This document shows, one piece after another, positions 1 through 64,000 of a stretch of 64,000 bases of DNA (position 1 is its first letter; the number at the start of each line of letters is the position of its first letter). This stretch comes from Acidimicrobiales bacterium AG-414-N20 (GTDB lineage: Bacteria > Actinomycetota > Acidimicrobiia > Acidimicrobiales > MedAcidi-G1). The stretch is from positions 1 to 64,000 of the forward strand of contig QCLO01000001.1 of assembly GCA_003214465.1 (NCBI GenBank), read 5' to 3'. The notes under the pieces are model-generated. The model made no database searches, was not told where the DNA came from, and saw nothing but the letters and a program-made list of their open reading frames with translations. Position numbers and translations under genes: made by a program.

Positions 1-2
1 CT

Positions 3-1595
3 ACTGAAGTTTTAGATAACAATTCAGAATCAGGTTCTCAATACGGTTTATGGGTTGATCTTCCTGCAGATTCAATGACGACAGGTGATTGGATTGATAC
101 TGACGGAGATGGAATTGATGACAGATGGCAGATCGGTCCTGGAGAACCTGACGTACGTCCTGAAGAGCAATTGAAGCTTGAAGCAGCATGTATTTTTGAT
201 GAGTCGGTACCAAAAATTTCTTGTCAGGCAGTTGGTGTAGCCTCAGGCTCTCAACTTCGATGGGAGTCAAACATATGGGGTTGGAATACAGGTCTTTTAT
301 ATGAGTTTGAACTGTTGCAGGAATATCAACTGGTTCCCGAAGTTGTCGTCACACTTCAAGAATGTAAAGGCTCTGATTGCATAGTGATTTCTAAAACGAT
401 CGACACATCCGCAATTGCTAAAGCGCAACCACAGATAGAAAATACAAACAACGAAACTGATGATAATGCTCCTGTTACTCCACTTACAGCAGCAGATCTT
501 GTGCGGTTCCGGTGGTCAGGAGGCAACTGTCAGGGAGAAGGTAGCCGTAATTTTGAAGTTGCTCCCATTGATCCTGCAGACATCGATTGGATCAAACCAC
601 TTGGTCACTTAACAGGCGTTCATGTTACGCCAACTAGTCATCAAAAGATTTACCCATTCGCAGGTCGAACTGTTGACGTCAGGGCTCCAATAAGTGGTCG
701 TATTATCTATCTGACAAATCGAGGAAATGCGAATACAGGAGCAAGTTTTGGTGGATCTTCTAATCAGGGTTATGAAGTTCAATATGTAATAGAAGTTTCT
801 TGCGATTTTTACTTAATAATTGATCATGTTTTAGGTGTGCCAGATCTAATTGCCCAAGAACTAGGTAGTTCTTGGGACAAATCAGTAAATATCCCAATTT
901 CTGCAGGAGACCTATTAGGTCAACACACTGACGGGTCAAAGATTGACATAGGAGTTATTGATCTGACACGTGGCGTCGTACCAGGTTTACTCCTCCAAGA
1001 ATCATATTTTGATGGTCAAGATGGGGAACCGTTCAAATTCTTCGAAAGAGATTCTTTCGAGTACTTTGACGAGCCACTTCGTTCCGAGATAGCGGATAAG
1101 AGCATTCGAATAGTAGAACCAAGAGGTGGTCGTTTCGATTACGATACCGAGGGCACAGCGCGCGGAAATTGGTTTCAGGAAGGAACTAACGGATACAGGG
1201 GTACAACTTCTGATAATTTTGGAAATTATTGGAGTGGACACCTAGCGCTTATCGAAGATTCCACTGAACCTTCAAAACTGCGAGTTTCAGTAGGTGATGG
1301 TTTTGCAAATGCAGAGTCGGCAATTTGGGGTGTTGCAGGTGATGGGCCTAGATTTGAAACAATTACCACTGCTAGTGGCCAGACTTCGTACGAACTTCGC
1401 AGGCTGCTTCCTTGTGATGGATCTTCTTTAAATCAACCAGGTAAAGCACGAGAGTTCTTATGTAATCAAGAGGCGGTTGGAATTTTATTAATTGAACTAA
1501 TTGATGAGTGGACACTTCTTGTTGAAATTTTCTTTCAATCTTCAAATACTTATGGGGTTGTTTTCTCAGAGAATGTACGCACTTACATTCGATGA
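3..1595 (+). CDS. Secreted/envelope protein with TSP3-like calcium motif and degenerate M23-like domain (5'-truncated)
   Basis: The reading frame is open to the left edge, so the true start lies outside the window; the first internal ATG is at 75. Just after that ATG sits a DTDGDGIDD motif, typical of thrombospondin type 3 or dockerin-like calcium-binding loops. The middle part (about 175-310 residues after that ATG) has an HVTPTSH motif, then VDVRAPISGRI and a later IDH, which resembles the beta-sheet core of LytM/M23 peptidases, but the usual full set of zinc ligands (HxxxD and HxH) is not evident. The C-terminal third has no recognisable motif. Paired cysteines and Ser/Thr-rich stretches suggest an exported protein. 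A peptidase activity is doubtful; a structural or binding role is equally possible. It ends shortly before two leftward tRNA genes. Confidence 0.7.
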   Translation, partial: TEVLDNNSESGSQYGLWVDLPADSMTTGDWIDTDGDGIDDRWQIGPGEPDVRPEEQLKLEAACIFDESVPKISCQAVGVASGSQLRWESNIWGWNTGLLYEFELLQEYQLVPEVVVTLQECKGSDCIVISKTIDTSAIAKAQPQIENTNNETDDNAPVTPLTAADLVRFRWSGGNCQGEGSRNFEVAPIDPADIDWIKPLGHLTGVHVTPTSHQKIYPFAGRTVDVRAPISGRIIYLTNRGNANTGASFGGSSNQGYEVQYVIEVSCDFYLIIDHVLGVPDLIAQELGSSWDKSVNIPISAGDLLGQHTDGSKIDIGVIDLTRGVVPGLLLQESYFDGQDGEPFKFFERDSFEYFDEPLRSEIADKSIRIVEPRGGRFDYDTEGTARGNWFQEGTNGYRGTTSDNFGNYWSGHLALIEDSTEPSKLRVSVGDGFANAESAIWGVAGDGPRFETITTASGQTSYELRRLLPCDGSSLNQPGKAREFLCNQEAVGILLIELIDEWTLLVEIFFQSSNTYGVVFSENVRTYIR

Positions 1596-1613
1596 TTTGT
1601 CTTTTATAATTTG

Positions 1614-1686
1614 TACGCCCCCCGGGACTTGAACCCGGAACCTGCGGATTAAGAGTCCGATGCTCTGCCAATTGAGCTAGAGGCGC
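1614..1686 (-). tRNA. tRNA-Lys (anticodon CTT)
   Basis: The reverse strand folds as a complete cloverleaf: acceptor GCGCCTC pairs with GGGGCGT using G-U wobbles, the anticodon loop is CTCTTAA and the T loop is TTCAAGT. Discriminator is A. The CCA end is not encoded. It lies between the truncated secreted-protein gene and tRNA-His. Confidence 0.95.
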
Positions 1687-1741
1687 ATAGTCAACGATCT
1701 TACTCAAGACCGTTTATCAAACACAGTTATTTAAATATGTA

Positions 1742-1820
1742 TGGGGTGACCGAGGGGATTTGAACCCCCGACATCCTGTACCACAAACAGGTGCTCTAAC
1801 CTAGCTGAGCTACGGTCACC
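1742..1820 (-). tRNA. tRNA-His (anticodon GTG), CCA encoded
   Basis: The reverse strand gives a cloverleaf with anticodon loop TTGTGGT. There are eight bases before the conserved T8-A9, so the extra G-1 that identifies tRNA-His is encoded and pairs with C73. The gene encodes its own CCA end, unlike the neighbouring tRNA-Lys. Confidence 0.95.
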
Positions 1821-1890
1821 AAGTGAGGCCATGATACGCCACTAAAAGCCTTCAACCGCCTATTTTTTTAGATGAATTTTGTGCGATGAT

Positions 1891-3051
1891 ATGCATACGA
1901 GGCAAAGGATTGAAAATTTGCGAAAACGTATAGGTGTTATCGGTGGTGGAATAGCTGGCGCCAGCGCCGCTTACCATCTACTAAAAGCAGATAATAGTCT
2001 TGACATTATTCTCGTAGAAGCAGAAGATCAGTTGGGTTACCACACAACAGGGCGTTCAGCTGCTTTGCTGCTAGAAAATGATGGAACTCAATCAACTAGA
2101 AGCATTGTTAAAGCAAGCGTTGATTTTCTCTTGAATCCACCCGAAGGTTTAACAGAAAATGTTTTCGTAATACCACGTGACGTTATGCATATAGCAACTG
2201 TTGAACAGAGCGCATCAGTGGATCGTCTTTTAGAGGAAAACAGCTCCGGGAGGATACCCACAAAAGAAATCAGTAAATCTGAAGCTAAAAAAAGGTTCCC
2301 TGCACTTCGAGAAGAAGGTCTAGATCGTGTTGTTGTAGATGAAGGAGCAGGAGACATAGATGTTCATTGCCTGCATCAAGCTTATTTGAATTATTTTCGA
2401 AAAAATGGAGGCAAAATCAAAACTTCGACAAGAATCGATTCAGCAACAAAAAGTGGAAACTCCTGGTCTCTTGAAACTAAAACAGAAGAAATTTCAGTTG
2501 ATGTAATCGTAAATGCAGCCGGAGCTTGGGGCGACCAAGTTGCATCACGCGCAGGAGTTGAACCTATTGGTTTGCAACCGAAGAGAAGAACAGCATTCAC
2601 AGTAAACAGTAACGAACCTGACTTGCAGGAATGGGGAATGATAGCAGACATAGATTTACGTTTTTATTGCAAACCAGATGGTAAACAACTCCTTTGCTCC
2701 CTAGCGGAAGAAAACCCTTCAGAACCTTGCGATGCGAAACATGATGAAGCTGATGTTGCATTGGCGATAGAACGTATTAATGCAGCGACAACTTTAGATA
2801 TACGTAGTGTTCAAACAGCCTGGACAGGTTTGCGAACTTTCGCTCCGGACAGATCAATGGTTATCGGATCTGATTCAGATGACCATTCATTTTTCTGGTG
2901 TGTGGGACAAGGTGGGACAGGAATAATGACATCTCCCGGTGTTGGACGACTTTTAGCTGACCTGCTAACTGAAGGAAAACCCTCGGAACATTTTGAGAAA
3001 ACAGGACTAAAACACGAAGATGTATCACCAGATCGTTTTAGAAAAAAATAA
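1891..3051 (+). CDS. FAD-dependent oxidoreductase of the DAO (D-amino acid oxidase/DadA) family
   Basis: The N-terminus carries the dinucleotide-binding motif GVIGGGIAGASAA (GxGxxG), followed by a TTGRSAALL stretch common in DAO-family amine oxidases. The C-terminus has the second FAD-contact signature CVGQGGTGIMTSPGVGRLLA. The substrate is probably an amino acid or N-methyl amine, with electrons passed to oxygen or a carrier; which substrate cannot be read from sequence. About 386 residues, a normal length. The start is uncertain: ATG 1891 has no Shine-Dalgarno, while TTG 1918, preceded by AAAGGA at about 1904, would give the compact MRKRIGVIGGG start usual for this family; a TTG at 1879 is also in frame. 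It stands alone between tRNA genes. Confidence 0.85.
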   Translation: MHTRQRIENLRKRIGVIGGGIAGASAAYHLLKADNSLDIILVEAEDQLGYHTTGRSAALLLENDGTQSTRSIVKASVDFLLNPPEGLTENVFVIPRDVMHIATVEQSASVDRLLEENSSGRIPTKEISKSEAKKRFPALREEGLDRVVVDEGAGDIDVHCLHQAYLNYFRKNGGKIKTSTRIDSATKSGNSWSLETKTEEISVDVIVNAAGAWGDQVASRAGVEPIGLQPKRRTAFTVNSNEPDLQEWGMIADIDLRFYCKPDGKQLLCSLAEENPSEPCDAKHDEADVALAIERINAATTLDIRSVQTAWTGLRTFAPDRSMVIGSDSDDHSFFWCVGQGGTGIMTSPGVGRLLADLLTEGKPSEHFEKTGLKHEDVSPDRFRKK

Positions 3052-3121
3052 GAGATCAAAACAAAACTAACTCAGCACTGTTCAAGGTGACGATAGTCTT
3101 TAAACACAAAGAAATGATTTA

Positions 3122-3199
3122 GCCCCCGTAGCTCAGTCCGGACAGAGCAGCGGACTTCTATTCCGCTGGCCGCAGGTTCGAATCCTGCCGGGGGTGCCA
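3122..3199 (+). tRNA. tRNA-Arg (anticodon TCT), CCA encoded
   Basis: Acceptor GCCCCCG pairs with CGGGGGT, the anticodon stem GCGGA/TCCGC encloses loop CTTCTAT, and the T arm GCAGG/CCTGC encloses TTCGAAT. Discriminator G is followed by an encoded CCA. Confidence 0.95.
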
Positions 3200-3246
3200 A
3201 CCTGCGGATCCCTCCATGACATGCGTGGAACTTCTAATCTGAAAGT

Positions 3247-3669
3247 ATGTCGTTTGGAAAAGATCGTTACCTTTTCATAAAACCGGATCTACGCATTCCA
3301 GTATCAGAAGTCATTTGGCGTTTTAATCCTTCGGGCGGACCAGGTGGTCAGCATGCAAATAAGTCGAATACGCGTGTTGAAGCAGAACTAGTGATAGACC
3401 AATTAACTGAAATAGATGATCAAATAAAAAATCTTCTTATGAAAAAACTTGGATCCTCAGTCAGAGTTATTGAAGACTCAACTCGATCGCAAAATAGGAA
3501 CAGAAACAGAGCACTGCAGCGAATGGAAAAAATTCTTATTACAGCTCTCCACGTTGAGAAAAAAAGAAAACCTACTAAACCAAGTCGTAAATCAAACGAA
3601 AAGAGACTGGAAGTTAAAAAACGCCGATCTGATTTAAAAGCTGATCGGAAACCTCCAGAATTAAACTAG
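3247..3669 (+). CDS. arfB: Alternative ribosome-rescue factor ArfB/YaeJ (peptidyl-tRNA hydrolase)
   Basis: A 140-residue class-I release-factor-like protein. The GGQ catalytic motif is at residues 33-35 within SGGPGGQHANKSNT, the standard ArfB context that hydrolyses the ester bond of peptidyl-tRNA on stalled ribosomes. As in the family, there is no codon-recognition domain; instead the last ~40 residues are rich in Lys and Arg, the tail that in known ArfB enters the empty mRNA channel. Start ATG 3247 gives the expected family length. It follows tRNA-Arg by 47 bases and ends 7 bases before the convergent amidase gene. Confidence 0.93.
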   Translation: MSFGKDRYLFIKPDLRIPVSEVIWRFNPSGGPGGQHANKSNTRVEAELVIDQLTEIDDQIKNLLMKKLGSSVRVIEDSTRSQNRNRNRALQRMEKILITALHVEKKRKPTKPSRKSNEKRLEVKKRRSDLKADRKPPELN

Positions 3670-3676
3670 CCACTAA

Positions 3677-4912
3677 TTATTCTAAGTTAGTTAGAAATAC
3701 CATTAGTGTTGCTCCAAGTTTCTGAACTTCTGAAGAGCTAAAGCCGTAAGCCCTGCCAACTCTTGCAAGAGCAACTTGACTTTCAGCGGACCAACTAACG
3801 TTTGAAACGTTGGAGCCGGAAATAACAGGAGCGGGAATCTTTTCTACAAAAGAGTCACTGTCTGAATCCAACTTTAAAAAAAGATCTAAAGCGTGCACAC
3901 CAAACAATTGAAATTCCTCGACGCTCATACCAGCTTTTCTAGCTGCAGCAGTTAGTGATTCAAATTCATCGTTGCTGTAAGCAGTAGTGACTCTCAAATC
4001 CTCTTCATATTTAGAATTAACACAACCCCTAGCACTTCCAGTGCCTGTCATCGCACCATCAATAAAGGAAGGTTTGAAGCCAGAACCGGGGTCTGAAGTT
4101 GAAATAAAACGGTGGATGGCTCTTGTTATGGCCTCTGCTTCAACCTGCTGCACTTCAGGTAGAAGCATAAGGTCAGCTTCAGGCGGATTTGAAAGGTATA
4201 CCGCTTCGACTATGGCGCTAGGAACGTTAGGAGTATTTCGAAGTATGCCATAAGCATCACGACCTGGCTCAGAAAGTCTTGAAGATGCGCCATTGTGAAC
4301 AGTGTTAACCCAAGGAACCCAGTAATTTTTTAATGACTCAAAAACTTCTTCAAATAACAGACCAGCCAAACGCTGAGATTCTGAATTGTTAATTTGGTGA
4401 AAAGTTTCAGTACCAGGAACATCAGATCTTCTTACAGCGCCTCCATTATGGTGAATTGAAACAAACACTTTCGGAGAAAGAGCGTTAGCTATTGCCGTTC
4501 TTTGGCGAATAGGCATATGAAGGTCAGTATTACGTGTGAGTACAACCGTATAGCCCAGAGACGTAAGTCCTTTTTCAACCAGAAGCGTGACTGTGAGATT
4601 TAGGTCTCTTTCAACAAGTCCATTGGCTCCCACGGAGCCAGTTTCTGGGCCCCCGTGACCTGGATCTAGAACAATGTCAACTGATTCTAAGAGTTGTTCC
4701 CCATTGTGAATGATTTCAGTATTGCAAGGGGTTGTTACTATCCTTCCTAATTCGGTGTTTTGAACAATTGGAAAAATTACACCGTTTTCAACTACCACTC
4801 CTAGAGAAGTGGTTGAACTTGATGCAGGAACGATAGCAATAATGGAAATAGAAAAAATAACAGAAACAATAGTTAACAAGTATCGAAAAACTAGTTTTGA
4901 AAACGATCTCAT
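3677..4912 (-). CDS. N-acetylmuramoyl-L-alanine amidase (Amidase_3) with C-terminal helical repeat
   Basis: Cuts the amide between N-acetylmuramic acid and the peptide stem of peptidoglycan. A hydrophobic export signal spans about residues 9-31. The catalytic domain starts near residue 78 with VLDPGHGGPETGS and carries the expected zinc ligands H86, E101 (in ERDLN) and H154 (in SIHHNGG), plus a late catalytic Glu in AIVEAVYLSNP. Beyond the normal domain there is a ~100-residue tail with two similar helical units (residues ~320-347 and ~380-411), each reading roughly A-R-K/R-x-x-G-M/F-S-x-x-E-x-Q-x-x-G and ending in a hydrophobic helix. The tail may be a targeting or wall-binding module; I do not recognise it as a named domain. 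It lies downstream of aceA on the same strand, 45 bases away. Confidence 0.9.
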   Translation of the reverse strand: MRSFSKLVFRYLLTIVSVIFSISIIAIVPASSSTTSLGVVVENGVIFPIVQNTELGRIVTTPCNTEIIHNGEQLLESVDIVLDPGHGGPETGSVGANGLVERDLNLTVTLLVEKGLTSLGYTVVLTRNTDLHMPIRQRTAIANALSPKVFVSIHHNGGAVRRSDVPGTETFHQINNSESQRLAGLLFEEVFESLKNYWVPWVNTVHNGASSRLSEPGRDAYGILRNTPNVPSAIVEAVYLSNPPEADLMLLPEVQQVEAEAITRAIHRFISTSDPGSGFKPSFIDGAMTGTGSARGCVNSKYEEDLRVTTAYSNDEFESLTAAARKAGMSVEEFQLFGVHALDLFLKLDSDSDSFVEKIPAPVISGSNVSNVSWSAESQVALARVGRAYGFSSSEVQKLGATLMVFLTNLE

Positions 4913-4957
4913 GCTTTATTTATCTAGTTTAAATTTCCGTCCGAATACCACTTCTAA

Positions 4958-6244
4958 TCAGAATTGTTCTTCTTCTGTTGAACCTGATAGCGCCAGAGTT
5001 GAGCCAGAGCCACCAGTGATGACTGTCGAAACATCGTCGAAATAACCGGCACCCACTTCACGTTGATGGCGTGTAGCAGAGTAACCCTCAGATTCCATTC
5101 CAAACTCACGATCCTGCAGATCTACATAAGCGCTCATATCGCTGTCTTCATATCCAACAGCAAGATCAAAAGCTGAAGCGTTTAATGCATGCCACCCAGC
5201 AAGAGTAATAAATATGAATTTGTAGCCCATAGCACCTAGCTCTTTTTGAAATTTAGCTATTGTTTCATCATCTAGATGTGATCGCCAGTTGAATGAAGGC
5301 GAGCAGTTGTAAGCCAACATCTTGTCAGGGAATTCTGCATGGATTCCTTCTGCAAAAGTTTTAGCTTCATCTAAATCTGGTGTACTTGTTTCGCACCAAA
5401 TCAAATCAGCATAAGGAGCGTAAGCTATACCTCTCATAATAGGAGTTGCCATTCCAGGCTCTGTGGCGAAAAAACCTTCTGTAGTTCGTTCGCCGGTAAG
5501 GAACTCTTTGTCTCTGTCGTCTATGTCACTAGTTATCAGATTTGCACCTAGGGCATCAGTTCGCGCAATTAGAACTGTAGGAACGCCCATCACATCTGCT
5601 GCTAAGCGTGAAGCTGTGAGAGTCCGAATATGTTGCTGGGTTGGTATTAAAACTTTGCCTCCCATGTGGCCACATTTCTTCTCAGAAGAAAGTTGGTCTT
5701 CCAAGTGGACACCTGCAGCACCAGCCTCGATCATGCTTTTAGTTAGCTCAAATACGTTTAACGCTCCACCAAAACCAGCTTCAGCGTCAGCGACAATGGG
5801 AGCCATCCATTCTCGAGTCGCCTCGCCATTGTTTTCAGTCCATTCAATTTGGTCTGCACGCCTAAGGGCATTGTTGATTCTTTCAACAACTGAAGGAACA
5901 GAGTTGACAGGATATAAACTTTGATCCGGATAAATTTCTCCAGACAGATTAGCGTCACCCGCCACCTGCCAGCCAGACAGATAGATTGCTGGAAGACCTG
6001 CCTTGACATACTGAATTGCTTGTCCACCAGTTAGAGCTCCTAGAGCATGAACATAATCCATCTCTTTGAGTCTTTCCCAAAGTAACTTCGCTCCATGCTC
6101 AGCTAAGGAATACTGGGGGAGTATAGATCCTCTTAGACGAACCACGTCCTTGGCCGAATACTCTCTTTTGACTCCATTCCAGCGGTCATTGTTAGCCCAG
6201 TCTTTTTCAAGATCCTCTACCTGCTTGTTGAAACTTTCTTTCAT
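4958..6244 (-). CDS. aceA: Isocitrate lyase
   Basis: First enzyme of the glyoxylate shunt: splits isocitrate to glyoxylate and succinate. The 428-residue length matches the short bacterial form. The signature KKCGHMGGK places the catalytic Cys at residue 191, and the C-terminal GSTEEEQF closely matches the mobile lid end of bacterial isocitrate lyases. Metal- and substrate-binding segments such as [10 protein letters not shown] and HLEDQ are intact, so the enzyme should be active. It lies 32 bases after aceB on the same strand, consistent with an aceB-aceA transcript. The pair lets the cell grow on acetyl-CoA-yielding substrates, which fits the fatty-acid-type genes elsewhere in the window. 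Confidence 0.97.
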
Positions 6245-6276
6245 CTGTGCCTTCCTAATTAATAATCTTGAATCTG

Positions 6277-7854
6277 TTAATTGATGATTTCGTAAGCCGG
6301 CAAGGTTAAGAAATCCACAAATTCATCCGCTAAAGCAACTTCTTCGAAAATTTTCTTCGCTTGATCAAAGGGAAACGTGTTGAATTGTTCTGTTCCCATA
6401 TCTTCTTCTATAGCAGCTATTTCTTCTTGGATGATGTTTTTTACTAGGTCAGTAGTCACAGTTTCGCCATTATCTAATTCTTTTTTGTGCTTAACCCATT
6501 GCCATACTTGTGCTCTACTGATTTCTGCAGTGGCAGCATCCTCCATAAGGTTGTTGATCGCAGCAGCACCGGTACCTGCTAACCATGAAGCGATGTAACG
6601 CAGACCTATTTCCACGTTGATCCTCAGACCCTCAAGTGTTATTGCTCCTCCTGTTTGATCTATTGAAAGTAGGTCCTGAGCTGATACAGAGACATCTTCT
6701 CTGAGACGGTCTATTTGATTAGGTTTGTCTTGAAGAACCTTATTAAATTCTTCAATTGCGATTTCAACTAGATCAGGGTGTGCGACCCAAGTACCATCAC
6801 ATCCGTCTGTCGCTTCACGACTTTTATCTGCTGCAACTTTTTCGAGAGCTTCCTCTGTCACTTCGGGGTCTCTGCGGTTTGGTATAAAGGCACTCATGCC
6901 ACCAATTGCATGAGCTCCGCGTTTATGACATGTTGAAACCATTAGTTCTGTATAAGCGCGCATAAAAGGAACTGTCATAGTGACATCAGAACGATCTGGT
7001 AAAACAAAAGCGGGGTCTGAACAAAACTTCTTAGCAACGCTGAAAATATAATCCCATCTCCCAGCATTTAAACCTGCGGAATGATCTTTGAGTTCATAAA
7101 GTATTTCATCCATTTCGAATGCAGCAAGAATTGTTTCGATGAGCACGGTTGCTCTAATTGAGCCGTGAGGTATGCCGAGGGTTTCCTGAGCGTAGCAAAA
7201 CACTTTGTTCCAGAGGCGGGCTTCTTTGTGACTTTCAAGTTTGGGTAGATAGAAATAAGGTCCAGTTCCGCGTTGGATCGAATTTTGTGCGTTATGGAAT
7301 ACCACGAGTCCAAAATCAATCAAACTTGCAGGTGCTGGTAGGTCGTCGATTACAACGTTTTTCTCGGAAAGGTGCCATCCTCTGGGTCTTATAAAGAGTG
7401 TCGCTATTTCCTCGTTTAGTCGATATTTTTTTTCTTCCGTTTCGAGAGCCAGTTCACGGCGAAAAGCATCACGTATGTTTATTTGTCCTTCTAGAACATT
7501 CTCCCAAGTAGGGGTTGAAGAGTCTTCACAATCGGCCATAAACACCCTTGCCCCTGAATTAAGGGCGTTGATCATCATCTTGCGCTCTGTCGGGCCTGTG
7601 ATCTCGACTCGACGGTCCGCTATTTCTACCGGAGGAGAAGACACTTTCCAGTCTCCCTCTCGAACTTCTTCAGTTTCTTCTAAGAAGTTCGGTCTTGAAC
7701 CGGATTCAAAATCTGCTTGTCGAACTTTACGGGCATCGAGCAGTTCATTTCGCTCATCGCGAAACTCCCGAACTAGATTGGCAATAAAGCCTGTTGCCTC
7801 AGGCGTAAAAACCTGATCTCGGCGCGGATGTTCATTAATTTGAATCTCAGACAT
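6277..7854 (-). CDS. aceB: Malate synthase A
   Basis: Second enzyme of the glyoxylate shunt: condenses glyoxylate with acetyl-CoA to malate. At 525 residues it is the A form, not the ~720-residue G form (GlcB) found in many actinobacteria. Recognisable segments are [22 protein letters not shown], the family signature [16 protein letters not shown] and the C-terminal [14 protein letters not shown] region, which holds the catalytic Asp. It is followed by aceA after 32 bases and preceded by the metallophosphoesterase gene, whose 3' end is 43 bases upstream of this start. Confidence 0.96.
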
Positions 7855-7897
7855 AGGTATTGACTCTACAAATAAGTTGCTAGCAAAAGTCGGTATT

Positions 7898-8743
7898 TCA
7901 GTCTTTTCTGATTCCTTCGTTTTTTGAAATTTTCTCGTTCACATATGCAACGTATTGAGACATGTCAAGTTCTTTCCCATCCCAGATCACTCCGGTGTGG
8001 GTAACGAAACGATTATTTTTCCATAGATGGAGCTGGAAACCTGGAGGCTCATCTACGGCAGAACCGTTTTTCGGATTCAAATCAAGTTTTAATTGATTGC
8101 CGGTAGATGGGCATACAGAGACCATGGTGGAAGCAAATGATGTTTGAATAGGTCGATGCAAATGTCCTGCAACTACCAACTTGACTTGAGGGTTGTTTCT
8201 GATTATTTTTTCTAGACGATCAGCAGACTTTAAACCAGAAAGGTCCATGAAATTTATACCAGTTTCAAACGGGGGAAAGTGGGTAAAGATAAGTGTTGCT
8301 TTGTCTTTCTCTACTGAAAGGACATTTGAAAGCCAAAGTTCATGTTCATCACTGAAAAGAGCGTCATGCTGTCCAGGTAGGGAAGTATCTAAAGCAACCA
8401 GTCTTACTGGAAAGTCATTGATTACATAGCTGCAGTGGTTCTCCGGCAAATCATCAGGAAGTTTCGAGGAAAAGGCGTTAATAAACTCTGTGTAATCGTC
8501 ATGATTGCCTGGAAGAGGCAGCCATGGTGTATTTAAAGAAGAGATGATTTCAAGCAGCTGAGAGTACTGTTCTTTAGTTCCGTCATCAGTTAAATCACCC
8601 GTAACTAGCACCACATCTGGTTGAGGGTCAAGAGCATTCAGCAGCTGAATTGCTTTTTCTAAAGTTTTTGAAGTGTCTACTAGTTCGCCAAACATTCCTA
8701 GATGATCACGAATGTGAAGGTCAGAAATTTGAGCAATTAACAC
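7898..8743 (-). CDS. Calcineurin-like metallophosphoesterase, cyclic-nucleotide phosphodiesterase (CpdA) type
   Basis: All five metal-binding motifs of class III cyclic nucleotide phosphodiesterases are visible in order: [29 protein letters not shown] and VAGHLHRP. At 281 residues it is the size of CpdA/Icc proteins, which hydrolyse 3',5'-cAMP, although related enzymes act on 2',3'-cyclic nucleotides or glycerophosphodiesters. It is co-oriented with and immediately upstream of aceB, so it may be co-transcribed with the glyoxylate-shunt genes; a role in tuning cAMP, and through it carbon use, is an inference. The ATG start at 8743 leaves a 184-base gap to the rhodopsin gene, which holds the terminator described separately. 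Confidence 0.85.
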
Positions 8744-8878
8744 AAGCCGATGCTAGAGGGGTATGGGTAAAAAAACCAAAAAATTTTTCAACATAGAATG
8801 TTTAATTTTGAATTTGCATATTGCATTAAGTGATTATGCATGTATAGAAAGATGTTGATTTAGTTGGAGGAAGAGAAT

Positions 8879-8914
8879 ATTGAAACGGGGTCGTAGTGAC
8901 GACCCCATTTCAAT
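8879..8914 (-). terminator. Long inverted repeat, terminator of the rhodopsin gene
   Basis: Two 16-base arms (8879-8894 and 8899-8914) pair with a single C/A mismatch around loop AGTG; the inner core GGGGTCGT/ACGACCCC is perfect. It begins 14 bases past the rhodopsin stop codon. The run of T that should follow in the leftward direction is only modest (TATTCTCTTCC), so termination efficiency is inferred. The stem could also protect the 3' end of the mRNA. Confidence 0.7.
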
Positions 8915-8927
8915 AAATTTTGTCTTA

Positions 8928-9641
8928 TTAAGAAGAACTCTTGGACTCGGTGCTTCTTGCTTTCGCAATGCTAAGAATCATTAACCCATATAGTCCTTTT
9001 GCGGTTATATCTGCAAAGGTGTAACCAACTTGTCTCAAAGTTTCTAGAGTTCCAGATTCTGCATCGAAGATCGGAAAGAGATAAGCGATTGGATATACAC
9101 ACCAAGTCGATAGCAAAACTAATGTGGCGTTTTTAATCGAGGTGGCAACAGCTCCAGTTTCTCTTTTTTGTGCTTCTTGAAGTTGTCCGTAAAGAACATA
9201 GAGAATATAGACAAATGGTATTACTGCCATGATCCAAAAAACCCATTTCGTGCCCGTGCTGCTCGAGATTTCGCCCGGGTAACCCAAGCCGATCATCAAA
9301 ATACTTGCAGGAACTAGTTTCCACATAAGGCTTTTTCGGAGTGCTGACGCTACTCCTAGGACTATCAGTAATTCCACGATAAGAAGTGGGACCGTTATAA
9401 GCCAGTCAGCATAACGGTAGCCCTCATTCATTTCTCCAACTGAGAATCCAGACCATATGCGATAGTAGTGGTATCCCGCTATTCCAACTACGACGGCTGA
9501 GACAGCTACTCCAGATCGGTATTCTTCTCTAACACTTTTAATCTGTGTTAGAAAATAAACAAAAGCACCAAACATTACGGCTGTACCAAAAGATAAAACG
9601 TTATAAACCAACGTGTGTTGGTTGCTACTTAAGAATTCCAT
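8928..9641 (-). CDS. Proton-pumping microbial rhodopsin (proteorhodopsin/actinobacterial type)
   Basis: A 237-residue, seven-helix retinal protein that should pump protons outward in light. Helix C reads YADWLITVPLLIVE: D79 is the Schiff-base proton acceptor, T83 and E90 complete the DTE pump motif, and L87 sits at the spectral-tuning position where Leu means green absorption and Gln blue. H58 (GYHYYR) matches the His partner of the acceptor. Helix G has D211 and the retinal-binding Lys K215 (FADITAKGLYG). Helix E has W136 where, by my alignment, antenna-binding xanthorhodopsins have Gly, so a carotenoid antenna is unlikely. The start ATG at 9641 follows a good GGAG Shine-Dalgarno. No retinal synthesis gene is nearby. 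It lies upstream of the glyoxylate-shunt genes on the same strand but is separated by a terminator. Confidence 0.96.
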   Translation of the reverse strand: MEFLSSNQHTLVYNVLSFGTAVMFGAFVYFLTQIKSVREEYRSGVAVSAVVVGIAGYHYYRIWSGFSVGEMNEGYRYADWLITVPLLIVELLIVLGVASALRKSLMWKLVPASILMIGLGYPGEISSSTGTKWVFWIMAVIPFVYILYVLYGQLQEAQKRETGAVATSIKNATLVLLSTWCVYPIAYLFPIFDAESGTLETLRQVGYTFADITAKGLYGLMILSIAKARSTESKSSS

Positions 9642-9685
9642 TTATCTCCAATCTAAGAAATTAAATAGTCGACATTTTTATCGAA

Positions 9686-9708
9686 AGGAACACTTAAAAA
9701 GTGTTCCT
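9686..9708 (-). promoter_or_regulatory. Perfect hairpin in the rhodopsin 5' region
   Basis: Arms AGGAACACTT and AAGTGTTCCT (10 bp, perfect) enclose a 3-base loop. It lies 45 bases upstream of the rhodopsin start codon, in its probable 5' leader or promoter, and is not followed by a clean T tract in the leftward direction (next bases TTCGATAAAAATG). It could be an operator, an mRNA-stabilising stem or an attenuator. The rest of the 187-base gap holds no convincing -35/-10 pair that I could fix. Confidence 0.5.
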
Positions 9709-9828
9709 ACCAAACAGTAACTATTCGCAAGTGAGTTATGTTTTGTTTCTTGTTGACTTCCGTCACGCCTTGACACATGTCACAGGCTTTGAATTAGGAC
9801 GCGAAGGGTGTTGTTCGTTGCGGTTTTG

Positions 9829-9900
9829 AGCGGGTGAGGAGAATCGAACTCCCATCATCAGCTTGGAAGGCTGAGGTTCTAGCCGTTGAACTACACCCGC
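9829..9900 (-). tRNA. tRNA-Gly (anticodon TCC)
   Basis: The reverse strand folds with acceptor GCGGGTG/CACCCGC, anticodon loop CTTCCAA in stem CAGC/GCTG, and T arm GGGAG/CTCCT-type pairing around TTCGATT. Discriminator T, as usual for tRNA-Gly; CCA not encoded. Confidence 0.95.
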
Positions 9901-9994
9901 AGTCAATATCGATGGTAGCGGTCAGAGTCTGTTCTGAGATACAAATTAGAGAGAATCATAATGTTTATAGAAGTGACTGTGGCGATACACTCCC

Positions 9995-11440
9995 ATGTCT
10001 GTGGATTCAAAAATAACAACCCAAGATGACGACAAAGTTAAGTTAAATGTCGTAATAGAAAATGAAGAATTCGACCGTGAAGTTGACGAAGCTCTAAAAA
10101 GAATGTCGAAAAATATAAAACTCCCGGGCTTCAGGCCAGGAAAAATCCCGCGGAAAGTAATCGAGGCACGATTAGGACCGGCTGCTGGGAGGCAAGACGC
10201 ACTCGAGCAGTCATTGCCAACCTATTACGGAAGAGCTTTGATTGAGAATGAAGTGGATGCAATTGGTCCGCCGGAAATTGAAATTACAAGCGATATAAGC
10301 CACGGTCCCGTAACATTTGAAGCGATTGTCCCTATTAGACCTAAACCCTCTATAAGCGGGCACGGGTCTTTGGAAATAGAAGTTCCATCTCCAGAAATAA
10401 CTGAAGAAGAGTTTCAAACCCAGCTGGATTCGATGAGAAAACATTTAGCGACACTTGAAGAAGCTGAAAAACCTGCTGAAGTGGGTGACCTTGTCACAAT
10501 CGACATAGAAGGAAAACAGAACGGTGAAGCAGTTTCCGGTCTAAGTGCAACTGAATACCTCTATGAAGTGGGCAGTGCCACGATCCTGCCTGAAGTAGAT
10601 GAATATCTGATTGGCAGCTCAAAGGGAGACCATCTCGAATTTGAAGCAAAACCTCCAACCGAAGAAGAAAGTTCATTCTCAATAACTATCAAAGTAGGCC
10701 AAGTCCAGATTCGTCTCTTACCCGAGGTTGATAATGATTTTGCTTCTCAGGTATCCGAATTTGAGACATCCGATGAGCTGTTAGTAGATCTCCGACATCG
10801 AATGAATGAAACAAAATTTGAACAGGTAGGGATGTTAGCTCGTGATTTAATTGCTAAAGCAATAGGTGATCTAATTGAAATGGAACTTCCTGATGAATTA
10901 ATAGAAATTGAGATTGATCGGAGAATCAGAGACTTGGAAATGAGACTTAATTCGCAAGGTCTTGAACTGAATAAATATCTAGAAGTCACGGGTGGAGAAA
11001 TTGAAACAATACGAGAAGATTTTCGCGAGACAGCGGAGGTTTCAGCTCGTATTGATTTAGGTTTGCGTGCGGTTGCTCACGTCGAATATTTAGATGAAGA
11101 GGAAGAAGCCTTTGAAAACTATTTAGGAAATATGGCTGCACAAATGCAGATGAAAGCCGAAGAGCTTCATGATGCTCTGAAACAGTCTGGAAGACTAATT
11201 GATGTACGCGCAGACATAGCAAAAGAGGCAGCTTTACAGTGGGTTTTTGACCGAGTTGACCTCTTGGATGAGGAAGGAAATCGAGTAGATTCCTCTATTT
11301 TGGAGGTCAAAGAACCAGATATCCCTGACATGACCTCAAAAATAAGCGAAAATGATGATGTAAGTGCGGACGATCTGAGCGAAGATGATTTGATGGATGA
11401 TCAAATTGTCGACCAAGAAAACAATGATGGAGATGATTAA
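9995..11440 (+). CDS. tig: Trigger factor (ribosome-associated chaperone and prolyl isomerase)
   Basis: Binds the ribosome exit tunnel and folds nascent chains. The N-terminal ribosome-binding domain has the signature [19 protein letters not shown]; residues ~155-235 form the FKBP-like prolyl isomerase domain ([16 protein letters not shown]); the remainder is the helical chaperone arm. At 481 residues it is longer than the usual 430-450 because of a strongly acidic last ~30 residues rich in Asp and Glu. ATG 9995 gives the normal N-terminus. It ends 2 bases before clpP, so tig-clpP-clpX is probably one operon linking folding and degradation. Confidence 0.97.
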
Positions 11441-11442
11441 TC

Positions 11443-12090
11443 ATGACTCTTGCTGACTTAAGCATTAGTAATTATTTAGTTCCAACGGTTGTTGAACAGA
11501 CAAATCGTGGGGAAAGGGCTTTCGATCTTTATTCGCGCCTTTTAAAAGAAAACATTATTTTCCTAGGGACGCCTATAGATGATGCAGTGGCAAACTTGGT
11601 TTCTGCTCAACTTTTACACCTTGAGTCGGAGAATCCGGATCGTGATATAAGTCTTTATATAAATTCTCCCGGAGGAGACATTAATGCACTGTTCGCAATT
11701 TACGACACCATGCAATATATAAAGCCTGATATAACGACAATTTGTTTCGGGCAGGCAGCTTCCGCAGCAGCGGTATTACTCGCGGCTGGTTCCAAAGGTA
11801 AAAGGCTCGCTCTTCCTCATGCTCGGGTTCTTATTCATCAGCCTTATGCCGGAGCTGAAGGGCAGGTATCAGATATAGAGCTAGCTTCACGAGAAATTCA
11901 AAGATTAAAAGTTCAGTTAGAGGAAATTTTAGCTAAACACACTGGTCAGTCAACTGAAAAGATTCATGACGATACAGATCGTGATTTTGTAATGACTGCA
12001 TCCGAGGCAGTGGAATATGGAATAATTGATGAAGTGATCGATTCAAGAGATCTTGCGGACAATAGCGGACCTATTTCGGCAGTTACCTAA
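11443..12090 (+). CDS. clpP: ATP-dependent Clp protease proteolytic subunit
   Basis: Barrel-forming serine protease that degrades substrates fed by ClpX or ClpC. The catalytic triad is visible: S107 in [15 protein letters not shown]132 in [11 protein letters not shown] and D181 in [11 protein letters not shown]. The substrate-groove segment [10 protein letters not shown] is intact. At 215 residues it has the usual length; a short propeptide may be removed. Many actinobacteria encode two tandem clpP genes in this position, but only one is present here. Confidence 0.97.
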
Positions 12091-12137
12091 TCTGGCCGTG
12101 ATAGTGGACGAGAAAATACGGGAAAGGGCGATTTAAA

Positions 12138-13400
12138 GTGGCAAAGTTTGGAGAAGGCGGAGAACTCCTCAAGTGCTCATTTTGTGGTAAAACACAAAAG
12201 CAGGTAAAGAAATTAATAGCTGGTCCTGGTGTTTACATATGTGACGAATGCATTGACCTCTGCAATGAAATAATCGAAGAGGAGCTTTCAGAAACTTCCG
12301 AGTTCACCCTGACAGAGTTACCAAAACCTCGTGAAATATTTTCTTTTCTTGATGAATATATTGTTGGTCAGGCTAAAGCCAAGAAAATACTTTCTGTAGC
12401 TGTTTACAATCACTACAAGAGAATAAAAGCTGCAAGCGTTTCGGTGGATGACGTAGAGGTTGCAAAATCTAACATTCTTCTTATAGGGCCTACAGGATGC
12501 GGTAAAACCCTAATGGCTCAAACTCTGGCAAGGATGCTAAATGTGCCGTTCGCAATAGCGGACGCTACAGCTCTAACTGAAGCTGGCTATGTGGGAGAAG
12601 ATGTAGAGAATATTCTCCTTAAACTTATACAGGCTGCTGATTATGATATTAAGAAAGCTGAAACTGGAATAATTTATATTGATGAAGTCGACAAAGTAGC
12701 TAGAAAGAGCGAAAACCCTTCAATAACAAGAGATGTTTCAGGCGAGGGAGTTCAACAAGCACTTTTGAAGATTCTAGAAGGCACTAAGGCTGCTGTCCCT
12801 CCTCAAGGTGGAAGAAAGCACCCTCATCAAGAGTTTCTTCAAATTGATACAACTAATATTTTGTTTATTTGCGGAGGAGCATTTGCGGGACTTGAAGAAA
12901 CTATAGAAACCCGTCTTGGTGGTTCAGGTGTTGGTTTTGGAGCTGATATACGTTCTGCTCAGGAGAAGGATTTAGGAACACTTTTTTCGGGAGTTTTACC
13001 TGAGGACCTAGTCAAATTTGGTTTGATACCGGAATTTATTGGACGACTACCTGTAGTCGCTACAGTTTCACAACTTGATGTTGAAGCCTTGAAGAAGATA
13101 TTGACTGAACCTAGAAATGCTTTAATAAAACAGTATGAGAAAATTTTCGAATTCGAAGATATTGAACTTGAGGTAACTGAAGAAGCTTTAGATGCTATTT
13201 CAGAGCAAGCTCTTGAAAGAGGAACTGGTGCTCGTGGTTTGAGGGCGATACTCGAGGAAGTTCTTCTGGACCCCATGTATGAATTACCTGGTGATAGTAC
13301 GGCAGGTCGTGTTGTTGTGGACGCTGAAACGGTAATTCAGCGCGGTCTTCCTAAAATTGAATCCAGAGACGAAGATCACACAGACCGGGCTGCTTCTTAA
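12138..13400 (+). CDS. clpX: ClpX, AAA+ unfoldase of the Clp protease
   Basis: Unfolds tagged proteins and feeds them to ClpP. The N-terminal zinc-binding domain has four cysteines in KCSFCGK and [12 protein letters not shown]. Then come Walker A GPTGCGKT, the pore region [11 protein letters not shown], Walker [10 protein letters not shown], the IGF-type ClpP-contact loop (FGADIR region) and the sensor-2 segment [17 protein letters not shown]. At 420 residues it is the usual length. The start is GTG 12138, giving [16 protein letters not shown]; the gap to clpP is 47 bases. Confidence 0.97.
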
Positions 13401-13426
13401 GTCCACTAACAATATCCTAGATAGGT

Positions 13427-14734
13427 ATGGAATTTAGAGAAGCTCTGCAGTTCTTGGATCGTTTTATAAACAGAGAGGCTACTGCAGGACGTATTCATGG
13501 TTTGAGTTTGGCTGCAATGTCTGAGCTGGTTGCATGCATGGGAGAGCCTCATAAGGACTTGAACGCTATACACGTAACCGGAACCAATGGAAAAGGTTCT
13601 GTTGTGAGTATGACTGAGTCGCTCCTTTCTTCAAATGGACTTAGGGTCGGCTCTTATATGAGTCCACATGTTGACAGTATTAGAGAGAGATTTACCCTGG
13701 CGGGTTCCCAGATCACTGAAGAGATGTTCGCAGAAGTCATATTTGACGTTTCTCAATATGTAGAGAGCAATAACTTGGAGCCAAGTTATTTTGAACTGCT
13801 GACTGCATCGGCGATTTTACTATTTAGCAATGAGGCAGTTGACGCAGCTGTTGTTGAAGTTGGAATACTTGGACGCTTTGATGCAACTAATGTCCTTGAA
13901 GGAGAAATTGCTGTTATTACGAATATAGGAAAAGATCATACTGACGGTTTAGAAGGTTGGAGAAGGGCGATAGCAGCTGAAAAAGCTGGGATAATTGTTG
14001 ATGGTAAACCGTTGCTTTTGGGTAACCCTGAAGAGGATGTCCTCGACTTGTTTCTAGCGGAAAGTCCAGAACCAGTATTTCAATATGGAAAGGACTTTCT
14101 GCTTGAGGAATCTATTCCTGCCGTTGGTGGACAAGTGATAAATGTAAAGGGCGTTTTTGGAGAGTATGAAGAAGTTTTTTTGCCTTTACACGGAAAACGT
14201 CAAGCTCAAAATGCCGCCTTGTCCTTAGCCACTGCTGAAGTTTTTTTGGAAGGGTCAATTCCAGAAACAGTTATCGAGGATGCTTTTGGACAATTGTCAA
14301 TTCCAGGACGTTTAGAGATTCTTTCGCGTCGACCTGTAGTTTTGGTAGACGGAGCACACAATAAGGATTCAGCAAATCATCTGGCGGAGACCGTAAATGA
14401 CGTTTTCCCAGAGAGTCGTAGAATCTTGATCTTGGGGATACTGAAACCTCATTCTCCGGAAGAAATACTGAGAGAACTTAAAGTTATTTCTCCTGATCTA
14501 GTCGTTGTTTTTACTGCACCTTCCCCAAGGGCAGTAGATGCTCAAGAGTTGGAAGAGGTTGCATTGAGACTTGGCTTGGATGTGGAGAGAGCAGAGAATC
14601 CGTATGAAGCAACTTTGCAAGCATTGAGAATAGGCAACGAGGAGGATTTAATAGTTGCGGCAGGTTCTTTTTACAATATTTCCGAAGTTCGACGTGCAGT
14701 CGAGGCATCAAATTCAACGACCTTAGAAATTTAG
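13427..14734 (+). CDS. folC: Bifunctional dihydrofolate synthase / folylpolyglutamate synthase
   Basis: Mur-ligase-family enzyme that adds glutamate to dihydropteroate and to folates. The ATP-binding P-loop VTGTNGKGSVVSM and the folate-site motif SPHVDSIRERF are clear, followed by TNIGKDHTDGL and the C-terminal-domain motif VDGAHNKDSA. At 435 residues it is the usual length. ATG 13427 lies 26 bases after clpX. In many actinobacteria valS separates clpX from folC; here it does not. Confidence 0.94.
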   Translation: MEFREALQFLDRFINREATAGRIHGLSLAAMSELVACMGEPHKDLNAIHVTGTNGKGSVVSMTESLLSSNGLRVGSYMSPHVDSIRERFTLAGSQITEEMFAEVIFDVSQYVESNNLEPSYFELLTASAILLFSNEAVDAAVVEVGILGRFDATNVLEGEIAVITNIGKDHTDGLEGWRRAIAAEKAGIIVDGKPLLLGNPEEDVLDLFLAESPEPVFQYGKDFLLEESIPAVGGQVINVKGVFGEYEEVFLPLHGKRQAQNAALSLATAEVFLEGSIPETVIEDAFGQLSIPGRLEILSRRPVVLVDGAHNKDSANHLAETVNDVFPESRRILILGILKPHSPEEILRELKVISPDLVVVFTAPSPRAVDAQELEEVALRLGLDVERAENPYEATLQALRIGNEEDLIVAAGSFYNISEVRRAVEASNSTTLEI

Positions 14735-14776
14735 ATACACCGCATCTAACTTTGTTTAAAGGCATAGCATGTTCTC

Positions 14777-15184
14777 ATGAGTAGAACTTTTGTAATGTGT
14801 AAACCAGACGCTGTGGAGAGAAAATTAGTTGGCGAGATAATTCGCCGTCTTGAAGAAGCGAATTTAACAATTGTCGCCGCCGAGTTGAGGAGTTTAAATT
14901 CTGAACTTCTTTCACGCCATTATGAAGAGCATGTTGATAAACCTTTTTACGATGAGTTGGTGACTTTTATGTCGAGATCACCTGCGATGCTTATGGTTTT
15001 GGAAGGTGAAGGGGAAACGTTTGCAGTCGCTAGAGGCTTGATGGGAGCAACGGACCCTGCTCAGGCAGCGGCAGGAACCATTAGAGGAGATTTAGGCACT
15101 GAAATGCCTGAAAACCTTATACACGGTTCTGATTCTGAAGAATCTGCAGCACGTGAAATTGACATTTTTTTCCCAGAATTATGA
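14777..15184 (+). CDS. ndk: Nucleoside diphosphate kinase
   Basis: Transfers the gamma phosphate from ATP to other nucleoside diphosphates through a phospho-histidine. The 135-residue protein starts with FVMCKPDAVERKLVGEI and contains the active-site block NLIHGSDS, whose His is the phosphorylated residue. All conserved nucleotide-binding residues appear present. It follows folC by 42 bases and is followed by a 148-base gap before mreB, probably the promoter region of the shape operon. Confidence 0.97.
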   Translation: MSRTFVMCKPDAVERKLVGEIIRRLEEANLTIVAAELRSLNSELLSRHYEEHVDKPFYDELVTFMSRSPAMLMVLEGEGETFAVARGLMGATDPAQAAAGTIRGDLGTEMPENLIHGSDSEESAAREIDIFFPEL

Positions 15185-15332
15185 ATCACGCTCTGGGTGG
15201 TTACATGTGCGCTCAGAGTGGTAAAAACGTTTTACTTCGGCTAACGTCTAGGGACAGTAATGTACTTAACTGTATGTATTAAGAATTAGCTTTAAATTTT
15301 TCGCTGACTATGAAATCAGAAAGTAAATAGCA

Positions 15333-16385
15333 ATGAATACTCAAATCGAGCAGGTCACAAGTAGTACTTTTTTTGGTGGCCGCGATATCGCAGTTGATTT
15401 GGGTACAGCCAACACACTTGTCTATGTACGAGGTGACGGAATTGTTCTCGATCATCCTTCAGTTGTAGCTATAGATATTCGTGACGGAACCGTTTTATCA
15501 GTAGGCGCAGACGCCAAGAGAATGATAGGTCGCACGCCGGGACACATACAGGCAATCCGCCCGTTGGAAGATGGAGTAATTGCCGATTTTGATGTATGTG
15601 AAAAAATGCTTCGATACTTCATCCAGCAAGTCCATAGTCGAAGATGGGCAAAACCAAGAATGGTTATTTGTGTACCATCTGGAGTTACCGGAGTCGAAAG
15701 AAGAGCGGTGCAAGAAGCAGCCGAGCATGCTGGGGCAAGGTCACCTGCTTACATAATTGAAGAACCCATGGCAGCAGCTATTGGGGCTGGTTTGCCTATT
15801 GCGGAACCTACAGGGAGCATGGTTGTAGATATAGGTGGAGGTACCACAGAAGTTGCAATGATTTCACTTGGAGGTATTGTTTCTAATCAATCAATACGAA
15901 TTGCCGGAAATGAGCTTGATGAAGCAATCATTCAGCATTTAAAACAAGAACATGGCGTAGCCGTAGGTATTAGAACTGCGGAAAATATTAAAATGAAACT
16001 TGGTTCTGCCTACCCCCTCGAAAAAGAACTACTAGCTGAAGTAAATGCAAGTGATCTGGCGACTGGGCTGCCCAGAACAGTGAATTTTACGACAACTGAA
16101 ATACGAGAGGCAATGGCTTTTCCTTTAATGGCAATAATTGACGCAATTAAAGTCACTTTGGATTCCACTCCACCAGAATTGGCAGCAGATGTCATGGAAA
16201 GAGGGATCATGCTAACAGGTGGCGGTGCTTTACTTGTAGGGCTTGTTGAGAGACTGACCGAAGAAATTGGAATGAAAGTTCTGATGGCACCAGATCCATT
16301 GAACTCTGTAGTTCTAGGTGCTGGAAAAGCATTAGAAGAGATTGATCGTTTTGGAACTATTTTCTTCGGTAGTAACCAGGAGTAA
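15333..16385 (+). CDS. mreB: Rod-shape-determining actin homologue MreB
   Basis: Forms membrane-bound filaments that position the lateral cell-wall machinery. The actin-fold nucleotide-binding motifs are visible: DIAVDLGTANTLVYVRG (phosphate 1), VVDIGGGTTEVA (phosphate 2) and IMLTGGGALL (adenosine). At 350 residues it is the usual length. It is the first gene of a tight mreB-mreC-mreD-mrdA-rodA run with gaps of about 5 bases, so a complete elongasome is encoded and the cell is probably rod-shaped or curved. The upstream gap contains the small inverted repeat GTAAAA-ACG-TTTTAC near 15220, of unknown meaning. Confidence 0.97.
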   Translation: MNTQIEQVTSSTFFGGRDIAVDLGTANTLVYVRGDGIVLDHPSVVAIDIRDGTVLSVGADAKRMIGRTPGHIQAIRPLEDGVIADFDVCEKMLRYFIQQVHSRRWAKPRMVICVPSGVTGVERRAVQEAAEHAGARSPAYIIEEPMAAAIGAGLPIAEPTGSMVVDIGGGTTEVAMISLGGIVSNQSIRIAGNELDEAIIQHLKQEHGVAVGIRTAENIKMKLGSAYPLEKELLAEVNASDLATGLPRTVNFTTTEIREAMAFPLMAIIDAIKVTLDSTPPELAADVMERGIMLTGGGALLVGLVERLTEEIGMKVLMAPDPLNSVVLGAGKALEEIDRFGTIFFGSNQE

Positions 16386-16390
16386 GACTC

Positions 16391-17215
16391 GTGGCCAAAA
16401 GGTCAAGCGATAGACCAAGGGTGGTTTTACTTGTTTTAATGGCAGCAGCTTTGACTTTGCTAACTGCCCAATTTAGAAATTTTCTTCCTGTCGACGATTT
16501 TCAACAAGGTTTTCGAGATGTAATTAGTCCATTTCGCAAAGTAGCCGACAGGGCAACCGATCCGTTTCAGACAGTTTGGAACGGTATTTTTAATTATGAA
16601 AAAGTAAATGAAGAAAATGAGCGACTGCAAGTTGAAATAGCACGAATGAGGGGAGAAGAATTAAGAAATGAAGCTGACCGTGAACTCCTTGGAAGACTCT
16701 TAGGTGAGGTAGATATAGATTATTTGGAGTTGGAAACCGTCGTTGCGCGAATTGTTGGAGTGCCAGGGGGAAATTACAACAGTCATGTTATTGAGATAAA
16801 TAAGGGCACAGATGATGGGCTGAAAGAAGGAGCAGGGGTAATTACAAAAGCTGGATTGGTGGGCTATCTGCATGAAGTCGATAGATCGACTTCTTTAGTA
16901 AGACTTGCTACGCATCCCGATTTTAGAGTTGGTGTGAGACTAGTTAATTCTCAAGATGAGGGATTAGCGCGCGGAAATGGATCACCTGGCCTTCTAATTC
17001 TTGATGCAGGAATAAATATTGATGCTGAAGTCTCAATTGGTGAGGTCGTAGTCACCTCAGGTGGAAGAAGTATTTTTCCTCAAGATATTCCGGTTGGTAG
17101 AGTGATCGATCCCGACCTAGAGGCAGATTACGCTAGATCGATAGAAATTGATTTATCTGCATCCTTAGAAAATTTGAGTTTTCTAAATGTAATTTTGGAT
17201 TCAAGGGAGAATTAA
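16391..17215 (+). CDS. mreC: Rod-shape-determining protein MreC
   Basis: Bitopic scaffold that activates the PBP2-RodA synthase. It has a short basic N-terminus, one membrane helix (about residues 10-26), a coiled coil around residues 70-98 rich in Glu and Arg, and a periplasmic beta domain with VGVPGGNYNSHVIEINKG and DFRVGVRL motifs typical of MreC. The GTG start at 16391 is 5 bases after mreB. At 274 residues it is a normal length. Confidence 0.93.
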   Translation: MAKRSSDRPRVVLLVLMAAALTLLTAQFRNFLPVDDFQQGFRDVISPFRKVADRATDPFQTVWNGIFNYEKVNEENERLQVEIARMRGEELRNEADRELLGRLLGEVDIDYLELETVVARIVGVPGGNYNSHVIEINKGTDDGLKEGAGVITKAGLVGYLHEVDRSTSLVRLATHPDFRVGVRLVNSQDEGLARGNGSPGLLILDAGINIDAEVSIGEVVVTSGGRSIFPQDIPVGRVIDPDLEADYARSIEIDLSASLENLSFLNVILDSREN

Positions 17216-17219
17216 GCAA

Positions 17220-17744
17220 GTGAACACTTGGTTAAGGGTTCTGACTCTTCTTATCGCTGCGGCGATTTTACAGTCTTCAATTTTTACAGAAATACGTATT
17301 GACGGCATGGGTGTAGAACTTCTTTTGTTAATTTCTATCTTGTCTGGTTACCACGGTGGGCCTATTCGCGGAGCGTATGTTTCTTTTTGGACTGGGTTGG
17401 TAAATGATTGTATTGTTGCATCCCCCCTAGGAATACATGCCCTTATTTATCCGGCTATTGCCGTGGCAGTAAGTAACCTTGAAGAGAGATTTATTAATGA
17501 AAAGCGTGTGATTAGGGCTTTTGGAATAGCTCTAGCTGTTTCTACAGGCGTGCTTTTGACTGCAGGTGTGGGACATATTTTTGGCGAAGCTACTTTTAAT
17601 ACCACCTCTTTGCCGGAAACAGCGATTGTTGCAGGAGTAATGACAACTCTTTTTTCTAAACCACTTAGCAGCATTGTCAAGTGGACAGTGTCTAATGGGA
17701 TCCCACGAGAAGTTAAAACTCATTTTGCGGGGAGTAAGCGTTGA
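17220..17744 (+). CDS. mreD: Rod-shape-determining protein MreD
   Basis: A 174-residue polytopic membrane protein with about five hydrophobic helices. Identification rests on its position between mreC and the PBP2 gene and on the MreD-like early segment IDGMGVELLLLISIL and GPIRGAYVSFWTGLVNDC. The start is GTG 17220, 4 bases after mreC; its stop overlaps the start of the next gene. Confidence 0.88.
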   Translation: MNTWLRVLTLLIAAAILQSSIFTEIRIDGMGVELLLLISILSGYHGGPIRGAYVSFWTGLVNDCIVASPLGIHALIYPAIAVAVSNLEERFINEKRVIRAFGIALAVSTGVLLTAGVGHIFGEATFNTTSLPETAIVAGVMTTLFSKPLSSIVKWTVSNGIPREVKTHFAGSKR

Positions 17745-20008
17745 CGGGGGAGATAATTCGTTATCGAATGCGCGTTTTGGCGGTAGTAGCCTTATCTATG
17801 TTTCTCGTATTAACTGCAAGACTTTGGTATCTGCAAGCTTTGAAGTCAGATGAGGCTAGAGATGTAGCTACGACAAATATTACTCGCGTGATAAATATTG
17901 AAGCTCCAAGAGGACAGATTTATGACTCTTCTGGAAAGTTGCTAGTGGGCAACAGGGTCGTTGCTTCGGTCACACTCAACCCTAAAGAAATTGATGAGTC
18001 AGAAATGGATCCTCAGGAAATTAATGAGATGTTAACTGAAGTAGCTATTGAAATAAATCGTTCCGGAAAACTCATAAAAGTCTCAGATATCGAAGCAATG
18101 CTCGATAATGCCTCTTATGGTCCTTACGACGATATTCCAATCGCCGTAGATGTACCTGAAGATCTACTTGTTTATTTTGGGGAAAGACCTAATCGTTACC
18201 CGGGTGTAAAAGTTGCTGACCGTTCCGTTCGTTCGTACTTATATGGATCTCTTGCTAGTCATGTTCTTGGATGGGTGGGACCGGTTACCAATTCTGAACT
18301 TTTGATAAGGAAACCCATAGATGGAAAAGAGTATTCATTAAGAGACCAGATAGGTAAATCTGGTATAGAGCTAATGTTTGAGGATGATCTCAGGGGTCAG
18401 AACGGCAAAAAGATAGTTGAGGTTGACAGGAGAGGAAGAGTGATACGAGAACGTGTAGACCTTTTTCGACCTCCTATAGCTGGAAACGATGTCCACTTGA
18501 CAATAGACATTGACTTGCAAAACCTTCTTGAAAATGAACTTGAAAGGAGCATTTATCTATCTCGTGAGAAAATTCCTGAGACTTTAGAAGATGGTAAAGA
18601 ACCTCCGCCGTTTCTAGCTCCAGGAGGTTCAGGTGTGATCCTTTCACCCAAAACCGGAGAAGTTAAAGCAATGGCATCATTTCCTACCTACGATCCGAAT
18701 GAGTCAATCGGAGGTTATTCTGTGGTTCGCTGGAATGAATTAAATGACCCAGCAAATGATCTACCTATGTTTAATAGGGCTATCCAAGGTGAATATGCAC
18801 CGGGTTCAACTTTTAAGGTCTTTACGGCGCATGCTGCATGGCATGATGATGTTTTTGGTACTGGAAGAGTGAAAGAAGCTGACCAACCTTTAGATGATCC
18901 TGGTGAATATTTCTTACAAAGTTGCCGCGCTGATGCAGAAGATCTAGAAACAGCAGGCGGATGTGTTTTTAGAAATGCTGGAAGTAAACCATATGAAAAT
19001 GTTGATCTGATTAGGAGTCTCACAGTCTCAAGCGACGTCTATTATTACACAATTGGAGAATCTATTTATATCAATCCAAAACATCCCGATAACGCTATTC
19101 AAAATGCAGCATCTTTGTATGGGTTGGGAATGCAGACTGGGGTTCAATTGCCTTTTGAACAAGATGGATATATTCCGACTCCTGAGAAACGTAAAAAACG
19201 TCATGAAGATAATCCAGAAATTTTCCCTAACGGTAATTGGTACCCGGGCGATAATGTAAACATTTCTGTAGGTCAGGGAGATGTTCTTGTAACACCTCTT
19301 CAATTGGCCAATGCCTATGCAACACTGGCTAATGGGGGAGTAAATGTAGCTCCAAATATCGTTTCATCTGTATTTGACAGAAATGGAGAAATCCTTAAAG
19401 AGTTCGGTAAAAGAATTAAAAAAGAGATTGAAATCGATCCAGATTTCAGAAATAGGGTAATAAGAGGACTGATTGGTGTGACAGAGGATTTAGAGGGAAC
19501 TGCTTATTGGGCGTTTAACTCCGTTGCAACGGATGGTGCATTTTTCCCTTTAGAAAACTTTCCAACAGCAGGAAAGACTGGAACAGCTGAAGTTAGAGGA
19601 AAAGCTGACTCGTCTTTATTTGCGGCTATTACTCCAGCACAAGACCCCGATTACGTAATCGTGGCAATGCTAGAAGAAGCTGGTTTCGGTAGTGCTGTCG
19701 CAGCACCTATGGCTGCAAGAGTCTTGCAAAAAGTAGTAGAAGATAAAGTCCCAGAAGCATTGACGACCGAAAACCGTTATGCAGTTTCGGCTTCATTGCC
19801 TCTATGTATTGATTGGTATTTATGGCGTGAAAGTGATTCGTTGAAAAATTTAGAAAGTTTTAGCGAATCTGAAGCAGAGATTTTTGGTCCTGCTTTAAGT
19901 CCAGATGGAACCGTTAAAGTTCGTGGAATCGAAATCGATTGCAATCAGGTAATTGAATCTCTTTTATCACCCATTGAACAGTTAAATATATTCTCGAGTA
20001 TTGAGTAG
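17741..20008 (+). CDS. mrdA: Penicillin-binding protein 2, elongasome transpeptidase
   Basis: Cross-links peptidoglycan during side-wall growth together with RodA. One membrane helix (residues ~10-30) is followed by the PBP dimerisation domain, beginning IEAPRGQIYDSSGKLL, and the transpeptidase domain. The catalytic motifs are S356-x-x-K359 (APGSTFKV), SSD in TVSSDVYYYTIG and KTGT in TAGKTGTAEV. At 755 residues it exceeds the common 600-650; the extra length includes a ~90-residue C-terminal tail with two Cys and no obvious domain. The TTG start at 17741 overlaps the mreD stop by 4 bases, with a GGGGAG Shine-Dalgarno just upstream. Confidence 0.95.
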   Translation: MTGEIIRYRMRVLAVVALSMFLVLTARLWYLQALKSDEARDVATTNITRVINIEAPRGQIYDSSGKLLVGNRVVASVTLNPKEIDESEMDPQEINEMLTEVAIEINRSGKLIKVSDIEAMLDNASYGPYDDIPIAVDVPEDLLVYFGERPNRYPGVKVADRSVRSYLYGSLASHVLGWVGPVTNSELLIRKPIDGKEYSLRDQIGKSGIELMFEDDLRGQNGKKIVEVDRRGRVIRERVDLFRPPIAGNDVHLTIDIDLQNLLENELERSIYLSREKIPETLEDGKEPPPFLAPGGSGVILSPKTGEVKAMASFPTYDPNESIGGYSVVRWNELNDPANDLPMFNRAIQGEYAPGSTFKVFTAHAAWHDDVFGTGRVKEADQPLDDPGEYFLQSCRADAEDLETAGGCVFRNAGSKPYENVDLIRSLTVSSDVYYYTIGESIYINPKHPDNAIQNAASLYGLGMQTGVQLPFEQDGYIPTPEKRKKRHEDNPEIFPNGNWYPGDNVNISVGQGDVLVTPLQLANAYATLANGGVNVAPNIVSSVFDRNGEILKEFGKRIKKEIEIDPDFRNRVIRGLIGVTEDLEGTAYWAFNSVATDGAFFPLENFPTAGKTGTAEVRGKADSSLFAAITPAQDPDYVIVAMLEEAGFGSAVAAPMAARVLQKVVEDKVPEALTTENRYAVSASLPLCIDWYLWRESDSLKNLESFSESEAEIFGPALSPDGTVKVRGIEIDCNQVIESLLSPIEQLNIFSSIE

Positions 20009-20013
20009 TCAAG

Positions 20014-21147
20014 ATGGTTGATATTAGAACTCCGAATTTTGGAAGAAGCAAACTTTTACGCCATATTGATTTTTCTATCCCATTACTTGCTTTATTTTTA
20101 AGCGGAGTTGGGTTGTTGATGATTTATTCGGCAACTAAAAAACCTTTTGAGATAGTAGCTAAAAATGAAATTTTGTATGTTCAAAGACAGGCAATTTTTC
20201 TTTTATTAGGAATTATTGGCATGGTGATTGTTGTAGCGATCGGCCATAAAAGGCTCAGACAACTTGTTCCTTTAATATATTTGCTGATTCTAGGATTGCT
20301 TTTTTCAGTGTTGTTTTTGGGTGTTGAAAAAAAGGGAACCAAGGGCTGGTACGAATTTGGAATTTATCATTTCCAACCCTCTGAATACTGCAAAATTGGA
20401 ATGGTGTTGGTGCTTGCATTCTTACTTAGCGGGGATGAGACGATAAGCAAAAAAAGATTGATAGTTGCACTTATTGCTGTTGTATTACCAGTTGTGGCCA
20501 TACTCGCCCAGCCTGATCTTGGAACGATATTGGTTTATGGTGCAATAACAGCTGGCATGGTTGTTGCTGCAGGAGTGCAAGGACGGTATTTACTTATACT
20601 TTTTCTGATTCTCTTGACAGGGATAATAGCTGTATTTGAATCTGAAACTCTTGAAGAATATCAAGTGTCACGATTGCTGGTTTTCGTGAATGACGACGAG
20701 TCCACAGCTGCAAGTTACAACCTTGAGCAGGCACAAATAGCGATAGGAAATGGTGGAATCACAGGGAGTGGATTGTTTGAAGGGACACAAAATAAGTCTG
20801 ATTTGGTACCTGAACAACAAACAGATTTCATATTTACGGTGATTGCAGAAGAAACGGGATTTCTTGGAAGCGTTTTCATATTAACTCTACTAGGGCTTTT
20901 ATTATTCAGAATTTGGCGAATTGGGCGATTAGCTGAAGATGCTTTCGGTTTGCTTATTTCTGTCGGAATTTTTTCGATGATTCTTTTTCAAACCTTTCAG
21001 AGTGTCGGAATGTCAACTGGAATAATGCCAATTACAGGAATCCCTTTGCCTTTAATCAGTTACGGAGGATCTTCAGTTGTTGCAACCTTCTTAGGTTTGG
21101 GCCTGGTGGAAAGCGTTCATATGAGACGTCATGAGAGATCAAATTAA
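20014..21147 (+). CDS. rodA: RodA, SEDS-family peptidoglycan glycosyltransferase
   Basis: Polymerises lipid II into glycan strands and works with PBP2. The 377-residue protein has about ten membrane helices and the SEDS signatures GWYEFGIYHFQPSEYCK, QTDFIFTVIAEETGFLGS (with the catalytic Asp) and GIPLPLISYGGSS. It lies 5 bases after mrdA. RodA rather than FtsW is indicated by the elongasome context. Confidence 0.95.
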   Translation: MVDIRTPNFGRSKLLRHIDFSIPLLALFLSGVGLLMIYSATKKPFEIVAKNEILYVQRQAIFLLLGIIGMVIVVAIGHKRLRQLVPLIYLLILGLLFSVLFLGVEKKGTKGWYEFGIYHFQPSEYCKIGMVLVLAFLLSGDETISKKRLIVALIAVVLPVVAILAQPDLGTILVYGAITAGMVVAAGVQGRYLLILFLILLTGIIAVFESETLEEYQVSRLLVFVNDDESTAASYNLEQAQIAIGNGGITGSGLFEGTQNKSDLVPEQQTDFIFTVIAEETGFLGSVFILTLLGLLLFRIWRIGRLAEDAFGLLISVGIFSMILFQTFQSVGMSTGIMPITGIPLPLISYGGSSVVATFLGLGLVESVHMRRHERSN

Positions 21148-21191
21148 GACGGAATTAATTAATCTTGGGAACAAAGCGCTACGATTAAGCC

Positions 21192-23168
21192 ATGAGTTCG
21201 CTATGGGTTGAGCTCGAACAGTTTCTAAATGAGATAGAGAAGCCTGCAAGGTATATAGGTGGGGAAGACGGGATGATTTGTCCTGAGCATTCTCCCGAAA
21301 AAGCTTCATGGCTTCTTATCTATCCGGATACTTACGAGATCGGCTTACCAAATCAAGGTCTACAGATTCTTTATGAAATATTAAACGAACGCGATGATTC
21401 AGTCGCAGAACGTTCGTATGCCCCTTGGGTTGACATGTCTCGTGAAATGAGGAAGCGTAACATCCCACTTTTTTCGGTTGATACTCATCGGCCCGCTGAA
21501 GATTTTGACATTTTGGCTTTTAATCTTTCCGCAGAATTAGTTTATACGAATCTTTTGGAATGTTTGGATCTGTCCAATGTCCCTCTTTATTCAAAGGATC
21601 GAAATGAAGGGCACCCAATTGTCATAGCGGGAGGTCATTGCACCTACAATCCAGAACCTTTTGCTGACTTTATCGATCTTGCTGTACTCGGAGATGGGGA
21701 AGAAGTTGTAGGAGAGATAAGTGAAATTTTTTCTCAATGGAAATCTGAACCACAGGCGGAAATGAACAGAAAGGAGTTGCTGCAAAAATTTGCTGAATTA
21801 CCTGGCGTTTATGTCCCCTCTTTGTATGAAGCTACTTTTTCAAATGGAAGGCTTGTTTCCATATCACCCAAAGCAGAGAAAAACATACCAAACATAGTGG
21901 AGAAAAGAACAATTTCTGATCTGGGCGCTTGGCCTTATCCTAAAAATCAATTAGTACCGCTTACAGAGGTTGTACACGATCGACTTAATGTTGAGATATT
22001 TCGTGGTTGCACAAGAGGATGCAGATTCTGCCAAGCTGGAATGATTACTCGACCGGTACGAGAAAGACCACAAGAGCAGGTCGTTTCAATGGTAAAAAAG
22101 GGGCTAGAAAGAACTGGGTATGACGAAGTTTCTCTTACCTCTCTAAGTAGCGCAGATTTTAGCGGGATAGAAAATGTTGTTTCAGAAGTCATGACTCAGG
22201 ATGGATGTAGCCCTGTGTCCTTGTCTTTACCCAGTCTTCGCGTTGACGCATTCACGGTTGGTACTGCTTCGCAAATGCAACAAGCGCGTAGAACAGGATT
22301 AACGTTCGCTCCTGAAGCCGGCACATGGAGGTTGAGGCAGGTTATAAATAAGTTAATAAGTGATGACGATCTTTTTGGAGCAGTTGAATCCGCTTATTCA
22401 CAGGGTTGGCGAAGAGTGAAACTTTATTTTTTGATTGGACTGCCCACGGAAACCGACGATGACACTCTTGGCATAGTTCGGTTAGCTGAAAAAACTCTTG
22501 AGATCGGAAGGAAATATCATAAAAATCCATCCGTGACTGTTTCGGTGGGTGGATTCGTCCCTAAACCTGACACTCCCTTTCAATGGTTTGGTCAAAACAC
22601 TGAAGAAGAACTTTTACGAAAGATTTATCTTCTTCGGGATGCCGCCAAAAAAGTCAAGGGGTTAAAACTAAAGTGGCATGACAGTAGAGCAACCGTAGTC
22701 GAGGGAATTTTGTCTCGCGGAGACAGGCGATTAGCACCTGTTCTGGAAAAAGTTTGGAAAATGGGCGGTGTTTTTCAGGAGTGGAGCGAGCATTTCAACG
22801 TAGATCTTTGGAAGACTTCAATGGATGAAGAAGGTCTATTAATAGAAGATTTCTCTTACCGACACAGAGAGCTGGATGAGGTTTTACCTTGGGATCATTT
22901 ATCAGCTGGTTTACATAAGGATTTCCTTTGGCAAGATTGGCGAGACGCGTTAGATAATCTAGGGCTCGAAGATTGCCGATGGACTCCATGTTATGACTGT
23001 GGTGCATGTACGGGCTATGGGATAGAGCATGTTGTAGCATCAGCAGTTCCACCTGCTGGTGGTAGTCAAGGTACGGGAGTTTCTCTAATTCAGGAAAATG
23101 AAATAAAAGTTGCAATTTCTCAACCTGAGAAAGTGAACGGTCTGCAAGTATCAGGAGTGAACGAATGA
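21192..23168 (+). CDS. Radical SAM protein of the TIGR03960 type (B12-binding-like N-terminus)
   Basis: The N-terminal ~200 residues resemble the cobalamin-binding-like domain common in radical SAM proteins (YPDTYEIGLPNQGLQILYEIL). The central radical SAM domain has the iron-sulfur motif C-TRG-C-RF-C in VEIFRGCTRGCRFCQAGM. Near the C-terminus, cysteines in WTPCYDCGACTGYG could bind another metal cluster. At 658 residues it matches the family. It overlaps the next gene (DUF2344) by 4 bases; the two parts are often adjacent or fused, and adjacent to RNase E/G, in actinobacteria and Firmicutes, suggesting an RNA-modification role. The actual reaction is not known to me. Confidence 0.9.
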   Translation: MSSLWVELEQFLNEIEKPARYIGGEDGMICPEHSPEKASWLLIYPDTYEIGLPNQGLQILYEILNERDDSVAERSYAPWVDMSREMRKRNIPLFSVDTHRPAEDFDILAFNLSAELVYTNLLECLDLSNVPLYSKDRNEGHPIVIAGGHCTYNPEPFADFIDLAVLGDGEEVVGEISEIFSQWKSEPQAEMNRKELLQKFAELPGVYVPSLYEATFSNGRLVSISPKAEKNIPNIVEKRTISDLGAWPYPKNQLVPLTEVVHDRLNVEIFRGCTRGCRFCQAGMITRPVRERPQEQVVSMVKKGLERTGYDEVSLTSLSSADFSGIENVVSEVMTQDGCSPVSLSLPSLRVDAFTVGTASQMQQARRTGLTFAPEAGTWRLRQVINKLISDDDLFGAVESAYSQGWRRVKLYFLIGLPTETDDDTLGIVRLAEKTLEIGRKYHKNPSVTVSVGGFVPKPDTPFQWFGQNTEEELLRKIYLLRDAAKKVKGLKLKWHDSRATVVEGILSRGDRRLAPVLEKVWKMGGVFQEWSEHFNVDLWKTSMDEEGLLIEDFSYRHRELDEVLPWDHLSAGLHKDFLWQDWRDALDNLGLEDCRWTPCYDCGACTGYGIEHVVASAVPPAGGSQGTGVSLIQENEIKVAISQPEKVNGLQVSGVNE

Positions 23169-23884
23169 GGTGTTTAAGAGTTCGATACACAAAATTAGGA
23201 AAGATACGTTTTATTGGTCATCGCGATGTTGCAAGAATTTGGGAAAGAAGTCTACGAAAGGCAAATATTCCTGTTTTGTATTCACAGGGCTTCTCACCGC
23301 ATCCACGAATTTCATTCGGTTTAGCTTTACCGACCGGGTTTGAATCTGAAGCGGAGTACGTAGACGTGTATTTGGGTGAAGATTTCTTTCTAGATGCTTT
23401 TGATGAGAAAATTATTCAGGAAAATATAAACAAAGCTTTACCTTCTGGAATGGATGTTTTAGCAATAGGGATTTTTCCGACTTCAGGAGATTCTTTGCAG
23501 GAAGCAGTCGATGCTTGTGTCTGGGAAGTGAGAGTTTCTGGGACAAGCTTTGAAGAATTTGAAGTGATTAGAAAAAAACTTTTTTCTAGTGATTCTTTGA
23601 GCATTGAGCGTGAAAGAAAAGGAAAAATATTAGTAGAGGATGTCAGATCACAAGTTCACTCTATGGATATTACTGAAGATCATATAGATGGAGTTACAAT
23701 ACTTACAGAATTAGGAACTAAGCCACGTGTGCTGCGGCCAACAGATCTATTGAAAAGAATTAACTCAGAACTTAGAACAATACGTGTTCTACGAAAAGAA
23801 CAATTAACTTTGCAGGGAAATCAAAGAATTGAACCATTATCAATTGAACTTCACCCTGCCGCGCCTGCTGAGGTTTTGGCGTGA
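23165..23884 (+). CDS. DUF2344 / TIGR03936 family protein, partner of the radical SAM protein
   Basis: A 239-residue protein starting with YTKLGKIRFIGHRDVARIWERSLRKA, the recognisable start of DUF2344; it also has SQGFSPHPRISFGLALPTGFESEAEYVDV, another family-specific block. The ATG overlaps the stop of the radical SAM gene (ATGA), which implies translational coupling. The function is unknown; the basic N-terminus and neighbouring RNase G make an RNA substrate plausible. Confidence 0.9.
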   Translation: MRCLRVRYTKLGKIRFIGHRDVARIWERSLRKANIPVLYSQGFSPHPRISFGLALPTGFESEAEYVDVYLGEDFFLDAFDEKIIQENINKALPSGMDVLAIGIFPTSGDSLQEAVDACVWEVRVSGTSFEEFEVIRKKLFSSDSLSIERERKGKILVEDVRSQVHSMDITEDHIDGVTILTELGTKPRVLRPTDLLKRINSELRTIRVLRKEQLTLQGNQRIEPLSIELHPAAPAEVLA

Positions 23885-23902
23885 TTAGAAGGGAAAAAAT
23901 AA

Positions 23903-25483
23903 ATGTCCAACGAAAAGAAGAAAAAAGAAGACAGGCTTTCTTCGAGAAAAAAAGAAGATAATAAGCCGCAAATAGGAGATAGTAAGCCTGCACCTAATCA
24001 GGACAGTAGGAAAAAATCTTCCGACAGTCAGCAGAAATCAAAAAGTCAAAAGCGAGAGCGAAAACGGAAAAATGTAAAGGCTCACGACGCTTCTAAATCA
24101 GAGCATGTTGAGGGAATTGGCGGACACTCTCCATTAGATCTAGATGAGGGTTCGTTACGTCACCGTCGAGGAAGAGAGCGGCGTGGAAAACCAATAGGAC
24201 GGTATCTGATGTGTGTAAGTGCATCAGAAGGAGTAACACAAATCGCGGTACTGGAAGGAAGGTCCTTAATAGAACATTATGTGTCTCATCCAGCAAACGA
24301 TTGGAGTGAGATTCATGGAAATGTTTATCTAGGGAAGGTTCAGAATGTTTTGCCGGGCATGGAAGCAGCTTTTGTGGATATTGGAACACCTAAAAATGCT
24401 GTTCTGTATCGCGGAGATTTGCAGTTTGATGATCAGGATGTTGAGGGGTCCTCTTCTGTCAAAATAGAAGAAGCACTAAAACTTAACCAGAAAATAATTG
24501 CGCAAGTTACAAAAAACCCAATTGCTCATAAAGGGGCGCGTCTAAGTCAAGAGGTCTCTCTCGCTGGAAGATTTGTAGTTTTGATACCAGAAAGTAAAAC
24601 TTTTGGTATCTCAAAACGCCTTCCAGATTCTGAAAGACGTCGTTTACGTTCCATACTTGACCGGATCAAACCGACTGAACACGGAATCATTGTTAGAACA
24701 GCAGCAGAGGGGGTTACCGAAGAAGAGATTTCTTTAGACTTGTTACGCCTGATTGAGCAGTGGGAGGGTATTAATTCATTCGCTAAAAAAGCAAAGGTGC
24801 CTTCACTTCTTTATCGTGAACCTGAATTGGTTTTCCGTTATATTCGTGAAGAATTCAACAAAGACTTTCGTGGCGTTTTAATTGATGATCGGGAATTGTT
24901 CGAAAAAGTGAAAAATTATGCCGAAAGCGTTGCACCCGCGATAGCGGACAGAGTTTCCTTTTACGATAAAAGCGAAGAAAAGCTTTCGTTGTTCGAGAGG
25001 TATCATATACACGAACAACTCATGAAGAGCCTTGATAGAAAAGTCTGGCTCCCCTCAGGAGGTTCTCTGATCATTGAGAGCACAGAAGCTTTGACAGTGG
25101 TTGATGTTAATACTGGAAAGAATGTTGGCTCTTCAAGTCTTGAAGAGACTGTGTTGGCTAATAACCTTGAAGCGGCAGAAGAGATAGCACACCAATTGAG
25201 ATTAAGAGATATAGGTGGGATAATTGTTATAGATTTCATCGATATGGAGATGCAAAAGAATCGTGAAATAGTAGCTAATTCTCTTAGAGAAGCTTTATTG
25301 CGCGATAAGACGCGAACTCAGGTGTTTGACATTTCTGAATTAGGTTTAGTCGAAATGACAAGAAAAAGAATTGGTGAGGGATTGATTGAGTCTTTTGCAG
25401 ATGAGTGTGAGGATTGTTCAGGTCGTGGATTCGTATTAGATGAAAAACTTGTTTCAGCTTCTGATGGGGGTAAACACCGCTAG
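23903..25483 (+). CDS. rng: Ribonuclease E/G family endoribonuclease
   Basis: Single-strand-specific endoribonuclease for rRNA maturation and mRNA decay. The first ~95 residues are a low-complexity, Lys/Arg/Ser-rich tail, possibly for RNA or membrane contact. An S1-like domain follows (HGNVYLGKVQNVLPGMEAAFVDIG), then the 5'-sensor/RNase H-like part and the DNase I-like catalytic core with metal ligands in VVDVNTGKNVG and IVIDFIDM. The C-terminal CEDCSGRGFV supplies zinc-link cysteines. At 526 residues it lacks the long degradosome scaffold of E. coli RNase E and so is nearer to RNase G. Its stop codon lies in the loop side of the hairpin before rplU. Confidence 0.93.
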   Translation: MSNEKKKKEDRLSSRKKEDNKPQIGDSKPAPNQDSRKKSSDSQQKSKSQKRERKRKNVKAHDASKSEHVEGIGGHSPLDLDEGSLRHRRGRERRGKPIGRYLMCVSASEGVTQIAVLEGRSLIEHYVSHPANDWSEIHGNVYLGKVQNVLPGMEAAFVDIGTPKNAVLYRGDLQFDDQDVEGSSSVKIEEALKLNQKIIAQVTKNPIAHKGARLSQEVSLAGRFVVLIPESKTFGISKRLPDSERRRLRSILDRIKPTEHGIIVRTAAEGVTEEEISLDLLRLIEQWEGINSFAKKAKVPSLLYREPELVFRYIREEFNKDFRGVLIDDRELFEKVKNYAESVAPAIADRVSFYDKSEEKLSLFERYHIHEQLMKSLDRKVWLPSGGSLIIESTEALTVVDVNTGKNVGSSSLEETVLANNLEAAEEIAHQLRLRDIGGIIVIDFIDMEMQKNREIVANSLREALLRDKTRTQVFDISELGLVEMTRKRIGEGLIESFADECEDCSGRGFVLDEKLVSASDGGKHR

Positions 25484-25507
25484 CAATTACTCATAGGCGG
25501 TGTTTAC
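25470..25507 (+). promoter_or_regulatory. 11-bp perfect inverted repeat between RNase G and rplU
   Basis: GTAAACACCGC (25470-25480) pairs perfectly with GCGGTGTTTAC (25497-25507) around a 16-base loop that contains the RNase G stop codon TAG. It ends 28 bases before the L21 start, so it would sit in the leader of rplU-rpmA mRNA or act as an intercistronic processing site. No T tract follows, so it is not a standard intrinsic terminator. Confidence 0.55.
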
Positions 25508-25535
25508 ATGTCTCTATTCGGCTAACCTTAATATG

Positions 25536-25844
25536 ATGTATGCAGTAATAAGTACCGGTGGGAAACAGTACCGAGTAGAACAAGGACAACGCTTGTTAGT
25601 AGAACGACTTGGTGAAGTGGATTCCAATGTTGAATTGAAACCAGTGATGCTTGTTGATGGTGACAGTGTCTTGGCCACACCAGAATCTTTGAGTGGCTCA
25701 AAAGTTACCGCTCGCATAGTAGCAGATGCTAAAGGACCTAAAATTAGAGCTTTTACATACAAAAATAAAAGCAATCAACGTCGCCGCTGGGGCCACAGGC
25801 AAAAGCTCGCTGAAATAGAAATTACAGGAATAAAGAAAGGCTAG
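25536..25844 (+). CDS. rplU: 50S ribosomal protein L21
   Basis: The typical start MYAVISTGGKQYRVEQGQ fixes the start at ATG 25536 (an ATG directly before it, at 25533, is also possible). The C-terminal KNKSNQRRRWGHRQ matches the L21 signature. 102 residues, the normal length. It is followed 4 bases later by rpmA. Confidence 0.97.
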   Translation: MYAVISTGGKQYRVEQGQRLLVERLGEVDSNVELKPVMLVDGDSVLATPESLSGSKVTARIVADAKGPKIRAFTYKNKSNQRRRWGHRQKLAEIEITGIKKG

Positions 25845-25848
25845 TTGA

Positions 25849-26100
25849 ATGTCGAAAACCAAAGGTGGTGGGTCAACTCGAAATGGCCGGGATTCGAATG
25901 CACAAAGATTAGGTGTAAAGGTTTTTGATGGTGGAAAAGTACAAGCAGGAAGTATTTTAATTCGCCAAAGAGGAACGAAGTTTCATCCTGGACACAACGT
26001 CGGAAAAGGAGCTGATGACACCCTTTTTGCAAAAGCAGATGGAGTTGTCAAGTTCGGCTTTCGTAGAGGGCGTAAGCTAATTGATGTTCTTGGCGACTAG
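25849..26100 (+). CDS. rpmA: 50S ribosomal protein L27
   Basis: 83 residues with the family core [20 protein letters not shown] and [13 protein letters not shown]. The N-terminal tail that reaches toward the peptidyl-transferase centre is MSKTKGGG, with no cleavable N-terminal extension of the Firmicutes type. It lies 4 bases after rplU. Confidence 0.98.
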
Positions 26101-26146
26101 TTTTAGGTACTAAATTTCAGATTTAAGTTTCTATTTCCTAGGATTT

Positions 26147-26175
26147 TTGAACATTCAGTAAGTTTTCATTATTCT
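26147..26175 (+). promoter_or_regulatory. Candidate sigma-70 promoter for obgE
   Basis: TTGAAC and TATTCT are separated by 17 bases, in the 91-base gap after rpmA. Transcription would start only about 10 bases before the obgE ATG, which would leave a very short leader around the AGGAGA ribosome site, so the assignment is tentative. Confidence 0.3.
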
Positions 26176-26191
26176 CTTCCAGGAGATACAA

Positions 26192-27436
26192 ATGTCGAAT
26201 TTTGTTGATGAGTGCGGTATTAATGTTTGTGCTGGTGATGGCGGCGCAGGTGTTGTTTCATTTCGACGTGAAGCACATGTCTCTCGTGGTGGCCCAGATG
26301 GAGGAGACGGTGGAGATGGCGGAAATATCTGGATTGAATCTGATCATAATGTGGCATCCCTTTTAGCTTTTCGAGATCATCCACATCGACGTGCAAAGAG
26401 TGGCACACATGGTTCAGGGGCCAAGCGTCATGGAAGGTCAGCTGAAGAACTTGTAATCAAAGTCCCTGAGGGGACCACTATCTATGAACTAGAAGGAGAT
26501 CAGGTTTTAGCTGATCTTTCGCATGACGGAGATCGTTGGTTGGCAGTGCGAGGTGGTAGAGGTGGTAGGGGTAACGCACGATTTCTTAGCAATAAAAGAA
26601 GGGCTCCGACTTTTGCTGAACAAGGTGAAGAAGGCGAAGAGAAATGGTTACGAATGGAGCTACGACTTCTCGCAGATGTTGCGTTAGTAGGTTTTCCGAA
26701 CTCAGGTAAAAGTACGTTTATTTCAAAAATTTCAGCTGCTAAACCGAGGATTGCTGACTACCCATTTACAACTCTTGAACCTAATTTAGGAGTTGTCCAA
26801 ACTCCTGGAGTGGCAGAATTTACCGTTGCGGATATACCTGGTTTGATAGAAGGTGCAAGTGAAGGTAAGGGTCTCGGACATCAATTTTTAAGACACATAG
26901 AAAGAGCAAGTATTTTACTGGTCCTTTTGGATCTATCACAGACTTCAGAGCTTTCTCCAGCTAAGCAACAAGCTGTATTAGAAAATGAATTGAGTTCATA
27001 TCGCCCAGAATTACTGTCAAGACCACGACTCGTTGTCGGTTCTCGTTCTGATATGGCAATGGAGAGTCTTGAGTTCGAAGGTCAAAAAATCTCCTCTATT
27101 ACTGGTGATGGGGTGAAAGAAGTTTTATATCAAATAGCTGGTCTGATTGAAGAAGTTCGTTCCAACAGACCTGTAAGCCCCACACGTATTTTGCATCAAC
27201 CTGAACCCGAAGGGATACAGGTTGAAAAAGTCGATGACTCTAATTGGGAAATTAGAGACAGAGAACTAATAAGAATCGCTAATTTAAATGATTTAAGTAA
27301 TCCAGATGCATTGGCTTATTTGCAGGATCGCTTTAAAAATATGGGCGTAGATAGAGCATTGATACGCTCAAAGGTAAAAAAAGGCGAAATTGTAAAGATC
27401 GGAAAACTAGAATTTGAGTATGACGAGGATGAATAA
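26192..27436 (+). CDS. obgE: GTPase Obg (ribosome assembly)
   Basis: The glycine-rich Obg fold occupies residues 1-~158 (VRGGRGGRGNARFLSNKRRAPT), then the GTPase domain with G1 GFPNSGKST, the G2 region YPFTTLEPNLG and G3 DIPGLIEGASEGKGLG, and a C-terminal OCT domain (residues ~335-414), the three-part form common in Gram-positive bacteria. It acts in 50S maturation and stress signalling. The start ATG 26192 has a strong AGGAGA site. It overlaps proB at its 3' end. Confidence 0.97.
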   Translation: MSNFVDECGINVCAGDGGAGVVSFRREAHVSRGGPDGGDGGDGGNIWIESDHNVASLLAFRDHPHRRAKSGTHGSGAKRHGRSAEELVIKVPEGTTIYELEGDQVLADLSHDGDRWLAVRGGRGGRGNARFLSNKRRAPTFAEQGEEGEEKWLRMELRLLADVALVGFPNSGKSTFISKISAAKPRIADYPFTTLEPNLGVVQTPGVAEFTVADIPGLIEGASEGKGLGHQFLRHIERASILLVLLDLSQTSELSPAKQQAVLENELSSYRPELLSRPRLVVGSRSDMAMESLEFEGQKISSITGDGVKEVLYQIAGLIEEVRSNRPVSPTRILHQPEPEGIQVEKVDDSNWEIRDRELIRIANLNDLSNPDALAYLQDRFKNMGVDRALIRSKVKKGEIVKIGKLEFEYDEDE

Positions 27437-28526
27437 AACAGTAGTTGTTAAGGTGGGGACCTCTTCTATAACAAATGAAGACGGCGAGATTTCACGGGAG
27501 TCAGTTGCAAAGATTTGCAGTGAGGTGGCAGAACTTAAAAGTTCCGGAAATGATGTCGTAATAGTAACTTCTGGAGCTATAGCTGCCGGGCTTCCTTTTT
27601 TAGGCTTAACGGGGGGAAATAGACCACATGACCCCTCAACTCTGCAAGCGATTTCCGCTATAGGCCAAGGTTCTTTAATAGGTATCTATCGCGAAGAGTT
27701 AGCTAGTCATCAATTATTAGCAGGGCAAGTCTTATTAGCTCCTTTAGATTTTTTCGTACGATCACAGTATTTACATGCACGTAATACCTTGATAAAACTT
27801 ATTGAATTAGGTGTTATTCCTGTAGTCAATGAAAATGATGCTATTGCCGATGACGAAATTCGTTTTGGTGATAACGACCGAATCGCTGCTCTAGTCGCCC
27901 ATCTAGTCGAAGCTGATTTACTAGTTTTACTTACTGATACTTCAGGCTTGTTTACGGCTGACCCGAGAATGGATTCGGAAGCTTCTTTAATAGAAGAAAT
28001 AATAGAGATTGATCAGGAAATGGAGAGATATGCAGGAGGAACTACTTCAGACCGAGGAAGCGGAGGAATGGCTTCAAAGCTAGCTGCAGCAAAAATAGCT
28101 AGCTGGTCAGGTGTTAGAACTGTAATAGCTGATGCTTCGCGGTCTGAAATTCTAAAAGATGCCTGTAATGAAGTTCAAGGAATTGGAACCGTTGTGCATC
28201 CTCGAGATATAAGGTTGAATGCACGGAAACTTTGGATCGCTTTTGCTGTAGGTTCTTCTGGACAAATAATGGTAGATAACGGTGCTCGTAAGGCTTTGGA
28301 AGGAAGAGCATCTTTACTTCCAACTGGTGTGGTTAAAGGTATCGGAGATTTCGAAGTCGGTGATGCGGTTGAAGTTATCGATGAAGATTCCAAAATTTTT
28401 GCAAAAGGTATTGTTAGGCAGGATTCGGAAAATGTTACGGCTAATGCGGGTTTAAAAACATCACAACTGCCAGAAGGCGTATCTCACGAAGTTATACATA
28501 CGGATGATTTAGTGATACTTCCTTAA
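27420..28526 (+). CDS. proB: Glutamate 5-kinase
   Basis: First step of proline synthesis: phosphorylates glutamate. An amino-acid-kinase domain (VVVKVGTSSIT; TSGAIAAG; NENDAIADDEIRFGDND; the GTGG-like stretch is replaced by RGSGGMASKLAAA) is followed by a C-terminal PUA domain (residues ~275-365). About 368 residues. The start is ambiguous: ATG 27420 or ATG 27429 (MNKTVVVKVG), both overlapping the obgE end, which implies coupling. The usual partner proA is not next to it in this window. Confidence 0.93.
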   Translation: MTRMNKTVVVKVGTSSITNEDGEISRESVAKICSEVAELKSSGNDVVIVTSGAIAAGLPFLGLTGGNRPHDPSTLQAISAIGQGSLIGIYREELASHQLLAGQVLLAPLDFFVRSQYLHARNTLIKLIELGVIPVVNENDAIADDEIRFGDNDRIAALVAHLVEADLLVLLTDTSGLFTADPRMDSEASLIEEIIEIDQEMERYAGGTTSDRGSGGMASKLAAAKIASWSGVRTVIADASRSEILKDACNEVQGIGTVVHPRDIRLNARKLWIAFAVGSSGQIMVDNGARKALEGRASLLPTGVVKGIGDFEVGDAVEVIDEDSKIFAKGIVRQDSENVTANAGLKTSQLPEGVSHEVIHTDDLVILP

Positions 28527-28555
28527 TTTCACTTAAAAGACTGAAATTTTCTTTT
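28525..28555 (+). terminator. Weak candidate terminator after proB
   Basis: AATTTCA and TGAAATT (7 bp) enclose a 10-base loop, followed by TTCTTTTT. It overlaps the proB stop codon and the end of the convergent murJ gene. The stem is AT-rich and weak. Confidence 0.3.
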
Positions 28556-30196
28556 TACAGTTTCGGTTATAGATAAAGACTCTTCTATTCCATTTCTACT
28601 TGAGATAGCAATGTATGAGATTGTTGCCGCTGGTATGCATACTAAGCAATTTATTAGTTCGTTGTTATCTGATAAGAGCCAACGTCCAGTTACTGCCACA
28701 ATTAATGCTGAAATAGTAGCGGGAAGAAGTTTGATCATCGGAGAGTACGGAGATGAGTCCAAAGCAAATTTCCTAGAGGTTTTTTTAGCTAAGTAGAACA
28801 TTTCCAGCCAAGCGGCAACTGCTGAAGCAAGAGCTAACCCTGCAGCTCCCAAATGAGGATTTTCTGGTAAAGATCTTATGCTTTCACCTAACGGACCCCA
28901 GTTGCTGATAATCCCTCCTGGCTCTTTTTCTAGAGCTGCATCTGAGATAAAAAACCTGTCGAAGGTGAACATCAGTAGTAATCCGATGATTAGCGAGACC
29001 AGCACTCTTAGAGTTGCAGAGAAAGCAGGAGTTTTAGTGTCGCCGTTAGCGTATAAGACGCTTTGATATATTCGAGAAGCGCCAACTGCAGGTATACCAA
29101 GAGAATATGCGGCCAAAGTTGCAGCCACGACAATAGTGTCATCTCTGTCAAAAGATCCCCACTGGAAAATAATTCCGATAATTTGATCTCCGAGTGAGAC
29201 GTAAATCACTGAAGTTAAAAGCATTAAGAAGGAAGTTTGTTTTATTCCTCTGTCCAAGCGGTTGTGAAGATTTTCTCTCTCGAGATTTCTCGACATTTCA
29301 GGAAGTTCAGCTGCAGCGATACTCATAGCAAAAAGACTTATTGGAAGGATGTATAGAACTTGTGCAGACATTAGCGCTGCAACTGCTCCAGTTACTAGCA
29401 ATGAAGCTAGTACTAGGTCTAAATAACCTGATATTTGTATTACGCCTCTACCCAGAATGGCCGGAGTAAAGCGCTTGAGAATATCTCTTACATGCACATT
29501 TTTCCATGAAAATGAAAACCGGATTTTTGTTCTTAATTTAACAACACCAGAAAACTGAAATAGGAGTTGTGCAATTCCACCAATAAGCAATCCCCACGCC
29601 GCCGCCTTAGCAGTTTTAGTAGGATTCCAATTTTCGTTTATAGCTATAAACAAAATCATGATTTGTGCAGCGTTCCAGACAACTGGAGCAACATAGGACA
29701 GAAAAAATTTTCGGTGACTATTTAACACTCCTAAACACCAAGCAGCCAACACTAGAAGGCCAATCCCAGCTGTAGTTATTTTTACTAACTCAGCTGTCAG
29801 ATCTAGTTTTTCTGAAGTGAAACCAGGAGTTAAAATTTTAGCTATTGGTTTTGCGAAAAATATGCCAAGAAGAGTTAGCACACCTGTAAATACAATTAGA
29901 AGGCTGGCTACAGCACCGGCAGTATTAGCAGCTTCTTTTTCTTTACCTTCGGAAAGTAGTTTGCTGTATACAGGTATGAATGAGCTTGACAATGACCCTT
30001 CCCCTAAGAGGTTTTGAAGAAGATTGGGTATACGTAAAGCTGCAGTAAATGCATCAGCTGCCGGTCCTAGACCAAGAGCAGAACGAAGCAAGGACTCTCT
30101 TAGCAGGCCCGCTAAACGTGACAGTAATATCCCAGCACCAATTTTTTTTGCTCCGCTATTTCCGTTAATAGCTAAAGATTCTTTAGAGGAGTCCAA
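28529..30196 (-). CDS. murJ: MurJ/MviN lipid II flippase
   Basis: Moves lipid II across the membrane for peptidoglycan synthesis. A 555-residue MOP-superfamily protein with about 14 hydrophobic helices; the N-terminal LLSRLAGLLRESLLRSALGLG and AFTAALRIPNLLQNLLGEGSLSSSFIPVYS are the classic MviN signature. It lacks the cytoplasmic pseudokinase extension seen in mycobacterial MviN. It is convergent with proB and divergent from the MoxR gene. Confidence 0.95.
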   Translation of the reverse strand: MDSSKESLAINGNSGAKKIGAGILLSRLAGLLRESLLRSALGLGPAADAFTAALRIPNLLQNLLGEGSLSSSFIPVYSKLLSEGKEKEAANTAGAVASLLIVFTGVLTLLGIFFAKPIAKILTPGFTSEKLDLTAELVKITTAGIGLLVLAAWCLGVLNSHRKFFLSYVAPVVWNAAQIMILFIAINENWNPTKTAKAAAWGLLIGGIAQLLFQFSGVVKLRTKIRFSFSWKNVHVRDILKRFTPAILGRGVIQISGYLDLVLASLLVTGAVAALMSAQVLYILPISLFAMSIAAAELPEMSRNLERENLHNRLDRGIKQTSFLMLLTSVIYVSLGDQIIGIIFQWGSFDRDDTIVVAATLAAYSLGIPAVGASRIYQSVLYANGDTKTPAFSATLRVLVSLIIGLLLMFTFDRFFISDAALEKEPGGIISNWGPLGESIRSLPENPHLGAAGLALASAVAAWLEMFYLAKKTSRKFALDSSPYSPMIKLLPATISALIVAVTGRWLLSDNNELINCLVCIPAATISYIAISSRNGIEESLSITETVKRKFQSFK

Positions 30197-30318
30197 TTCT
30201 AATTACCTCTTTTCTAATAGAAGGTTAGTCGCGGGTTTATTGGAGTGTGATTAGGTAAAGTATTTTCTGAAAATAACTATTTGCCGCTAGTTATATTTTC
30301 CTTGAGGATGCGGCTTTC

Positions 30319-31242
30319 TTGAAAGATACGATCATTCAAGTGGATTACAGATTTGAAGATGTAAATGGTGTTCGTTCAGGTTTGAGCGACGTTAGTTATT
30401 TAGCAGATGATGGTATTTCAGGAATCGTATATTTAGCTGACCGTCTCGCAAAGCCTGTTCTCATAGAAGGGCCAGCCGGAACTGGAAAAACTCAATTGGC
30501 TAAAAGTGTTGCAGAAATGAGCGATGCGCGCTTGATTCGCTTGCAGTGCTATGAGGGGCTTGACGAGTCGAAAGCTTTGTATGAATGGAATTACAAAAAA
30601 CAACTTTTGCGGATTCAAGCTGAGAACGAAACTCGAGATTGGAGCGAAATCGAAGACGATCTCTTCTCTGAAGATTTTCTCTTGAGTCGTCCGCTTCTAG
30701 AAGCAATTCGTGCTGAAGACCCAGTGGTGCTTCTGATTGACGAAGTTGATCGTGTAGAAATCGAAACAGAGGCCTTATTGTTAGAAATACTTTCTGAGTA
30801 TCAGGTGTCTATTCCAGAATTGGGGACTGTTGAAGGCACGCAGGTGCCTTTGGTATTTTTAACATCAAACGGTACACGTGAACTTTCAGAAGCGCTAAAA
30901 AGAAGATGTCTATACCTTTACATCGATTATCCGGACCTCAAGAGAGAACGGGAGATAATCAACGCAAAGATTCCAGGAATGGACGAAAATTTAGCTGATC
31001 AAATAGCCAGGATAGTACGTTCTATAAGACAGTTGGATTTGAAGAAACATCCTTCTGTTTCAGAAACACTTGACTGGGCAAAAACACTTCTTTTGTTAGG
31101 TGTTCAAAAAATTGATGCGGATGTCGCTACAGACACTGTGAACGTTTTATTGAAGTACAGGTCAGATATAGAAAAAGCGGTTAAAGAGTTTGCTGATAAT
31201 CCTGATTCGATCGAAGAAGTAGAAGAAGAGGGTGCAGCCTAA
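30319..31242 (+). CDS. MoxR-family AAA+ ATPase
   Basis: A 307-residue AAA+ protein with Walker A GPAGTGKTQLAKS (about residues 53-65), Walker B VVLLIDEVDR, a sensor-1 region in VFLTSNGTRELSEALKRRCLY and a helical lid. MoxR ATPases pair with VWA-domain proteins as chaperones that insert cofactors or metals into, or mature, partner proteins; the pair here follows that rule. The TTG start at 30319 has GAGG upstream at longer than ideal spacing. The 3' end overlaps or abuts the VWA gene. Confidence 0.9.
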   Translation: MKDTIIQVDYRFEDVNGVRSGLSDVSYLADDGISGIVYLADRLAKPVLIEGPAGTGKTQLAKSVAEMSDARLIRLQCYEGLDESKALYEWNYKKQLLRIQAENETRDWSEIEDDLFSEDFLLSRPLLEAIRAEDPVVLLIDEVDRVEIETEALLLEILSEYQVSIPELGTVEGTQVPLVFLTSNGTRELSEALKRRCLYLYIDYPDLKREREIINAKIPGMDENLADQIARIVRSIRQLDLKKHPSVSETLDWAKTLLLLGVQKIDADVATDTVNVLLKYRSDIEKAVKEFADNPDSIEEVEEEGAA

Positions 31243-31261
31243 ACTGCGGCTGCAGTTGCGT

Positions 31262-32752
31262 ATGTCATCTACAAGTGAGTTGAATACACCAATTGATGTG
31301 GAAGTAGAAGAATCGCCACTTCTTGACCTTTTAAATGGATTTATAGTCGAACTCCGCCTAGCAGGACTGCCGGTAAGCCTTACCGAAAGTCTTGATGCGA
31401 TGGAGGCAGTTAGTCACATACCGATTGAAGATCGTGATGCATTCAAATATGCACTAGGGGCGACTCTCGTAAAGAATTACTCTCACTGGAAATCTTTTGA
31501 GCTTGTGTTTGAAGTCTATTTTTCTATTCGGGGTTCTGAATATGAGATAACGGAGGATGATTTAACAAATTCAATGGCTGACGAATTAGCTGAAACCGAA
31601 TATCAGCAAGGCGATGCGCCAGCAGGTGGGGGTGCTATGTCAGGTCTTTCTCCAGAAGAACTACAGGAAATGCTTTTTCGGGCCCTGTTGAATGGTGATC
31701 AGGCCATGCTTAGACTTCTAGCACGTCAATCGGTGATTAGATATGCCGGAATGGAACCAGGCAGGCCGGTAGGGGGCACCTATTATCTCTACCGAACTTT
31801 AAGAAATCTGGATCTCGATTCTATGTTGGATCGATTGATGGCGGAAAGCAGGGAGCAAGCTTTAAACGAACTCACACAACTAGAAGAACGCCTCGAGATG
31901 GATGAGTATAAAAATAGAATAGAAGATCTTAAAAAACAGATTGAATCTGAGATAAGGCGAAGTTTAGTAGCGGATCGTGGCGTCGAAGCCATGGCTCGAA
32001 CTTTGAGAAAACCATTGCCGGAAGATGTAGATTTCATGCACGCTTCTAGAGAAGAAATGGCTAATTTAAGACGCTCTCTTTATCCTCTAACAAGAAAACT
32101 TGCTGCACGTTTGGCAAGAAGAAGAAAGTATGGGAGGCGAGGTCCTTTAGATTTCCGTAAAACCATTAGACATTCATTGAGCTATGGGGGAGTTCCAGCA
32201 GAACCTAAATTCAAATATCCGCGACCTTCTAAACCAGAAATTATGGTGATAGCGGATATTTCAGGGTCTGTTGCAGCGTTCGCTAGATTCACTCTCCATT
32301 TGCTTTACGCGATTTCAAGTCAATTCTCAAAAGTGCGCTCCTTTGTCTTTATCGATGGGTTGGATGAAGTAACACGTTTTTTAGAAGGTGTCGAAGATAT
32401 AGGAGAAGCTGTTCATAAAGTAAATACAGAGGCAGACGTAGTTTGGGTTGATGGTCATTCCGATTATGGTCATGCATTCGGCGTTTTTTGGGAAAAATAT
32501 GGAAAAGATATTGGACCCAAAACGACTGTTCTTATTTTGGGCGACGCACGTAATAACTATCATGCATCACAATCTTGGATTCTTAAAGAGGCTCAACATA
32601 AAGCAAGGAAACTGTATTGGTTGAATCCGGAACCAAGAGCGTATTGGGATACAGGGGACTCAATACTAGGAGAGTATGCAACTTATTGTGACGGAGCGTA
32701 TGAAGTTAGAAATCTTCGTCAGCTGGAAGCATTTATAGAAAAGCTTGTTTAA
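31262..32752 (+). CDS. CoxE-like VWA-domain protein, partner of the MoxR ATPase
   Basis: The N-terminal part (LLNGFIVELRLAGLPVSLTESLDAMEA) is the CoxE-type helical domain; the C-terminal third is a von Willebrand A fold with MIDAS motif D-I-S-G-S in VIADISGSVAAF. CoxE-like proteins in carbon monoxide dehydrogenase clusters work with a MoxR ATPase, but no CO dehydrogenase or methanol dehydrogenase genes are in this window, so the client is unknown. ATG 31262 is chosen; an in-frame GTG at 31232 inside the moxR end would add 10 residues. Confidence 0.88.
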   Translation: MSSTSELNTPIDVEVEESPLLDLLNGFIVELRLAGLPVSLTESLDAMEAVSHIPIEDRDAFKYALGATLVKNYSHWKSFELVFEVYFSIRGSEYEITEDDLTNSMADELAETEYQQGDAPAGGGAMSGLSPEELQEMLFRALLNGDQAMLRLLARQSVIRYAGMEPGRPVGGTYYLYRTLRNLDLDSMLDRLMAESREQALNELTQLEERLEMDEYKNRIEDLKKQIESEIRRSLVADRGVEAMARTLRKPLPEDVDFMHASREEMANLRRSLYPLTRKLAARLARRRKYGRRGPLDFRKTIRHSLSYGGVPAEPKFKYPRPSKPEIMVIADISGSVAAFARFTLHLLYAISSQFSKVRSFVFIDGLDEVTRFLEGVEDIGEAVHKVNTEADVVWVDGHSDYGHAFGVFWEKYGKDIGPKTTVLILGDARNNYHASQSWILKEAQHKARKLYWLNPEPRAYWDTGDSILGEYATYCDGAYEVRNLRQLEAFIEKLV

Positions 32753-32758
32753 AGAAAG

Positions 32759-34132
32759 TTAAAGCTTACTATTCTGTAAGAGTTCAGCGATCCTAAAAGC
32801 TATGTCTATACTCTGAGATCCATTCAACCTAGGATCACACATCGTTTCATATCTTTTCGAAAGATCTTCGGCGTCCAGTTGGGCACCCCCACCTAAACAT
32901 TCGGTTACGTCATCTCCAGTTAGCTCTAAGTGGACACCCCCTGGATAAGTTCCGACTTTTTCATGCGCGTCAAAGAACCCAGTGATTTCTTTAAGAACGT
33001 CATCGAAGTGTCTAGTTTTGTGACCGTTTTCCGTAGAAAAGGTATTTCCATGCATTGGATCACAAACCCAAACGACAGGATGCCCTGCTTTTTTAACAGC
33101 TTCAAGAATAGAAGGTAGTTTTTCTGAGACTATTTCGGCACCCATTCTTGAAATTAAAGTTAGTCTTCCTGGTAATTTTTCAGGATTTAAAGTTTCACAA
33201 AGGGTAATCACGTCCTTAGGGTTTGCATCAGGTCCTAGTTTGCATCCAATCGGATTATTAACTCCTCTTAAGAATTCTATGTGAGCTCCATCTAAATCTC
33301 TGGTTCGTTCACCTATCCATAGCATGTGTGCCGAGCAATCGTACCATTCTCCAGTTAATGAATCCTGTCTCGTCAAAGCTTCTTCGTATCCAAGAATAAG
33401 AGCCTCGTGGCTTGTATGAAAGTCAACTTCACTCAATTCAGACAATTTGTCTCCATCCATTCCACATGCCTGCATGAAGGAGACGGCACGATCTATTTCG
33501 TCGGCAAGTGCTTCATAACGTTGACCAGCAGGACTAGCGGCAACAAATTCGCGGTTCCATTGATGAACTCTAGAAAGAGCAGCAAACCCACCTTTAGTAA
33601 AAGCTCTCAAAAGGTTGAGTGTAGCTGCGGCTCGGTTGTAGGCAGTTAGAAGGCGTTTAGGGTTGGCCGCCCGTGAGTCTTCGTTAAAATTTATGTCATT
33701 AACCATATGGCCGCGAAATGATGGAAGCTCTAGACCATCTACGGTTTCGGTGTCACTAGATCGAGGTTTTGCAAATTGTCCAGCAATACGTCCAACTTTC
33801 ACGACAGGTACTCCCGTGTAATAAGTAAGAATTACTGCCATCTGCAATATAACGCGGAGCCTGTCTCTGATTGAGTCAGCTGAAGTATCAAAAGATTCTG
33901 CACAGTCGCCAGCTTGGAGAAGAAATGCTTCTCTTCGAGATACTGCTGCCAATTGTTCTGTCAGGTTGCGTGCTTCACCTGCAAACACTAAAGGTGGTAG
34001 AGATGAAAGTTCTTCTAGAACCCTTTGAAAGGAATCATTATCAGGCCAAATTGGTTGCTGGCTTGCTTTAAAGCTTTTCCACGAATCTGGTTTCCAATCC
34101 AGATCATTGCTTCTCTTTAAACTTTTACTCAT
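32759..34132 (-). CDS. aroG: 3-deoxy-7-phosphoheptulonate (DAHP) synthase, class II
   Basis: First step of the shikimate pathway: joins phosphoenolpyruvate and erythrose 4-phosphate. At 457 residues it is a class II (plant/actinobacterial) enzyme: QAGDCAESF, GRIAGQFAKPRSS, ESFRGHMVND-like GLELPSFRGHMVNDIN, GVNNPIGCKLGP, LISRMGA and VCDPMHGNTF are family blocks that hold the metal and substrate ligands. It is convergent with the VWA gene. AroG is the symbol used for the mycobacterial class II enzyme. Confidence 0.95.
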   Translation of the reverse strand: MSKSLKRSNDLDWKPDSWKSFKASQQPIWPDNDSFQRVLEELSSLPPLVFAGEARNLTEQLAAVSRREAFLLQAGDCAESFDTSADSIRDRLRVILQMAVILTYYTGVPVVKVGRIAGQFAKPRSSDTETVDGLELPSFRGHMVNDINFNEDSRAANPKRLLTAYNRAAATLNLLRAFTKGGFAALSRVHQWNREFVAASPAGQRYEALADEIDRAVSFMQACGMDGDKLSELSEVDFHTSHEALILGYEEALTRQDSLTGEWYDCSAHMLWIGERTRDLDGAHIEFLRGVNNPIGCKLGPDANPKDVITLCETLNPEKLPGRLTLISRMGAEIVSEKLPSILEAVKKAGHPVVWVCDPMHGNTFSTENGHKTRHFDDVLKEITGFFDAHEKVGTYPGGVHLELTGDDVTECLGGGAQLDAEDLSKRYETMCDPRLNGSQSIDIAFRIAELLQNSKL

Positions 34133-34188
34133 GTCTAAAGTTTACGAAATAAGCGGAGGATAAGAAAACGAATTAATCAAATACGTTT

Positions 34189-35019
34189 TTAGGCTACGCC
34201 TATACTTTCACCTGCGCGATCACGAACAGTATTTACAGCTCTTTTTACTAAACGACGAGCTGCTTCTGCTGTAACGCCAAGTTCTTCTCCGACTTCTCTA
34301 TAGCTTCGTTTTCTTCCATCAACGAGTCCAAAACGCTGTTCAACTGCATATCTAGCCCGTTTGTCTAATACGTCTAGAAGTCGGGTAGCCATCTCGCTTT
34401 CTGAACGGTCCATCACTTCCTGTTCAGGGCCGGGATTAATGTCTGGAAGTAAGTCCACTAATTCGTTACTGTCATCATCTCCAATGGTTCTATCGAGAGA
34501 AGTGGGAGTGGTTAAACGGTGAAGCCTTGCATGTTCTTCATCTAGCTCATCTCCATTACCAGAGACTGCTCGCAGCGCAGCACGCAAGCTTGCAGAACGA
34601 TCTCCGGGAAGTCTAACAAGACTTGCTTTTTGGTCGAGCGCCCTTCCAATGGCTTGTCTAATCCAGAAAGTTGCATAAGTAGAAAATTTAAAACCTTTTC
34701 TCCAGTCGAATTTATCTACGGCGTGTTCAAGTCCTAGATTACCTTCTTGTATCAGGTCGAGAAGCTCCATACCTGGCGGTAACGGGTAACGTCTAGCGAC
34801 ACTAACTACAAGTCGAAGATTCGATCTAATAAATCGATCTTTTGCTTGTTCTGCGGCTCGTATTGCTCTGACAATATCTCTTCCAGTCTCTCCCGCTTCT
34901 TTACGGGCACGAGCTTCAGTTCCTGCTTCTATTGTTTGGGAAAGCTGCCTTTCCTCTTGCGCATTAAGAAGGGGAACCATTCCAATTTCATTTAAATATT
35001 GTCCTACTGAATCACTCAT
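34189..35019 (-). CDS. Sigma-70 family RNA polymerase sigma factor (short, group 2/3 type)
   Basis: Directs RNA polymerase to promoters. At 276 residues it has region 1.2 (SVGQYLNEIGMVPLLNAQEE), a complete region 2 (NLRLVVSVARRYPLPPGMELLDLIQEGNLGL, then FSTYATFWIRQAIGRALD), a shortened region 3 and region 4 (RKRSYREVGEELGVTAEAARRL, helix-turn-helix). It lacks the long region 1.1 of primary sigma factors, so it is probably an alternative or SigB-like group 2 factor, though a reduced primary factor cannot be excluded. No anti-sigma gene is adjacent. Confidence 0.9.
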   Translation of the reverse strand: MSDSVGQYLNEIGMVPLLNAQEERQLSQTIEAGTEARARKEAGETGRDIVRAIRAAEQAKDRFIRSNLRLVVSVARRYPLPPGMELLDLIQEGNLGLEHAVDKFDWRKGFKFSTYATFWIRQAIGRALDQKASLVRLPGDRSASLRAALRAVSGNGDELDEEHARLHRLTTPTSLDRTIGDDDSNELVDLLPDINPGPEQEVMDRSESEMATRLLDVLDKRARYAVEQRFGLVDGRKRSYREVGEELGVTAEAARRLVKRAVNTVRDRAGESIGVA

Positions 35020-35313
35020 TTTTTCTCTTTTTATATCGCTTTGGCCGCGGCTCGTTTTCTTTCAGGAATTTTTCCTTTTAAGAAAATTTGCTGGGGAAGA
35101 CTGTTAAACACTGCAATTTTGCTGGGTCTGTTAATGCCTTCATACTATTTTGGCATATTTTGTGACTTTGTGGAAGAGTCGGCGTTTATGACTTTCGTCA
35201 TACCTACTCGTTTTCCCTTAATATTAGGGTTTATCGGGCAATAAAATTCGATATTTTCTACTTTAAATCCTCCAAAACAGCGAAATTTTTTTGCTAAGCA
35301 TTACTATTTAGTT
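35020..35313. other. Divergent intergenic region between the sigma factor and nadD
   Basis: 294 bases with no convincing gene. A TTG-started frame at 35041-35244 (67 codons) has no ribosome site and unremarkable composition. A small inverted repeat ATGAC-TTTC-GTCAT lies near 35190. It probably holds promoters for both flanking genes; I could not fix -35/-10 elements. Confidence 0.5.
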
Positions 35314-35937
35314 GTGTTTAAAGAGTTTCGGCGTCGAATTGGCGTATTTGGCGGAACATTTGACCCTCCACACATAGGACACACTTCAGCTGCTTTAGCG
35401 GCAATGAGAAAACTTGAACTTGATTTCGTTTTGATGGTGGTAGCAAATGATCCATGGCAAAAAACTGATAAAAATGAAACTTCTTCAGAGTTTCCTAATT
35501 TTGTTACTTCGTCATCACATGACAGATATGAAATGCTTAAAAGAGCTTTGACAGGACAAGATTCTCTAATAGCTGATGATATGGAAATCGCACGAGGAGG
35601 GAAAACATACACTATCGACACAGTGTCTGAATTAGATGACAGATTTCCAGATAGTGACTTTTTTTTATTGATAGGCGCTGATGTTGCAAAAGATTTTGAC
35701 TCGTGGCATGAACCAAAAGAAATCTGTGAAAAAATCAATGTGGTAGTTCTAACTCGCCCAGGAACAGATCAAGGCGAGATAGATTCGAATTGGAACTTTC
35801 CAGTTATTGATATTCCAGCTGTGGATGTATCGGCTGAAGAGATTCGATTAAGAATCTTGAAAGGTGAACCTGTAGAAGGCATGATCTCTAGTTCAGTTGA
35901 AGAGTACATTCTTTCCGTGGGGTTATATCGGGATTGA
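35314..35937 (+). CDS. nadD: Nicotinate-nucleotide adenylyltransferase
   Basis: Makes deamido-NAD from nicotinate mononucleotide and ATP. The 207-residue protein starts RRRIGVFGGTFDPPHIGH with the GTFDPxHxGH nucleotidyltransferase motif; the later PAVDVSAEEIRLRILKGEPVEGMI contains the S-x-x-x-I-R motif typical of NadD. Start GTG 35314. It begins the nadD-LCP-rsfS group common in actinobacteria; the next gene starts 4 bases after its stop. Confidence 0.95.
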   Translation: MFKEFRRRIGVFGGTFDPPHIGHTSAALAAMRKLELDFVLMVVANDPWQKTDKNETSSEFPNFVTSSSHDRYEMLKRALTGQDSLIADDMEIARGGKTYTIDTVSELDDRFPDSDFFLLIGADVAKDFDSWHEPKEICEKINVVVLTRPGTDQGEIDSNWNFPVIDIPAVDVSAEEIRLRILKGEPVEGMISSSVEEYILSVGLYRD

Positions 35938-35941
35938 ATAG

Positions 35942-37126
35942 ATGAGTGATAAGAATTCTGCAAATTTTTTAACTGATAAGTCTTCCGTCGAGAAACTAAA
36001 AGAAAAAGTATTTGGCTTTTTTGAAATAAGTAAAAGAGAATTGAAAGAGCCGGTATTCTTGTGGAAGTTTGGATTTCCTTTACTGTTAGTAGTTATTTTA
36101 ATTTGGTCGTCTTTTCTTCTTGTAGATGGCTTTGGTTCAGTTCTGAAAAGCGAAGAGGGAGCTACCAGAGAAGCTATTACAGATCCGCTTGAAGAGGGAT
36201 TTGAAGCTTTTGTGGAACAAACATGGGCAGAACTGGTAGTTACAGAAGATGAAATGGGTGAGTTGGTGCAAATCGCTGTTATCGCAATCGCAGATCGTCA
36301 AAGTGGTGGAGGTACGGTCCTTCTGTTGCCTCCAGAGGTAAAAATAGACAGATGTGAAGAAAATTGCACTTTAGCTTTGAAATATTCTAATTTAGGTTTG
36401 GAATCAGTGCGAAAATCAGTTTCCGTCTTGTTGGAAACAGATTTTTCAGGTACAACTACTCTCACACCAGAGCGTTGGGCGACTTTAATAGAGCCCATTG
36501 GCGCAGTTGTATTAAAAAATCAAGACACGGGAGAAATTCAAACATTAATGAAATCTGAAGTGTTTGAATTTATATCCCAAGAAGAAGATAGTTTTCTTTT
36601 CCGGCAGAAGAATCAAGGTAACTTTTGGAGAAGTTGGATAAGTGCCTTAGTCGAAACTGGCGATGTTGATACCTTTCTCCCACTTATGCGCATACCGGTT
36701 GTGGAACTAGTTTCCTCTTTAGCAAATGCTCCTTTTACCGTGGTGGACAATCTTTGGTATGACCTCGGAGATGGCCCAGAAGCAAACCCTGATTTGATGT
36801 CAGGCCTTATAAATGACATGTTTCCATTTCCAGCTGCTACAGAAAACGATAGAAGAGTAACTGTGCGGTTGCTTAATGGGACAGATGATCCCTCACTAAG
36901 TAATGAGATGCAAAGGCTATTAAGAGAAAACGATACGAACGTTACTGTTATAGGTAATTTTCGCTCTTTCAACGTGATACAAACACGAGTGGTCTATAAG
37001 GACTCTGAAATACAGGCCGAGGCAGAAAGACTCGCTGCTGCAATCGGCGCCCATGTAATAAAAGATGAACTTGTTAGTCCGGTAGCTGATTTAACTGTAT
37101 TAATAGGTCGTGATTTCTCTCAATGA
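35942..37126 (+). CDS. Membrane-anchored LytR-CpsA-Psr-like protein with LytR_C domain (diverged)
   Basis: A cytoplasmic N-terminus of ~45 residues, one membrane helix (about 48-64), then an extracellular part. The middle (ADRQSGGGTVLLLPPEV... and LTPERWATLIEPIGAV) resembles the LCP fold, whose enzymes attach glycopolymers to peptidoglycan, but the conserved Arg/Asp catalytic residues are not clear. The C-terminal ~90 residues, starting VRLLNGTDDPSLS, match the LytR_C domain. It sits between nadD and rsfS, where actinobacteria usually carry an LCP gene, which supports the call. Function as a ligase is uncertain. Confidence 0.75.
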   Translation: MSDKNSANFLTDKSSVEKLKEKVFGFFEISKRELKEPVFLWKFGFPLLLVVILIWSSFLLVDGFGSVLKSEEGATREAITDPLEEGFEAFVEQTWAELVVTEDEMGELVQIAVIAIADRQSGGGTVLLLPPEVKIDRCEENCTLALKYSNLGLESVRKSVSVLLETDFSGTTTLTPERWATLIEPIGAVVLKNQDTGEIQTLMKSEVFEFISQEEDSFLFRQKNQGNFWRSWISALVETGDVDTFLPLMRIPVVELVSSLANAPFTVVDNLWYDLGDGPEANPDLMSGLINDMFPFPAATENDRRVTVRLLNGTDDPSLSNEMQRLLRENDTNVTVIGNFRSFNVIQTRVVYKDSEIQAEAERLAAAIGAHVIKDELVSPVADLTVLIGRDFSQ

Positions 37127-37146
37127 TTCGTTAGTATTCATCTCTT

Positions 37147-37518
37147 GTGAAAAAAATGTCGCAATCCAGATCAGATCTCTTAGCTACCTTTGCGGCAAGA
37201 ACAGCCGCGGAGAAATTGGGTTTAGAAACTTTAGTAATTGATGTTGGCGATGTTATAGGGATTACAGATTTTTTCGTGATAACAAGTTGCAATAATCAGC
37301 GTCATATGCAAAGTGTTCGTGAAGAAATTGAGATGAAAATAGCCGAAGAGGAGAATTTAAAACCGATTCGTGTTGAAGGAAAAGAAAGCGAACAGTGGAT
37401 ACTCATGGATTATGGAATTTTTGTTGTCCATATTTTCGAAAGAGAACGGCGTTCTTTTTATAATTTAGAACGTCTTTGGTTGGACCAACCAACATTAGAT
37501 TGGGAAAAAGATGATTAA
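37147..37518 (+). CDS. rsfS: Ribosomal silencing factor RsfS
   Basis: Binds L14 and blocks subunit joining when nutrients run low. The 123-residue protein has the family signature DVGDVIGITDFFVITSCNNQRHMQS and EGKESEQWILMDYGIFVVHIF. The start is GTG 37147 or ATG 37156. It overlaps the threonine aldolase gene by 8 bases. Confidence 0.95.
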   Translation: MKKMSQSRSDLLATFAARTAAEKLGLETLVIDVGDVIGITDFFVITSCNNQRHMQSVREEIEMKIAEEENLKPIRVEGKESEQWILMDYGIFVVHIFERERRSFYNLERLWLDQPTLDWEKDD

Positions 37519-38527
37519 TTTATACAGCGATACCCAAACAGTTCCTACAGAAAGCATGCGAAAAGCAATTGCTCAAGCAGAAGTTGGTGATGAGCATTCG
37601 CGATCTGACCCTACAACTCTTTTACTTGAAAATAAAGTGGCTGAACTATTAGGGAAAGAGGAGGCTGTGTTCCTGCCCAGTGGAACAATGTGCAATCTGA
37701 TCGGAGTTGCTATAAATACATCACCGGGTGATGTTGTTATGCTCGAAAGTAATGGGCACATCCTTAGATCAGAAACAGGTGGTCCTGCGATTGTCTCAAG
37801 TGTCTTAACCGACCCCATAGACGGAGAGAGAGGTCAGTTTACAGTTCCACAAATCGAACAAAGATTAGATCAGACAAGTCGCTACAGACCCCCCACTTCT
37901 TTGATCTGTTTGGAGCAAACTCATAACTTTGCTGGTGGAACTGTTTGGCCTATAGAACTTTGGGAAGACGTATGCTCTTTTGCTAAGAGTAAAAAATTGA
38001 GAATTCATGTCGATGGTGCACGCCTACTGAATGCTGTTGTGGCATCTGGTGTTGATGCAGAAACTTGGGCCACTCAAGCAGACACCATTTGGATTGACTT
38101 TTCAAAAGGTTTAGGGGCGCCAATGGGAGCCTGTATTGCAGGAAGTGCTGAAGACATAGATAAAGCGTGGCTTTGGAAACATCGTCTTGGGGGAGCGATG
38201 CGCCAGTCAGGTCTTATGGCAGCTGCAGCTATATACGCTTTAGATGAAAATATAGAAAGATTGAAAGATGATCATGAAAGAGCAAAAAACCTAGCAGAAG
38301 CACTAAAAGAACTAGGGGCAGAAGTGGTAGAGCCAGAAACAAATATTATTTTTTTCGACATGACACCATGTGGTAAGAGAAATAATGAAGTCATAGAAGA
38401 ATTATCTAAAAAAGATGTACTGATGAGTGAGATAGGAAATCAGATAAGGGCAGTAACACACCTGGATATCGATGATACTGACATTGAGTCAGCGATCAAG
38501 GCTATCAATCAGGTCGTTAATACTTGA
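37511..38527 (+). CDS. ltaE: Low-specificity L-threonine aldolase
   Basis: PLP enzyme that cleaves threonine or allo-threonine to glycine and acetaldehyde. The 338-residue protein has an N-terminal YSDTQTVPTESMRKAI, AVFLPSGTMCNLIG, the aspartate motif HVDGARLLNA and the PLP-binding Lys in DFSKGLGAPMGACI. The family also contains related beta-elimination lyases, but the motif set fits threonine aldolase. It is translationally coupled to rsfS by overlap. Confidence 0.92.
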   Translation: MINLYSDTQTVPTESMRKAIAQAEVGDEHSRSDPTTLLLENKVAELLGKEEAVFLPSGTMCNLIGVAINTSPGDVVMLESNGHILRSETGGPAIVSSVLTDPIDGERGQFTVPQIEQRLDQTSRYRPPTSLICLEQTHNFAGGTVWPIELWEDVCSFAKSKKLRIHVDGARLLNAVVASGVDAETWATQADTIWIDFSKGLGAPMGACIAGSAEDIDKAWLWKHRLGGAMRQSGLMAAAAIYALDENIERLKDDHERAKNLAEALKELGAEVVEPETNIIFFDMTPCGKRNNEVIEELSKKDVLMSEIGNQIRAVTHLDIDDTDIESAIKAINQVVNT

Positions 38528-38528
38528 A

Positions 38529-38924
38529 TTAACTAGACAAATCTGGTTTACCCATATAGAGACGATTAAGTGTTCTTTTACTGAAGAGCCAATTCTTTTT
38601 TTCAAGAACATATTCATCATCATAAAAAGCGTGAAGAACAACAGGATCTCCTTCGACTGGTTTGAGCCATTCAGTGACATAAGCGCGACCTGTTCCTGAA
38701 TGGCTTTCCAACTGGGAAATGCTATTACTGTACGTGTGGATCACTTTTTCAAATCTTGACATTGAATTAATCCAGAAAGACCTGAGGTTTTCCTTGCCGG
38801 ACACAGGCTCACCGTGCCCGAGATCCCAAAGACCCGACTCGCACCATGTGTTGGTCCACTGATCGGCATCCTGTCTACATACCGCATCAGAGTAAAGATG
38901 AAGAAGATCTTTTATCGGATCCAA
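38529..38924 (-). CDS. SnoaL/NTF2-like protein
   Basis: A 131-residue protein with the NTF2-fold start (IKDLLHLYSDAVCRQDADQWTNTWCESGLWD) and a final strand KKNWLFSKRTLNRLY. NTF2-like enzymes include isomerases, cyclases and dehydratases acting on small cyclic compounds; the exact reaction cannot be predicted. It is convergent with threonine aldolase (1 base apart) and transcribed with the VOC and second SnoaL genes. Confidence 0.8.
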   Translation of the reverse strand: MDPIKDLLHLYSDAVCRQDADQWTNTWCESGLWDLGHGEPVSGKENLRSFWINSMSRFEKVIHTYSNSISQLESHSGTGRAYVTEWLKPVEGDPVVLHAFYDDEYVLEKKNWLFSKRTLNRLYMGKPDLSS

Positions 38925-38952
38925 TGAAAACTCCTTTAAAGGCTTTTAACTG

Positions 38953-39468
38953 TTATTCCTTGTCTTCATTTCGAGAAGACTCCTCAACCATACGATAAAA
39001 ATTTGTTAGTTCTTGGTTCGGTTCATAAATCTCTAGTAAATGACCGGAAACCTTTCTTGCGTCATGCATAGCAAATGGGAAACCAGAAGATGTTTCTGCG
39101 TACAGAATTTCCTCTAAACCAAAATCTTTCAAAGTTTTTGAAGCTTTCTTAAAGTCATCAACGAACACTGCACAATGATGGATGTAAGGAGGTTTTTTTT
39201 CTTTTTTATTGGAATCATCCACAAGTTTTTTATTGTGTTCACAGATTAATTCAACCATTATCGGTCCCCACTGGGCGTAAGCCGATGAATGGTCAAAAGT
39301 GGAAGTCACACCATTTACACGAACGTTTTCTAAAGGTATGTGTTCCTTAATGAAAAAAGGTCCCGTACCAAAGAGTTCTTCCCAAGAAACGGTAGCTTCC
39401 TTGAGATTTTCAACTGCATATGCCACTTGGACTACAGCCCCCAAATTAGGGATTGACCACTTTTTCAT
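38953..39468 (-). CDS. VOC (glyoxalase/bleomycin-resistance) family protein
   Basis: A 171-residue VOC-fold protein: VAYAVENLKEATVSWEELFGTGPFF begins the first beta-alpha-beta module and HHCAVFVDDFKKASKTLKDFG the second. The C-terminal LLEIYEP gives the metal-binding Glu of module two; the first His is replaced (QVAYAV). The GxGPFF segment also occurs in the VOC protein at 43384, so the two are paralogues. It overlaps the upstream SnoaL gene by 23 bases. Confidence 0.82.
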   Translation of the reverse strand: MKKWSIPNLGAVVQVAYAVENLKEATVSWEELFGTGPFFIKEHIPLENVRVNGVTSTFDHSSAYAQWGPIMVELICEHNKKLVDDSNKKEKKPPYIHHCAVFVDDFKKASKTLKDFGLEEILYAETSSGFPFAMHDARKVSGHLLEIYEPNQELTNFYRMVEESSRNEDKE

Positions 39469-39877
39469 TACCTTCAGTCCAAATTTTAGTTAAGACACGA
39501 CTAGATATTTTCCACTCACCGTTGATTCGGAGGAACTCATCTTCGTATTTGCCAGCAATTATAAAATTAGCTCCTCCTGAGGCAGAACTTCTGACGTGTT
39601 GCGCTTGGAAGTAGCATTTGCATTTGGCTTCATCTTTCTCGACCTCTACCACATGATTGGTTACCATGTGGTGGCTGAAGTCAAGCGGAACCAATGACTT
39701 TTGACATTTTTCTATAATCGATTCGATGCCTTTATGTTCAGTGATGCCATATTTTGCGTAGGCATCAGAAGAGAAAACCTCGGACAAGGAGACCCAGTCT
39801 CTCTCATCTAACGCCCAGCAATATTTGACCGTTAAATAAATTATCTCATTTACGTCTTTTTCAGAAAAATCTTCCAC
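39446..39877 (-). CDS. SnoaL/NTF2-like (ring-hydroxylating dioxygenase beta-like) protein
   Basis: A 143-residue NTF2-fold protein with the start EIIYLTVKYCWALDERDWVSLSEVFSSDA, an internal HHMVTNHVV and the closing strand GEWKISSRVLTKIW, typical of SnoaL_4 family members. It is first in a leftward three-gene set. The role is probably an isomerase or hydratase in small-molecule turnover; specificity is unknown. Confidence 0.82.
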   Translation of the reverse strand: MEDFSEKDVNEIIYLTVKYCWALDERDWVSLSEVFSSDAYAKYGITEHKGIESIIEKCQKSLVPLDFSHHMVTNHVVEVEKDEAKCKCYFQAQHVRSSASGGANFIIAGKYEDEFLRINGEWKISSRVLTKIWTEGNEKVVNP

Positions 39878-39982
39878 ACTTAAACCGTATCGTTGGTAGT
39901 TTCCTAAGTACTCGTTGGGCAGTTAGTTGTGGTGAACTGTTAAGAGTTAATCATTAATCTTTAATTTTAGGAGAAGCAGAAA

Positions 39983-40738
39983 ATGGAATTGGGACTTGCT
40001 GGAAAAAAAGCACTTGTGACTGGATCGACAAAGGGTATTGGCCGAGCGATCGTTGAATCTCTTCTTGATGAAGGCGTTGACGTGGCAATATGTGCTCGCA
40101 ATTCTGAGGAGGTAGATAAAGCAATTGAAGATCTTTCTGCAAAAGGCCGGGTTATAGGGTCTGCAGTTGATGCCGGAAACAGCGATTCACTTGTTGCATG
40201 GGTAACTTCTTCAATCGAAGAGTTAGGCGGCATCGACCTTTATGTTCACAACACATCCGCTAAAGGAGCTAAATCTCTAGATGCATGGGAAAATAATTTC
40301 AATGTTGACCTAATGGCGCTTCTTCACGCAGTAGAAGCAGCAAAAGATCAACTTTCGGAGGGTGGTGGCTCTTTAGTGAGTATCGGAACAACAGCTGCAG
40401 CGGAACATTTCGGTCCTGGTGCGGGAAGCTATTCGGCGTTCAAAGCTGCTGTAACCAATTGGACACTAGGGCAAGCTCAAGTGTTAGGAAAGCTTGGAAT
40501 TAGGTCAAATGTGGTGTCACCTGGACCTATTTTTGTAGATGGTGGTGATTGGGATTCGATAAAAGAGAGAATGCCAGAATTTTTTGAAGCAACTGAAGCA
40601 GCTCACCCTGGAGGAGCGATGGGAGTGGTTGCTGATGTAGCAAATATTATTACTTTCTTAGCTAGTGATAAAGCAAGCCACATAAACGGAGTCAACATCA
40701 CTGTGGATGGAGGTTTCTCCAAGAGAGTTGACTACTGA
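39983..40738 (+). CDS. Short-chain dehydrogenase/reductase (SDR)
   Basis: NAD(P)-dependent oxidoreductase of 251 residues. The cofactor motif TGSTKGIG is at residues ~12-19 and the catalytic Tyr and Lys are in YSAFK. The C-terminal NGVNITVDGGF is usual for classical SDRs. The start ATG 39983 has AGGAGAAGC upstream. The ThuA-like gene follows on the same strand. Confidence 0.92.
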   Translation: MELGLAGKKALVTGSTKGIGRAIVESLLDEGVDVAICARNSEEVDKAIEDLSAKGRVIGSAVDAGNSDSLVAWVTSSIEELGGIDLYVHNTSAKGAKSLDAWENNFNVDLMALLHAVEAAKDQLSEGGGSLVSIGTTAAAEHFGPGAGSYSAFKAAVTNWTLGQAQVLGKLGIRSNVVSPGPIFVDGGDWDSIKERMPEFFEATEAAHPGGAMGVVADVANIITFLASDKASHINGVNITVDGGFSKRVDY

Positions 40739-40757
40739 TAAAACAGTTAAGGAAAAC

Positions 40758-41513
40758 ATGACCGACATAGTTGACGTGTATCTGGTAGCAGCAGGTAAAT
40801 ACCACGATATTGACTTCGCTCGATTAGAGCTGCTCAAACTTTTAGCCGAACATGAACAAATTCGAGTGACGGCAGTTTCAGATTATGAGAATGTCAGGGC
40901 AATCGAAAAATGCAGCTTTATGGTCAGTTACACCTGTGACGTGCGGCCAACAGAAAAGGCGCAGATAGCGATAAGAAAATGGGTGGAAAATGGAGGGCGT
41001 TGGATGGCTCTACATGGAACTAATTCGGCACTAGATATGGGAGGGGATAATGGGGTTGACTCACCTCGTTGTTTCCCAACCTGGGCGGAAACGTTGGGAA
41101 GTCAATTCGTAGCTCATCCCCCGATAGCCCCTTACCCTGTTGAGATTAGTGATCCATCAAATTGGCTAGTAGCCGGTTTGGAGTCTTTTGAAACCGACGA
41201 TGAACTTTACCTTTGTGAATATCACGATATCGAAAACCTCCAAACCCTATTACACACAGACTGGAATGGTGATGCGCGAGGATTTGTTGAAAGTGATTGG
41301 AGCAGTGATGACAAACGACGTCTTGTCATGTATCTGCGTCCCCTAGGTGAGGGATGTGTTCTTTACAATACCCTTGGACATTGTCGAGGGCATTACGATA
41401 TGCGACCTGTAACCGACTACTATCCTAAAATAGAAAGATGTTCCTGGGAGATCCCCCAGTATTACGAATTGCTGAAAAGAGGTATTCGCTGGGGTTTAGG
41501 TGAGAGCGAATAG
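40758..41513 (+). CDS. ThuA-like (trehalose-utilization/glutamine-amidotransferase-fold) protein
   Basis: A 251-residue protein with the ThuA pattern: VDVYLVAAGKYHDIDFARLELLKLL, then WVENGGRWMALHGTNS, where family members have an LHG motif, and a late VLYNTLGH. ThuA proteins have a class I amidotransferase-like fold without the catalytic triad and are found near sugar- or polyol-degradation genes, some acting as 3-keto-sugar isomerases or hydrolases. ATG 40758 is chosen because AAGGAAAA lies just upstream. It is convergent with the LLM gene 4 bases away. Confidence 0.85.
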   Translation: MTDIVDVYLVAAGKYHDIDFARLELLKLLAEHEQIRVTAVSDYENVRAIEKCSFMVSYTCDVRPTEKAQIAIRKWVENGGRWMALHGTNSALDMGGDNGVDSPRCFPTWAETLGSQFVAHPPIAPYPVEISDPSNWLVAGLESFETDDELYLCEYHDIENLQTLLHTDWNGDARGFVESDWSSDDKRRLVMYLRPLGEGCVLYNTLGHCRGHYDMRPVTDYYPKIERCSWEIPQYYELLKRGIRWGLGESE

Positions 41514-41517
41514 GTCT

Positions 41518-42489
41518 TTATTTTCCAGAGAGCTTAGCTACGACAGGTGCAAATTCTTCCAAGTGTCTTTCGTTGACTGAAATGTAGCTAAAACCGTATT
41601 CCTCACGACGTTGTTCCAAGATTTCACATATTTCTTCAGTAGAACCGATTAAGGCATGAGGATATTCGTTCAACTCTTCTACAGAAAGTCCAAAATTGGC
41701 GGCCATACCTTCGCGAACAGAATCAGCTTCGTTTGTAATAGTCGTGAAATAAGCAGGAAGTTCAAGTTCTAACTCATCAAAACGAGAACCGGCTCCATCT
41801 CTGATCCAACCGATTTTCTCTTTCGTCTTTTCTGCAGTGCTACTGCCTATTCCCACTGCTCCAATTTTCCCATCAGAATTATTGAAGTTCAGAGAAACGA
41901 TGTCAGCTAGACGTCCTGCGGTCGTCAGTATTTTCTGTGCACCTCCTCCAATCATAATTTTTGGTCCATTTTCTTGAGGGGAGGCAGGAACAGCAGCAAA
42001 GTCTTTTGCGTAAACATAATCACCTTCATGATTAAGATCTGATCCGCTAAAAAAATCTCGACACAGCTCAACTGTTTCCCCCATACGTTTAATGCGAATA
42101 CTCGGTTTGTCCATTTGCATTCCCATTGCCTCATATTCACTTGCAACCCAACCAGCACCGAAACCAATTTCTAATCTACCGTCAGAAAGAAAGTCGATTG
42201 TCGCTAGTTCCTTAGCCAAGACGGTGGGGTGGTGATAGTCCACACAAATTACTTTGCATCCAATCATTATTGATGAGGTGGCATCCGCTGCCGCCATCAT
42301 CGCAGGAATTGCGGCAACTGTTTGAATTGGATGATTTGCAGCTTCCAGAGCGCTTCCAGGGCCGATGTAATGGTCGGCAAGAACGAAAGTCGAGTATCCG
42401 AAATCTTCTGCTTGGCGTGCTGTCTCACGCCATTGTGAAGGAGACTCCGGCGTGAAGTATTGGAGTCCAAATCTAAATTTATTATTCAT
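41518..42489 (-). CDS. Luciferase-like (LLM class) oxidoreductase, probably F420-dependent
   Basis: A 323-residue TIM-barrel protein. RFGLQYFTPESPSQWRETARQAEDFGYSTFVLADH, VDYHHPTVLAKELATIDFLSDGRLEIGFGAGW and GPKIMIGGGAQKIL are blocks of the LLM F420 family (TIGR03621-like). Actinobacterial members reduce or oxidise hydrophobic substrates with coenzyme F420; FMN use is an alternative. It sits between ThuA-like and SDR genes. Confidence 0.87.
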   Translation of the reverse strand: MNNKFRFGLQYFTPESPSQWRETARQAEDFGYSTFVLADHYIGPGSALEAANHPIQTVAAIPAMMAAADATSSIMIGCKVICVDYHHPTVLAKELATIDFLSDGRLEIGFGAGWVASEYEAMGMQMDKPSIRIKRMGETVELCRDFFSGSDLNHEGDYVYAKDFAAVPASPQENGPKIMIGGGAQKILTTAGRLADIVSLNFNNSDGKIGAVGIGSSTAEKTKEKIGWIRDGAGSRFDELELELPAYFTTITNEADSVREGMAANFGLSVEELNEYPHALIGSTEEICEILEQRREEYGFSYISVNERHLEEFAPVVAKLSGK

Positions 42490-42590
42490 TTTCTCTCTTT
42501 CATATTGTTAGGCAAGACCGTACGCCATGTGGTTACTTTGAAGGAAATCGTGGGATGCTTGCCCAAGATTATTTGATGAATGGAGCAGGT

Positions 42591-43373
42591 ATGGGTCAAC
42601 TCGAAGACAAAGTTGCGATTGTTACAGGGTCTAGTCGGGGTATTGGTAAGGGGATTGCGACTGTTTACGCGCGTGAGGGCGCAAAAGTAATAGTTGCTTC
42701 TCGTACACCTTCACGTGTTGAAGAAGTGGCAGAAGAAATCAGAGCAGAAGGTGGTATCGCAGTTGGTGTCCCTTGTGACGTAGGTAAGAAAGATCAAATA
42801 TTTTCCATGGTAGAAAAAGCAGTGGAAGAATTCGGAACAGTTGACATTCTTGTTAACAACGCTCAGGGTTTCGGAACTGAAGCTAGTCCACGCACATCAA
42901 CTATTCCTACACCAATTGAAGACACCGATGATGATGAGTGGGATTACACTTTTAGAACGGGAGCTTCCGCAACTCTTTGGGGAATGCAAGCAGTTTTCCC
43001 TCACATGAAAGACGGAGGCGGAAAAATAATCAACCTTGCCTCCGGATCAGGCATGCAAGGATTCCCTGGGAACACTTGCTATAACGCCACAAAAGAGGCG
43101 ATAAGAGCACTCACGAGGACTGCTGCTAATGAATGGGGAAAGTATGCCATTTGCGTCAACACGATAAATCCTTCTCTACGGACAGATGCATGGGAATCAT
43201 GGGAAGCAGCAAATCCTGAATTTGTTCAGGGGCTTAAAGATAAAATGCCTTTAGGCAGACTCGGTAACCCGATAGAAGATGGGGGCCCTCTTTTTGTTTT
43301 TCTTGCAGGACCAGGATCAGATTACATTACTGGCATGACCGTCATGTTAAATGGCGGACGTCACATGCCCTAG
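42591..43373 (+). CDS. Short-chain dehydrogenase/reductase (SDR)
   Basis: About 260 residues. Cofactor motif TGSSRGIGKG, NNAQ in the central strand, and catalytic Tyr-Lys in YNATK after a Ser in LASGSG. The C-terminal TGMTVMLNGG is typical. The start ATG 42591 is preceded by GGAG at good spacing; upstream ATGs at 42555 and 42576 would extend the protein. The substrate is unknown; it is 10 bases upstream of the VOC gene. Confidence 0.9.
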   Translation: MGQLEDKVAIVTGSSRGIGKGIATVYAREGAKVIVASRTPSRVEEVAEEIRAEGGIAVGVPCDVGKKDQIFSMVEKAVEEFGTVDILVNNAQGFGTEASPRTSTIPTPIEDTDDDEWDYTFRTGASATLWGMQAVFPHMKDGGGKIINLASGSGMQGFPGNTCYNATKEAIRALTRTAANEWGKYAICVNTINPSLRTDAWESWEAANPEFVQGLKDKMPLGRLGNPIEDGGPLFVFLAGPGSDYITGMTVMLNGGRHMP

Positions 43374-43383
43374 GAGAGATGAA

Positions 43384-43923
43384 TTGGAACCGTTAATCAG
43401 ATATCCAATATTTCAACACGCTTGGTTCGTTAATGATCTTGAAAAAACTTGCCTTAACTGGCACAAAGCAGTAGGAGCAGGACCATTTTTTATAACAGAA
43501 AATCATGTTACTGAAACTCAGACATATCGAGGTGAAAGTTTTTTAACACCTTTGCATTACGCATTTGGATATCACGGTGAAACCCAGGTTCAATTTATAC
43601 AGCAAGATGAGGAAGCGTCATCTATCTATAGAGATATGTACAAAAAAGGCGAAGAGGGTTTTCACCATATAGCAATGCTGGTTCCAGACGCAGAAGTCAA
43701 AACAGAAGCAGAACGATTTGCAAAAGCTGGATATCCTGTTGCTTCTGAGTTATGGTCGCATGCTGATGTGGCATATATCGACACCCGTGATTTAATAGGT
43801 TGTTTTCTGGAGCTGCATGGAGACAATGATGAAATTCGCGGAGTTTTCGCCCCATGGATAGAAGCACAGGAAAAGTGGGATGGGGTGACAGAACCTGTTA
43901 GGTATAGAAAGCAATCGGCTTAG
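43384..43923 (+). CDS. VOC family protein
   Basis: About 179 residues. QHAWFVNDLEKTCLNWHKAVGAGPFF and HHIAMLVPDAEVKTEAERFAKAGY are two VOC modules, and CFLELH holds a metal-binding Glu. I chose TTG 43384 because AGGAGAG lies five bases upstream and the start follows the SDR stop; an in-frame ATG at 43351 would overlap that gene by 23 bases. It is a paralogue of the VOC protein at 38953. Confidence 0.83.
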   Translation: MEPLIRYPIFQHAWFVNDLEKTCLNWHKAVGAGPFFITENHVTETQTYRGESFLTPLHYAFGYHGETQVQFIQQDEEASSIYRDMYKKGEEGFHHIAMLVPDAEVKTEAERFAKAGYPVASELWSHADVAYIDTRDLIGCFLELHGDNDEIRGVFAPWIEAQEKWDGVTEPVRYRKQSA

Positions 43924-43975
43924 GTAAATACGTGAGTGTTTTGTTGCCTGTCAGATACGAACTTATAGAAGATCG

Positions 43976-44049
43976 TGGAGCTAGGGGGAATTGAACCCCC
44001 GACCTCCTCCATGCCATGGAGGCGCTCTAGCCAACTGAGCTATAGCCCC
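43976..44049 (-). tRNA. tRNA-Ala (anticodon GGC)
   Basis: The reverse strand folds with acceptor GGGGCTA/TAGCTCC, containing the G3-U70 pair that marks tRNA-Ala. The anticodon stem CCTCC/GGAGG encloses ATGGCAT. Discriminator A, CCA not encoded. Confidence 0.95.
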
Positions 44050-44146
44050 TGAAGAAAGAAATCGTACCAGAAGCTAGTAGGTACTTACTCCAAGTAATAC
44101 AACTCTTTTTACAAAGGTCTTTAAAAGGTTCGGTAGCCTCAAAGGC

Positions 44147-46621
44147 GTGACTGAAACCTATAATCCTCAAGAAATAGAGTCGCGTTGGCAGCAGAGATGG
44201 ATCGACGAAGGTACTTACGAAGTTGATAATGACGATCCGCGCCCTTCATACTATGTGTTGTCCATGTATCCCTATCCGAGTGGACCAGCTCACATGGGGC
44301 ACGTTCGAAATTACACCATGGGTGATTTGTTAGTCAGGTATCGGACAATGAGAGGAGATGGGGTTTTATCACCTATTGGTTTTGACTCCTTTGGGCTTCC
44401 AGCAGAGAATGCTGCAATAAAAACAGGAACTCACCCTCGAATCCATACAGAGGAAAATATTGAAAAGTTATCTGCTTCTCTTCGAAGAATTGGTGCAGCT
44501 TATGATTTGAGACGATCTTTTAGTAGTCACGACAGTGACTACATGAAGTGGACTCAGTGGATTTTTCTTCAGCTTTATAATGCAGGTCTTGCCTATAGAG
44601 ACAGGGCTCCTGTCAATTGGTGTCCCGGCTGTCAGACTGTTCTAGCAAATGAACAGGTGCTCACAGACGGTACTTGTGAAAGGTCTGGAGACCTTGTTGA
44701 AAATAGAGAAATGGAACAGTGGTTTTATCGGATCACTAAATATGCACAACAACTACTTGATGATCTAGACACTGTCGAATGGCCAGAGAAGGTAAAACTC
44801 ATGCAACAAAACTGGATTGGTCGTTCCGAAGGAGCTCAGTTTGGTCTGTCAATCGCTGACACTGATGGTAAGAGCCGAAAAGACGTTCCCCCTCTAGATG
44901 TTTATACAACACGCCCAGACACAGGATTCGGCATGACCTTCGCTGTGATGTCTCCAGAGCACCCAAGAGTTGATGAATTGGTAACAGAAGAGAACCGATC
45001 ATCAGTTGATGCATTTCGAGAAGAAGTAGCAAATCGATCTGAAATGGATCGTCTCTCTTCTGAAGGGAATATAGATAAAAGAGGAGTGCCGACAGGATCT
45101 TTTGTAATTAATCCATTTACGAACTCATCGGTTCCTTTGTTTTTAGCCGATTACGTTTTAATGACCTACGGAACTGGTGCGATCATGGCAGTCCCAGGTG
45201 AAGATCAACGTGATTGGGATTTTGCTATCGCCCATGGATGCGAAATTATTAGAACCGTTGAACCGCCGGAAGACTTTGACGGAGAGGCATACACGGGAGA
45301 TGGCGAATCGATTAATAGTGACTTTCTTAATGGAATGAAAATAAAAGAAGCGAAACAAACTGCCATTCAATGGCTTGAGGGTCAAAATATAGGTTCACAC
45401 CAAATCAACTACAGGCTTAGAGACTGGTTAGTTTCACGACAAAGATATTGGGGCTGTCCGATTCCTATTATCTTCTGTGATGTTTGCGGAGAACAACCAG
45501 TTCCGGAAAAAGACTTACCTGTAGATTTACCTGATGATGTGAAGTTCATGCCAACCGGTAGGTCGCCTCTAACAACACACAAAAATTTCCTTGAGGTTGA
45601 ATGTCCCAAATGCGGCGAAAATGCTAGACGTGAAACCGACACCATGGACACTTTCGTTGACTCATCTTGGTACTTTTTAAGATTCACGGATCCATGGAAC
45701 GATGAAACCCCCTTTAGCGAAAAAGCCCTCGATCACTGGTTGCCCGTCGACCAGTACATAGGGGGAGTAGAACACGCAATTCTTCACCTCATGTATGCAC
45801 GATTTTTTACCAAAGCTCTGTCAGATTTAGGAGTAGCTCCCAAAGAGTTACGAGAACCATTTAAAAGACTTTTTACGCAGGGAATGATTCGTCTCGGTGG
45901 GTCAAAAATGTCAAAATCTAAGGGAAATTTGGTGGCTCCAGAAGGAATTCTTGATGAGCAAGGAGCAGATGCTTTGCGTTTAGCACACTTGCAAGTCAAG
46001 CCTCCACAAGAAGATGTTGATTGGGAAGACTTTGGTATTGACGGTTGTGCAAAATTTTTAAACCGTGTTTGGCGAATATCGCATCCAGAAAATTCTTTAT
46101 CAGAGAATTTCAGAGAAGGTGCTATGAACGAACAGGACGAGGAAATTGTGCGTCAGACAAATCGTTTAATAGAAAGAATCACTAATGATTATGATCGTTG
46201 GTCCTATAACACAGCGGTTGCGGCTTTTATGGAGTTCACAAATACTTTGTACCGTTGGATTCAAAGTGATGATGGGGCTCACAAGGAGGTCCTTGGAACT
46301 GCCGTTGATTCACTTCTTCTTGTGATGGCACCTGCAACACCTCATTTTTCTGCAGAGCTTTGGGAGCTTAGAAACTCAACACACATCCATCAAGAGTCCT
46401 GGCCAGAAGCAGATAAGTCCAAAATTGAATCTGGAACAGTAACGCTCGTAGTTCAGATAAATGGAAAACTTAAAGATCGTATTGAAGTGCCATCTAATTT
46501 AACCGATGAAGAAATTCAGGACTTGGCTTTAGCTTCGGAGCGGGTGAAAGAATTATTAGATGAGCAAGAACCTAAACGTGTGATTGTCAGGCCCCCTGCT
46601 CTAATTAACATTGTGGTCTGA
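44147..46621 (+). CDS. leuS: Leucyl-tRNA synthetase
   Basis: Charges tRNA-Leu. At 824 residues it has the class I HIGH-type motif as HMGH in [17 protein letters not shown], the KMSKS motif in [12 protein letters not shown], the CP1 editing domain (residues ~230-420, [12 protein letters not shown]), a zinc-like Cys set in CDVCGEQP and CPKCGE, and a C-terminal anticodon domain. The start is GTG 44147. It is convergent with the PAC2 gene. Confidence 0.98.
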
Positions 46622-46633
46622 AAAGCTTTTAAA

Positions 46634-47506
46634 TCAGCTTTCCTCTTGTGAACGAAGAAAGTTCTGTAACTCTTCAGCAAGGTCGTCACCTGAGGGCAAG
46701 CTGGCTTCAGAACTGTTTAGTTGATCATAAGAAAGTTCCAATTTTTCGATCATTGCTAGGTGTTCTTCGTTACTGCCAATTAGTTGATCTAAGTGGCTTC
46801 TGGTGTTTAAAGCTTTCTGATCGAGTTGAAAATCTTGACTATAGATACCGGAGATGCTTCGTAGACCTTCTAATAACTCGACCGCAGCAGGCGGATACGG
46901 TCCGGTTGATAGGTAGTGCGGCACTTGAGCCCAAAGGCCTATAGATGGGATTCCATCTTCAGCAACCCCATTTTCAATAACGGCTTGAAGTCCGGCGGGA
47001 ACTTTGACTGAAGCTGTGACAAAATCCAATTTTTTTGCCATTTCAGCGGAACTTGCTGTACAGGAAAGTCTTGTTGGCCTGGTGTGTGGAACAGCAGCAG
47101 GATACGCTCCTAGACCTACTACTAGAGAGACGTTAAGGTCATGGCAAATACTCTTAATGGCTTGAGAAAATATTTTCCATTCATGATCTGGTTCGGGTCC
47201 GTGCAATATGCAAGCATCGGGTCCTTCTAATCCTTCGATATGTGAAAGTTCTATTGAGGGCCATTCCAAGCTCTCTACTACACCATCATTTAAATTGAGA
47301 ATGGGGCGACGAGCTCGGTGGTCCAGAAGTTTATCGGTATTGAAGTTCACCATCGTTTGACTCTGAGTTTTTGATAAGAGTGACTCTTTTACACTTCGAG
47401 CAATTCCGGATGAATCTATCCAACCGTCTAGAGCTAAGATCAAAACAGGCTCTTTAAGTTCTTTAAGTTCTATAAATTCGAAAAGATACTCTTGATTATT
47501 TTCCAT
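46634..47506 (-). CDS. PAC2-family (proteasome-assembly-chaperone-like) protein
   Basis: A 290-residue protein beginning LKELKEPVLILALDGWIDSSGIARSV, the typical PAC2 start, with VSLVVGLGAYPAAVPHTRPTRL and GVAEDGIPSIGLWAQVPHYLS. Such proteins are common in actinobacteria, where their role in proteasome assembly is unproven. The start is 5 bases after the kinase-like gene stop on the same strand, so they are co-transcribed. Confidence 0.85.
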   Translation of the reverse strand: MENNQEYLFEFIELKELKEPVLILALDGWIDSSGIARSVKESLLSKTQSQTMVNFNTDKLLDHRARRPILNLNDGVVESLEWPSIELSHIEGLEGPDACILHGPEPDHEWKIFSQAIKSICHDLNVSLVVGLGAYPAAVPHTRPTRLSCTASSAEMAKKLDFVTASVKVPAGLQAVIENGVAEDGIPSIGLWAQVPHYLSTGPYPPAAVELLEGLRSISGIYSQDFQLDQKALNTRSHLDQLIGSNEEHLAMIEKLELSYDQLNSSEASLPSGDDLAEELQNFLRSQEES

Positions 47507-47511
47507 CTATT

Positions 47512-48540
47512 TTATTCTTTCAAAAAATCTTGGAATGTTGAATCAGCTAAATCAATTAGAAGGAGAACACGTTCTCCAAAAATTTGAATAGCTGCAGTGT
47601 CAGCTTCACTTCCCATTACCCCAGCCGCATAGCGTGTATAAACTCCTTCGAGTATGCAAGCGAGCCTCCAGTAAGCAAATGCTATATAGAAATCTAATTT
47701 TGAAAGATCTCTTTCACTTAAATTTCCGTAAAGATTTCTTACTTCATCAGGGGTAGGGAAACCTTCTACTGACATGGCCTGTGTCTCCATACCTGTTAGG
47801 TCATTTGAATAGGAAATAATTGCTGCAAGGTCTGAAAGAACATCCCCTAGAGTGCAAAGTTCCCAGTCTAAAACCGCTGCCACTTCACCTGTCTCGGTCA
47901 TTATTGTGTTGTCTAACCTGTAGTCGCCGTGAACTATCCCAACACCCTGCTGCATAGGTACATTTCGTAAAAGCTTGTCATGGATTTCGAAAACTCCTGG
48001 TATTTCTCTATTTGTAGATTGTTCAAATTGCGCTTTCCAGCGTTTTAGCTGGCGTTCTATATAACCGTCTTTTCTGGCTAAGTCTCCAAGTCCTACTTCA
48101 TCAACATTTACTGCATGTAAAGAAACAAGTATTTCTAATAGAGATTCACCCATTTTCTTACGAACAGCAAGAGGCTGAGAGCGAGCAATTTCAGCGTCAC
48201 GAACAACTATTCCCTCTACGAAATCCATTACATAAAAAGGAGCGTCGTTTATATCTGTATCTTCGCAAAGCCCAACCACTTTGGGAACTGGAACTCCACT
48301 TTCAGCGAGTGCTTTAATTACGCGGTATTCGCGACTCATATCATGAGCAGTCGCCAGAACATGCCCCAGTGGAGGACGTCTGAGAACCCATTTACGGCCT
48401 GATTTTTCTAATACTGTGTAGGTTAAATTGGAGTGACCTCCAATAATTTGCTGATATTCAAGCTCACCTTCAACTCCATTTACATGCGCATCTAACCACT
48501 TACGCACTTCATTTTTTCTTATACCTGAAGTTGTATTCAT
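47512..48540 (-). CDS. Aminoglycoside-phosphotransferase-like kinase (ACAD10/11-associated type)
   Basis: A 342-residue protein kinase-like fold: HSNLTYTVLEKSGRKWVLRRPPLGHV is the nucleotide-binding region, and VHGDYRLDNTIM plus AVLDWELCTLGD supply the catalytic Asp, Asn and metal Asp. This subgroup is usually found with acyl-CoA dehydrogenases and fatty-acid genes and may phosphorylate hydroxy-acyl-CoA, rather than antibiotics. No acyl-CoA dehydrogenase is next to it, though crotonases follow nearby. Confidence 0.85.
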   Translation of the reverse strand: MNTTSGIRKNEVRKWLDAHVNGVEGELEYQQIIGGHSNLTYTVLEKSGRKWVLRRPPLGHVLATAHDMSREYRVIKALAESGVPVPKVVGLCEDTDINDAPFYVMDFVEGIVVRDAEIARSQPLAVRKKMGESLLEILVSLHAVNVDEVGLGDLARKDGYIERQLKRWKAQFEQSTNREIPGVFEIHDKLLRNVPMQQGVGIVHGDYRLDNTIMTETGEVAAVLDWELCTLGDVLSDLAAIISYSNDLTGMETQAMSVEGFPTPDEVRNLYGNLSERDLSKLDFYIAFAYWRLACILEGVYTRYAAGVMGSEADTAAIQIFGERVLLLIDLADSTFQDFLKE

Positions 48541-48612
48541 GCTCAGACGGTAGTGGCGTAAAGAGGATCTCTCTACCCTAAAGGTAAGGAAATTTGTTTT
48601 CTTGTTTGGTGG

Positions 48613-49326
48613 ATGAAGATGACTCTTGAAGTAACTGATAGCAATTTTGAAAAAGAAGTATTAGAACGCTCAGAAAATACCCCAGTAATAGTTGATCTTT
48701 GGGCACCATGGTGTGGTCCGTGTAAAAGCCTAGGTCCAATACTTGAAAGAGTTATTGAAGAAACAAATGAAAAGGTTGTTCTCGCCAAGGTGAACATAGA
48801 TGAAAACCCCGGTGTGGCAGGAGCATTTAAAGTTCAGTCAATTCCAGCTGTTTTCGCAATACATAATAAAGATGTCGTTAGTAGTTTCGTTGGGGCGCAA
48901 GGCGAAGACGCCGTAAGAGATTTCGTCCAGCAGCTTTTACCATCAGAAGAGATGACAGAACTAGAGAAACTGATCAGCGATGGAGACGAGTCATCACTTA
49001 GAAAGGCTCTAGAAATAGAGGTAGATAATCCGACTGCCATTACGAGTCTTGCTCAACTCCTGGTGAGAAGAAATGAAGACGGAGACAAAGAAGAGGCGGT
49101 GAAACTTCTTGAAAAAATACCTGAGACTCCTGAAACAAGAAGAGTGTTAGCAATAGCACGTCTCGAAAATGTAGGCGACATTGATTTAGAACTAACTGAA
49201 TTAATTGAGAAAGTAAAAATAGATGAAGGGGCTAGAGATCGATTTATCGATCTGCTTGAATTATTAGGCCCTGATGATCCCAGAACAAGTGAATGGCGGC
49301 AACGTTTAACATCCGCTCTTTTCTAA
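48613..49326 (+). CDS. Thioredoxin-TPR protein (CnoX/YbbN type)
   Basis: The N-terminal thioredoxin domain has the WCGPC active site with C34 and C37. Residues ~110-237 form helical TPR-like repeats (EEAVKLLEKIPETPETRRVLAIARLEN). E. coli CnoX is a chaperedoxin that protects and passes clients to GroEL; there the second Cys is absent, but here both cysteines are present, so redox activity is likely. The ATG at 48613 lies 72 bases after the divergent kinase gene. It overlaps the next frame by 34 bases. Confidence 0.88.
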   Translation: MKMTLEVTDSNFEKEVLERSENTPVIVDLWAPWCGPCKSLGPILERVIEETNEKVVLAKVNIDENPGVAGAFKVQSIPAVFAIHNKDVVSSFVGAQGEDAVRDFVQQLLPSEEMTELEKLISDGDESSLRKALEIEVDNPTAITSLAQLLVRRNEDGDKEEAVKLLEKIPETPETRRVLAIARLENVGDIDLELTELIEKVKIDEGARDRFIDLLELLGPDDPRTSEWRQRLTSALF

Positions 49327-49787
49327 AAGACAGAAAGCAAACAACTGTGGTTAAAGATATGAAAATTGAGGTTCCGGCAGTAGAAGGTTTTTTCACTATT
49401 GAGGAAGAAGCACATTTAATAGGCGGTCGTTTTAAAAGGTCTGGAAGTTATTGTTTCCCTAAAGATCTTGGAGGTTCTGATCCCAATTTCCCTGAAGATG
49501 AAGTGGAAGAAGTTCTTTTAAGTAGATTTGGAAAAATTTGGTCCTACACAAATAGTGCATATCCACCACCACCACCGTTTATAGCAGCGGAACCCTATGA
49601 GCCTATTGTCATTGCTGCAGTAGAATTAGTAAAAGAAAAAATGGTGATACTTGGCCAAGTAGTGAATGGTTATGCAGTTGAAGATTTAAGTGTAGGCATG
49701 ACTGTTGAAGTAGCGGTTGGGACTTTGTATGAAGATTCTGAGCGCCGGTATTTAACTTGGATGTGGAAGCCATTGTCTGAAGAGTAG
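49293..49787 (+). CDS. DUF35 OB-fold protein lacking the zinc-ribbon cysteines
   Basis: A 164-residue protein of the DUF35 (acyl-CoA-associated OB-fold) type: VPAVEGFFTIEEEAHLIGGRF, then FGKIWSYTNSAYPPPPPF and an OB barrel ending YLTWMWKP. In usual members the segment after HLIGGR is CxxCGxxxFPPxxxCPxC; here it is FKRSGSYCFPK, with only one Cys, so the zinc site is lost. DUF35 proteins form complexes with thiolase-like lyases (for example ChsH2 with Ltp2, BbsA with BbsB); the next gene is such a thiolase. The start could be ATG 49359 instead, removing a 34-base overlap with the thioredoxin gene. Confidence 0.85.
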   Translation: MAATFNIRSFLKDRKQTTVVKDMKIEVPAVEGFFTIEEEAHLIGGRFKRSGSYCFPKDLGGSDPNFPEDEVEEVLLSRFGKIWSYTNSAYPPPPPFIAAEPYEPIVIAAVELVKEKMVILGQVVNGYAVEDLSVGMTVEVAVGTLYEDSERRYLTWMWKPLSEE

Positions 49788-49807
49788 AAACAGGATAAGA
49801 ATTAGAA

Positions 49808-50995
49808 ATGGAAGATATAGCAATTTTGGGAGTCGGAATGCACCCATGGGGTAAATGGGGCCGTAATTTTGTTGAATATGGAACCGTTGCCGCAAAGAAG
49901 GCTTTAGATGATGCTCAAATCGAGTGGAATGAAGTCGGTTTCATTTCTGGAGCGATAACAGTCCGATGTGGATATCCCGGTTATGTCGCAGGGTCAACTA
50001 TGGCTCGTGCCCTGGGTTTTAACGGCACTCAAGTGGCCAGTTCCTATGCAGCCTGCGCCTCGGGCGCCACTGCTCTTTCTGTAGCTCGCGGTCAAATTCT
50101 TTCAGGTGCATGTAATGTGGCTCTAGTTGTTGGAGCTGACACCACGCCAGATGGTTTTCTAGCTCCAAATGACGGAATTAGAACTGATGACACCGATTGG
50201 CTTCGCTTTCACATGGTGGGAGCAACTAACCCTGTCTATTTCGGTCTGCATGCGAGACGACGCATGGAATTGTATGGAGCGACTCAGGAAGATTTCGCGT
50301 TGGTCAAAGTGAAAAACAGTAAACACGCTGTTTTCAACGAAAACGCACGATTCAACAAAGAGTACGCATTGGAAGATGTTTATAGCTCTCCCGTCGTATC
50401 TGATCCTTTGAGACTTTTAGAGATATGTACAACAAGTGATGGCGGTGCAGCACTCGTAGTTTCTTCTCTCGATTACGCCAAGTCGTTAGGCGTGTCCGAC
50501 CCGGTTCGAGTCTCAGCTATTGCTTTAAATACTCCTACTTACCCCGATCCTTTAATAGACCTACCTTATTTAGCAACTGATTCCTCAGCGACCACCCTTC
50601 CAAGCGAAACGGGGTTCAAGGAGTCAATAGGAAAACATGTTTACGAGGAAGCAGGGGTCGGTCCAGAAGATATAGATGTTGCTGAAGTGTATGACCTGGC
50701 ATCTTCCATGGAACTCGACTGGTACGAACAGCTTGGTTTCTGTAAAGCCGGCGAAGCGGAGAACCTTTTACGAGATGGGAGTACTTCGATCGGAGGAAGA
50801 ATTCCTGTGAATCCAAGTGGGGGACTCGGAGCATTTGGAGAGGCTGTTCCAGCTCAAGCAATTGCTCAAGTGTGTGAACTTAACTGGCAACTTTCTAATC
50901 GAGCGGGAAAGCGACAAGTCGAAGGTGCCAGAATTGGTATTACAGCAAATCAAGGTCTTTTTGGACACGGTTCTTCAGTCTTGCTTAGAAGATAG
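49808..50995 (+). CDS. Thiolase-like acyl-CoA lyase/lipid-transfer protein
   Basis: A 395-residue thiolase-fold protein. The acyl-accepting Cys C83 is present in YAACASGATALSVARG. The catalytic His of GHP is replaced by Glu (E345 in NPSGGLGAFGEAVP) and the second Cys of the C-terminal CxG loop is absent (ANQGLFGHG). The enzyme is therefore probably not a classical thiolase but an aldolase- or synthase-like partner of the DUF35 protein upstream (20-base gap), as in Ltp2-ChsH2. Degradation of a branched or cyclic acyl-CoA is possible. Confidence 0.87.
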   Translation: MEDIAILGVGMHPWGKWGRNFVEYGTVAAKKALDDAQIEWNEVGFISGAITVRCGYPGYVAGSTMARALGFNGTQVASSYAACASGATALSVARGQILSGACNVALVVGADTTPDGFLAPNDGIRTDDTDWLRFHMVGATNPVYFGLHARRRMELYGATQEDFALVKVKNSKHAVFNENARFNKEYALEDVYSSPVVSDPLRLLEICTTSDGGAALVVSSLDYAKSLGVSDPVRVSAIALNTPTYPDPLIDLPYLATDSSATTLPSETGFKESIGKHVYEEAGVGPEDIDVAEVYDLASSMELDWYEQLGFCKAGEAENLLRDGSTSIGGRIPVNPSGGLGAFGEAVPAQAIAQVCELNWQLSNRAGKRQVEGARIGITANQGLFGHGSSVLLRR

Positions 50996-51035
50996 TGTCA
51001 GTAACATATTTAATAATGAAATGAGGTGTTGAACT

Positions 51036-51779
51036 ATGTCAGTGCACGAAACCATAGATGATGGGGTAGCGATTTTGACTATGGACAATCCGCCCGTTAA
51101 TGCACTTAATGTAACTGATGCATACTTCATTGCTGAAAAGATCTGTTCGTATAGTAGTCAACAAAAAGATGATGTAAAAGTTGTTTTGCTTCGGTCCTCT
51201 GGGAATGGCTTCTGTGCGGGAGTTGATATTAAAGAGATACAAGACCTTCCAGGAAATGAAGGAATTTTGAAAGCTAATCATTCTTGTTATGAATTGTTTG
51301 ACGCTATACATAACTCAAAAATACCTGTTATAGCAGTAGTAGATGGTCACTGTTTGGGAAGTGGAATTGGGATAGCCGGTAGCGCTGATGTTGTTATAGC
51401 CTCCAGCGATGCCACTTTTGGTCTACCAGAAGTAGACAATGGAGCTCTAGGAGCTGCTAGCCATCTTATGCGTTTGGTTCCTCCTCAGAAAGCAAGATGG
51501 ATGCTCTATACATGTGAGACTGCAACTGCGCAAGAGTTATTTTCTTATGGGTCAGTTCTTAAAGTAGTAGAAAGTGAGGAACTTGAAGACACTTCACTAG
51601 AAGCTGCTAGGAGGATCGCGGGAAAGAATGGAACATTAATACAAGCAGCAAAAGCCTCATTAGACGGTATTGAAGAAACAAATCTTTCAAAGCGTTACCG
51701 CTTAGAACAGGGTTACACATTTGAGATGAACCTTATGGGACTAGGCGATAAAGCTCGCGACGCATTTTTGGATAAATAA
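51036..51779 (+). CDS. Enoyl-CoA hydratase/isomerase (crotonase) family protein
   Basis: A 247-residue crotonase-fold protein with oxyanion-hole segments RSSGNGFCAGVDIKEI and DGHCLGSGIGIAGSADVV; FGLPEVDNGALGAASHL follows. The classic catalytic Glu pair is only partly matched, so hydratase, isomerase or hydrolase activity is open. It lies 40 bases after the thiolase-like gene with an ATGAGGTG ribosome site. Confidence 0.9.
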   Translation: MSVHETIDDGVAILTMDNPPVNALNVTDAYFIAEKICSYSSQQKDDVKVVLLRSSGNGFCAGVDIKEIQDLPGNEGILKANHSCYELFDAIHNSKIPVIAVVDGHCLGSGIGIAGSADVVIASSDATFGLPEVDNGALGAASHLMRLVPPQKARWMLYTCETATAQELFSYGSVLKVVESEELEDTSLEAARRIAGKNGTLIQAAKASLDGIEETNLSKRYRLEQGYTFEMNLMGLGDKARDAFLDK

Positions 51780-51795
51780 GACCTTGGTATTACTA

Positions 51796-52620
51796 ATGAA
51801 CGAAGTTTCTCTTGTGATCATGGCGGCTGGACTTGGAAGTAGGTTTGGAGCACCTAAACAATTAGTTCCAGTCGGGCCAAAAAATGAGATTTTTCTTGAT
51901 TATGCGATTGAAGAAGCGATTGAAGTAGAAATAAAAAAAGTATTGATAGTCACTCGAAGTGACCTAAATGAACAAGTAAAAAAGCATCTGCTCCAATACA
52001 AGGAAATTGATTTAGATATTGAAATTGTTAATCAGGATACTTTTCAACCTAAACGCGAAAAACCATGGGGAACAGGACACGCAGTAGTAGCAGCTTTAGA
52101 TAAAACAGATGGTCCAATCATTGTCATGAATGCAGATGACTATTATGGGCCTACAGCATTAAAACAGGTCCTTGCTGGTTTTAATGGTGAAAATGCAGCA
52201 ATTCTGGCCTTCCAGCTAAAAAATACACTTCCTGAAAGTGGAACTGTTTCAAGGGGGATTCTTTCAGTTGAGAATAAAAAACTTTTGGGCATTAAGGAAA
52301 CACATGAAATAAGAAACGAAGAGAATCTCATTAGAAGTAGAGAGCAGGAATGCATTTCTAGTGAAACTTACGTTTCGATGAATCTATGGGCTTTACCTTC
52401 GAAAAGTTTAAAGTTACTTAAAGAGCAGTGGAGAATTTTTATAGAGTCAAATTCTCTCGAGGAAGAATCAGAGTTTCTCTTACCTCTGGCTATGGAGGAA
52501 CAGCGTTTAAATAATCAGATCGAAATAGATGTAATTGAAAGCAGCGAGTCGTGGATCGGGGTCACGAATCCTGAAGACCTTAAAACGGCAAGAAGCGCCC
52601 TCGCTAGAATTTACGAATAA
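51796..52620 (+). CDS. Sugar-phosphate nucleotidyltransferase-like protein
   Basis: A 274-residue GT-A-fold nucleotidyltransferase: VIMAAGLGSRFGAPKQLVPVG contains the GxGxRxG nucleotide motif, and VMNADDYYGPTAL holds the metal-binding Asp. It lacks the C-terminal beta-helix of acyl- or acetyltransferase fusions. The partner sugar is unknown. ATG 51796 is preferred over TTG 51784. Its company among acyl-CoA genes is unexpected and may be accidental. Confidence 0.83.
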   Translation: MNEVSLVIMAAGLGSRFGAPKQLVPVGPKNEIFLDYAIEEAIEVEIKKVLIVTRSDLNEQVKKHLLQYKEIDLDIEIVNQDTFQPKREKPWGTGHAVVAALDKTDGPIIVMNADDYYGPTALKQVLAGFNGENAAILAFQLKNTLPESGTVSRGILSVENKKLLGIKETHEIRNEENLIRSREQECISSETYVSMNLWALPSKSLKLLKEQWRIFIESNSLEEESEFLLPLAMEEQRLNNQIEIDVIESSESWIGVTNPEDLKTARSALARIYE

Positions 52621-52630
52621 TGGAGTAAGA

Positions 52631-53602
52631 ATGTTTGTATTACGCTTTGATTTACGTATTCCACCTTTTGTGGAAAGTTTGACGCACGGCGACCAATACC
52701 GAGAATTTTTAAAAATGGTTGAATGGGCTGATGACAAGGGCTTCGCAGCTGTTGTCCTTTCAGAACATCACGGCACAGAAGACGGTTATATGAACTCACC
52801 CTTATTGCTAGCAGGGAGTGTTTTGGGAGCAACTAATAATCTTTTTTGCTCTGTCTCCGCTTTGCTTTTACCTCTACACGATCAGCTCAGAATTGCAGAA
52901 GAAATCGCGACTATTGACTTGATTGCTCCGGGGAGATTCAACGTGGTGATTGGGATTGGATATAGAGAATCAGAGTTTGAAATGTTTGATAAGAACAGAA
53001 AAACTCGCGGTAGAGACACCGAGGAAGCCATCAGAACAATTCTTACTGCCTTAAAAGGTGAACCTTTTGAATATAAAGGGCGAGAAGTTCTTATTAGTCC
53101 TAAACCTGTTTCAGAGCCAAGTTCCTTAATTTCTGTAGGTGGTTCGGTCGAAATATCAGCTAGGCGTGCTGCGAGATTAGGGTTGCCGTTTGTACCAGCC
53201 GTTAGAGATGAATCTTTAGAATCTGCCTACTTCATGAAAGCAAAGGAAGTAGGTTACGAAAACCCTATGTGCATGATGCCTTCTGGTCCGGGGATGGTGA
53301 TGGTAAGCGAAGATCCAGAAAGACTTTGGAACGAGATAGGAGAGAATCTTTTGTATGACGCTATGACTTATGCAGCTTGGCAATATAAAGATCAGAGGTC
53401 TTCTTGGCATGTGGAAGGAAGTAGTATTGGAGAACTAAAAAAAGGGGATCAGCATTTAATCGTCACACCTCAAGAATGTGTGGATCTCTTAAGAAATAAG
53501 GGTGCAGTAGTTTTACACCCACTAGTCGGAGGAGTGGATCCAGCTATTGGATGGGAAAGCTTGGAGTTAGTAGCAAACAAAGTAATTCCTGCTTTGACTT
53601 GA
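52631..53602 (+). CDS. Luciferase-like (LLM class) flavin/F420 oxidoreductase
   Basis: A 323-residue TIM-barrel protein: VLRFDLRIPPF, EWADDKGFAAVVLSEHHGTEDGY, LLPLHDQLRIAEEIATIDLIAPGRFNVVIGIGYRESEF are LLM family blocks. The start ATG 52631 has a GGAG site 6-9 bases upstream; an in-frame ATG at 52535 would overlap the nucleotidyltransferase gene by 86 bases. The substrate is unknown. A distant relative of the LLM protein at 41518. Confidence 0.87.
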   Translation: MFVLRFDLRIPPFVESLTHGDQYREFLKMVEWADDKGFAAVVLSEHHGTEDGYMNSPLLLAGSVLGATNNLFCSVSALLLPLHDQLRIAEEIATIDLIAPGRFNVVIGIGYRESEFEMFDKNRKTRGRDTEEAIRTILTALKGEPFEYKGREVLISPKPVSEPSSLISVGGSVEISARRAARLGLPFVPAVRDESLESAYFMKAKEVGYENPMCMMPSGPGMVMVSEDPERLWNEIGENLLYDAMTYAAWQYKDQRSSWHVEGSSIGELKKGDQHLIVTPQECVDLLRNKGAVVLHPLVGGVDPAIGWESLELVANKVIPALT

Positions 53603-53645
53603 TAAATCATAAAATGTATTTCAACAGATTTTTTACGGAGGAAAA

Positions 53646-54446
53646 ATGAGCGATTTAACTGTAGAAAAAGACGGATCGATTTTGCTTCTGACAATGAATA
53701 GACCAAATCGACAGAATGCAATGACTCTTCCCATGTTTGCTCGACTCGCCGATGCTTGGGAGATGATTGATGAAGACTTAGATATCCGAGTTTGTATTTT
53801 GACAGGAGCTGCCGGAAATTTTTCCTCCGGGATGGATTTACGATCACTTTCGGGCGATAGCGAAGATACGGACGATTATGACGTAAGCAAACGTATGGAG
53901 GAGGAAGGTTCCGATTTTATTTATAGAGGTTTATTAAAAACTAAACATCCCAGAGTGCCCTTGATAGCTGCTGTAGAAGGAAATGCTATTGCTGGAGGCA
54001 CCGAGATTCTTCAAGGAACTGATATAAGAGTGGCTGGAAAATCAGCTGTTTTCGGAGTCTCTGAAGTGAAGTGGTCCTTATATCCAATGGGTGGATCGGC
54101 GGTTCGACTTGCACGGCAGATACCTTTTACAGAAGCAGCAGACATACTTTTAACAGGAAAGCATATATCTGCTGAAGAAGCTAAGAATCTTGGTTTAGTG
54201 GGCCATTTGGTGGACGATGGCAAAGCATTGGATAAATCGATGGAGATAGCTAAGACTATTTGTGAAAATGGTCCGCTCGCTGTGGAAGCTGTTTTACGAA
54301 CTCTTAGAGAGACAAGTGGCATGACAGAAAAAGAAGCCTTTGAATTCGAAGACCCAATTGGCAAGGAAGTTTTTGCTTCACAAGATGCAAAGGAAGGGCC
54401 TAAAGCATTTGCGCAGAAAAGAGCACCTGAATTTAAACGTTTCTAA
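53646..54446 (+). CDS. Enoyl-CoA hydratase/isomerase (crotonase) family protein
   Basis: A 266-residue crotonase: [30 protein letters not shown] and [20 protein letters not shown] are the family blocks for CoA binding and the oxyanion hole, followed by [15 protein letters not shown]. It starts at ATG 53646 after GGAGG. It is convergent with the nucleotidase gene, whose end abuts its stop. Confidence 0.9.
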
Positions 54447-55100
54447 TTAGAAACGGTCACTACCTTCCTCGAAACCGGGAAGTTGAGATTGTATCTCAAA
54501 GCCCATTTTTGTAGCCTCATCCAAAATTAAGTGTTCGCAGGATTCCCAGTCGTGCGCCCTCAGACCACTGAGGCTTTGGTTATAAGGTGCGTCGAAGATT
54601 ATTACCTTGTTTCCGGTAGCTTCAAGTGCTTCGATATTATGAGGGGCATCATCGATATATAAATGGGCTCCAACTTGTGGTTTATCACCTAAAAAGCAAA
54701 TGTCCCTATAGGGTATTTTTGCTTCATCTAGCCATTCGACTGTATCAACAACTGCTTTAGCGTGAGTCCAGTTTACGTATAGACGATGAGTGATAATACG
54801 GATCCAAACACCGGCATCAGAAAGTCGCCACAGAACTTCTGCGGCTCTGTCCATGGCAGGCATTTGTCTCATCATGTTGTACTCATCAACTGCCAGATGA
54901 TGCAACTTCCGATATTCCTCAGTGTTTAGTCCCCATTCACTAAAATCCCAAGAACGTTTTAGAGGAAGAGCTGACTCTTCCACCCCAAGTTCCTTAGCAG
55001 CAATTTCTCTAAATGCAGTCGTATAGTCGGCGCATACACCATCTAGATCAACACCTAGAACAAAAGGGGTTTCGAAATGTTGGATTTGTTCAGAAGTCAT
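54447..55100 (-). CDS. HAD-family 5'-deoxynucleotidase (NT5C type)
   Basis: A 217-residue haloacid-dehalogenase-fold phosphatase. Motif I is GVDLDGVCADYTTAF with the nucleophile Asp, motif II the Thr in IITHRL, and motif III/IV FLGDKPQVGAHLYIDDAPHNIEA. The pattern fits NT5C-like enzymes that dephosphorylate (deoxy)nucleoside monophosphates. It is downstream of an SDR gene on the same strand with 1 base between. Confidence 0.85.
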   Translation of the reverse strand: MTSEQIQHFETPFVLGVDLDGVCADYTTAFREIAAKELGVEESALPLKRSWDFSEWGLNTEEYRKLHHLAVDEYNMMRQMPAMDRAAEVLWRLSDAGVWIRIITHRLYVNWTHAKAVVDTVEWLDEAKIPYRDICFLGDKPQVGAHLYIDDAPHNIEALEATGNKVIIFDAPYNQSLSGLRAHDWESCEHLILDEATKMGFEIQSQLPGFEEGSDRF

Positions 55101-55101
55101 T

Positions 55102-55851
55102 TCAACCTGCAGTCAGTCCACCGTCAACTGTAATAACGGCCCCGTGTATTCTTCGCGCATCATCTGAAACCAAAAATGAAATCACATTTGAAATTTCTTC
55201 AGGTTCAGCCATCCCGCGAAAACCCATATACGGTTTAATTAAATCCATGTTGACGTCTTCTGGTATCGAATAATTGTCAATCAGTTGAGTCTGGACACTG
55301 CCTGGGGCTACAGCATTAATCCTGATGCCAGTTTTTATATATTCCATTGCTAATGATTTAGTCATAGCGATAACGCCACCTTTAGTAGCCGAGTAAGCGA
55401 CCGTATATGCCTGCCCCATCAGTCCAGAGCAAGACGCAACATTGATTAATGAACCGTTGCTTTCGATTAGAAAAGGTATTGCCGCTTGAGAACACCAAAA
55501 AACTCCAGAAAGGTTGACGCCAAGCATTTCCTCCCAAGATTCTTCGGAAACTTCAGTCATATGTTCGCTTCGAGCAATTCCAGCAATATTTGCAAAAACG
55601 TCTATTCGACCGTTTTTTTCAAATATTTGAGAGACAGTTGAATGGCACTGTTCTCTTGAAGCAACATCGGTTACGTAAGTATCGCAATAGTCGTCGACTT
55701 GAAGAGAACTTGACAAACTTTTAAGGCCAGAGGTGTCAACATCTATAGCAGCAACCTGAAACCCCTGATTCAGTAAAGTGGCAACAGTAGCTCTTCCTAT
55801 CCCGGAAGCGGCACCTGTTACTACAGCAACTTTAGGTTGATTTTTTGTCAT
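55102..55851 (-). CDS. Short-chain dehydrogenase/reductase (SDR)
   Basis: A 249-residue classical SDR: TGAASGIGRATVA cofactor motif, NIAG, Ser in NVASCSG and catalytic YSATK. The C-terminal HGAVITVDGGLTAG is typical. It could be a 3-hydroxyacyl or ketone reductase. It is transcribed away from the hotdog thioesterase gene with a 93-base divergent gap. Confidence 0.92.
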   Translation of the reverse strand: MTKNQPKVAVVTGAASGIGRATVATLLNQGFQVAAIDVDTSGLKSLSSSLQVDDYCDTYVTDVASREQCHSTVSQIFEKNGRIDVFANIAGIARSEHMTEVSEESWEEMLGVNLSGVFWCSQAAIPFLIESNGSLINVASCSGLMGQAYTVAYSATKGGVIAMTKSLAMEYIKTGIRINAVAPGSVQTQLIDNYSIPEDVNMDLIKPYMGFRGMAEPEEISNVISFLVSDDARRIHGAVITVDGGLTAG

Positions 55852-55944
55852 AGGGTGTTTCTGCTTTCATTGATAAACCGTAGTCTTCAGATCAGTATTT
55901 ATTGAGTATCTCAGAATACTTTAGGTAATTGGAAAGCAGGACTC

Positions 55945-56562
55945 GTGTCTAACGAATTGAAGAATCTGAATGAAGCTACCAGACGTCTGATGAAAGGGGT
56001 TCGTCTAATTGACACCTCTAACGAAGTTATATACAAATTAAGCCAAAAAATTTCTGAGATTGCTTCTGAGGTTGAAGAGTATTCATACTCGGGTGTGATT
56101 GCCCAGGGCTCTTTAAAGAATGATAAAAATCCGATTGAAAGAGGAGACCAGAACCCATCAGAATTCTTTCCTTATAGTCCAGCTGTAGGTCCTTTTAACC
56201 CAATAGCACCACCATTAGAGGTAGAGGTAATAAATGAGGCCGAATACAAAGAAATAAGGGCATTCGGCAAACTTGATGGAGTTTACGTGGGACCGCCTGA
56301 CCTTGTACAAGGTGGTGTAATAGCGTTACTTTTTGACGACATTATGGGAAGTGTTTTAGTCGTGAACAATTGCGGTGCTATGACAGGAACTTTAGAAGTT
56401 AGATACGAAAAACCTACTCCCATTGGTAAAGAATTGTTATGGACAGGAAAGATTGAAAAAATTGAAGGACGAAAAATTTATGTTTCTGCTGATCTGTGGG
56501 AAGGGGAAAATAGAACAGCAATCGCAACAGGGATATTTGTAAAAGTAGATTTATTGAGTTGA
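55945..56562 (+). CDS. PaaI-like hotdog-fold thioesterase
   Basis: A 205-residue protein whose C-terminal half is a hotdog domain: YVGPPDLVQGGVIALLFDDIMGSVLV is the characteristic helix with an Asp/Glu-type catalytic position, then GTLEVRYEKPTPIGKELLWTG. It probably hydrolyses acyl-CoA. An N-terminal helical extension of ~80 residues is present. It ends 23 bases before a strong terminator. Confidence 0.85.
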   Translation: MSNELKNLNEATRRLMKGVRLIDTSNEVIYKLSQKISEIASEVEEYSYSGVIAQGSLKNDKNPIERGDQNPSEFFPYSPAVGPFNPIAPPLEVEVINEAEYKEIRAFGKLDGVYVGPPDLVQGGVIALLFDDIMGSVLVVNNCGAMTGTLEVRYEKPTPIGKELLWTGKIEKIEGRKIYVSADLWEGENRTAIATGIFVKVDLLS

Positions 56563-56585
56563 GGGAGAAGATTACGTTAAAAGCA

Positions 56586-56616
56586 AAAAACCCCGCCACT
56601 AAGTGGCGGGGTTTTT
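56586..56616. terminator. Strong bidirectional intrinsic terminator
   Basis: CCCCGCCACT and AGTGGCGGGG form a perfect GC-rich 10-bp stem around a 1-base centre, flanked by AAAAA on the left and TTTTT on the right so that both strands have stem plus T run. It ends the rightward thioesterase transcript and the leftward 106-residue membrane-protein transcript. Confidence 0.93.
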
Positions 56617-56633
56617 AAAGTTATTTTTCTTAC

Positions 56634-56954
56634 TTAGCGGGCTACGCCTTTGCCAAGTGCTGAAATAGCTGCATTCCCAACAGGAATAAATGCACAAATT
56701 GCTAGTGCAGTACCTATTTGAGAACCAAATTCTCCCATTGAGAGAATTTCTGTTGAAGCTCCATAGTCCATACCACCTAGATCAGTGATAGCGACAAAGA
56801 GCCATGCCCAAATCAAGTTAAGATTTGGACCGATTATTGGAAGTCCTTTAAGCATCCCATTAACACCTGCAGTGTCGAGAATGCTGTCAAGGACAGCAAC
56901 TACACCCTGGAAGAGCATTCCTAGAATGATCAGAGTGAGAATTGTTGACATCAT
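56634..56954 (-). CDS. Small hypothetical membrane protein (106 aa)
   Basis: I do not recognise the family. Residues 1-24 form one hydrophobic helix (begins with two Met), residues ~40-58 a second (NLNLIWAWLFVAIT), and ~77-98 a third (IGTALAICAFIPVGNAAIS), with a conserved-looking GLPIIGPN and GGMDYGA in the loops. It has a plausible ribosome site AAGGGG upstream, a dedicated terminator and an inverted repeat in its leader, so it is probably a free-standing, well-expressed gene. A role in the envelope is only a guess. Confidence 0.75.
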   Translation of the reverse strand: MMSTILTLIILGMLFQGVVAVLDSILDTAGVNGMLKGLPIIGPNLNLIWAWLFVAITDLGGMDYGASTEILSMGEFGSQIGTALAICAFIPVGNAAISALGKGVAR

Positions 56955-56982
56955 GGAGAGGTACCCCTTTTATAGTTGTAAC

Positions 56983-57008
56983 TCGATTGGCCTCACCGGA
57001 CCAATCGA
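56983..57008. promoter_or_regulatory. Inverted repeat between the small membrane protein and SGNH genes
   Basis: TCGATTGG and CCAATCGA (8 bp, perfect) enclose 10 bases. It is 29 bases upstream of the membrane-protein start and 140 bases upstream of the divergent SGNH gene; it could be an operator or a leader hairpin. No promoter hexamers could be fixed. Confidence 0.4.
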
Positions 57009-57148
57009 ACTGTCATAGGCTAAATTAGAAGAATCAAATGATGTGGTGGTGGATCCTGTTTGAAGTTTTTTTAATATTTTTTGATTTTCCTTTTTTTTCG
57101 ACCGAAATGCAGTAATATTGCCCGTTTATACTAAAGATCGGCGGTTTT

Positions 57149-58306
57149 ATGCGGAAAAAATCTTCCAATAAAGCTCTTAAATCTTTATTTATAATGTGTT
57201 TTTTTCTTATTTCTGCCTCTTTTTTGGCCCCTGATGTTCTTGATATCTGGGCTTCAACACAAAAAAATGATTTTCGCCGCGAACTTGCTAGAGACTGGTC
57301 TGAATCAATAGGTGATTTGAGTAGAAAGATGCAAATTGATGAAATAAAAGAATTTTCTGAGCGCATAATTGACGGTTCCTCTTCAGGAGAGATGCTGGAA
57401 CCTTTAGCTAAACCAGTTTTGACTATCAGACAAAAGACCCTTCCAAAAAAGGAGGAAGCACCCAAAGAGAAAGAAGTAGATGTAACAAAAGCTGAAGTAA
57501 AATCTTTACCGTCAAGTGATGAAGAATCTATTTTTACGCCACTTAGCTCTACAACTTTTCTCCCGCCAGTAACCGCAGCCGTAGCAACCACCACCACAAC
57601 TTCGCTCAACTTGGAATCTTCTATAAAAGCTCGAAGGACAGCTACATTCGAAGATCCACTTAGGATTCTTGCTGTAGGCGACTCTCTTATGCTTGATTTC
57701 CAATATGGACTAGAACGAATTTTAGAACCTAGAGCAGATTTAAATATTGAGGGTAGAGGTGCACTTGGATTTGGTTTTACAGTTCCTTACTGGGATTGGG
57801 AAGATGATGTAATACCTGATTACAACTTAATGGTTGGAGAAGTACGCCCAGATGTTGTGATCGCAATGATTGGAGCCAATGAATTTCAAGGGTATGCAAT
57901 TGAAGGAGAAGATCTTGAACCAGGCTCTTCTCGGTGGAGTGAGGTTTTGACTGAGAGAGCGCATGACGCGATTTCCCATTGGTTAGCAGATGGGGCGTAT
58001 CTGTATTGGTGGAGCACGCCAAGAATGTCGGATCCATCCTATCTGACAGATAATTTGAACAGTATTTGGGATTCGGTAGTAAGTGATTGGTATCCGGAAG
58101 CTGAAATGGTTGACAGTATGAAAGTTTTGGGCGACGAAGAGGGTGAATTCCGGTGGAATATGGAAATGCTTGATGGCTCCATTGTCCCTCTTCGTAAAGA
58201 ACATGGTGTCCATTTTTTTGAAGTAGGAGCCGATGCTTTATCTAGACAATTTGAAGAAATCTTAGAAAAAGATGGATGGGTTAATAGTCTGCCACCGGAG
58301 TCTTAA
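57149..58306 (+). CDS. Membrane-anchored SGNH-hydrolase-like protein (DUF459-like)
   Basis: A short basic N-terminus and one hydrophobic helix (residues ~10-28) anchor it; a ~130-residue linker rich in Lys, Glu and Thr follows, then an SGNH domain from about residue 170. The nucleophile block is LAVGDSLMLDF, an oxyanion block is IAMIGANEFQG and the C-terminal catalytic His is in EHGVHFFEVGAD, where the usual Asp is Glu. Related proteins de-acetylate or modify wall and capsule polysaccharides. It is paralogous in plan to the lipoprotein at 60676. Confidence 0.8.
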   Translation: MRKKSSNKALKSLFIMCFFLISASFLAPDVLDIWASTQKNDFRRELARDWSESIGDLSRKMQIDEIKEFSERIIDGSSSGEMLEPLAKPVLTIRQKTLPKKEEAPKEKEVDVTKAEVKSLPSSDEESIFTPLSSTTFLPPVTAAVATTTTTSLNLESSIKARRTATFEDPLRILAVGDSLMLDFQYGLERILEPRADLNIEGRGALGFGFTVPYWDWEDDVIPDYNLMVGEVRPDVVIAMIGANEFQGYAIEGEDLEPGSSRWSEVLTERAHDAISHWLADGAYLYWWSTPRMSDPSYLTDNLNSIWDSVVSDWYPEAEMVDSMKVLGDEEGEFRWNMEMLDGSIVPLRKEHGVHFFEVGADALSRQFEEILEKDGWVNSLPPES

Positions 58307-58647
58307 TCGTCTTTTTCTAGTTTTTCTTTCAGTAAAGAGATTTCTTCGACAAGAATTCTTATACGATTTTCAATTCTTGATAGTTCATAAGAAAAATGCA
58401 TAGCTAATAGCAAAAGGAACCCTATTGCTAAAAGTAGAAAAAGAGTTGGCTGGTACCAAATATCAAGTTTTTCAGCAGTCCAGTCCAGTATTTGAGGGAC
58501 GGCAGAAATGACCGCCAATGCTGTTCCAACTGTTAGCCACAGTATCGAATATTTCGCTTTTAGAGCTTTAAGCCGAACCAGCCTAACGATTAAAAACAAA
58601 GCTCCTAAAGCAAGAACAGCTATCAAAATATGCGTAGATGAACTCAT
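58303..58647 (-). CDS. DUF2304 small membrane protein
   Basis: A 114-residue protein with three membrane helices and the DUF2304 pattern (LKAKYSILWLTVGTALAVISAVPQILDWTAEKL; a C-terminal coiled stretch RIENRIRILVEEISLLKEKLE). DUF2304 genes usually lie next to GT2 polyprenyl-phosphate sugar transferases, as here. The role, perhaps membrane recruitment of the transferase, is not established. Its end overlaps the convergent SGNH gene by 4 bases. Confidence 0.85.
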   Translation of the reverse strand: MSSSTHILIAVLALGALFLIVRLVRLKALKAKYSILWLTVGTALAVISAVPQILDWTAEKLDIWYQPTLFLLLAIGFLLLLAMHFSYELSRIENRIRILVEEISLLKEKLEKDD

Positions 58648-58651
58648 TTAG

Positions 58652-59347
58652 TCAATCCTTTTTCTTTTTGTGAGTACTAGCAAGTAAGACAATCAAAAGT
58701 CGTAAAAAGTAATAAATTAGGCGAAAGTTACGATTAGACGGCTGCCCGGCAGATCTTTCTCGCATTTTTACTGGGATTTCTGAAATTTTAAAACCATTTT
58801 TTGAAGCTATGAGCAATGCCTCCACTGAGTCCATATATTCGACTGGATATTCCTTGGCAAAAAGTTTGATAACTGGTTTTCTAAAAGCGCGAAAGCCAGA
58901 AGAGGTATCAGTAAATCTCTGACCTGTATAAATTCTCACTAAGAATCTGAGAAAGTTCATGGCGGCTTTTCTGCTTTGACCAACCTCGTAAGAACAGTCA
59001 GTAGCGAATCTACTCCCAACCGCCATATCAGAGTGTTCAAGCTCTGAAAGTAGTGAAGATATTTGTGTTGGGTCATGTTGGCCGTCCGCATCAAATTGAT
59101 ATGCACAATCAATTCCTCTATCCATGCAGTAACGAAAACCTAAGCGAAGAGCACCTCCAATTCCGAGGTTAAAAGGCATAGAAAGGCAGACACAGCCAAA
59201 TTCTTTAGCGATATCGGAGGTTCCATCTGTGGAACCATCATCAACTACAATTATTAGATGGTCCGGAAACAGGCCTCTAATTTCGCTTATGACATTTGGA
59301 AGTGACTCCGCTTCATTGAAAGCTGGAATAATAGCTGCAGTTTCCAT
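58652..59347 (-). CDS. Family 2 glycosyltransferase (dolichol/undecaprenyl-phosphate sugar synthase type)
   Basis: A 231-residue GT2 enzyme: IIPAFNEAESLPNVI, VDDGSTDGTSDIA and YQFDADGQHDP (the DxD metal site) are clear, as is the RFTDTSSGFRAFRK block. Such enzymes load a sugar onto a polyprenyl-phosphate carrier used by membrane transferases such as the GT39-type protein in this window. It has no membrane domain; DUF2304 follows after 4 bases. Confidence 0.88.
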   Translation of the reverse strand: METAAIIPAFNEAESLPNVISEIRGLFPDHLIIVVDDGSTDGTSDIAKEFGCVCLSMPFNLGIGGALRLGFRYCMDRGIDCAYQFDADGQHDPTQISSLLSELEHSDMAVGSRFATDCSYEVGQSRKAAMNFLRFLVRIYTGQRFTDTSSGFRAFRKPVIKLFAKEYPVEYMDSVEALLIASKNGFKISEIPVKMRERSAGQPSNRNFRLIYYFLRLLIVLLASTHKKKKD

Positions 59348-59388
59348 AAAAAGAACAGTATCCTCGCTTGATCCTTTTCATTCGGTAT

Positions 59389-60303
59389 TTAAAAAGCATC
59401 GAAGTCCAGTAATTCAAATTCGTTCAGTTCAAAATTATGGTCTGAGTCAAAAAAATAAACCACTAAGTCCAGGGGGCTGGGTTGAAACTTTCTTGGGACC
59501 TTAATTCCCGCCATCTGGAAGCTCTCGTTTTTACCCCAATAAGTAACAAAGGGCGTTTTGTGGTATCGAGCGATACTTGAGGCAAGGGGAGCTATTTCGA
59601 TAGGAGTATGAACTGTATTTAAGGGGAGTGTTTTGAGGAGAATGGCTATTTTAAGTCCGCTTATGGAAATTTTTGTACTTATGAGAAGAGCCGATTCGGA
59701 TACATGCAGATAGTAATCAGCCCCTGGTCTTGAAAGTCTCCATTTCAAAAGTTCTTTATTCCAAATAGGGGAAAAACCAGAGGAGGGTGTCGAAGCTTTA
59801 AAATCAAGAACACCTTCTTTTGTTAATTGTTCGACTTGATTGAATTCAAATCGAAGTGTTTTCATGTGAGTTCTTGATTTTGAGAGTTTTAAAAGTCGAA
59901 AGTCAATAGCGGGTAGCTTTTTCCAGCCCATTGCTTCAATCATTCGTGGTGAAGATTGAGAATTTGCGACTCCGAGAATCCCGTCTAAATTACCGTCAAT
60001 TCCAGCTTTGTAACTATTTTCTACTGTTTTACGGAATAACCCTTTGCCGCGACTATCAGGAGATACAGCTAAATCAACACCTATACCCAAAGTAACTTTC
60101 TCTCCAAGATGATTTTTGAAAATTTTTGGAATTAAAGCATAGTTACTTAGCTGTTCATTTTTTTCAAGAAGATACCCAACGCAAGCAGGACCGAAAGGAT
60201 TCTCATGGTATTGCCACTCAAGGTATTCAACTGATACCAAAGTTTTAGGCTTGAAGGTCTTATTTAATAAGTTGGCAGTTGATCGGAGATCTAAGTTTTC
60301 CAT
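59389..60303 (-). CDS. GNAT-family acetyltransferase-like protein
   Basis: A 304-residue protein with an N-terminal GNAT domain: VDLAVSPDSRGKGLFRKTVENSY contains the RGKGLF acetyl-CoA-binding loop and GILGVANSQSSPRMIEAMGW follows. The C-terminal half has no recognised motif. It may acylate a sugar or peptide in the envelope glycan pathway, judged only by context. It overlaps the small two-helix membrane gene by 13 bases. Confidence 0.75.
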   Translation of the reverse strand: MENLDLRSTANLLNKTFKPKTLVSVEYLEWQYHENPFGPACVGYLLEKNEQLSNYALIPKIFKNHLGEKVTLGIGVDLAVSPDSRGKGLFRKTVENSYKAGIDGNLDGILGVANSQSSPRMIEAMGWKKLPAIDFRLLKLSKSRTHMKTLRFEFNQVEQLTKEGVLDFKASTPSSGFSPIWNKELLKWRLSRPGADYYLHVSESALLISTKISISGLKIAILLKTLPLNTVHTPIEIAPLASSIARYHKTPFVTYWGKNESFQMAGIKVPRKFQPSPLDLVVYFFDSDHNFELNEFELLDFDAF

Positions 60304-60638
60304 TTTTTATTTCTTTGCAAATAGATCAATAAAGAGATACCTATAAGAAAAATGGAAATGCCAAACACGAAACGGAAAGTAGCTCTACTGGAGCAATTAA
60401 TCGATTTGCTTATTGTGGGATCTCCTATTTTTGGTTTAGGGTTCACATAAACTTCGTACGAAGGAGAATCTTCAGTAAAAGTCCCAAAAATTGGACTTCT
60501 GCAAGAGACCTCAGGAGTACTCTCAAACGAGAAAATCCCCCCACCAGGTAGCGGCCGAGAAAAAGGAATTAAGGAAATCCATAGTCCAAGAATGACTAGA
60601 AGAGTTGCACAAATAGGTAAAATTTTGTTTTTCTTCAC
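60291..60638 (-). CDS. Small membrane protein with two helices (hypothetical)
   Basis: 115 residues, helices at about 7-27 and 88-108, with a ~60-residue loop between them containing Cys46 and Cys82, which could form a disulfide outside the cell. I recognise no family. It is translationally coupled to the GNAT gene downstream by overlap. The TTTCTT-rich 5' gap to the divergent lipoprotein gene is only 37 bases, so the two share a compact promoter region. Confidence 0.7.
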   Translation of the reverse strand: MKKNKILPICATLLVILGLWISLIPFSRPLPGGGIFSFESTPEVSCRSPIFGTFTEDSPSYEVYVNPKPKIGDPTISKSINCSSRATFRFVFGISIFLIGISLLIYLQRNKKWKT

Positions 60639-60675
60639 AGCATGCTGATCCTATACGGGCGGTTAGCCTCACCAA

Positions 60676-61722
60676 GTGTTTAGAAAATACTACAAAGGGT
60701 GTTTAATTGCGTCTATTTGTTTCCTTGTTGCTTGCAGTTCTACAGAATCGGCTTTTAGGAATCTCTCGCTAGAAGAAAAAAAGACATCGACTACAAGTGT
60801 GAGTGTTCAAGAGATAACTACTACGACAGTAATATTGCCGACTTTAACGCCGAGCACTGTTTTTCAGACAACTTCTTCATTAGAAGAATTGACACCGATG
60901 TCATCTTTAGTAATTGAAAATGAAATAGCAGTAGAAACAACTTTTTTAACTGATCAGACAGATGATGAAGAAAAATTAGAAAGAGAAGCCATAGATCTAC
61001 TCGAGATGCTAATTAGAACTCCAAGCAAAAATGAACCTTTAAGGGTTACTAGCATTGGAGACAGCGTTTCCTATGATGCGGATCCGGCTATTAAAGCAGT
61101 TTTAGAATCAACTGGAGTGGCAACTGTGGAAAATAGGTCATTTGGAGGAGTTGGTTTAACTCAAAAAGGATTCCAGACCTATTTAGCGGACTCTCTCAAT
61201 ACAGAACCGGAAGTTATGACAGTAATGGTCGGAGGGTGGGATTTAGCATTCGCAGAAGAAAGACAGGAAGAATACGAACAAATTGTCGAAAATTCAATAG
61301 AGGAAATCTTGAAAATTTCTTCTTTGATCATTTGGATCGGTATGCCTCCTACTCCTGAGGCGGAAGGTTTAGAGGAAACTCGACACTTGGTAAATCAAAT
61401 TTATAGAGAAATTTCAGATCGGCAAAAAGAAGTTGAATTTATAGACACAGATAAGTTGCTTGGTGACGAAAAAGGCAACTTTGTAGGTTTCGTAACTGCC
61501 CTTGATGGTGAAACTTATCAAGTGCGTAAAGTGCGCGATGGTAAGGATGATGGGCACCTATGTCCATTCGGAGCTGCTCTCATAGGTAGTTCTGTTTTTG
61601 AAAAAATTGTGAAATATTTTTCACTTTTCCTCGAAGAAGAGGAATGGTGGTTGGGGGAGTGGACCAGGGATAAACGTTACGATGATCCCCCGCAAGGATG
61701 CTCATATAAGCCGATTAAGTAG
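60676..61722 (+). CDS. SGNH-hydrolase-like lipoprotein
   Basis: A lipoprotein signal with lipobox LVAC (Cys20) is followed by a Thr/Ser-rich linker with many TTT runs and an SGNH domain from about residue 125: nucleophile block SIGDSVSYDA, VMVGGWDLAF for the oxyanion site, and DDGHLCPFGAAL with the catalytic Asp-x-x-His. The start is GTG 60676. A partner of the anchored SGNH protein at 57149; both may remove or transfer acetyl groups on a cell-surface polymer. Confidence 0.82.
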   Translation: MFRKYYKGCLIASICFLVACSSTESAFRNLSLEEKKTSTTSVSVQEITTTTVILPTLTPSTVFQTTSSLEELTPMSSLVIENEIAVETTFLTDQTDDEEKLEREAIDLLEMLIRTPSKNEPLRVTSIGDSVSYDADPAIKAVLESTGVATVENRSFGGVGLTQKGFQTYLADSLNTEPEVMTVMVGGWDLAFAEERQEEYEQIVENSIEEILKISSLIIWIGMPPTPEAEGLEETRHLVNQIYREISDRQKEVEFIDTDKLLGDEKGNFVGFVTALDGETYQVRKVRDGKDDGHLCPFGAALIGSSVFEKIVKYFSLFLEEEEWWLGEWTRDKRYDDPPQGCSYKPIK

Positions 61723-63109
61723 TTTTTGACTTTCCAGTAAATCTTTTAACTAATAAATCAAGAGAAAATGCTGCAAGGATAACTAACGATGTTTCGGCGG
61801 CTGTGCGATAGCGGGTGTTTCCAAAAGTTAACGCTGCGGTAAATGTAACAATTGGAATCCAAGCAGAAGTTATAAATAGAAGTTCTTTTCGTTTTTTCCA
61901 TAATTTTAAAATAGCAATTAGAGAAAGCGGTAGTAAAAGCAAATATTGACCGAAACCAATTAAGGAAATTCCAAAAGAGCGACGATCGGCAAGGACGTCG
62001 AGACGGAGTTGCTCAATGGGTTTGTAAGCGCCCCACATTCTGCCGATACGTGCAGGAGCTACAACTGTTATTAGTCGCTTTTTGTTTTCAGTAATGTAAT
62101 CAAAGGAACGATCTCGAACAACAATATCTCGTTGTGATTCGTCAAGCAGTTCACCATTCGTTCCATATGGTGGGGGCTGACCGCATTTGAGTTCCCAGTA
62201 CCCAATATTTTGCCCATAGTAGGTGGAATCACAATTAGCTTGAACTAAGACTGTGCCCGCACCATCAGAAAGAAAAACGTTTTCTTCAAAAGAGTAAAGA
62301 TTTCGAATTACCCATGGCGAAATCACTAGGAGAGCCACTAATCCGATAGATAGGTAGCGAAGTATTTTTATACGCCATGAAAATTCTTTCTTAAATAGAA
62401 TGACTGCGGCCACTAAGGGAAGATAGATAAGTAGTTCAGCGCGGCATAAAGCTGCTAAACCGCCAACGCAGGCAAATATAAAAGCGTTTTTCATGCTCAA
62501 ATCTTCAGCAAAATTCAATCCGGACAGAATGCATGCAAAGGCCGCAGTGATTGCACACGTTTCAGCCATCAGTAATCCGTCGTTAATCCAAATAAATGCA
62601 TAAGTAGCGGTAAGAGAAGCAGTAATTAAGCCAAGTCGTTCCGAACCTATCTTTTTTCCAATTAAACCAGCGAGGAATATCGAAGGTACGCCTAAGAAAA
62701 TTGAAAAAATCTGCTGTTGGTAAACGGTGGTGAAATTTAGAAAAGAACCGATTGATAATAGTAGGGTCCACATTGGTGGATGTCCTGCAGTAGGTTCTGT
62801 GTGTCCTATTGGAGTGATTATTTCAACGAGCTCTCCTTTGATAGGGACTAAATCAATCGCTCCAAAGAGGTAACGGAATGGTTCAGTAAAGCCAAGACCG
62901 TCTGCAAAAATATTTGCAGTTAAATGATAAGAGGCAGCATCACCACTTATTTGGTTATTGGCAGCTACAAGAAAAAAGTACAAGAGGCGTATAAGAAGTC
63001 CAAAAAGACAAATAAGCAATAAGGCTTGATTAAAACCTAGTTTTTTGATTGAGGAACATTTCTCTCTAACTTCTAGAGAAGTTTTAAAGTCGGGTTTAAT
63101 TCTTATCAT
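61715..63109 (-). CDS. GT39/ArnT-type membrane glycosyltransferase
   Basis: A 464-residue membrane protein with ~10 helices. The first periplasmic loop after helix 1 has GDAASYHLTANIFADG and TEPTAGHPPMWTLLLS, the acidic and HPP motifs of protein-O-mannosyl/arabinosyl transferases (PMT_2). It would use a polyprenyl-phosphate sugar from the GT2 enzyme. It overlaps the deacetylase gene start by 14 bases and its 3' end overlaps the SGNH lipoprotein gene by 8 bases. Confidence 0.87.
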   Translation of the reverse strand: MIRIKPDFKTSLEVREKCSSIKKLGFNQALLLICLFGLLIRLLYFFLVAANNQISGDAASYHLTANIFADGLGFTEPFRYLFGAIDLVPIKGELVEIITPIGHTEPTAGHPPMWTLLLSIGSFLNFTTVYQQQIFSIFLGVPSIFLAGLIGKKIGSERLGLITASLTATYAFIWINDGLLMAETCAITAAFACILSGLNFAEDLSMKNAFIFACVGGLAALCRAELLIYLPLVAAVILFKKEFSWRIKILRYLSIGLVALLVISPWVIRNLYSFEENVFLSDGAGTVLVQANCDSTYYGQNIGYWELKCGQPPPYGTNGELLDESQRDIVVRDRSFDYITENKKRLITVVAPARIGRMWGAYKPIEQLRLDVLADRRSFGISLIGFGQYLLLLPLSLIAILKLWKKRKELLFITSAWIPIVTFTAALTFGNTRYRTAAETSLVILAAFSLDLLVKRFTGKSKTT

Positions 63110-63944
63110 TGTCTGGAGACTCTGCGTTTACTATTTCCAGTTGCGACGAGTCCATTGTTGAAGCTATATCACCAAGGGTCTGCGAGGAAGCGTCTTTAAG
63201 AAAGTCACGCATTTTATTTTCCATACCTTTTCTTCCAATCCAAGCAATTCGACTTGTGGAGCGTCCAACGTTTTCTAATTGGTAGTACTTTTCGTCAGGA
63301 TCAAATTCCCAAGGATGACAGTAGGTCCAAAGAACCTCTCCATAGGAAGATCGACGTACGCCCATCTTTCTAATGATCGAGGGAAAGAGTCGGAAGTAAG
63401 CCCCTCCTAGATAGGGGATAGTGAAGCCGAGGATATTTGTTACAGGACAAGGGAATTCGATAACTGAGTTAAGCCACCTAAAAGGGTGTCTTGGTAAACC
63501 GTCCCATCCGTAAAGAGGATTTTTTGCAGGTAGAACGCTTGAAGAATAAGTGAAACCGACTCTTTTCAGAATAGGAACTGCCCAGCGAGTTTTGTGTGTG
63601 AGTGACATTGTCGGAGCCCGAAAGCCATTTATCTCTTGCCCGGAAATTTCTTGAAGTAGTGTCTTAGCTCCAGTCAATTCCTGTTCAAATTCGTCCGGGG
63701 TTAATAGTTGTAAGGGGATATGTTTATGGGAATGTAAGCCAATCTCATGCCCATCTTTTACAGCTTTATTTATTATTTCTGGATGGTTTTTCGCCACATC
63801 GCCTACAACGAAAATTGTTGCACGGATATTCATTTCAGAAAAAAGATCTAGAACTTTTTCTGTCATTAACTTTGATCGGTCTTCGAACTGGTCTGAAGGT
63901 CGAAGATCCTCAACATCCAGAGTGACTGAAATATTTTTAGTCAT
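63096..63944 (-). CDS. Polysaccharide deacetylase (XrtA/PEP-CTERM or DUF3473-like type)
   Basis: A 282-residue NodB-fold enzyme: SVTLDVEDLRPS and the HEIGLHSHKHI motif (two His and Asp metal ligands), RAPTMS, and a C-terminal TYCHPWEFDP. Members remove N- or O-acetyl groups from exopolysaccharide and wall glycans. The start ATG 63944 overlaps an upstream stop (ATGA), so it is co-transcribed with the truncated gene to its right. Confidence 0.9.
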   Translation of the reverse strand: MTKNISVTLDVEDLRPSDQFEDRSKLMTEKVLDLFSEMNIRATIFVVGDVAKNHPEIINKAVKDGHEIGLHSHKHIPLQLLTPDEFEQELTGAKTLLQEISGQEINGFRAPTMSLTHKTRWAVPILKRVGFTYSSSVLPAKNPLYGWDGLPRHPFRWLNSVIEFPCPVTNILGFTIPYLGGAYFRLFPSIIRKMGVRRSSYGEVLWTYCHPWEFDPDEKYYQLENVGRSTSRIAWIGRKGMENKMRDFLKDASSQTLGDIASTMDSSQLEIVNAESPDNDKN

Positions 63945-64000
63945 TTTTCAACTTCTGAAAAAGAAACTGCTGATTGAATAGTATTTATTTGAGCTCTCCT
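63941..64000 (-). CDS. C-terminal end of a gene cut by the window edge
   Basis: On the reverse strand the 19 codons before TGA 63941-63943 are open to the edge, ending in SFSEVEK. The TGA overlaps the ATG of the deacetylase gene (ATGA), a typical operon junction. The protein cannot be identified from 19 residues; a further glycan-pathway gene would fit the context. Confidence 0.5.
   Translation of the reverse strand, partial: RRAQINTIQSAVSFSEVEK

Follow-up and report, generated by a model that had tools for sequence, protein, structure and literature searches.

The window analysed here, a stretch of 64,000 nucleotides from Acidimicrobiales bacterium AG-414-N20, carries two adjoining genes encoding a DUF35-type protein and a thiolase-like protein (Table 1), and from its genomic context we assign this pair to the catabolism of the steroid C/D rings (HIP). 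The pair almost certainly acts in steroid catabolism and probably in its C/D-ring part. To the full reading, a C-C cleaving enzyme of the C/D-ring part with a non-classical active site, not confined to retro-aldol chemistry, we give about even chances. The altered active site of the thiolase-like protein is a mark of the whole widespread family NF004715. The loss of zinc in the DUF35 protein is later than this change and recurrent.

Table 1. Positions of the gene trio and of its relevant residues in the window
Feature	Position	Strand	Basis
DUF35-type partner (OB_ChsH2_C, PF01796), zinc ligands absent	49293..49787	+	ORF and domain match
Former zinc-ribbon segment	49431..49490	+	alignment with relatives
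SCP2-type thiolase-like protein, NCBIfam NF004715 (PRK06059)	49808..50995	+	651.5 bits, curated cut-off 424
Cys83, nucleophile position, retained	50054..50056	+	alignment
Tyr295-Asp296 (YD motif), HD in SCP2-thiolases; opposite catalytic Tyr of Ltp2 YDHF	50690..50695	+	alignment
Glu345 at the GHP His position; opposite Glu of Ltp2 GEAY motif	50840..50842	+	alignment
C-terminal active-site loop N381-Q-G-L-F-G-H387-G in place of CxG; its His is invariant	50948..50971	+	alignment
EchA20-type crotonase (NF005925/PRK07938), third gene of the trio	51036..51779	+	312.7 bits, cut-off 260

Active site of the thiolase-like protein

The family passed so clearly by the thiolase-like protein is named "lipid-transfer protein" in NCBIfam. 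The predicted model (pTM 0.86) has the thiolase fold, with Z 43-47 against SCP2 and archaeal thiolases. BbsB (Z 47.3), the zebrafish SCP2-thiolase (Z 46.9) and an archaeal thiolase (Z 46.8) were the top structural matches; the aldolases Ltp2 and Sal gave Z 41.7 and 39.8, respectively. Both reading frames lie where the initial annotation located them. It had claimed that Glu stands in place of the GHP His and that the second catalytic Cys is missing, and both observations hold. In phmmer alignments G344-E345-A346 pairs without gaps with the GHP motif in the zebrafish SCP2-thiolase; BbsB and the archaeal thiolase have their GHP/GHA-type motifs at the same place. The position of the C-terminal CxG is taken by N381-Q-G383, without a Cys. 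Not mentioned there were the retained nucleophile Cys83, the steroid-ring context and the change of the HDCF motif to YDLA (Y295, L297), by which both His and Cys of this motif are lost. According to PMC12329534, HDCF contains the Cys that acts as catalytic acid in SCP2-type thiolases.

All 52 loci found without use of these motifs (the copy L056, the same gene as L029, was left out) keep C83, YD, GEA and NQGL.GHG, so that the altered residues are not due to chance. The 80 loci gathered with the peptide patterns FGEA[VI]PAQ and NQGLFGHG have an invariance of E345 and H387 that is partly built in. Cys83 is present in 132 of 132 aligned proteins and, together with Y295, D296, E345, N381 and H387, is invariant among the aligned family members in the manner of a catalytic set. 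Eight of the 132 (L068-L071, L074, L075, L078, L079), belonging to genomes already present, were dropped from the counts based on 122 rows and 72 loci. The pair is distributed over Actinomycetota, Pseudomonadota and Myxococcota; across the genus of the window the thiolase reading frames are intact and 92-95% identical.

Former zinc site of the DUF35 partner

The DUF35 protein (164 amino acids) matches the OB domain PF01796 with 34.1 bits (gathering score 27.1), and its predicted model (pLDDT 90) fits DUF35 structures across residues 24-162. Because residues 1-20 are poorly predicted and unconserved, and the annotated start at 49293 runs into the overlapping thioredoxin-like gene, the ATG at 49359 is the likelier start. 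The four zinc-ligand columns, Cys in an intact site, hold F47 (49431-49433), S50, G61 and F66 (49488-49490). The zinc site had therefore rightly been described as lost, but one of its four Cys has not been kept: C54 (49452-49454), the sole Cys of the protein, falls into a non-ligand column that is occupied in most relatives by F, C, V, Y or A. With this single Cys, a misalignment whose correction would restore the site is ruled out.

Of the 122 partner DUF35 proteins left after de-duplication, 62 have an intact Cys4 site; L090, misaligned across the zinc stretch, was scored as zinc lost, and the search of the loci for DUF35 gave no match in L111 and L134. On the tree, 8 changes of the zinc state are required, at least 3 of them forced by well-supported branches. 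Since the thiolase site is invariant while these 62 partners retain Cys4, the loss of zinc is uninformative on the reaction, and we rejected it as a signal of altered chemistry. The argument of the initial annotation that coupled changes in both subunits indicate a new reaction fails for the same reason. A phylogeny had been suggested to see whether a clade shares the changes. For the thiolase the changes are family-wide; for the DUF35 partner the loss is scattered and about half of the proteins have a normal Cys4. Thus, the earlier observation is partly confirmed, and its interpretation partly supported.

Linkage to steroid catabolism genes

In several taxa the pair is located between ipdB and ipdC. 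At least one HIP gene lies within about 6 kb in 40 of the 72 de-duplicated named loci (80 fetched); 34 of the 72 have at least one of ipdA, ipdB, ipdC and echA20 nearby, and 16 at least three of these four (reference proteins taken from L166). The Nevskia locus L147 has the order ipdA-ipdB-(DUF35)-thiolase-ipdC-echA20-fadE31-fadE32. Three genomes of the window's genus (G003, G004, G005) carry ipdA-ipdB-ipdC-fadE31-fadE32 without DUF35, thiolase and echA20, and exactly these three absent genes are grouped in the window. The pair is hence linked to ipdABC, echA20 and fadE31/32 as expected for a HIP pathway gene.

An EchA20-type gene is present in all 34 genomes with NF004715, which represent 19 genera (among them g83 with nine and g71 with seven genomes), and EchA20 occurs in 37 of 396 genomes of the phylum (P = 4.7e-46 for co-occurrence, kinship ignored). 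The thiolase is found in 5 of 5 EchA20 genomes without Ltp2 over the cut-off, but in neither of the two Ltp2 genomes without EchA20. Four g71 genomes (G210, G285, G372, G407) have neither the thiolase nor the EchA20 family over the cut-off, and a protein of G225 reaches 396 bits, below the NF004715 cut-off. EchA20 without the pair was observed in G326, G336 and G351, and the steroid cluster of Comamonas testosteroni does not contain the pair (PMC6895838), so that the pair is replaceable. In G016, from the window's family, an IpdAB-type pair is present and the thiolase absent. The window's genome gave no match to PF01144 (IpdAB), which we put down to its completeness of 85% because 8 of 8 congeners carry PF01144. 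A scan of the FadA6-like locus (C4) of the same genome for HIP neighbours revealed only a FadE31-like protein (37% identity).

As reported in the cluster descriptions of PMC6678751, a lipid-transfer protein or acyltransferase and a thiolase subunit adjoin the IpdAB/IpdC genes of Sphingomonas KC8 and Sterolibacterium. Judged by gene order and annotation, the "lipid-transfer protein" and "benzoylsuccinyl-CoA thiolase" genes of sphingomonads and Sterolibacterium probably belong to the same family, and their operon place is the same. Rv1627c/Rv1628c of Mycobacterium tuberculosis are, on gene order and reported annotation, probably members too; the order polA-DUF35-thiolase is shared, with a KstR-type site between, and the site list in PMC1995591 includes one for the Rv1628c/Rv1629 intergenic stretch. 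For Rv1627c on cholesterol, a genome-wide prediction is cited in PMC6429209 and PMC8856561.

A KstR-type operator lies immediately upstream of the pair in 8 of 9 Mycobacterium-like loci (genus g83; none was found in L038) and in all six Nocardioides loci, which favours the assignment. In mycobacteria it is of the KstR type (side chain, rings A/B) and not of the KstR2 type, and the KstR2 table of PMC5380842 does not include the pair. This operator type and the absence from the table speak against the favoured reading, as do the replaceability of the pair, the lack of a KstR-like site in the window and the missing PF01144 match in its genome.

Proposed reaction and alternatives

The DUF35-thiolase-fold complex would be made together with the EchA20-type hydrolase from the adjoining gene. 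By analogy to Ltp2-ChsH2(DUF35) and Sal-Shy, the DUF35 subunit, zinc-free in this case, would flank the thiolase-fold dimer and shape the substrate channel. The predicted reaction, retro-aldol or thiolysis, would take place late in the pathway, near MOODA-CoA. In the preferred chemistry a beta-hydroxyacyl-CoA would be cut by a retro-aldol reaction in which Tyr295 would serve as the base, Glu345 would lie close to the enolate and Cys83 would be a structural residue or a proton donor. Provided that the pair belongs to the C/D-ring part, we rate retro-aldol chemistry at slightly less than an even chance. The earlier suggestion of an aldolase with an unusual acyl-CoA as substrate is plausible, YD and GEA being common to the window thiolase and Ltp2, while the exact reaction is only predicted.

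The steroid side-chain aldolase Ltp2-ChsH2(DUF35) (PDB 6ok1) likewise combines an SCP2-thiolase fold with a DUF35 partner in a steroid pathway. Hhalign pairs Y295-D296 with the YD of Ltp2, whose Tyr is catalytic, and GEA falls on the GEA of Ltp2 in the profile alignment; the Tyr of the YD motif is the catalytic base in Ltp2 and Sal according to the aldolase passages of PMC12329534. Unlike Ltp2, the window thiolase keeps Cys83, lacks the HF of YDHF, has V347 facing the second catalytic Tyr344 and reaches 146.8 bits with the Ltp2 model NF005892 (cut-off 469); its DUF35 partner stands alone, whereas that of Ltp2 is fused to MaoC. The bile acid aldolase Sal-Shy(DUF35) (PDB 9myr) shares the YD motif and the DUF35 partner. 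The zinc site of Shy is altered too (Cys3His, PMC12329534), but in the window DUF35 all ligands are lost. In Sal, the nucleophile position is occupied by Gly and YDCY contains the catalytic Cys304 (PMC12329534); the window thiolase has Cys83 and Leu297 at these two places. Because the Tyr344 position is occupied by V347 and that of Sal Cys304/Ltp2 His296 by Leu297, there is no obvious acid save Glu345, which counts against the retro-aldol reaction. So does the invariance of Cys83, a thiolase nucleophile for which an aldolase would have no need. An aldehyde dehydrogenase, the retro-aldol product being an aldehyde, was not seen among the annotated neighbours.

Alternatively, though with a distinctly lower probability, the pair might be a true C-C thiolase of the same pathway, in which Cys83 takes the acyl group from an alpha-methyl beta-ketoacyl-CoA (e.g. 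2-methyl-3-oxoadipyl-CoA to propionyl-CoA and succinyl-CoA) and Tyr295, Glu345 and His387 stand in for the usual His/His/Cys. The invariant Cys83, also in the 52 loci free of motif choice, and the true thiolases as nearest structures favour this, and SCP2-type thiolases accept alpha-methyl substrates. However, every member has other residues in place of the two catalytic His and the acid Cys that typify the class, and we know of no thiolase working with Tyr and Glu at these positions. BbsAB (benzoylsuccinyl-CoA thiolase, PDB 7pxp), the top structural match for both subunits (Z 13.7 for DUF35), has the nucleophile Cys, too, but BbsB keeps HD and GH, and BbsA is counted among the Cys4-zinc DUF35 homologues in the relevant passage of PMC12329534, unlike the window DUF35. 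The archaeal acetoacetyl-CoA thiolase/DUF35/HMG-CoA synthase complex (PDB 6esq) also has a stand-alone DUF35, the nearest by sequence (1.3e-7), with a thiolase; it differs by its ordinary HD and GH motifs and its third enzyme, HMG-CoA synthase. The pathway does require a thiolase, the identity of which is called less clear in PMC5380842.

A role in the degradation of sterol side chains, as a side-chain aldolase resembling Sal or the Atf1-ChsH4 pair from Mycolicibacterium neoaurum, is unlikely. The KstR-type operator in actinobacteria, the YD motif and the stand-alone DUF35, as described for Atf1-ChsH4 in PMC10398937, would fit, but five genomes combine the pair with EchA20 while no Ltp2 of theirs reaches the cut-off, and the pair sits within ipdAB-ipdC operons. 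Its probable counterparts in Sphingomonas KC8 and Sterolibacterium are placed beside IpdAB/IpdC genes in PMC6678751. Still less probable is a non-enzymatic carrier or scaffold for CoA esters of the pathway, to which the family name and the loss of the standard catalytic residues could point; the new residues show the invariance expected of a catalytic set, and Ltp2 is an aldolase despite its similar name. Degeneration of the pair in a streamlined genome (1.8 Mb) is rejected as very improbable on the intact frames throughout the genus and the altered site invariant across phyla, and the DUF35 model is confident.

Returning to the C-C cleaving complex, the fate of delta2-MOODA-CoA is called unclear and the thiolase of the pathway uncertain (PMC5380842), and such a gene pair is listed in a steroid cluster with unknown role (PMC6895838). 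Tentatively, the pair may be the late C-C lyase still missing from bacterial steroid catabolism. Acting on a MOODA-derived acyl-CoA, it would form a third mechanistic class within the thiolase fold, in which Cys83 is kept beside the aldolase Tyr-Asp and Glu and the C-terminal His387 is invariant. By genome-wide linkage, the open end step of steroid ring catabolism gains a named candidate, which is also present in Mycobacterium-type genomes (probably Rv1627c/Rv1628c). That the DUF35 zinc site has been lost more than once suggests that a functional complex can do without zinc. If the assignment is true, a kept nucleophile with both His replaced by Tyr and Glu would be another mode by which the thiolase fold breaks C-C bonds.

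Gene neighbourhood of the pair

The DUF35-type gene and the thiolase-like gene encode a real, conserved enzyme pair of steroid ring catabolism, which has no assigned function as far as searched. After de-duplication, a gene of steroid C/D-ring (HIP) catabolism was located within about 6 kb of the pair in 40 of 72 named loci; at least one of ipdA, ipdB, ipdC and echA20 was near the pair in 34 and at least three in 16. The HIP reference proteins were taken from locus L166, and genes were named by homology and order, after Table 1 of PMC5380842. In L166, ipdA and ipdB encode CoA_trans proteins (PF01144), ipdC an NMO/FabK-like protein and echA20 a PRK07938 protein, and acyl-CoA dehydrogenases, a PRK07801 thiolase and an acyl-CoA synthetase are encoded, too. 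Locus L119 carries a second, similar HIP gene set. The order in a Nevskia locus is ipdA-ipdB-DUF35-thiolase-ipdC-echA20-fadE31-fadE32.

Three genomes of the window's genus (G003, G004, G005) contain ipdA-ipdB-ipdC-fadE31-fadE32, with identities to L166 of about 63% (ipdA), 53-54% (ipdB), 61-62% (ipdC), 52-53% (fadE31) and 40% (fadE32). DUF35, thiolase and echA20 are absent from this 20-kb stretch; the missing genes are exactly the trio found in the window (see table). No PF01144 gene was detected in the window's genome, which is 85% complete; such a gene is present in 8/8 congeners.

The window's contig is contig 1 of 59 of a 1.8-Mb genome. NCBIfam names the thiolase-like protein 'lipid-transfer protein' (NF004715/PRK06059; 651.5 bits, cut-off 424), and by this protein the closest named relatives are Acidimicrobiaceae and other actinobacterial MAGs. 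The annotated start of the DUF35 gene overlaps the end of a thioredoxin/TPR gene (49293-49326), and ATG 49359 is the likelier true start.

Coordinates of the trio and of related genes in other contigs
Feature	Location	Strand	Remarks
DUF35-type protein, 164 aa	49293-49787	+	Pfam: OB domain of DUF35 only
Thiolase-like protein, 395 aa	49808-50995	+	Pfam: thiolase N- and C-terminal domains
Crotonase	51036-51779		directly after pair; NF005925/PRK07938, 312.7 bits (cut-off 260)
Second pair, DUF35	L149 (contig C40, window's genome), 3112-3543		Cys-x2-Cys motifs retained
Second pair, thiolase	L149, 3552-4718		nucleophile Cys kept; QD for HD, GEP for GHP
ChsH2-like MaoC/DUF35 fusion (507 aa), then Ltp2 ortholog	L148 (contig C27, window's genome), 8422-11124		ortholog: NF005892, 628 bits; YDHF, GEAY, no nucleophile Cys
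Two tandem thiolase-like genes, preceded by a DUF35 gene	L151 (contig C18, window's genome), 7810-10626		first thiolase-like gene (363 aa): active-site motifs strongly degenerate
Two related proteins, about 600 aa, between ipdB and DUF35 gene	L143 (Pseudomonadales contig), 1606-5353		only one scanned, with no NCBIfam match at 1e-40

Co-occurrence, regulation and published record

Among 396 genomes of the phylum, the same set for all three families, 34 exceeded the cut-off for NF004715, 37 for NF005925 (EchA20 type) and 34 for NF005892 (Ltp2). An EchA20-type gene was present in 34/34 NF004715 genomes (Jaccard 0.92, compared with 0.74 for Ltp2), G326, G336 and G351 being the exceptions that carry EchA20 without the thiolase. 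The thiolase was found in 5/5 EchA20 genomes lacking Ltp2 and in 0/2 Ltp2 genomes lacking EchA20. The thiolase and EchA20-type genes lie on one contig, within about 35 kb, in 12 of the 34 NF004715 genomes.

With an operator matrix built from the 19 KstR sites printed in PMC1995591, 129 loci were scanned. Matches just 5' of the pair were detected in 8/9 Mycobacterium-like loci (23.9-28.5 bits) and 6/6 Nocardioides loci (22.6-29.9 bits), exceeding all 60 shuffles of each; the same scan gave no KstR-like site in the window. L052, L121 and L128 likewise stand out. The latter two, uncultured bacterial contigs that are neither Nocardioides nor Mycobacterium-like, have strong KstR-like operators (about 22 bits) 5' of the DUF35 gene, and their thiolases cluster with that of a Myxococcia MAG (L132).

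In Mycobacterium-like loci polA is located upstream of and divergent from the pair, and a candidate KstR site between Rv1628c and Rv1629 is listed in PMC1995591. By this gene order and operator place, Rv1627c/Rv1628c are very probably the M. tuberculosis counterpart of the NF004715-type pair. A genome-wide prediction for Rv1627c on cholesterol is cited in PMC6429209 and PMC8856561.

PMC6895838 notes such a gene pair, described as having no known role, in a steroid cluster and not in that of C. testosteroni. For Sphingomonas KC8 and for Sterolibacterium, figure legends of PMC6678751 place genes of these kinds next to IpdAB/IpdC-like ones. The accessible literature, mostly exclusive of subscription papers, gave no assigned function for Rv1627c, Rv1628c, PRK06059 or NF004715, nor did that on MOODA-CoA and late ring enzymes assign one to the pair.

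Active site and DUF35 partner

By phmmer, Y295-D296 and E345 align onto HD and the GHP-type His, respectively, of zebrafish SCP2-thiolase, BbsB and the archaeal thiolase. C83 occupies the nucleophile position and N381 that of the CxG Cys, followed by invariant H387. C83, YD, GEA and the C-terminal loop are kept in 52/52 loci found through whole-protein or profile search, all with an adjoining DUF35 gene. Across 132 loci, including 8 duplicates and 80 chosen by motif, C83, Y295, D296, E345, N381, G383 and H387 are invariant, and the DUF35 gene lies 5' of the thiolase gene in 130. The glutamate is not unique to the family, since the thiolase of the second pair in the same genome has it, too.

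The DUF35 protein has F47, S50, G61 and F66 in the alignment columns of the four zinc ligands. The initial annotation was right about the lost ligands, Glu345 and the missing CxG Cys; the one zinc cysteine it regarded as kept is C54, the sole Cys, which lies in another column and is no zinc ligand. The model of this zinc-less protein is nevertheless confident (pLDDT 90, pTM 0.78) and matches BbsA with Z 13.7 across residues 24-162, and archaeal DUF35 (13.2) and the DUF35 domains of ChsH2 (10.9) and Shy (10.2).

The proposal that the paired losses signal an altered reaction did not hold. After removal of duplicates, 62 of 122 DUF35 partners have the complete set of zinc Cys and 60 do not; on the thiolase tree this requires 8 changes, at least 3 of them forced by strongly supported branches, and the thiolase site is constant whatever the zinc state of its partner. 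Zinc loss and the thiolase site change are unlinked.

Thiolysis and retro-aldol cleavage as possible reactions

The thiolase-like protein is predicted to have the SCP2-thiolase fold (pTM 0.86; BbsB Z 47.3, zebrafish SCP2-thiolase 46.9, archaeal thiolase 46.8, Ltp2 41.7, Sal 39.8). According to PMC12329534, Ltp2 uses the Tyr of YDHF as base and Tyr344 as acid, and Sal has Tyr302 and Cys304 in YDCY and Gly at the nucleophile place. In a profile alignment with 21 Ltp2 proteins, YD meets YD and GEA meets GEA; E345 pairs with Glu342 of the Ltp2 structure 6ok1 and V347 with Tyr344 (numbering counted from the alignment). NF004715 proteins thus share two features with Ltp2, but lack the two known aldolase acids of Ltp2 and Sal and, like thiolases, retain the nucleophile, which makes the family a hybrid. 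The window's small genome also encodes a steroid side-chain aldolase, namely the ChsH2-like fusion and Ltp2 ortholog of L148.

The earlier suggestion of an aldolase finds support in YD and GEA and is opposed by the missing acids and by Cys83. Retro-aldol chemistry is possible; thiolysis, with Cys83 still in place as nucleophile, has to be taken seriously as an alternative. In C. testosteroni the 2-ene is hydrated by ScdN, according to PMC6678751, and PMC5380842 leaves the fate of delta2-MOODA-CoA unclear. The main value of our analysis is the pathway assignment, by which an open late step becomes testable.
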